From positions 1-20,910 of IMG/VR virus record IMGVR_UViG_3300037587_000037: DNA of 20,910 bases; one strand, given 5' to 3'. This DNA comes from a virus. Below the pieces are notes generated by a model. That model searched no databases. It had not been told where the DNA came from and saw nothing but the letters and a program-made list of their open reading frames with translations. Each line of letters begins with the position of its first letter. The stretch's first letter is position 1. Below, one piece after another: positions 1 to 20,910 of the stretch. The position numbers and the translations under genes were made by a program.

Positions 1-1
1 C

Positions 2-193
2 CAAATTATCAGAACTACAACATCCTTAAAAACCTCTGATCAGTTTGGTAAAGAGCTTGCTGACACCACTATCATTAAAGGTAGAGTGCATTATGCAAAG
101 GCTGTTGAAGATTGGAATCAACATGGTCTATCAACGGACCACTTCAAGGTACTGTTCATACGTGAAGATCAACCTACAAATGGAGGGTTGTAA
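2..193 (+). CDS. 3' end of an unidentified gene, probably head-completion/neck (partial)
   Basis: A reading frame enters from the left edge without a start and stays open for 63 codons to a TAA at 191-193. It ends with the residues QPTNGGL. Its stop overlaps the ATG of the next gene (TAATG), so it belongs to the same operon. I do not recognise a family from this fragment; the visible part includes the segments ELADTTIIKGRVHYAKA and DHFKVLFIRED. Its position directly before a tail-terminator-like gene and the sheath gene is where head-closure or neck proteins usually sit in contractile-tailed phages, so a neck or head-completion role is inferred from context only. Confidence 0.6.
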   Translation, partial: QIIRTTTSLKTSDQFGKELADTTIIKGRVHYAKAVEDWNQHGLSTDHFKVLFIREDQPTNGGL

Positions 194-777
194 TGGCTAT
201 TGACTACGATGCTATACTTGACAAATTCATCCTAGTAGCTCAAGAAGCTCTTCCCACAGAACTCTCATTAATAGGTGTTAGTGGGACTCTTCCTGCTGTA
301 ATTAGGTCTAGACAAGATGGTGCTAAACCAGACTATCCATACGCGACTATTGATGTACTAGATACGATAGATGAATCTGGTTGGCTATACTCGGAAACAA
401 TTAACAGTAATGATGAGACTGTTTATGAAACAAATAAACAGCTTCTACTAAATTACAGAGTCTATGGTGGCAATGCCGTTAACATAGCTCAAAAGCTTCA
501 TGGATTCTTCAGACTAAATAGAGTCCTTGGAGACATAATAAGTACCACAGGAGGATCTGTAGTCACTGTTGATGACGTAGATCAATCACCAATCCTACTT
601 GCAGATACATATTTAGAATCTGCTACTTTCAACATTACTTTTAATATAACAGATACCTTCGTCGATACAGCAGGTTCTGACAGCTTTACCACTGTTCATT
701 TGGACGGCACTATTTTTGATATTAGTACTGATGATCCAAACCCTCTCGATGTTGATATAATTGTACCCACACCTTAA
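193..777 (+). CDS. Neck / tail terminator-like protein (gp12-like, LIC_12616 type)
   Basis: This encodes 194 residues. The N-terminal part contains the segment PDYPYATIDVLD followed by a stretch ending in NYRVYGG, then a helix with the sequence AQKLHGFFRLNRVL. This order (a PYP-type strand, beta strands, then a helix carrying a short hydrophobic face) resembles the LIC_12616/neck-terminator gp12-like proteins that cap the tail tube at the head-tail joint. The location immediately upstream of sheath and tube genes fits a tail terminator. The C-terminal 35 residues are acidic and Thr/Asp-rich and may be flexible. The ATG at 193 overlaps the upstream stop, with GGAGGG just before it (182-187). 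The family assignment is from pattern memory and is moderately sure; a role as a tail completion protein is the main alternative. Confidence 0.65.
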   Translation: MAIDYDAILDKFILVAQEALPTELSLIGVSGTLPAVIRSRQDGAKPDYPYATIDVLDTIDESGWLYSETINSNDETVYETNKQLLLNYRVYGGNAVNIAQKLHGFFRLNRVLGDIISTTGGSVVTVDDVDQSPILLADTYLESATFNITFNITDTFVDTAGSDSFTTVHLDGTIFDISTDDPNPLDVDIIVPTP

Positions 778-780
778 TTA

Positions 781-796
781 AAGGAGAACTATCTTG
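781..796 (+). promoter_or_regulatory. Strong ribosome binding site with TTG start for the sheath gene
   Basis: AAGGAG at 781-786 lies eight bases before a TTG codon at 794. No ATG or GTG occurs in frame near the beginning of the sheath reading frame, and the following residues ALQDIVTVNISL are the expected family N-terminus, so TTG is the start. The Shine-Dalgarno decides the assignment. Confidence 0.8.
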
Positions 797-2149
797 GCTC
801 TACAAGATATTGTAACAGTAAACATTAGTTTACAAACTTCAGGGGTTAGCCGTGCAGGATTCGGCATCCCAATTTTCATTGGATCGCACCGTTGGTTTAC
901 TGAACGTGTCCGTTCTTATCCCGATGTAACTGCTGCCGCTGTAGATCTTCCTTCAGGTTCTGAGGAGTTGATTGCCGTAACCGCAGCCTTTGCACAAGAT
1001 ATTCCACCATCTATTGTTAAAGTTGGTCGTCGTGATGTCGATCTCTTGACTTATACCCCCGATACCGTAACTGCTATTGGTCAGGTCTTTGAGATAACTG
1101 TAGTTGGTACTGATAGTGTAGTTATCGCAGCTTCTTTCACTACAACAACAGGTTCGGAAACAGATACTGCTGTTGTCACTGCATTGGCTGCGGCCTTGTC
1201 TGGTATTGTTGGTGTTACCGTTGGTGGTACTACTACCTTGACACTGGCAGAAGCCACACCGGGAACTCCGTTTGCTGTCACTAAGATCACTAAGTTGACT
1301 CAATCAGTAACAGTAACTGAAACAGCGGAAGCTGTAATCGCCGCTATTGAAATCATTGATAACGACTTCTTCTTTGTAGCAACTCATGATCATACCCAAG
1401 TATTTATCTTGGCAATGGCTGCTGCTATTGAAGCACGTACTAAGATTTACTTTGTATCTGTGCAGGAAGCCGATGCTATTACTGCATTACAGGTTCCACC
1501 AGCTGCTGGTGATACACTAGGTAAGCTTGAAGAATCTAATTTCTTCCGTACTTCTGGTTGGTTCCACCACACAGCTGATGCTGCTTTCCCTGAGATGGCT
1601 TTCATTGCGATTGCTGCACCATCCGATCCCGGTGCTAAGATTTGGGCTAACAACCGTATCGCTGCTGTTGCTGCTTCTCAAGATCCAGCTACTAACATTC
1701 CTCTGACATTTACTCAGACGGATAACCTGAATAACCGTAATGCTAACTGGATCGGAACTGTAGGTGGTATTGATATCACTCGTATCGGTAAAGTTTCTGC
1801 TAACGAATTCATTGATATCATACGTAACCGTGATTTCTTGGAAGCACGTATTACTGAAGGATTGCAGAATAAGCAGATCAACGCACCAGTTATTCCATTC
1901 ACCGATCCCGGTATTAGCGAGATTCGTAGTGTTGTTACTTCTGTATTGAATCGCTCAGTTTCTACTGCAACAGTTCCTAGTATCTTGCAAGATAAAGATC
2001 CGTATACAACTAACTTCCCACGAGCAGCTGATGTTAGTTTCGCTGACAAACAAGCTCGTACATTGAATGCTTCTTTCACAGCGTTCTTAGCCGGTGCCAT
2101 ACAGATCACTAAGATCACTGGTGTCCTAACATTTGATGCAAGCGCATAA
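794..2149 (+). CDS. Tail sheath protein (DUF3383-type)
   Basis: This 451-residue protein begins ALQDIVTVNISLQTSGVSR, then AGFGIPIFIG, the characteristic opening of DUF3383 phage proteins, which form the contractile sheath around the tail tube. Residues about 96-170 form a Thr/Val/Ala-rich beta insertion with the look of a small surface domain. The C-terminal half contains the conserved-looking segments NWIGTVGGIDITRIGKV and NRDFLEARITEGLQ, and it ends with the strand-rich region that interlocks subunits in sheath proteins. It starts at TTG behind AAGGAG. All 18 arginine codons are CGN (16 are CGT), none AGA/AGG, unlike the baseplate genes, as expected for a very highly made structural protein. 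The tube gene follows after 13 bases. Confidence 0.87.
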   Translation: MALQDIVTVNISLQTSGVSRAGFGIPIFIGSHRWFTERVRSYPDVTAAAVDLPSGSEELIAVTAAFAQDIPPSIVKVGRRDVDLLTYTPDTVTAIGQVFEITVVGTDSVVIAASFTTTTGSETDTAVVTALAAALSGIVGVTVGGTTTLTLAEATPGTPFAVTKITKLTQSVTVTETAEAVIAAIEIIDNDFFFVATHDHTQVFILAMAAAIEARTKIYFVSVQEADAITALQVPPAAGDTLGKLEESNFFRTSGWFHHTADAAFPEMAFIAIAAPSDPGAKIWANNRIAAVAASQDPATNIPLTFTQTDNLNNRNANWIGTVGGIDITRIGKVSANEFIDIIRNRDFLEARITEGLQNKQINAPVIPFTDPGISEIRSVVTSVLNRSVSTATVPSILQDKDPYTTNFPRAADVSFADKQARTLNASFTAFLAGAIQITKITGVLTFDASA

Positions 2150-2162
2150 GGAGTAGTAGCAA

Positions 2163-2663
2163 ATGGCTTTACCCGTATATTCTTCAAGAGAAGTCTCTAT
2201 AGCATGGTCAGGTCAAAAGCTTGACGGATTGGCTCCAGATTCTTTTGTAACATTCTCTCTAAATTCCGACCTTACTGATGAAGAAGTTGGTGCTGATGGA
2301 CAAGTGAATATCTCACGTTTACCTGATAACACAGGTTCGTGTACTTTCTCTTTCCAACAGAACTCAACAGCTAACTTGATCCTCTCAGGTATTTTGTTAG
2401 CACAACAGAACTCCCCAACGTTCATCACAGGCTCTCTGACCATCGTTGATCCATCAGGTAGTGTACTTGCATTACTTACTAATGCTCACATTAAGACAGC
2501 CCCTGAGGTATCTCTGGGCAGTACTGCAACAGGTGCTACTCGTGATTGGGTGTTCTTCTGTGAAAATATGAACTTCACTGAAGCGCCTGAAGGTGTTGCT
2601 ACACTTACAGGAGATGCTGCATTGATCGCTGGTGCCATCACATCGATTCTAGGTAACATCTAA
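2163..2663 (+). CDS. Tail tube protein (DUF3277-type)
   Basis: The product is 166 residues. The opening VYSSREVSIAWSGQKLDG and the following DSFVTFSLNSD and the Gly/Asp-rich loop match DUF3277 phage proteins, which form the inner tail tube and sit next to DUF3383 sheath genes. The segment TGSCTFSFQQNSTANLILSG is typical of tube proteins, where a beta strand and an Asn-rich loop are followed by a short helix. GGAG at 2150-2153 precedes the ATG. The gene is closed by a hairpin terminator that begins within its stop codon, separating the two major structural genes (sheath and tube) from the less abundant proteins downstream. Assignment rests on sequence pattern and on gene order together. Confidence 0.85.
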   Translation: MALPVYSSREVSIAWSGQKLDGLAPDSFVTFSLNSDLTDEEVGADGQVNISRLPDNTGSCTFSFQQNSTANLILSGILLAQQNSPTFITGSLTIVDPSGSVLALLTNAHIKTAPEVSLGSTATGATRDWVFFCENMNFTEAPEGVATLTGDAALIAGAITSILGNI

Positions 2664-2692
2664 TAAGAGGGGCTTTATGCCCCTTATTTTTT
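2662..2692 (+). terminator. Rho-independent terminator after the tube gene
   Basis: GGGGC (2669-2673) and GCCCC (2679-2683) pair around the loop TTTAT, and AATAA (2662-2666) can pair with TTATT (2684-2688) beyond a two-base bulge. The 3' arm runs into a T-rich tract at 2687-2692. The hairpin begins inside the tube stop codon. It probably attenuates rather than stops transcription, because no clear promoter follows before the chaperone gene; that would leave sheath and tube mRNA more abundant than downstream mRNA. Confidence 0.8.
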
Positions 2693-2712
2693 CTGTAGGA
2701 GGAAAAAGAATA

Positions 2713-3216
2713 ATGGACGATATTAAGAAAATTACACAAGCTGCACTAGCACAGGCTGGGGTACATTCTATTAACATTAAAGGTAAGACTTACACAATTG
2801 AGTTGTTGCCTGCTACCCAAGCATTTGCGGTAGCTATTCAATTAGTGAAGGTAGCCCTTCCGACTATCGGTGCAATTGTTGATGGTACTAAAAAGCAAGA
2901 TCTAATTCTACCTGAAGAAGATAACCTATTCACAGATGCAGCAGTATTACTAGTAGCCCAGATGAATAACATCAGTGTGCTAGATATTGTCCAATTGCTT
3001 ACGCAAAAGATCACTCTGGATGGTAAGGCAGTTAACATTGATGACGAGTTTAAAGGCAACCTTGGTGGTCTAGTTTGTCTTTTAGAGTTTACTCTTAAGG
3101 AGAACGTGGGTGATTTTTTTACCGAATATCTTCAGGCAAAGGGAATTTCAATACAGAGCCTGAAGGATCTGATGGGAACGAAGGAAGAAACTACCTCACC
3201 CTCAGAAGAAACGTAG
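2713..3216 (+). CDS. Tail assembly chaperone, zero-frame product (gpG-like)
   Basis: The zero-frame product is 167 residues and sits between tube and tape measure genes, the position of the lambda G / P2 E type chaperone that holds the tape measure protein during tail assembly. It is largely helical, with the segments ITQAALAQAGV, TQAFAVAIQLVKVALP and LGGLVCLLEFTLKENVGDFF, and ends with an acidic Ser/Thr/Glu tail. I start it at the ATG at 2713 behind TAGGAGGA (2697-2704). An in-frame ATG at 2677 lies in the loop of the terminator hairpin and has no Shine-Dalgarno, so it is unlikely to be used. The end overlaps an open -1 frame that continues to 3422, indicating a frameshifted longer form. Confidence 0.83.
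   Translation: MDDIKKITQAALAQAGVHSINIKGKTYTIELLPATQAFAVAIQLVKVALPTIGAIVDGTKKQDLILPEEDNLFTDAAVLLVAQMNNISVLDIVQLLTQKITLDGKAVNIDDEFKGNLGGLVCLLEFTLKENVGDFFTEYLQAKGISIQSLKDLMGTKEETTSPSEET
3114..3165 (+). other. Predicted -1 programmed frameshift signal (slippery sites and hairpin)
   Basis: T TTT TTT occupies 3114-3120 exactly in the X XXY YYZ register of the chaperone frame. Nine bases later a perfect 8-bp inverted repeat, CTTCAGGC (3130-3137) and GCCTGAAG (3158-3165), can form a hairpin with a 20-base loop, the normal layout of slippery site, spacer and stimulatory structure. A second canonical heptamer in the same register, A AAG GGA, occupies 3138-3144 inside the loop. Either slip leads to the -1 frame that is open from 3114 to the TAA at 3420-3422, and both give a 236-residue fusion. 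Which heptamer is used cannot be told from sequence alone. Confidence 0.72.
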
Positions 3217-3422
3217 AAGATAACTCAACTCTGACAAATAGTGATTGGTTATTCTATAACATTTTATCAAGTAAACATTGTCCTGCTACAGATATCAAAA
3301 CACTACAATGGGAGTATACTCTTCCAGAGTTCCTTAAATTAAAAGAATACGTTGAGATTATGGATAGTGCAGAAAGGGCTTCTCATAAAGATCTCGAAGT
3401 TAAAAGAAACTCAATCAAATAA
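3114..3422 (+). CDS. Tail assembly chaperone -1 frameshift extension (gpT-like part of gpGT)
   Basis: This frame has no convincing start of its own and is open from just after a TGA at 3111-3113 to TAA at 3420-3422. It is offset -1 from the upstream chaperone gene. The translated segment includes SDWLFYNILSSKHCPATDI, then TLPEFLKLKEYVEIMDSAE. This pattern, with Trp/Leu-rich short helices around a proline and a charged C-terminus, looks like the T-domain of phage GT or P2 E' proteins that bridges chaperone and tape measure. It would be made only as the C-terminal part of a 236-residue fusion. It ends nine bases before the tape measure start, the conserved order. An independent small gene is unlikely because no start with a Shine-Dalgarno is present. 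Confidence 0.72.
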   Translation, partial: FFYRISSGKGNFNTEPEGSDGNEGRNYLTLRRNVEDNSTLTNSDWLFYNILSSKHCPATDIKTLQWEYTLPEFLKLKEYVEIMDSAERASHKDLEVKRNSIK

Positions 3423-3431
3423 AGTGAGAAC

Positions 3432-5621
3432 ATGATGGCAACAGAAACTGTAAATGATTGGGTAGTAAAGGTAGGTTTTGACGATTCTGAAGTTGTTAAG
3501 GGTGCTAAACGTGTTGAGAAAGTCATGCAAAGGCTTGCCAGAACACAGGCCAAACTGAATAAGAACATAGGGAAAGTTTCATCAATAAAGGTAGACCTTG
3601 ATACTTCAGCCTTTGATAAAAGTGCTAGGAAGATTGAAAGTACTCTTAACAGGTTTGCTAAGACACGAGCTAAGGTTAATCGGGGTGATGAACTAGTAAC
3701 CAAACCACCTAAGCGTGTGAAGACCCCTAAAACCTCCCCTGCCAGTAACATACTTAAAAAAGAACAAGATGAATTAAAGACTATTAATTCATTGGAGGCT
3801 AAGCGTCTACAGCTTCGTAGATCCATAGAAAGAGCTAAAGACCTTGACATAGAAACTGGTGGATTTACTAGATCCCTTAGAGGCGGTAAAGTAGATAGAC
3901 TAGAGCAAAGACGTTTAGAGCTTGAGAATCTAATAACAAAGGAAAAACGTAAGCAAAAGGATCTTGCAGAGAAGACTGCTAAGTTAAATTTAGCTACGGC
4001 AAAAGTGGCCCCAGTTGTCACCCCACCGAAACCCAAGGTCACGAAAGCACCTAGTAAGTTTCAACTAACCGATGAACGTCAACTAAAGCTTGCTAACACT
4101 ATCGATTCTGTTATCAGGCGGGCTGCCAGAGGTTTAGATAAAAACTCAGAAGGGTTTAACAAACTAAACGCAGAAGCGGGAAGACTTAAAAAGACTATCT
4201 CCGGTGTTGGTAGCAGAATTGGTTTAGAGAAATTAAATAACCAGATCAGAATCCTAAGGGATAACACTACATCGGCTACAGCAACTTCTCGTAGGTTGAC
4301 TCAGCAGATGGATTCACAAAAATTCGCTTCTAACTCGCTACGTAACAGTATTAGAAATCTAGGTGCTCAATACGCTTCTGTGTTCCTTGCTATTGAAGGT
4401 GCTAGAGCTTTCTTTAATACAGGTAGAGAATTCGACTCTATAAACGCATCGTTACTTGCTGCGTCAGGAAGTTATGTACAAGCTGGTAAAGACTTTGAAT
4501 TCATCAAAGATATTTCCTTAGGTCTGGGTATCGGACTTAGTGACGTAGCTACTGGTTTCGCTAAAATAGGTGCAGCCGGTAGAGCCTCAGGTTTAAGTAC
4601 CGGGGTGATCCAACAGTCTTTCTCAGACATATCTAAAACTGTACGAGCTTTTGGTTTAAGCCAAGATAGAGCTGGTCTAGTATTCCTAGGTTTCCAGCAG
4701 ATCCTGTCAAAAGGTGTGGTTTCTATGCAGGAACTTCGCCAGCAGATCGGTGAGCAGCTTCCCACGGCAATACCAATTGCTAAGAAAGCTTTGAAGGCTA
4801 TGGGTTCTAGTTTTACTAGTCTAGACGATGCAGTTAAATCTGGTACATTGTCAGCTAAAGAGTTCGTTCCTATATTCTCAAGATTACTTAGAGAAAACGT
4901 TGAAGAATCTGGAGCGTTAGAAGCATCCTTGAATACCATCACGGCTGCACAACAAAGATTCACTTCAACACTTCAACTATTAACCATCAGGTCGTTTCAA
5001 GCTGGTGGTAAGAAAGGTCTAGTATTCTTCTTCAACAAAATCACTGAGGCTGCTGAGGTTTTTGCACCTTCATTTAAGATACTTGGTAAGGTAGTTGGAG
5101 CAGCCGCTACTGCATTAGGTGGTTTACTTAGAGCAGTATCAATCATGGCAATTCCGTTCCAAACGTTAATTGGTTTGGTAAATGATTTATTAGGGGCATT
5201 ACTGGACATTCCAGACGCTACTGAAGAGGGTGCCACAAACTTCTCGAAGTTAATAGATGGAATGTTAATTTCACTTAAGTTCTTAATTGGTGCATTACTA
5301 ATCATTCCCGGTTTGATAGAGGAATTTTTCCTCGCCATAGATCGAATAAAGGATAAGTTTGACTTCGGTTCCTTGTCAGGGATATTAGATGTACCCGGTC
5401 AGATAGCCTCCGCTGCTGGAAGGCAAGCGTTAGAGACATTCGGAGCGACTTTCGAGAAACCTCTTTTCCCTGAAAAGAATGAAACATCAACTAGTACCGT
5501 AAACTCTGGTAACAACATAACTGTCACTATCGATGCTACTGGTGCCGAATCGGATGGCGTGATAGATCAAATCGAAGACTTTTTCCAAGATTTGTTCAAG
5601 ACCGCAGTACCATCTGAATAA
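3432..5621 (+). CDS. Tape measure protein
   Basis: The product is about 729 residues (two adjacent ATGs at 3432 and 3435; the second is slightly better spaced from AGTGAG). Residues 1-300 are Lys/Arg-rich and helical with coiled-coil character. Residues about 320-500 match the tape-measure core domain: FDSINASLLAASGS, GLGIGLSDVATGFAKIGAA, MQELRQQIGEQLPTAIP and a SAKEFVPIFSRLL stretch. Hydrophobic segments around residues 550-640 (for example FLIGALLIIPGLIEEFFLAI) are the part thought to insert into the host membrane during DNA delivery. The C-terminus is Ser/Thr/Asn-rich and acidic. At roughly 0.15 nm per residue, the family rule of thumb, the tail would be near 110 nm. It follows the chaperone genes directly, as in most tailed phages. 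Confidence 0.93.
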   Translation: MMATETVNDWVVKVGFDDSEVVKGAKRVEKVMQRLARTQAKLNKNIGKVSSIKVDLDTSAFDKSARKIESTLNRFAKTRAKVNRGDELVTKPPKRVKTPKTSPASNILKKEQDELKTINSLEAKRLQLRRSIERAKDLDIETGGFTRSLRGGKVDRLEQRRLELENLITKEKRKQKDLAEKTAKLNLATAKVAPVVTPPKPKVTKAPSKFQLTDERQLKLANTIDSVIRRAARGLDKNSEGFNKLNAEAGRLKKTISGVGSRIGLEKLNNQIRILRDNTTSATATSRRLTQQMDSQKFASNSLRNSIRNLGAQYASVFLAIEGARAFFNTGREFDSINASLLAASGSYVQAGKDFEFIKDISLGLGIGLSDVATGFAKIGAAGRASGLSTGVIQQSFSDISKTVRAFGLSQDRAGLVFLGFQQILSKGVVSMQELRQQIGEQLPTAIPIAKKALKAMGSSFTSLDDAVKSGTLSAKEFVPIFSRLLRENVEESGALEASLNTITAAQQRFTSTLQLLTIRSFQAGGKKGLVFFFNKITEAAEVFAPSFKILGKVVGAAATALGGLLRAVSIMAIPFQTLIGLVNDLLGALLDIPDATEEGATNFSKLIDGMLISLKFLIGALLIIPGLIEEFFLAIDRIKDKFDFGSLSGILDVPGQIASAAGRQALETFGATFEKPLFPEKNETSTSTVNSGNNITVTIDATGAESDGVIDQIEDFFQDLFKTAVPSE

Positions 5622-5633
5622 CTTGGAGAACAA

Positions 5634-6215
5634 ATGTCAATATATTTCATTGAAGACCCTAACGGGATTATTTATGAATTAGATGCTACAGCTGACATCA
5701 CCTATAGACTCTCAGGTAAAGTAACAAGTAACCCTGTAGAGTCTGGTGAATCTGTAGCAGATAACTACGTTAATAATCCAGACGTAATTACCTTAAAAGG
5801 ATCTATCTCAGACGTTAAGTCTATATCTTCAGGTGGCGTTCCAAGCAAACAAACCCTAGATTTTATAACAGGGTTAAAAGCCCTCAAAGTAAACAGAGCA
5901 CTTCTCTCTTTACATTTCGGTAGTAAAGTGGGTGTGATAACAGATTGTGTAATAGAATCTTTAGACATTATCCAGAATGCCCAAAGGGGTAGTTTAGGGG
6001 CAGGTAGGGCTGGTAGAATTGATAGCTTCAGGGTATCAATCACTCTTAAGCAAATTAGGTTAGCTACTAGAGCGAGACTAACCGCTGTAAGAAGCGAAGT
6101 AATTGCAAATGATGCAAAACGTGAAACTGAAGGTGGGGGTAGCACCGCGACAATAACAGAAGACAAGAAGCGGATACTTGAAATATCTGCTGAGTTATGG
6201 GGGTTGAGGCAATAA
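5634..6215 (+). CDS. Dit-like baseplate protein
   Basis: This encodes 193 residues. The first 130 match the Dit-like N-terminal fold found directly after tape measure genes: TYRLSGKVTSNPVESGES, then DNYVNNPDVITLKGSISDV, the signature in which a short strand leads to 'NP' and a Leu-x-Gly strand. Further on, DFITGLKALKVNRALLSLHF and IDSFRVSITLKQIRLATRAR continue the beta sandwich. Such proteins form the ring linking tube to baseplate hub. Residues 150-193 are charged and probably extended or helical. GGAG at 5625-5628 precedes the ATG. The stop overlaps the ATG of the next gene (TAATG). Function is by family and position. Confidence 0.75.
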   Translation: MSIYFIEDPNGIIYELDATADITYRLSGKVTSNPVESGESVADNYVNNPDVITLKGSISDVKSISSGGVPSKQTLDFITGLKALKVNRALLSLHFGSKVGVITDCVIESLDIIQNAQRGSLGAGRAGRIDSFRVSITLKQIRLATRARLTAVRSEVIANDAKRETEGGGSTATITEDKKRILEISAELWGLRQ

Positions 6216-6553
6216 TGGCACTTAGAATTCCAGTACCAGATTCATCATCGTCTAAGCAAGATGTATCACTAGGTGGTATCAATTACACTTTCACTTTTTC
6301 TTATAATTCCAGAGACACACGTTGGAGATTCGATCTGACTATTAACGAAGTTGTTGTGATATCTGGGATAAAAGTGGTAGAGAATCAATTCTTCCTAGAC
6401 AGGTATTCCCTAGCTGATTTCAACCATGGTGATATCGCTTGTATAAGAGCAGAAGAGGATGGTAAAGACGTAGGAAGAGATAACTTTGGAATAGATAAAA
6501 GTTACGAACTTGTGTATTTTACCAATGAAGAACTAGCAGCATTTCTAGTATAG
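6215..6553 (+). CDS. Baseplate plug protein (Pam3 gp18-like)
   Basis: This encodes 112 residues. The pattern YTFTFSYNSRDTRWRFDLT, then ISGIKVVENQFFLDRY, and a terminal SYELVYFTNEEL matches the 'phage baseplate plug' family named for cyanophage Pam3 gp18: an N-terminal strand pair ending in YN-R-x-x-x-W, a G-I-x-V strand, and a final LVY strand. The proposed role is sealing the hub channel between tube and spike. I start at 6215, which overlaps the preceding TAA and has GAGG at 6206-6209; an in-frame ATG 18 bases upstream (6197) lies within the preceding gene and has a poorer site. The next gene follows after nine bases. Confidence 0.75.
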   Translation: MALRIPVPDSSSSKQDVSLGGINYTFTFSYNSRDTRWRFDLTINEVVVISGIKVVENQFFLDRYSLADFNHGDIACIRAEEDGKDVGRDNFGIDKSYELVYFTNEELAAFLV

Positions 6554-6562
6554 GAGGGTATG

Positions 6563-7534
6563 ATGGAGGAGATCTTTTTAAGGAAGTACTCTTTAACAAT
6601 AGGAAGAGAAACCTTCCTCGTCCTGAGGACAATACCTGCTGATACCGTAACACCGGGAGGAGAAGAAAGTACCCCTCTCACTTCTGGTGCAAACTTGGAT
6701 GATGGTAGTTATGTAGATTTCGTAACTAAACCTGATAAAGCGATTACTCTTACAGACTTAAGGATCACAGCCAATATCGTAGATTCTAAAGCCGGAACGA
6801 CAAACAAACAAAAGACAACGATTACAATATTCAACTTATCAGAAACCAATCAGAAGATCATACAATCAGATGACACAGTACTATTGAAAGCTGGTTACGA
6901 AATTGATGGACCAGAATTGCCCCTGATCTTTGCAGGACAGATCACCTCTGTAACAACTACAAAGAAAGGGCAAGATACAGTAACCAAAATCATTTGTGAA
7001 GCAGCTAAGGTTGCTCGAAAGAATATCAAGTTCAGTAAAACACCAACAAGAAATGAAACTAGTGAAACTATTGCTAATTACTATGCTGGGGTAGCTGCTA
7101 AGAATGGGATACCCACGGGTAACGTGTTCGTCCCTATAGCTATAGATTATCCATCAGGTCTTTCAGCCGGTGGGAATTTATTCGCATCAATGGAAGAGTT
7201 CTGTAAAAAAGCTAGTCTTAAAGTCTATGTAACTCTTGGTAAACTCTATATAGAACCCATAGATTCTATACCAGCTACCGTGGCTATCAATATTGAAGCA
7301 GAGAATATCAAAGGGACCATAAGATCTCAAGATGATTCAGCTGGTAAGACTACCAAGCAGTCTAAAAAAGGTATCGAGTTCACAGTGTTCTTGGATGGAC
7401 GAATTACAGCAGCTAAATTGGTCAATATAAACTTTGGAGAGTTCAGAGGTGAGTATAAAGTTATCTCTGTCAATTTTAAAATGGACTACGAAGGTGCTAC
7501 GTGGGATACAATAGTTAGTTGTGTGAGGATATAG
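6563..7534 (+). CDS. Baseplate hub protein (gp27/gpD-like)
   Basis: The product is about 323 residues. GGAGGG lies at 6553-6558, too close to an ATG at 6560 but well placed for the ATG at 6563, so I use the latter. Residues 60-150 resemble a hub domain: DLRITANIVDSKAG, TTITIFNLSETNQKII and LIFAGQITSVTTTKKG, with the N-L-S/T and F-x-G-x-I motifs common to phage hub proteins. The middle contains NETSETIANYYAGVAAKNGI, typical of the helix linking the two tube-like hub domains. The C-terminal region (GIEFTVFLDGRI, then GEYKVISVNFKMDYEGATWDT) is the usual ending. It would form the trimeric hub on which the spike sits. Neighbours (plug before, spike after) agree. Confidence 0.8.
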   Translation: MEEIFLRKYSLTIGRETFLVLRTIPADTVTPGGEESTPLTSGANLDDGSYVDFVTKPDKAITLTDLRITANIVDSKAGTTNKQKTTITIFNLSETNQKIIQSDDTVLLKAGYEIDGPELPLIFAGQITSVTTTKKGQDTVTKIICEAAKVARKNIKFSKTPTRNETSETIANYYAGVAAKNGIPTGNVFVPIAIDYPSGLSAGGNLFASMEEFCKKASLKVYVTLGKLYIEPIDSIPATVAINIEAENIKGTIRSQDDSAGKTTKQSKKGIEFTVFLDGRITAAKLVNINFGEFRGEYKVISVNFKMDYEGATWDTIVSCVRI

Positions 7535-7537
7535 AAA

Positions 7538-8317
7538 ATGGCAGTATTAGAGTTTTCAGATGTAGTGTTAAGAATAGTATCAGAGTATGCTAAGCAGCAT
7601 ATGAATACCTCTGTACCTGCCAGAGTAATATCAGTTGATAACTTTGGGAGTGATCAAACGGTAGACGTTCTCCCTATTATTAACGATACTTTTGCTGACG
7701 GGACCGTCTTGGAGCTTCCTCCTATCCTTGACGTTCCTGTTCAGTATCCTTCAGCAGGGGGTGGTTTATTATCATTCCCCATCGTTGTTGGAGACATTGT
7801 GCTTCTTGTATTTTCTAAGAGAAGCATAGATGAATGGATGGCTAGCAGGACCACAGATAACGGAACTTTTACACCCGCTGATAAAAGAACTTATTCTCTA
7901 AACGATGCTATTGCCATTCCGGGGATTTACACTAAGAATACGAATTTAACACCTAACACAACTGATGTTGAGTTGAAGTTCAAAAACTTGTCAATCAAAC
8001 TGGAGGCGTCAGGTAATATATCCTTAACCAATGGTCCTGCGTCCAGTTCAGTTGTGCTGGCAAGTTCTGGGGATGTTACACTAAATAACAGCGGTGGCTC
8101 AGTCACCCTAGCTAACTCTGGTCTAATCACCTTAGCTAATGCTGGTGGTAGTATAGTACTAAATCTGGATGGTTCAGTGTCCTTCGGTAATGGAGCTTCT
8201 ATTACAGCTGCTGGGGATATGGTAACAGCTTCTGGTAAGTCTATGAGCAACCATACTCACTCACAAGCTAATGATAGTGCTGGTGATACACAACAGAATA
8301 CGAGTGCACCCTTATAA
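7538..8317 (+). CDS. Membrane-puncturing tail spike (Gp138 N-terminal type, gpV-like)
   Basis: This encodes 259 residues. Residues 10-110 match the Gp138 N-terminal OB-fold: TSVPARVISVD, ILDVPVQYPSAGGGLLSFPI, VGDIVLLVFSKRSIDEWM. Residues about 150-230 are a regular series of short strands rich in Ser, Asn and Gly (SSGDVTLNNSGGSVTLANSG and similar), as expected of a beta-helix spike shaft. The end carries the HxH motif in SNHTHSQ (residues about 237-240 for the His pair), which in P2 gpV and phi92 gp138 co-ordinates a metal ion at the tip. The following residues TQQNTSAPL are close to the family's usual ending. The spike pierces the outer membrane after sheath contraction. The stop overlaps the next ATG. 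Confidence 0.85.
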   Translation: MAVLEFSDVVLRIVSEYAKQHMNTSVPARVISVDNFGSDQTVDVLPIINDTFADGTVLELPPILDVPVQYPSAGGGLLSFPIVVGDIVLLVFSKRSIDEWMASRTTDNGTFTPADKRTYSLNDAIAIPGIYTKNTNLTPNTTDVELKFKNLSIKLEASGNISLTNGPASSSVVLASSGDVTLNNSGGSVTLANSGLITLANAGGSIVLNLDGSVSFGNGASITAAGDMVTASGKSMSNHTHSQANDSAGDTQQNTSAPL

Positions 8318-8703
8318 TGACTGATATATTTTTAGACCCAAATACCAATGACATAAAACTAGATAATCAGATTATGAGACTCACAACTAGCATCGAGGAG
8401 CTATCTAGACAGAGAGTTCAGATATGGTTGGGCATATTTAAAGGTGAGTGGTTTGTTAATATCCTTGCAGGTATTCCTTACTTATCAAATGACAATAACC
8501 CTGAACAGTTGCTAGGTGTAACTAGTAAAGAAACTTTTGATTTGGCGATTAAAACAGGAATTACAACAAGATCAGGAATTGTTGAATTACTTTCATACTC
8601 TTCAACCCTAGATAATTCAACTAGGGTTATAACAATAAGTTTTGAAGCATCAACAGAGACTGGTGAAATTGTTAGCATAAATAACATAACAGTCGGGGTG
8701 TAG
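8317..8703 (+). CDS. Baseplate wedge protein, gp25/gpW-like
   Basis: This encodes 128 residues. The pattern SIEELSRQRVQIWLGIFKGEWF, followed by ILAGIPYL, is that of the gp25/GpW-like or DUF2634 wedge proteins: an early Gln-Arg-helix and a W-F-x-x-x-x-G-I-P-Y loop. A later segment GITTRSGIVELLSYSSTLDN corresponds to the conserved arginine-glycine-valine region, and ISFEASTETGEI is the final strand. In contractile tails this protein links the hub and sheath to the wedge. The ATG overlaps the spike stop (TAATG) and the gpJ-like gene follows after eight bases, the usual order. Assignment is by pattern and position. Confidence 0.8.
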   Translation: MTDIFLDPNTNDIKLDNQIMRLTTSIEELSRQRVQIWLGIFKGEWFVNILAGIPYLSNDNNPEQLLGVTSKETFDLAIKTGITTRSGIVELLSYSSTLDNSTRVITISFEASTETGEIVSINNITVGV

Positions 8704-8711
8704 GAGGAATA

Positions 8712-10403
8712 ATGGCACTAGACGCAAATGGATTAACTATCCGCAGATTACCAGAAGTATTAGAAGATATTGTAGCATCAGAGCAAACTAATATAGACTC
8801 TAACATCTCGACAGATGATGATACTTTATTAGGACAACTTAACAATATCATAGCAGCAGCTATCGCAGAACAAGAAGCGTTGGCCCAAGCTGTATACGAT
8901 AACTTTAACCCACTTAAGGCGGAAGGTCGTAATCTAGACGATCTAGCAGCGTTAATAGGTATTACTCGTATCACAGCTGCTAAGAGTTCCACAACAACAC
9001 AACAGTTTGTGGGTGATAATGGGGTAACTATCAATGTAGGTACTATTCTACAAAATCCTATTAACTTGGATAACTTTTTAGTTACAAACATTGTGAATTT
9101 AGATGTGCTTTCTTGTGTATCAGCAAAGTACTCCGTAAAAGACCTACAGAACAACACAACATATACCATCACAGTAAATAGTATACCCTATTCATTCCTA
9201 AGTGATGGCACTGCTACAGAACTTGAAATACTAAATGGAATAGAAGCTTTAATAACAGCTGATGCTACCGCTACATGGACAGCAGTTGTTGATACAGGTA
9301 ACCTTCAATTAAATATTGCAACGTCAAATACCAATAACATTGCTATTTCTTCAACTACGTTTATCGGACCTGATGAAGTAACTAATAACGGTGGTGTCGA
9401 AGCTGAAGTGGAAGGTGCGATTATAGCTCCCCCCAATTCTGTAACTACCATCCTAACTTCTATAAGTGGTTTAACTTCAACTACCAACCTTTCAGCTTAT
9501 AGTGTTGGTCGTAATAGGGAAACTGATGAAGAGTTAAGAACACGGTTGTTGGTATCACAACAGGCTAGTGGGGTAGCTACGGTAGAAGCCATTCAAGACT
9601 CTTTAACGAATGTCGCTGGTGTAACCTCTGCTACAGTCCTTGAAAATACCTCGATCCTATTTGCAAATGGTTCTAGTGTTGTGACATTTACCAACGCTAC
9701 AAACAGAGTTAATTTAACTGCTCATACTCTTACAACAGGAGATCCGGTACAATTCTCAACAACAATAGCATTACCTGTAGGTATTTCACCACAAGATATA
9801 CAGCATTGGATTATCAATCCTACTACTAACGACTTCCAGATCTCACTCACTAAAGGAGGTAGTGCTGTAACCTTTACAGACGACGGATCAGGTATAAACA
9901 CACTATTGATAGGCAGACCCCCTAAGAGCTTTGAAAGTATCGTTCAAGGTGGTTCTGACGCCGCTGTAGCTTTAGACATATGGCAAACTAAGCCAGCAGG
10001 TATCCAAACCTTTGGGGGTGTTAATGAAGTAATAACAGATTCTAGTGGTAACCAACAAAGTATAAATTTCACTAGACCTGTTGCTGTTAACCTTGCATTT
10101 GAAATCGAATACACCAGATACGATGAGGAATCTTTCCCAGCAAATGGTGAAACTACAATAGCTCAAACAGTACTTGACTTTACTAACGCTCTAGGGACGG
10201 ATGCTGATGTAATTCCTTCTAGATACTTTGGTGACATTTACTCTAATGTAGGTGGTATTGATTCATTGGTGGTTAAAGTACAGATAATAGTAAACCCCGG
10301 AGATACACCAGTCGGTCCTAGTTTCCAAACAACAAGACTACCAATTGATATAGATGAATTCGCTAGTGTTACAAGCGTAGATATCACTGTCTTGGAGGTA
10401 TAA
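8712..10403 (+). CDS. Baseplate J-like wedge protein (gp6/gpJ-like)
   Basis: This encodes 563 residues. The N-terminus (RLPEVLEDIVASEQTNID, and GRNLDDLAALIGITR) and the core segment RETDEELRTRLLVSQQASG, then VATVEAIQDSLTNVAGVTS (residues about 264-302) are classical for baseplate J proteins, which form the wedge ring that triggers sheath contraction. The C-terminus has SRYFGDIYSNVGGIDSLVV, also typical. Two insertions appear: residues about 138-225 contain a small Thr/Asn-rich beta domain starting YTITVNSIPYSF, and residues about 318-398 contain another with HTLTTGDPVQFSTTIALPVG. Both look like extra surface domains. AGGAGG (8702-8707) sets the start. It abuts the next gene (stop 10401-10403, ATG 10404). 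Confidence 0.87.
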   Translation: MALDANGLTIRRLPEVLEDIVASEQTNIDSNISTDDDTLLGQLNNIIAAAIAEQEALAQAVYDNFNPLKAEGRNLDDLAALIGITRITAAKSSTTTQQFVGDNGVTINVGTILQNPINLDNFLVTNIVNLDVLSCVSAKYSVKDLQNNTTYTITVNSIPYSFLSDGTATELEILNGIEALITADATATWTAVVDTGNLQLNIATSNTNNIAISSTTFIGPDEVTNNGGVEAEVEGAIIAPPNSVTTILTSISGLTSTTNLSAYSVGRNRETDEELRTRLLVSQQASGVATVEAIQDSLTNVAGVTSATVLENTSILFANGSSVVTFTNATNRVNLTAHTLTTGDPVQFSTTIALPVGISPQDIQHWIINPTTNDFQISLTKGGSAVTFTDDGSGINTLLIGRPPKSFESIVQGGSDAAVALDIWQTKPAGIQTFGGVNEVITDSSGNQQSINFTRPVAVNLAFEIEYTRYDEESFPANGETTIAQTVLDFTNALGTDADVIPSRYFGDIYSNVGGIDSLVVKVQIIVNPGDTPVGPSFQTTRLPIDIDEFASVTSVDITVLEV

Positions 10404-11183
10404 ATGACCTCTCCAGTAATTAAGGATCAAGTCCAACAAGGTAAAGATAGGTTAGTTACGCAATGGACTGAAAAAGTTGTTGTTCAAGGTTTACTAGAAT
10501 CTTACATGGAAAATGTTCAGACTGTAGAAGATATCTACGAACAACTATTAGATGAAAGAAGTGTATTCACGGCAGTAGGAGTCCAACTAGATGTTATAGG
10601 TACATTAGTTGGTGAAGCCAGACTTAGTAAAACAGATGAACCTTATAGGCAAGCTATTCTAAATAGGATAGCGACTAACACCTCTAAGGGTACTCCAGAG
10701 AGTATCATAGAGACTTTGTTAACTATTACAACGGACTCAACTGTGGCTCATGTCTTTGAGCACTATCCTGCAAACGTACATGCGTTTGTTAATGGTTCTC
10801 CTACGAATGCCACAGCTGCTTCATTAAATAACATAGTCCCTGCGGGGGTTAATGCAAGGTTAATGTTTGATGCAGGGGTAGACTCATTTATAGGAGCCAC
10901 AGCCACACGAGGCGATGATCTCATTTTAGGTCTAGAGAACTTAGATGAAATGGGTTTAGAAAATTTGGATTTACTAGGGGTGTCGTCTGTTACGGTAACT
11001 CCTTTCGAAGACAGATCTTTTTTCCCGCATTTATTAGAAACAGCGATAAAAAACCCGTTATGCGGTTTATTCGATGGAACCGTATTTAATGTAGAAAGCG
11101 GGAACATCTTAGACCAATCTGGTAATAACATTGTCTTCGAAAACAGTGATAATATGGCTTATAGAATAACAGAGGAAATATAA
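10404..11183 (+). CDS. Baseplate protein, DUF2612 / gpI-like
   Basis: This encodes 259 residues. The segments GVQLDVIGTLVGEAR, PYRQAILNRIATNTSKGTPE, and TVAHVFEHYPANVHAFVNG fit DUF2612, a phage protein family found after gpJ in contractile tails and thought to correspond to P2 gpI, at the wedge periphery where fibres attach. The C-terminal 90 residues (containing DDLILGLENLDEMGLENLDL, an internal duplication LENLDEMG/LENLDLLG, and PHLLETAIKNPLCGLFDG) are not recognised. The duplication is a feature of related proteins that display a short Gly/Leu repeat. The start is the ATG after GGAGGT (10395-10400). Placement between gpJ and fibre genes supports the role. Confidence 0.8.
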   Translation: MTSPVIKDQVQQGKDRLVTQWTEKVVVQGLLESYMENVQTVEDIYEQLLDERSVFTAVGVQLDVIGTLVGEARLSKTDEPYRQAILNRIATNTSKGTPESIIETLLTITTDSTVAHVFEHYPANVHAFVNGSPTNATAASLNNIVPAGVNARLMFDAGVDSFIGATATRGDDLILGLENLDEMGLENLDLLGVSSVTVTPFEDRSFFPHLLETAIKNPLCGLFDGTVFNVESGNILDQSGNNIVFENSDNMAYRITEEI

Positions 11184-11184
11184 T

Positions 11185-11547
11185 ATGGCAGTACAGCCAG
11201 CAATATACCCAGAATGGGCAACAGACGATATACAACAGTTAATAGATATTAACGGAGATGCTATTGACGAAGTATTAGATAACAAAATTGAACCTACCCC
11301 AGAATGGAAAGCGTCTGGTCAACTTTTCCAAGAAAATCTCCCATACCCATACTTTAACTTTGAGTTCAATCTCATTGATGAGTGGGTACAACACCTAGAC
11401 CAAAGACAAATAATAGGTGATATCCACATCTCAAAGTCAGGAGAAAGTGCAGCCAATATCTCTACTAGATTAGGAGGTACTTGGGTAGATCATGGTACTG
11501 ACACCCTTGCGGGACAAACAGTAAATGTATTCGAAAAGATAGCTTAA
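11185..11547 (+). CDS. Small fibre-adaptor-like protein
   Basis: This encodes 120 residues. The central segment PYPYFNFEFNLIDEWVQHLD resembles the conserved YFNW-x-F-N-x-x-x-W-x-x-x-L stretch seen at the start of many phage tail fibre and fibre-adaptor proteins. The end, STRLGGTWVDHGTDTLAGQT, looks like the short 'LGGTW' beta tip of collar-type proteins. It lies between the gpI-like gene and the first fibre, so I infer an adaptor joining fibres to the baseplate; no family name can be given with confidence. The ATG is preceded by AGAGGAA and the TAA of the previous gene is one base upstream. Confidence 0.55.
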   Translation: MAVQPAIYPEWATDDIQQLIDINGDAIDEVLDNKIEPTPEWKASGQLFQENLPYPYFNFEFNLIDEWVQHLDQRQIIGDIHISKSGESAANISTRLGGTWVDHGTDTLAGQTVNVFEKIA

Positions 11548-11561
11548 CGGAGGAATAAACT

Positions 11562-13373
11562 TTGGCTATTAGACAGCTTCCCGCGTTACCTGCTAGTTCT
11601 AGCGGTTTAGACTCGGACTTATACCACACAAGACAAGGTGCTACTGATAAGACTCTGACGGGAGTTTTGGTAAAAGGTTTTGTTAAATGGACTAATCAAG
11701 ATTTTTATGTTGTTACAGGTACAGACGTTTATACAGCAACCGCTACAACAGAAACAGCAGTACCATCTGCTTACTTTGACGGTCAACAGGTTAACGGGGT
11801 ATTCAACAATACCACGGGAATAGCTTCGACAATAAACGTAGCGGGACTTGGTATAAAGAGTGTTAAAACCTCTAGTGGAGTGAACCCTTCTGCAAATGAT
11901 ATAGACGGAAGATCTACATTAGTTTTTGATGCAAGTAATGATTGGTTTGAAATATTTACAGTAGTGGTACAACCTGCTTCTGAAACAGTTAGTGGAATTG
12001 CTGAACTAGCGACTCAAGCTGAAACTGACACTGGAACAGACGATACTCGTATTGTTACTCCATTAAAATTACAAACAAAAGTAGCTACCGCCACAGCTAA
12101 AGGTATTGTGGAATTAGCTACATCTGCTGAAACTATCACTGGGACAGATACTACTAGAGCAGTTACCCCTTCAGGACTACAAGCTAAAGTAGCGACTGAA
12201 ACAGCTAAGGGTATTGTAGAATTAGCTACCGTAGCAGAAGCTGTAGCAGGTACAGATACTACTAGGGCTGTTACTCCTGCTGGGTTAGACTCTGCTATCT
12301 CAACTAATGTTCCCGATGCGTCTGAAACAGTTAAAGGTATTATAGAAAGAGCTACTCAAGCTGAAGTAGATACTGGAACAGACAACCTGAGAGCAATCAC
12401 CCCTTTAAGACTACAATCTAAAGTGGCAACTACTTCAGCTAAAGGTATTGTAGAACTTGCTACGTCTACTGAAACAATCAATGGGACAGATACTACTAGA
12501 GCAGTTACCCCTTCGGGGTTACAAGCTAAGGTGTCAACTGAGACAGCTAAGGGTATTATAGAAAGAGCTACTCAAGCTGAAACCTCAACAGGTACAGATA
12601 ATGCACGTGCCTTAACCCCTTTGAGGCTTCAACAGAAACTTACTGGTGGTACAGGAGCTGGTGCTTATACTAGCACAGGTGCTTCAGGTGTTGTTGAGCT
12701 TGCTACGTCTACTGAAACAATTACTGGAACAGATGGTCTTAGAGCTGTTACCCCTCAGGGTCTACAAGCTAAGGTATCAACCACTACATCTAAAGGTCTT
12801 GTAGAGTTAGCTACATCTGCTGAAACTATTACTGGAACAGATAGTACAAGGGCGATCACTGCTCAAAGTCTACAAGCCAAGGTAGCAACTACTTCAGCTA
12901 AGGGGATCGTGGAATTAGCCACAAACTCTGAAGCTACTGCTGGTACAGATACTACTAGAACCATAACCCCTTCTAACTTAAGGGCAGTTATATTAGCTTC
13001 AATTTATCCAGTAGGCTCTATATATATTAATGCTGCCGTAACCACTAATCCAGCAACACTTTTGGGTTTTGGTACTTGGTCAGCATTTGGAGCGGGAAGA
13101 GTCCCTGTAGGTATTAACACAGGTGACGCTGATTTTAATGTTTTACAGGAAACTGGTGGATCTAAGACTCACACTCTGACTACATCTCAAATGCCAGCAC
13201 ACACTCACACCACCATTGCTGGTACTGATCCGGCAGATATAGGTCCTAAAGGTCGTGGTGCTGGGACCACTGCTACTTCTGGTACTATTATTTCTGACAG
13301 CACTGGAGGCGGTGGATCACACAATAACGTACAACCTTACATTGTCGTACAAATGTGGCGTCGTACAGCTTAA
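11562..13373 (+). CDS. Tail fibre 1 with nine Stf-type repeats and Gp10-C/collar tip
   Basis: This encodes 603 residues from a TTG start behind CGGAGGA (11549-11555). Residues 1-140 form a baseplate-proximal module, homologous to the N-terminus of the next gene, with the motif DLYHTRQG and FVKWTNQDFY. Residues 144-477 are nine tandem copies of a unit of about 31 residues, ELAT-x-x-E-T-x-x-GTD-x-x-R-A-x-TP, the Phage_fiber repeat known from lambda Stf and many side fibres. Residues about 480-603 (IYPVGSIYINAAVTTNPATL, FGTWSAFGAGRVPVGI, MPAHTHTT, NVQPYIVVQMWRRT) match the Gp10 C-terminal/tail-collar tip. The repeats likely make the long fibre shaft; the tip is the probable receptor-facing or trimerisation end. 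Confidence 0.88.
   Translation: MAIRQLPALPASSSGLDSDLYHTRQGATDKTLTGVLVKGFVKWTNQDFYVVTGTDVYTATATTETAVPSAYFDGQQVNGVFNNTTGIASTINVAGLGIKSVKTSSGVNPSANDIDGRSTLVFDASNDWFEIFTVVVQPASETVSGIAELATQAETDTGTDDTRIVTPLKLQTKVATATAKGIVELATSAETITGTDTTRAVTPSGLQAKVATETAKGIVELATVAEAVAGTDTTRAVTPAGLDSAISTNVPDASETVKGIIERATQAEVDTGTDNLRAITPLRLQSKVATTSAKGIVELATSTETINGTDTTRAVTPSGLQAKVSTETAKGIIERATQAETSTGTDNARALTPLRLQQKLTGGTGAGAYTSTGASGVVELATSTETITGTDGLRAVTPQGLQAKVSTTTSKGLVELATSAETITGTDSTRAITAQSLQAKVATTSAKGIVELATNSEATAGTDTTRTITPSNLRAVILASIYPVGSIYINAAVTTNPATLLGFGTWSAFGAGRVPVGINTGDADFNVLQETGGSKTHTLTTSQMPAHTHTTIAGTDPADIGPKGRGAGTTATSGTIISDSTGGGGSHNNVQPYIVVQMWRRTA
11991..12992 (+). repeat. Nine tandem Phage_fiber repeats in tail fibre 1
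   Basis: Nine imperfect copies of a unit of about 93 bases (31 residues) follow in register, with longer spacers before copies 4 and 7 (inserted SISTNVPDASET-type linkers and a Gly-rich TGGTGAGAYTSTGA stretch). Copies 2, 5, 7 and 8 are nearest each other. The pattern at protein level is GIVELAT, E-T-x-x-GTD, TRAVTP, LQ-x-KV. Such arrays can gain or lose units by recombination. Confidence 0.87.
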
Positions 13374-13401
13374 TAAATAATGTCTAATGGAGGACAAGTA
13401 A

Positions 13402-16400
13402 TTGGCTGATAGACAACTTACGGATTTACCCGTATCAACAGGAGGTCAGAATACTGATCTCTACCATACAAGACAAGGACCAACTGATAAATCCTTAAGC
13501 GGTACATTGCTAAAGGATTTTGTTAAATGGTCTAATCAAGATTTTTATACTATATCTGCTATAGATAACTACACTGCCGTTGTAGCTACCGAAACTATTG
13601 GAGTGACATCGTATTTCGACGGTATGACTATTAATGGTATTTTCGGAACAAGCACTGGACCATCTACAATTGATGTGTCGGGTATTGGTGTAAAGAATAT
13701 TAAAACTCCTGCTGGTACTGATGTGTCAGCTGGTGAGATTAATGGTAGAGAAATATTAATCTTTGATGCAGCTAACGATTGGTTTGAATTGGCTACCTTA
13801 CCAGTAGCTGAGTTACCTTTTAACATCCCATCACGTAACGCTGTGATGAACCAAAACCCTGTAAGTCAAGGACAATCTACCCGTACAGGTATGTCCTCTA
13901 CTATCTATACAGGTAATGGTAGTACTCAGAGTATTACCACTGGTGTGGATATGTCCACTGGTAGCCTAGGTGGATTTATTTGGGCCAAAAGTAGAGACAC
14001 GACCCAGTTCCACGACCTCTTTGATACGGTTAGGGGCGCGACGAACGCACTATCCTCCAACGACACGGGTATAGAGACTTTGCGTGGTACTGACCTAACT
14101 TCCTTCGATGCTGCGGGATTCTCTGTAGGCTCGGGTGGGCGAGTCAATACCAACACAGAGAAATACGTCGCTTGGTCCTTCCAAACTAACCAGAAATTCA
14201 CTGGCACTACCAACCGTAACAAGGCTTACACAGCTCACTACAACTCTGACATGGGCTTCTCCATTGTTGGTTATGAAGGTGATGGTGTAGTTGGACATGA
14301 GATACCTCATCATCTAGGTGTACCGCCTGAGTTGAGTATCTGGAAGAATCGTATTGATGTGTCGGCATGGATTATCCAAGGTGCGGATATCGGGGATCAA
14401 GCAGCAGGAGATAGGTTACTCTTTGATACAGGTGCTGTTGTGAATAGTGCTACAGTTAAATCTATCCCTTCCCCGACAACAATCTCTCTTGATACATCTC
14501 AATCATTCAACGATGCTGGTGATGACATCATCTCTTACCACTTCGCCTCTAAGCCCGGCATATCCAAAGTAGGTAAGTACATCGGTACTGGTGCTACGGG
14601 AAACAATGTATTCTGCGGGTTTAGAGCGGGGTTTGTAATCTTTAAAAATCTGACTACCGCTGCTGAGTGGGTGATAGTCGATAATATTAGGGGAGATGCT
14701 TTCCTCTTTGCTAACGTAGCTGACGCCGAGGTAGCTTCTGACCAGCTAGATTTTACTGATACTGGATTCGTCCTAAAACCAACGGGAACAGCTACTAATG
14801 AACTTAATAGCGAGTATCTGTTCCTAGCTTTTGCAGAGACAGGAACTACAGGAACTACTACATTCGCTGACTATTCCTTCGCAACTACCCAAGACGTTCT
14901 AACTATTGAACAGAATTCCCTGATCTCCTTCGCTGAAGGCTTCAATGCTAACGGTCAAGTGGATACGCAGGAGCAGGTAGGTAGCGGGGTAACAGTTACC
15001 TTAGGTGCAGGCTTTGAAGATAAGAAACTTTATCTATTCAAAGACAAGGCAGGAAGCTTTGCAACTACTGAGTTCAGACCTCTTGAAGGTGTTACTCGGG
15101 ATGACGCTGATAAATGGGGTGAAGGAAGTGAGAGTGATTCTATTCTACGCACTACCGCTGAGCACTTTGATTATGAGAGTGCTACAGGTGTAGCTTTAGC
15201 TAGTGCGGAAGAATCTACCTTCGAAGTTTGGAAGGCATTTAATAAAGATGATAATAACTTATCTACCTCTAAATGGCGGGTGGCTACAACTACTACATCC
15301 ACCATCCAGTATAAACAGGATGAGAAACGTATACTCAAATCTTGGAGGATAAGGGCTAGTGATGACGCAGATACTATCCCACGCAGATTTGATGTTGAAG
15401 GGTCTGACGATGGCTTTGCTTGGACAGTTATAGATTCCACTTACAATGCTTCCGACTTTACTGATCCCGGAGTAGGGCTGTGGAGTGCATTACAGTCTAC
15501 TAGTAGTAACATTACTGCATTCTTATACCATCGTTTAAACATTACAGCTAACCACGGTGATGTTACAAACACTGATATCACTGAACTAGAGTTCAACACC
15601 ATCCTCCCCTCCGACCACTACCTAGTTGAAGACGGGAAGATGTACGCGCACCTTGGACCTGATCTAGTACCAGAGGGTGATTTTAGTCAGTACCCAGACG
15701 GTGCGTTTGCTGATGGTACAGGTGGTTGGACAGTTGATGCGAATAGTACAACAACTATCGCAAGTAATGAGATCACAATCCATCGGGATGCTGCGGGTGA
15801 GGCGGATTTGCAACGAAATGAAGCCTTGGTTGCTGATACCGAGTATCAGATAGAAATCGACGCCAGGGGTGATAGTGACTCTCAGATTATTGTAGTATTT
15901 ACTGGTGGTACTCCTTCAAATATTACGGAGTTTGTGACTACTCAGGATATCTACACCATCGGCTTTAATTCTAATGTAGCGACTGAGATAACTATCATCT
16001 GTCGTCCCAGTACGACTATTGATGAAGAACTTATCATCAAGACACTGAACCTTAAATCAGTGGCAGCCTCTGATAACTCTATCGAACGTGTCTACCTAGC
16101 AGAAGTAATTACCAACACTGATGGTGAAGTTACTTCCTTTAAGAACTTTCCAGTAGCTAAGACTAAAGGTACTGATGCTGAGTATCAAGGTAACGTGAAG
16201 GTACATGGTGAGATCGAGAACCGTGGTATCTGCACAGCTTGGGTTAGCTTTGACGGCATTCAGAATCCTCCGTTGATTAGGGATTCGTTTAATGTTGCTG
16301 ATGTTGTGAGCTTGGGTGTAGGTAACTACCAGCTTATATTTGATGTGCCTATGGATAACCTTGCATACTCTGTGAGTGTTACTGGTACAGCAGCCGCTAG

Positions 16401-16542
16401 GCCGGGTTCTGTAGTTACAGGACTTGATGGTGCTACACCAAATAGTCTGTCTAGTATTAAGATCACTAACATCCTAGACAATGCGAACTTTGATCAGGTA
16501 CAGGCACATGTACAAGTATTCGGTGGTAAGGAGATTCTATAA
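13402..16542 (+). CDS. Tail fibre 2, large modular receptor-binding fibre
   Basis: This encodes 1046 residues from a TTG start behind GGAGGA (13389-13394). Residues 1-140 are a homologue of the fibre 1 N-terminal module (DLYHTRQGPTDKSLSG, FVKWSNQDFY). Residues about 165-495 resemble DUF7483, with GYEGDGVVGHEIPHHLGVPP and a paired GISKVGKYIGTGATGNNVFC segment. Residues about 587-728 have a discoidin-like look (EVWKAFNKDD, IRASDD, FDVEGSDDGFAWTVIDS). Residues about 755-885 resemble a carbohydrate-binding module of the CBM4/9 kind (DFSQYPDGAFADGTGGWTVD). The last 110 residues contain GICTAWVSFDG and DSFNVADVVSLGVGNYQLIF, a recurrent fibre C-terminal domain. The fibre likely binds surface glycans. 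G+C rises from 38% at 13501-13740 to 52% at 13981-14220, by my count. Confidence 0.83.
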   Translation: MADRQLTDLPVSTGGQNTDLYHTRQGPTDKSLSGTLLKDFVKWSNQDFYTISAIDNYTAVVATETIGVTSYFDGMTINGIFGTSTGPSTIDVSGIGVKNIKTPAGTDVSAGEINGREILIFDAANDWFELATLPVAELPFNIPSRNAVMNQNPVSQGQSTRTGMSSTIYTGNGSTQSITTGVDMSTGSLGGFIWAKSRDTTQFHDLFDTVRGATNALSSNDTGIETLRGTDLTSFDAAGFSVGSGGRVNTNTEKYVAWSFQTNQKFTGTTNRNKAYTAHYNSDMGFSIVGYEGDGVVGHEIPHHLGVPPELSIWKNRIDVSAWIIQGADIGDQAAGDRLLFDTGAVVNSATVKSIPSPTTISLDTSQSFNDAGDDIISYHFASKPGISKVGKYIGTGATGNNVFCGFRAGFVIFKNLTTAAEWVIVDNIRGDAFLFANVADAEVASDQLDFTDTGFVLKPTGTATNELNSEYLFLAFAETGTTGTTTFADYSFATTQDVLTIEQNSLISFAEGFNANGQVDTQEQVGSGVTVTLGAGFEDKKLYLFKDKAGSFATTEFRPLEGVTRDDADKWGEGSESDSILRTTAEHFDYESATGVALASAEESTFEVWKAFNKDDNNLSTSKWRVATTTTSTIQYKQDEKRILKSWRIRASDDADTIPRRFDVEGSDDGFAWTVIDSTYNASDFTDPGVGLWSALQSTSSNITAFLYHRLNITANHGDVTNTDITELEFNTILPSDHYLVEDGKMYAHLGPDLVPEGDFSQYPDGAFADGTGGWTVDANSTTTIASNEITIHRDAAGEADLQRNEALVADTEYQIEIDARGDSDSQIIVVFTGGTPSNITEFVTTQDIYTIGFNSNVATEITIICRPSTTIDEELIIKTLNLKSVAASDNSIERVYLAEVITNTDGEVTSFKNFPVAKTKGTDAEYQGNVKVHGEIENRGICTAWVSFDGIQNPPLIRDSFNVADVVSLGVGNYQLIFDVPMDNLAYSVSVTGTAAARPGSVVTGLDGATPNSLSSIKITNILDNANFDQVQAHVQVFGGKEIL

Positions 16543-16544
16543 TA

Positions 16545-16937
16545 ATGGCAATTGTATATATTGAAGAAGTGGGTGGGTCAATTCGGATCTGCTCCAAACA
16601 GGCTACTGCTGATGCTCTCGGTATTGAGAGTGCAGACTTAGACGTAAATGGTTTAACTCATCCAGCAAGTTGTTACACCTTGACGGCTGGAGTCATAACA
16701 ATGATTCAAGCTAATGCTGACACGTATGATGCAGATCTAGAACAGGTATGGTGCAAATCAGAACTAGCTTTTGCTGATATCCAAATCGCCTACTTGATTG
16801 ATGGGGATGTAAGACAGTCTCCACCACCGAGTGATTGGTATGCATACCGAAAGGACTTACGGAATCGTGTGACAGGTGGTCTTATTATCGGTGATCCCAC
16901 TAATGCAGGTCGTCCACCGCGTCCAGTAATTACTTAA
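16545..16937 (+). CDS. Small probable tail fibre assembly protein
   Basis: This encodes 130 residues, immediately after the second fibre, with the fibre stop two bases upstream and AAGGAG at 16528-16533. The second half contains ADIQIAYLIDGDVRQ followed by PPPSDWYAYRKDLRNRV. The W-x-x-Y-R-x-x-L-R pattern resembles the C-terminus of phage tail assembly chaperones that follow fibre genes (Phage_tail_APC type). The N-terminal half, with EEVGGSIRICSKQATADALG, is unrecognised. I infer help with fibre folding or attachment from position and this motif; a minor fibre component is the alternative. No membrane segment or signal peptide is present. Confidence 0.55.
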   Translation: MAIVYIEEVGGSIRICSKQATADALGIESADLDVNGLTHPASCYTLTAGVITMIQANADTYDADLEQVWCKSELAFADIQIAYLIDGDVRQSPPPSDWYAYRKDLRNRVTGGLIIGDPTNAGRPPRPVIT

Positions 16938-17026
16938 CCATTAAAAGGAATTTCTAACGGGTAAGGACACCCATCTATCTCATTCTTAATAAGGAAATAC
17001 GATAGTGAATATAGTAGGAGGAATAC

Positions 17027-17362
17027 ATGCCACCACTTGATGATTTACTCGGTTGGTTTTTTAAACTAATGATAGCAGGTGTCTTGTCTTTCTTTTGGTG
17101 GGGGAAGAAAGAGGATAAAAAACTCTTAGATGCCCATACAAAAGAAATCGTTAGATTAGAATCACTAGCAGTTACTGAAGATAAAGTTAGAGAGATTGTT
17201 ACGGAAGTAACAACAACAGCTGTATCCCCAATGTCCGATATGTTAACTGAGATTAAAAAACTAGTGACGGATAACACGGATATATCTAAACAGCTTCAAA
17301 TTAAAATGGCTGCACAAGAAGGGTATCAAAGGGCTATTAAAGATCTACATGCAAACCAGTAA
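17027..17362 (+). CDS. Small membrane protein, N-terminal TM plus coiled coil (lysis candidate)
   Basis: This encodes 111 residues. Residues 9-26 (LGWFFKLMIAGVLSFFWW) form one membrane segment. The rest (from about residue 28) is a charged helical stretch with regular hydrophobic spacing, likely a coiled coil, containing HTKEIVRLESL and KVREIVTEVT. No cysteine or lipobox for a spanin is visible. Its place in the block leading to the holin suggests a lysis function (accessory holin, antiholin or inner-membrane spanin-like), but I do not recognise a family. GGAGGA (17017-17022) precedes the ATG; the 89-base upstream gap holds no obvious promoter. The next gene begins after 11 bases. Confidence 0.6.
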   Translation: MPPLDDLLGWFFKLMIAGVLSFFWWGKKEDKKLLDAHTKEIVRLESLAVTEDKVREIVTEVTTTAVSPMSDMLTEIKKLVTDNTDISKQLQIKMAAQEGYQRAIKDLHANQ

Positions 17363-17373
17363 GAGTGACACTT

Positions 17374-17820
17374 ATGGCATATATACTAACGTTACTATTC
17401 ATTTCTCCTTTTATCAATAAAAAAGAGTTTAGATGGTTCTTAGTTTTCTATGCCTTTGTTTTACTCACAGCTAAAGAACTACGTATACTTCTTGTGGAGT
17501 ATGGTTTTATATCAGATGGTAAAGACTTTTTTGAGTATTACTCTTTAGTCCAGATGATACTTATAATTGGATCAGCAATACTTTTAACTGGATGGCAAAA
17601 GATTGCTTCCATCTCCGTATACTTGGTTTTTTCTGCCTATAACATTTTAATCTATTGGTTCTGGGGTTTTGTTCCTTTACTTTACTATGATTGGATAAGT
17701 GCAGGAGTATTAATGGCCCAGACTTTTATACTGACATATCATGAACGGTCTATGAGTAAGAACCTAGCAATACTTACCGTAGCTTGGGTGATGTCAGTAA
17801 GTGCCTCACGATATATATAA
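17374..17820 (+). CDS. Polytopic membrane protein of unknown function
   Basis: This encodes 148 residues with about five hydrophobic segments, for example RWFLVFYAFVLLTA, LVQMILIIGSAILL, FWGFVPLLYY and ISAGVLMAQTFIL. No family is recognised. It is unusually Tyr/Phe/Trp-rich. I start at the ATG at 17374, with AAGAG at 17361-17365; a GTG nine bases upstream (17365) is possible but lies too near that site. It sits between a single-TM protein and a 3TM-type holin, which invites a lysis-related role (holin, antiholin) or a superinfection-exclusion role, both inference. Its end overlaps no gene; the next start is 19 bases on. Confidence 0.6.
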   Translation: MAYILTLLFISPFINKKEFRWFLVFYAFVLLTAKELRILLVEYGFISDGKDFFEYYSLVQMILIIGSAILLTGWQKIASISVYLVFSAYNILIYWFWGFVPLLYYDWISAGVLMAQTFILTYHERSMSKNLAILTVAWVMSVSASRYI

Positions 17821-17839
17821 TATTATAGGAGAAGAAATA

Positions 17840-18244
17840 ATGAGCATCTGGAACTTCTTAAGTGGGGCTATAAACCCCATCACAAAATTAGTGGATGAAC
17901 TTCACACTTCAGATGAAGAACGTTTAATTATCAAAGCTGAACTAGCTAAATTGCAAAACGACATCACAGAAAAGGTATTGGATTATGAATCTCAATTACT
18001 TGATTCAAAGACCAGTATCATTGTAGCAGAGGCTCAAGGTGCCAGTTGGCTTCAACGTAGTTGGCGTCCTATCACTATGCTGACCTTCTTACTCTTAGTG
18101 GTAATGGATACGTTCGGCTGGACAGCCTTCAGACTCTCTGAGGAGGCTTGGGTACTACTCCAGATAGGTCTGGGTGGGTACGTAGCAGGACGTACTGTAG
18201 AGAAGGTGACACCCGCTGTCGCTGACATGATTAAGAAACGATAA
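17840..18244 (+). CDS. Holin, GTA_holin_3TM-like
   Basis: This encodes 134 residues. The pattern NPITKLVDELHTSDEERL, followed by a helix, then ASWLQRSWRPITMLTFLLLV and a second hydrophobic segment WVLLQIGLGGYVAGRTVEK, matches the GTA_holin_3TM family ('holin of 3TMs, for gene-transfer release'), where S/T-W-x-x-x-x-W-R-P leads into the membrane segments. Two clear membrane segments are visible (about residues 78-95 and 102-118). Holins form the inner-membrane lesion that times lysis. I start at 17840 behind AGGAGA (17827-17832); an in-frame ATG at 17801 lies within the upstream gene and lacks a good site. A strong terminator follows. Confidence 0.82.
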   Translation: MSIWNFLSGAINPITKLVDELHTSDEERLIIKAELAKLQNDITEKVLDYESQLLDSKTSIIVAEAQGASWLQRSWRPITMLTFLLLVVMDTFGWTAFRLSEEAWVLLQIGLGGYVAGRTVEKVTPAVADMIKKR

Positions 18245-18261
18245 ACACAGCTTTCCTCCTC

Positions 18262-18293
18262 AACCCCCTTAACTTCGGTTTTGGGGGTTTTTT
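18262..18293 (+). terminator. Strong rho-independent terminator ending the tail/lysis operon
   Basis: AACCCCC (18262-18268) pairs with GGGGGTT (18283-18289); inside, AAC and GTT close a UUCG tetraloop (AACTTCGGTT, 18271-18280), with a two-base mismatch between the two stem parts. A run of T (18288-18293) follows. The UUCG loop is a well-known stabilised terminator loop. It separates the late operon from the promoter just downstream. Confidence 0.9.
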
Positions 18294-18294
18294 G

Positions 18295-18323
18295 TTGACT
18301 TCACATTATGGCTGGGTTAGGAT
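18295..18323 (+). promoter_or_regulatory. Sigma70-like promoter of the RNA ligase operon
   Basis: TTGACT (18295-18300) and TAGGAT (18318-18323) are separated by 17 bases. They match five of six and four of six consensus bases. The promoter lies directly behind the late-operon terminator and 51 bases ahead of the ATG at 18374. This indicates the downstream genes are transcribed by host RNA polymerase separately from the tail/lysis operon. Confidence 0.72.
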
Positions 18324-18334
18324 GGTGGCCTAAC
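18316..18334 (+). promoter_or_regulatory. Dyad overlapping the -10 box, possible operator or leader hairpin
   Basis: GTTAGG (18316-18321) and CCTAAC (18329-18334) form a perfect 6-bp inverted repeat with a 7-base centre. It overlaps the -10 hexamer and the expected transcription start near 18330, a position suited to a repressor operator. The protein, if any, is not identified. Confidence 0.4.
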
Positions 18335-18373
18335 TCAAGAGAGTAATCATATTAACCAAGGGAGAAATAAGAA

Positions 18374-18784
18374 ATGGCTATAGTTGAACAGAACATGTTT
18401 GTAATCCGAGACACAGTGAAGAACAAGATCATGGAAGGGGCCAAAGGTCAATTTGCATTTAGCACTAAGGGTCATGCTCGTAAGTCTCTTGTTCATACAG
18501 GTTGGTGGACACGCTACAAGAAGCTCACCACTGTACGTAAGTTGATGCCATTCGGTGATCAGAAGGTTGATGGACTTGAACAGATCATTGAACTGAGAGC
18601 AGCAGAAGACGCATTTAATCATGACCCAAATTTAACACAAGCTCTTAGAAACATCGAGAGTGAGATCAATACTTGGATACGTAATAAGGATTACCGTGAA
18701 GAGTTTAATAAGATTAAGTTTGACAAGCAGAAACGCTTTGCTGTAGAATTACTCACATCAGTTGAAACCAAGGAGATTACATAA
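18374..18784 (+). CDS. Unidentified 136-residue protein, first gene of the RNA ligase operon
   Basis: I do not recognise this protein. It is soluble-looking and basic in its first half, with KGQFAFSTKGHARKSLVHTG and WWTRYKKLTTVRKLMPFGD, and more acidic and helical in the second half (EQIIELRAAEDAFN, NIESEINTWIRNKDYREEFN). No catalytic motif is obvious. GGGAG (18360-18364) precedes the ATG, and its stop overlaps the RNA ligase start (TAATG), so translation is probably coupled. The early aromatic and basic residues would suit nucleic-acid or protein binding, but this is inference. Being the promoter-proximal gene, it should be the most strongly transcribed of the operon. Confidence 0.78.
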   Translation: MAIVEQNMFVIRDTVKNKIMEGAKGQFAFSTKGHARKSLVHTGWWTRYKKLTTVRKLMPFGDQKVDGLEQIIELRAAEDAFNHDPNLTQALRNIESEINTWIRNKDYREEFNKIKFDKQKRFAVELLTSVETKEIT

Positions 18785-19905
18785 TGTTGGAAGTTCAAAA
18801 GTTCTTGATGGGTGCTACGAGGGTTCAAAGCAATGAACGTGCTCTTGAATCTCTAAAGGAACAGACAGGTATCAAGGCAAGCATCTGGGAAGATAAACTC
18901 GTGGTGCTCAACTACTGTCAGATCGAGTCTAAGAAGACTTGTGCAATGGCTCAAGAGTGTCGTTCACTAGTTCTGGAACTTGGTTCTTGGAAGATTGTGT
19001 CTCGTTCCTTCAACCGTTTCTTCAACTACGGTGAAGAGCCTTGTCCTGCTATTGACATTCAATACATGACTGCATTCGAGAAGATGGATGGTTCATTGAT
19101 CGGACTGTTCGAATATGATGGTGAATGGATGTACCGTACACGTTCTGTCATCATGCCTGTCTCCGGTATCAATGGATGGGAAGTAACTTGGAAGAGCCAT
19201 ATTGAACAAGCTCTGGGCCACCTATACATGCTGAAGGGAGGTGAGGTAGTACTGAATCCTCGTTACACTTACATCATGGAAATGACTTCACCTGAGAATC
19301 GTGTAGTTACCAAGTATGCTAGTCCGTCACCACAGATGACGTTACTCGCTTCTCGACATAATGAGAAAGGTCACTACAATCCTCTTGATGTTAATGGTGG
19401 AGTAGCCCATCATCAGGGATGGGGAATGCCTAAGGCTTACTCCTTTGATACTATCTCAGACTGCCTGACAGCTGCCAAGGAGCTACGTGATCTACAGGAA
19501 GGCTATGTACTGTATGATCGTCATGGGGTGCCTGTGTGTAAGCTGAAGAACCCTGCTTACGTTGCTGCACATCATCTACGTGGTGAAGGTCTGAATCCTA
19601 AACGGATTAAAGACTTGATCATCATGAATGAGGTAAGCGAGTATCTGGCAATCTTCCCTGAGGATCGTAAGATGTTTGAGCCTTACATGGATGCATACCG
19701 TGATTTAGGGTTGGCATTATTCGAGTATCTTGATCTTTCTTACGATACCGACTTGACTCAGAAGGAATTTGCACTTAAGATTGCACACCTACCTTTCAAG
19801 GGTGTTCTGTTCACACTACGGAAAGATCGACTTGGTGTAACAGATGCTTGGAAGAAGTGCACAACCAATACCAAGTATCAACTAATTGATGGGATGATGA
19901 AATGA
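18784..19905 (+). CDS. rnlA: RNA ligase 1, T4 Rnl1-like
   Basis: This encodes 373 residues, near the 374 of T4 Rnl1. The nucleotidyltransferase motifs appear in order: motif I FEKMDGSL with the AMP-accepting lysine at about residue 100 (T4 uses K99); a preceding SRSFNRFFNYGE, as in Rnl1; motif III-like YTYIMEMTSPENRVV (161-175); motif IV EGYVLYD (239-245); motif V CKLKN (252-256). The C-terminal 100 residues are helical, as in T4 Rnl1, where this part helps bind tRNA. It seals 5'-phosphate and 3'-hydroxyl RNA ends using ATP; the known role is repair of tRNA cut by host anticodon nucleases such as PrrC. No polynucleotide kinase partner is in the window. Arginine codons are almost all CGN, and the ATG overlaps the upstream stop. 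Confidence 0.92.
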   Translation: MLEVQKFLMGATRVQSNERALESLKEQTGIKASIWEDKLVVLNYCQIESKKTCAMAQECRSLVLELGSWKIVSRSFNRFFNYGEEPCPAIDIQYMTAFEKMDGSLIGLFEYDGEWMYRTRSVIMPVSGINGWEVTWKSHIEQALGHLYMLKGGEVVLNPRYTYIMEMTSPENRVVTKYASPSPQMTLLASRHNEKGHYNPLDVNGGVAHHQGWGMPKAYSFDTISDCLTAAKELRDLQEGYVLYDRHGVPVCKLKNPAYVAAHHLRGEGLNPKRIKDLIIMNEVSEYLAIFPEDRKMFEPYMDAYRDLGLALFEYLDLSYDTDLTQKEFALKIAHLPFKGVLFTLRKDRLGVTDAWKKCTTNTKYQLIDGMMK

Positions 19906-20120
19906 TGGGTGTCACTCATAACTATTGGTGGTGTAGTTACAAATACTTCACTGCCGGTATTTCACATATGAGTGATGATCAACTTAATTACTTAAAGAAA
20001 TACACTGAAGAGGGTTTTGTAAAAGCTTTTACAGATCATGTAGGGGAACTCTATTTATTAAACAGAACACGTATCCGCGTCATAGACGCTGTAATCATTA
20101 TGATGGAGGATGGAGTATGA
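19902..20120 (+). CDS. Small unidentified protein
   Basis: This encodes 72 residues and starts at an ATG overlapping the RNA ligase stop (ATGA). It opens with an aromatic stretch (THNYWWCSYKYF), then a helical part, EEGFVKAFTDHVGELYLL. I recognise no family. Tight coupling to the ligase and the next gene supports a true gene. Function unknown; accessory or host-takeover peptides of this size are common in phage early regions. Confidence 0.6.
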   Translation: MMGVTHNYWWCSYKYFTAGISHMSDDQLNYLKKYTEEGFVKAFTDHVGELYLLNRTRIRVIDAVIIMMEDGV

Positions 20121-20362
20121 CTGACTTAACCAGATGGAATAAACTGAGTATAGGAACCCCCATTACGGGGTTCTGTGCTCACGGTATAGGCCATATTGAC
20201 AACATGCAGATTGTTGCTATAGGGTATGATTGGGCTGTACTCCGAGTAATTGATTCAGGTAGGATGGTTCCATGTATCTTAGAACCTGATGATACCTTCT
20301 TGATAGGTGAACATGAGTGGGATGAAAAGATCGGTTGTTACACATTCAAGGAGGCAACTTAA
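20117..20362 (+). CDS. Small unidentified protein
   Basis: This encodes 81 residues, translationally coupled by ATGA to the gene before it, with GGAGGATGGAG just upstream. It looks like a small beta-rich domain: IGTPITGFCAHGIGHID, then VAIGYDWAVLRVIDSG. Two cysteines and several histidines are present but not in a clear metal-binding pattern. I recognise no family. Its stop overlaps the next ATG (TAATG). Confidence 0.6.
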   Translation: MTDLTRWNKLSIGTPITGFCAHGIGHIDNMQIVAIGYDWAVLRVIDSGRMVPCILEPDDTFLIGEHEWDEKIGCYTFKEAT

Positions 20363-20583
20363 TGATCCTTAAGAAACGTAAATGGTTGATCACCTTCCGT
20401 AAACAAGGTATGATGGGGAACATGTATGCAACACATACTGTAGAGCAGAAGGCATGGACTGAGAAAGGGGCTGTAAAGACTGCTGTAAGGTCTAAAAAAC
20501 TTAAGGATATTCTTCAACGAATCTATGGTCTTGGACCAGAGGGTAGGATATACTTCTTGTACCTAATCGAGGAAATCACATGA
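20362..20583 (+). CDS. Small basic unidentified protein
   Basis: This encodes 73 residues and is basic, with KKRKWLITFRKQGMMG near the start and VRSKKLKDILQRIYGLG in a likely helix. I start at the ATG at 20362, which overlaps the previous TAA and has AAGGAGG at 20348-20354; an in-frame ATG at 20335 would extend it nine residues into the Shine-Dalgarno region and is less likely. No family recognised. Confidence 0.6.
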   Translation: MILKKRKWLITFRKQGMMGNMYATHTVEQKAWTEKGAVKTAVRSKKLKDILQRIYGLGPEGRIYFLYLIEEIT

Positions 20584-20789
20584 TGAGAGGAAACCTTAAC
20601 TTCTGGGATTACCTAGAGGTAACTACTGGACTCGACAGGGGTAAGTGTAAACGTATTGCACTGACAATAGAAAACTTCCCTGATCGGTCCACTGATGAAC
20701 TAGCCCCTATTTCAGGTTGTTCCTTCAGAGAGATTGTACTTGTGAAAAGGTATACTAGACAGTGGAAGGAGTGGTTAGTAAGAAGGTAG
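20580..20789 (+). CDS. Small protein with helix-turn-helix-like segment
   Basis: This encodes 69 residues, starting at an ATG overlapping the previous stop (ATGA); a second ATG three bases later is possible. Residues about 37-60, STDELAPISGCSFREIVLVK, have the spacing of a helix-turn-helix (a first helix, a Gly-x-Ser turn, then a recognition-helix-like stretch), and the C-terminus is basic (KRYTRQWKEWLVRR). A DNA-binding regulator is a reasonable guess but is weakly supported at this length. It is the last gene before a hairpin and a new TTGACT box. Confidence 0.55.
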   Translation: MMRGNLNFWDYLEVTTGLDRGKCKRIALTIENFPDRSTDELAPISGCSFREIVLVKRYTRQWKEWLVRR

Positions 20790-20849
20790 AGTCGTAAGAG
20801 TAGAGTAACAGGTACTTAATAGATACTTTATATAGACCTATAACCCCTT

Positions 20850-20868
20850 GGCTCCGCCTGCGGGGGCC
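20850..20868 (+). terminator. Weak hairpin, possible terminator
   Basis: GGCTCC (20850-20855) can pair with GGGGCC (20863-20868) across a 7-base loop, with one U-G pair. It lacks a directly following T run; the nearest T-rich stretch is at 20888-20892. It could end the small-gene operon, but support is limited to its G/C-rich stem in an A/T-rich gap. Confidence 0.35.
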
Positions 20869-20890
20869 GAGACAGCTTATCACACTATTT

Positions 20891-20896
20891 TTGACT
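20891..20896 (+). promoter_or_regulatory. TTGACT, possible -35 box of a promoter cut by the window edge
   Basis: TTGACT at 20891-20896 is identical to the -35 box of the RNA ligase operon promoter. A -10 at the same spacing would start four bases beyond the window end, so it cannot be confirmed. Confidence 0.3.
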
Positions 20897-20910
20897 GTCC
20901 ACAACTATTG

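Follow-up and report, generated by a model that had tools for sequence, protein, structure and literature searches.

The tail assembly chaperone gene of the virus contig IMGVR_UViG_3300037587_000037 raises the question of where, and whether, ribosomes change frame within it, since two slippery heptamers lie close together near its 3′ end and the −1 frame is open beyond both of them. A first-pass annotation of this DNA had proposed a programmed −1 frameshift and had singled out as unusual the overlap of two sites, one served by a downstream hairpin and the other inside it. Our analysis covered the whole stretch of 20,910 bases (here called the window); the parts of the chaperone gene and the tape measure gene given below are on its + strand. 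The reading that we favor, with a probability of about 0.94, is that this chaperone gene belongs to a contractile-tailed phage and undergoes programmed −1 ribosomal frameshifting at the first heptamer, T TTT TTT; the second, A AAG GGA, probably arises as a side effect of the coding sequence.

Pfam and phrog matches identify the neighboring genes as those for a tail terminator-like protein, the sheath and a tube-like protein on the 5′ side and for the tape measure and a Dit-like protein on the 3′ side, which by these matches is the usual gene order for a contractile-tailed phage. The zero frame (2713..3216) runs from ATG 2713 to TAG 3214–3216 and encodes a 167 aa short chaperone (TAC-N) that matches Pfam PF21822 Phage_TAC_15 (5.5e-19) and phrog_1613 (7.5e-22); it lies directly 5′ of the tape measure gene (3432..5621; Pfam TMP_3, 7.9e-22; phrog_2335), which directly follows the −1 extension. 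The chaperone has a single PDB sequence match, 21nr_A (E 5.6e-4), to its N-terminal part only. ATG 2713 appears a likelier start than ATG 2677, because AGGAGG lies just 5′ of it. The mechanically called open reading frame begins at ATG 2677, within a terminator-like hairpin (GGGGC-TTTAT-GCCCC followed by a T run, 2662–2694) that lies between the tube-like and chaperone genes. A terminator is annotated at the equivalent place in the records of two relatives (L021 and L025), and the hairpin may set the amount of chaperone made. Farther along, 3′ of the tail and lysis genes, 18784–19905 encodes a T4 Rnl1-type RNA ligase (Pfam RNA_lig_T4_1, 2.3e-15).

The −1 frame and its proposed slip site

Rechecking of the sequence agrees with the first-pass annotation that the −1 frame is open from 3114 to a TAA at 3420–3422 and that T TTT TTT (3114–3120) stands in the correct X XXY YYZ register. 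The last −1 stop before the site, TGA 3111–3113, abuts the heptamer. Over the 134 codons that precede 3114 the −1 frame contains 17 stops, and the 102 codons that follow contain none (chance about 1e-6); the longest −1 open run among the other genes of the window is 55 codons. From the heptamer on, the −1 frame has 40–46% identity to its nearest relatives in blastp (E to 4e-27), and it is still recognizable in Alteromonas phage V22 (3.7e-6). A profile built from the −1 frames of the closest relatives matches one made from the −1 domains found in Vequintavirinae and their relatives (E 2.1e-6). On this comparative evidence the −1 extension (3120..3422), the C-terminal domain of a long chaperone (TAC-NC), is a conserved protein domain that stays open past the zero-frame stop. 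A shift at either heptamer would give a fusion of 236 aa; the two fusions were originally said to differ in eight residues, but the difference is of six (YRISSG vs TEYLQA), the K-G that follows being identical in both.

The comparison set consisted of 40 related loci and the window (41 in all), including isolated phages of Alteromonas, Pseudoalteromonas, Shewanella, Rheinheimera, Pseudomonas, Aeromonas and enterobacteria, the remainder being IMG/VR contigs. No locus spanning the slip site came from IMG/VR searches that used the window's chaperone, −1 frame or tape measure, or from a genome_contigs search that used the chaperone, and matches to the sheath gene stopped short of the chaperone gene; the near relatives were reached via the tube-like gene and an alignment query. 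Eleven loci that share the zero-frame motif YLxxKG or its equivalent are referred to below as the near clade.

Neither strand has a T7 run other than T TTT TTT, and this heptamer and A AAG GGA are the only in-register X XXY YYZ heptamers in the chaperone gene; such heptamers occur in register 21 times in the 4915 codons of the window's other genes. The first-pass annotation had suggested aligning related chaperone genes to learn which heptamer is conserved, and it is the first that is kept. A T-run heptamer (TTTTTTT, TTTTTTC or TTTTTTA) is found at the same Phe-Phe position in 36 of the 41 loci, among them IMG/VR contigs as well as Vequintavirinae and Ounavirinae phages (this count includes L032, whose T run sits one codon later), and the remaining five carry other motifs, CCCTTTA (L030, L031), GTTTTT (L007, L010) and GGGAAAG (L022), all of which are also shift-prone. 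The GTTTTT of L007 and L010 agrees with the motif published for that group.

All 36 distinct rows use TTT for the first Phe, a codon choice made 56% of the time elsewhere in these genes (P about 1e-9), and 35 of the 36 have T at the free third position just before that codon (joint P about 1e-10, assuming independent rows); related rows are not independent, so these and the other P values given here are optimistic and serve only as guides. Pairwise synonymous conservation along the gene is raised at the slip-site codons D134, F135 and F136. Many relatives also keep FFY and then R or G immediately after the heptamer, residues that only a shift at the first site would produce. T-run heptamers with a final pyrimidine rank with the motifs that shift most readily in E. 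coli (PMC4066793). Because the position of the T run is conserved and the −1 frame is conserved as protein, we take T TTT TTT to be the real slip site, and comparison with the 40 related loci gives strong support to the proposal of a programmed −1 shift there that yields a chaperone fusion of 236 residues.

In L022, a Barbavirus relative, the T run has been lost and G GGA AAG, the heptamer of phage lambda, lies a few codons further on (1218–1224), a natural motif swap. In two near relatives in which CCCTTTA replaces the T run (L030:5946-5982 and L031:5945-5981), the hairpin is much stronger, at about −18 to −19 kcal/mol, and its sequence contains AAAGGGT and GGGTTTC.

Probable flanking stimulatory elements

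A feature overlooked in the first pass is the internal Shine-Dalgarno-like sequence AAGGAG at 3097–3102, 11 nt 5′ of T TTT TTT. By the rule of Sharma et al. 2014 (PMC4066793), an SD-like element lies in the stimulatory range in 31 of the 41 loci, compared with 12.3% of control codon positions, and it is weak or missing in the other 10. Synonymous conservation peaks at the codons that make up this element, K129, E130 and N131. Its distance also falls within the 6–17 nt upstream that define a dnaX-type SD-like element. This comparison shows the element to be conserved in most loci, and AAGGAG is likely a 5′ stimulator of the shift.

On the 3′ side, the perfect 8-bp inverted repeat described earlier, nine bases past the heptamer, was found again on recheck, with CTTCAGGC (3130–3137) as its 5′ arm and the perfectly complementary GCCTGAAG (3158–3165) as its 3′ arm. 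The predicted hairpin of 8 bp has a stability of −10.6 kcal/mol, which is only modestly unusual (z = −0.99 vs dinucleotide shuffles), and 5.6% of the window's other positions give a fold as good. The dnaX-type arrangement calls for a conserved stimulatory hairpin 4–10 nt downstream. In several near-clade loci hairpins of varying sequence lie 8–9 nt 3′ of the slip site, and across all 11 the region is more stable than elsewhere (Fisher 2e-6, the loci being not fully independent); the 26 more distant loci show no significant extra stability there (Fisher P=0.09). Pair counting gave no significant covariation in the hairpin, 200 of 500 shuffles reaching the observed score. A stimulatory hairpin is therefore probable in the near clade only.

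The second heptamer and other explanations

A AAG GGA (3138–3144) is indeed in register and within the hairpin loop, as had been noted. If both heptamers functioned, the hairpin and the SD-like element would drive slippage at the first, and ribosomes that passed it could still slip farther on, at A AAG GGA. We consider this unlikely. In its favor are the AAAGGGN found at +24 or +27 in 7 of the 11 near-clade loci (L029 has GGGAAAA nearby), the high-level frameshifting of A_AA.G_GG.A in E. coli assays (PMC4066793), and the raised synonymous conservation of codons A142 and K143. However, the AAAGGG bases are forced, because the zero frame encodes x-K-G and the −1 frame K-G. When zero-frame synonymous codons were resampled and an in-register heptamer was sought in the next 14 codons, one appeared in 36% of draws for the window, and the 8 of 11 near-clade loci that have one compare with 4.9 expected (P=0.058), so there is no significant conservation beyond coding constraint. 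In addition, L028, L040 and L032 within the near clade, as well as the wider family, manage without a second heptamer, and the hairpin could not stimulate the second site, because a ribosome positioned there has already unwound it. The overlap of two functional sites, claimed as the unusual point of this locus, is thus not supported; A AAG GGA is probably an incidental by-product of coding in two frames. Some slippage on it is possible, since the motif is shift-prone in E. coli assays (PMC4066793), and any such slippage would add a little of a nearly identical fusion. An evolutionary version of the two-site idea, that in the near clade a four-codon insertion just past the slip site brought in a hairpin arm and the second heptamer and so created a pair of slip sites used in series, of which the second becomes accessible only as a ribosome opens the hairpin, with motifs turning over (TTTTTTY, CCCTTTA, GGGAAAG) while the shift is kept, we regard as similarly doubtful.

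That the −1 frame is instead a separate gene with its own start, as the small hypothetical gene given here in several database records would have it, is very improbable. The window has no ATG, GTG or TTG in this frame upstream of 3360, and conservation of the −1 frame reaches back to the heptamer itself, with the FFY-R/G start in many relatives. Slippage of RNA polymerase on the T run, with the change of frame carried in the mRNA, fares a little worse still: there are seven consecutive T's (eight in L032), but transcriptional slippage usually requires longer homopolymer runs. Runs of nine have been discussed in this connection (PMC5009743). Here the run stops at six T's, with a C next, in 16 of the 36 distinct rows, and the substitutes CCCTTTA and GGGAAAG are ribosomal slip motifs, not homopolymers. 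Finally, although a homopolymer sits at the junction, a sequencing or assembly indel that split one gene into two frames can hardly be credited, as the same break occurs at the same codon in dozens of independent genomes.

Under the preferred reading, a programmed ribosomal shift at T TTT TTT, we infer slippage itself, its rate, the role of each stimulator and the function in assembly as follows. The majority of ribosomes would make the 167-aa protein, while a minority would pause as AAGGAG (3097–3102) pairs with 16S rRNA and the hairpin lies ahead, nine bases 3′. Paused ribosomes would slip back one base at 3114–3120 and read on to 3422, making the 236-aa protein with its extra domain. If lambda gpG/gpGT is a guide, the tape measure protein would be coated by the short form, and tube subunits would be brought in by the long one.

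Relation to known frameshifts

In lambda G/GT and P2 E/E′, as proposed for the window, a −1 shift near the 3′ end produces a short and a long chaperone and the tape measure gene comes next; the window's chaperone belongs to Phage_TAC_15 / phrog_1613, and the likeness to lambda and P2 is one of layout. Lambda and many other phages are known to use frameshifting in their tail chaperone genes (PMC5009743). E. coli dnaX has the succession of elements that is proposed here, an SD-like element about 10 nt 5′, a heptamer and a 3′ hairpin, but it is an unrelated gene, its heptamer is A AAA AAG, and its shifted product is the shorter one (PMC5009743).

The closest parallel comes from a December 2025 paper, in which this gene is proposed to undergo a conserved −1 shift, with the motif GTTTTT, in the families Vandenendeviridae and Andersonviridae (PMC12846349). 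Those phages (Pseudomonas phage Adele, Mooglevirus; PMC12846349, PMC4319497) resemble the window in having a homologous TAC-N between the tube and tape measure genes, a −1 frame open for >200 bp and a T-rich slip motif near the end of TAC-N, whereas the window has the full T TTT TTT in place of GTTTTT. A text search of the Adele paper (PMC12846349) turned up neither a Shine-Dalgarno stimulator nor a hairpin. The kind of frameshift found in the window is thus already known, and the present analysis adds the full heptamer, its wider conservation and the SD-like stimulator, and demotes the second heptamer.

The joined gene is already annotated at this place in the records of Shewanella phage 1/4 and Citrobacter phage Mijalis, while other records give the −1 frame as a separate small hypothetical gene, and the present comparison provides grounds for correcting the latter. 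With it, the conserved frameshift that was recently proposed now takes in a clade of uncultured phages, the slip site that matters is named, and a Shine-Dalgarno-like element, a likely upstream stimulator, is seen to be kept by most of the 41 loci. That slip motifs replace one another at a single position among these relatives amounts to a small natural experiment on what phage frameshifting requires.
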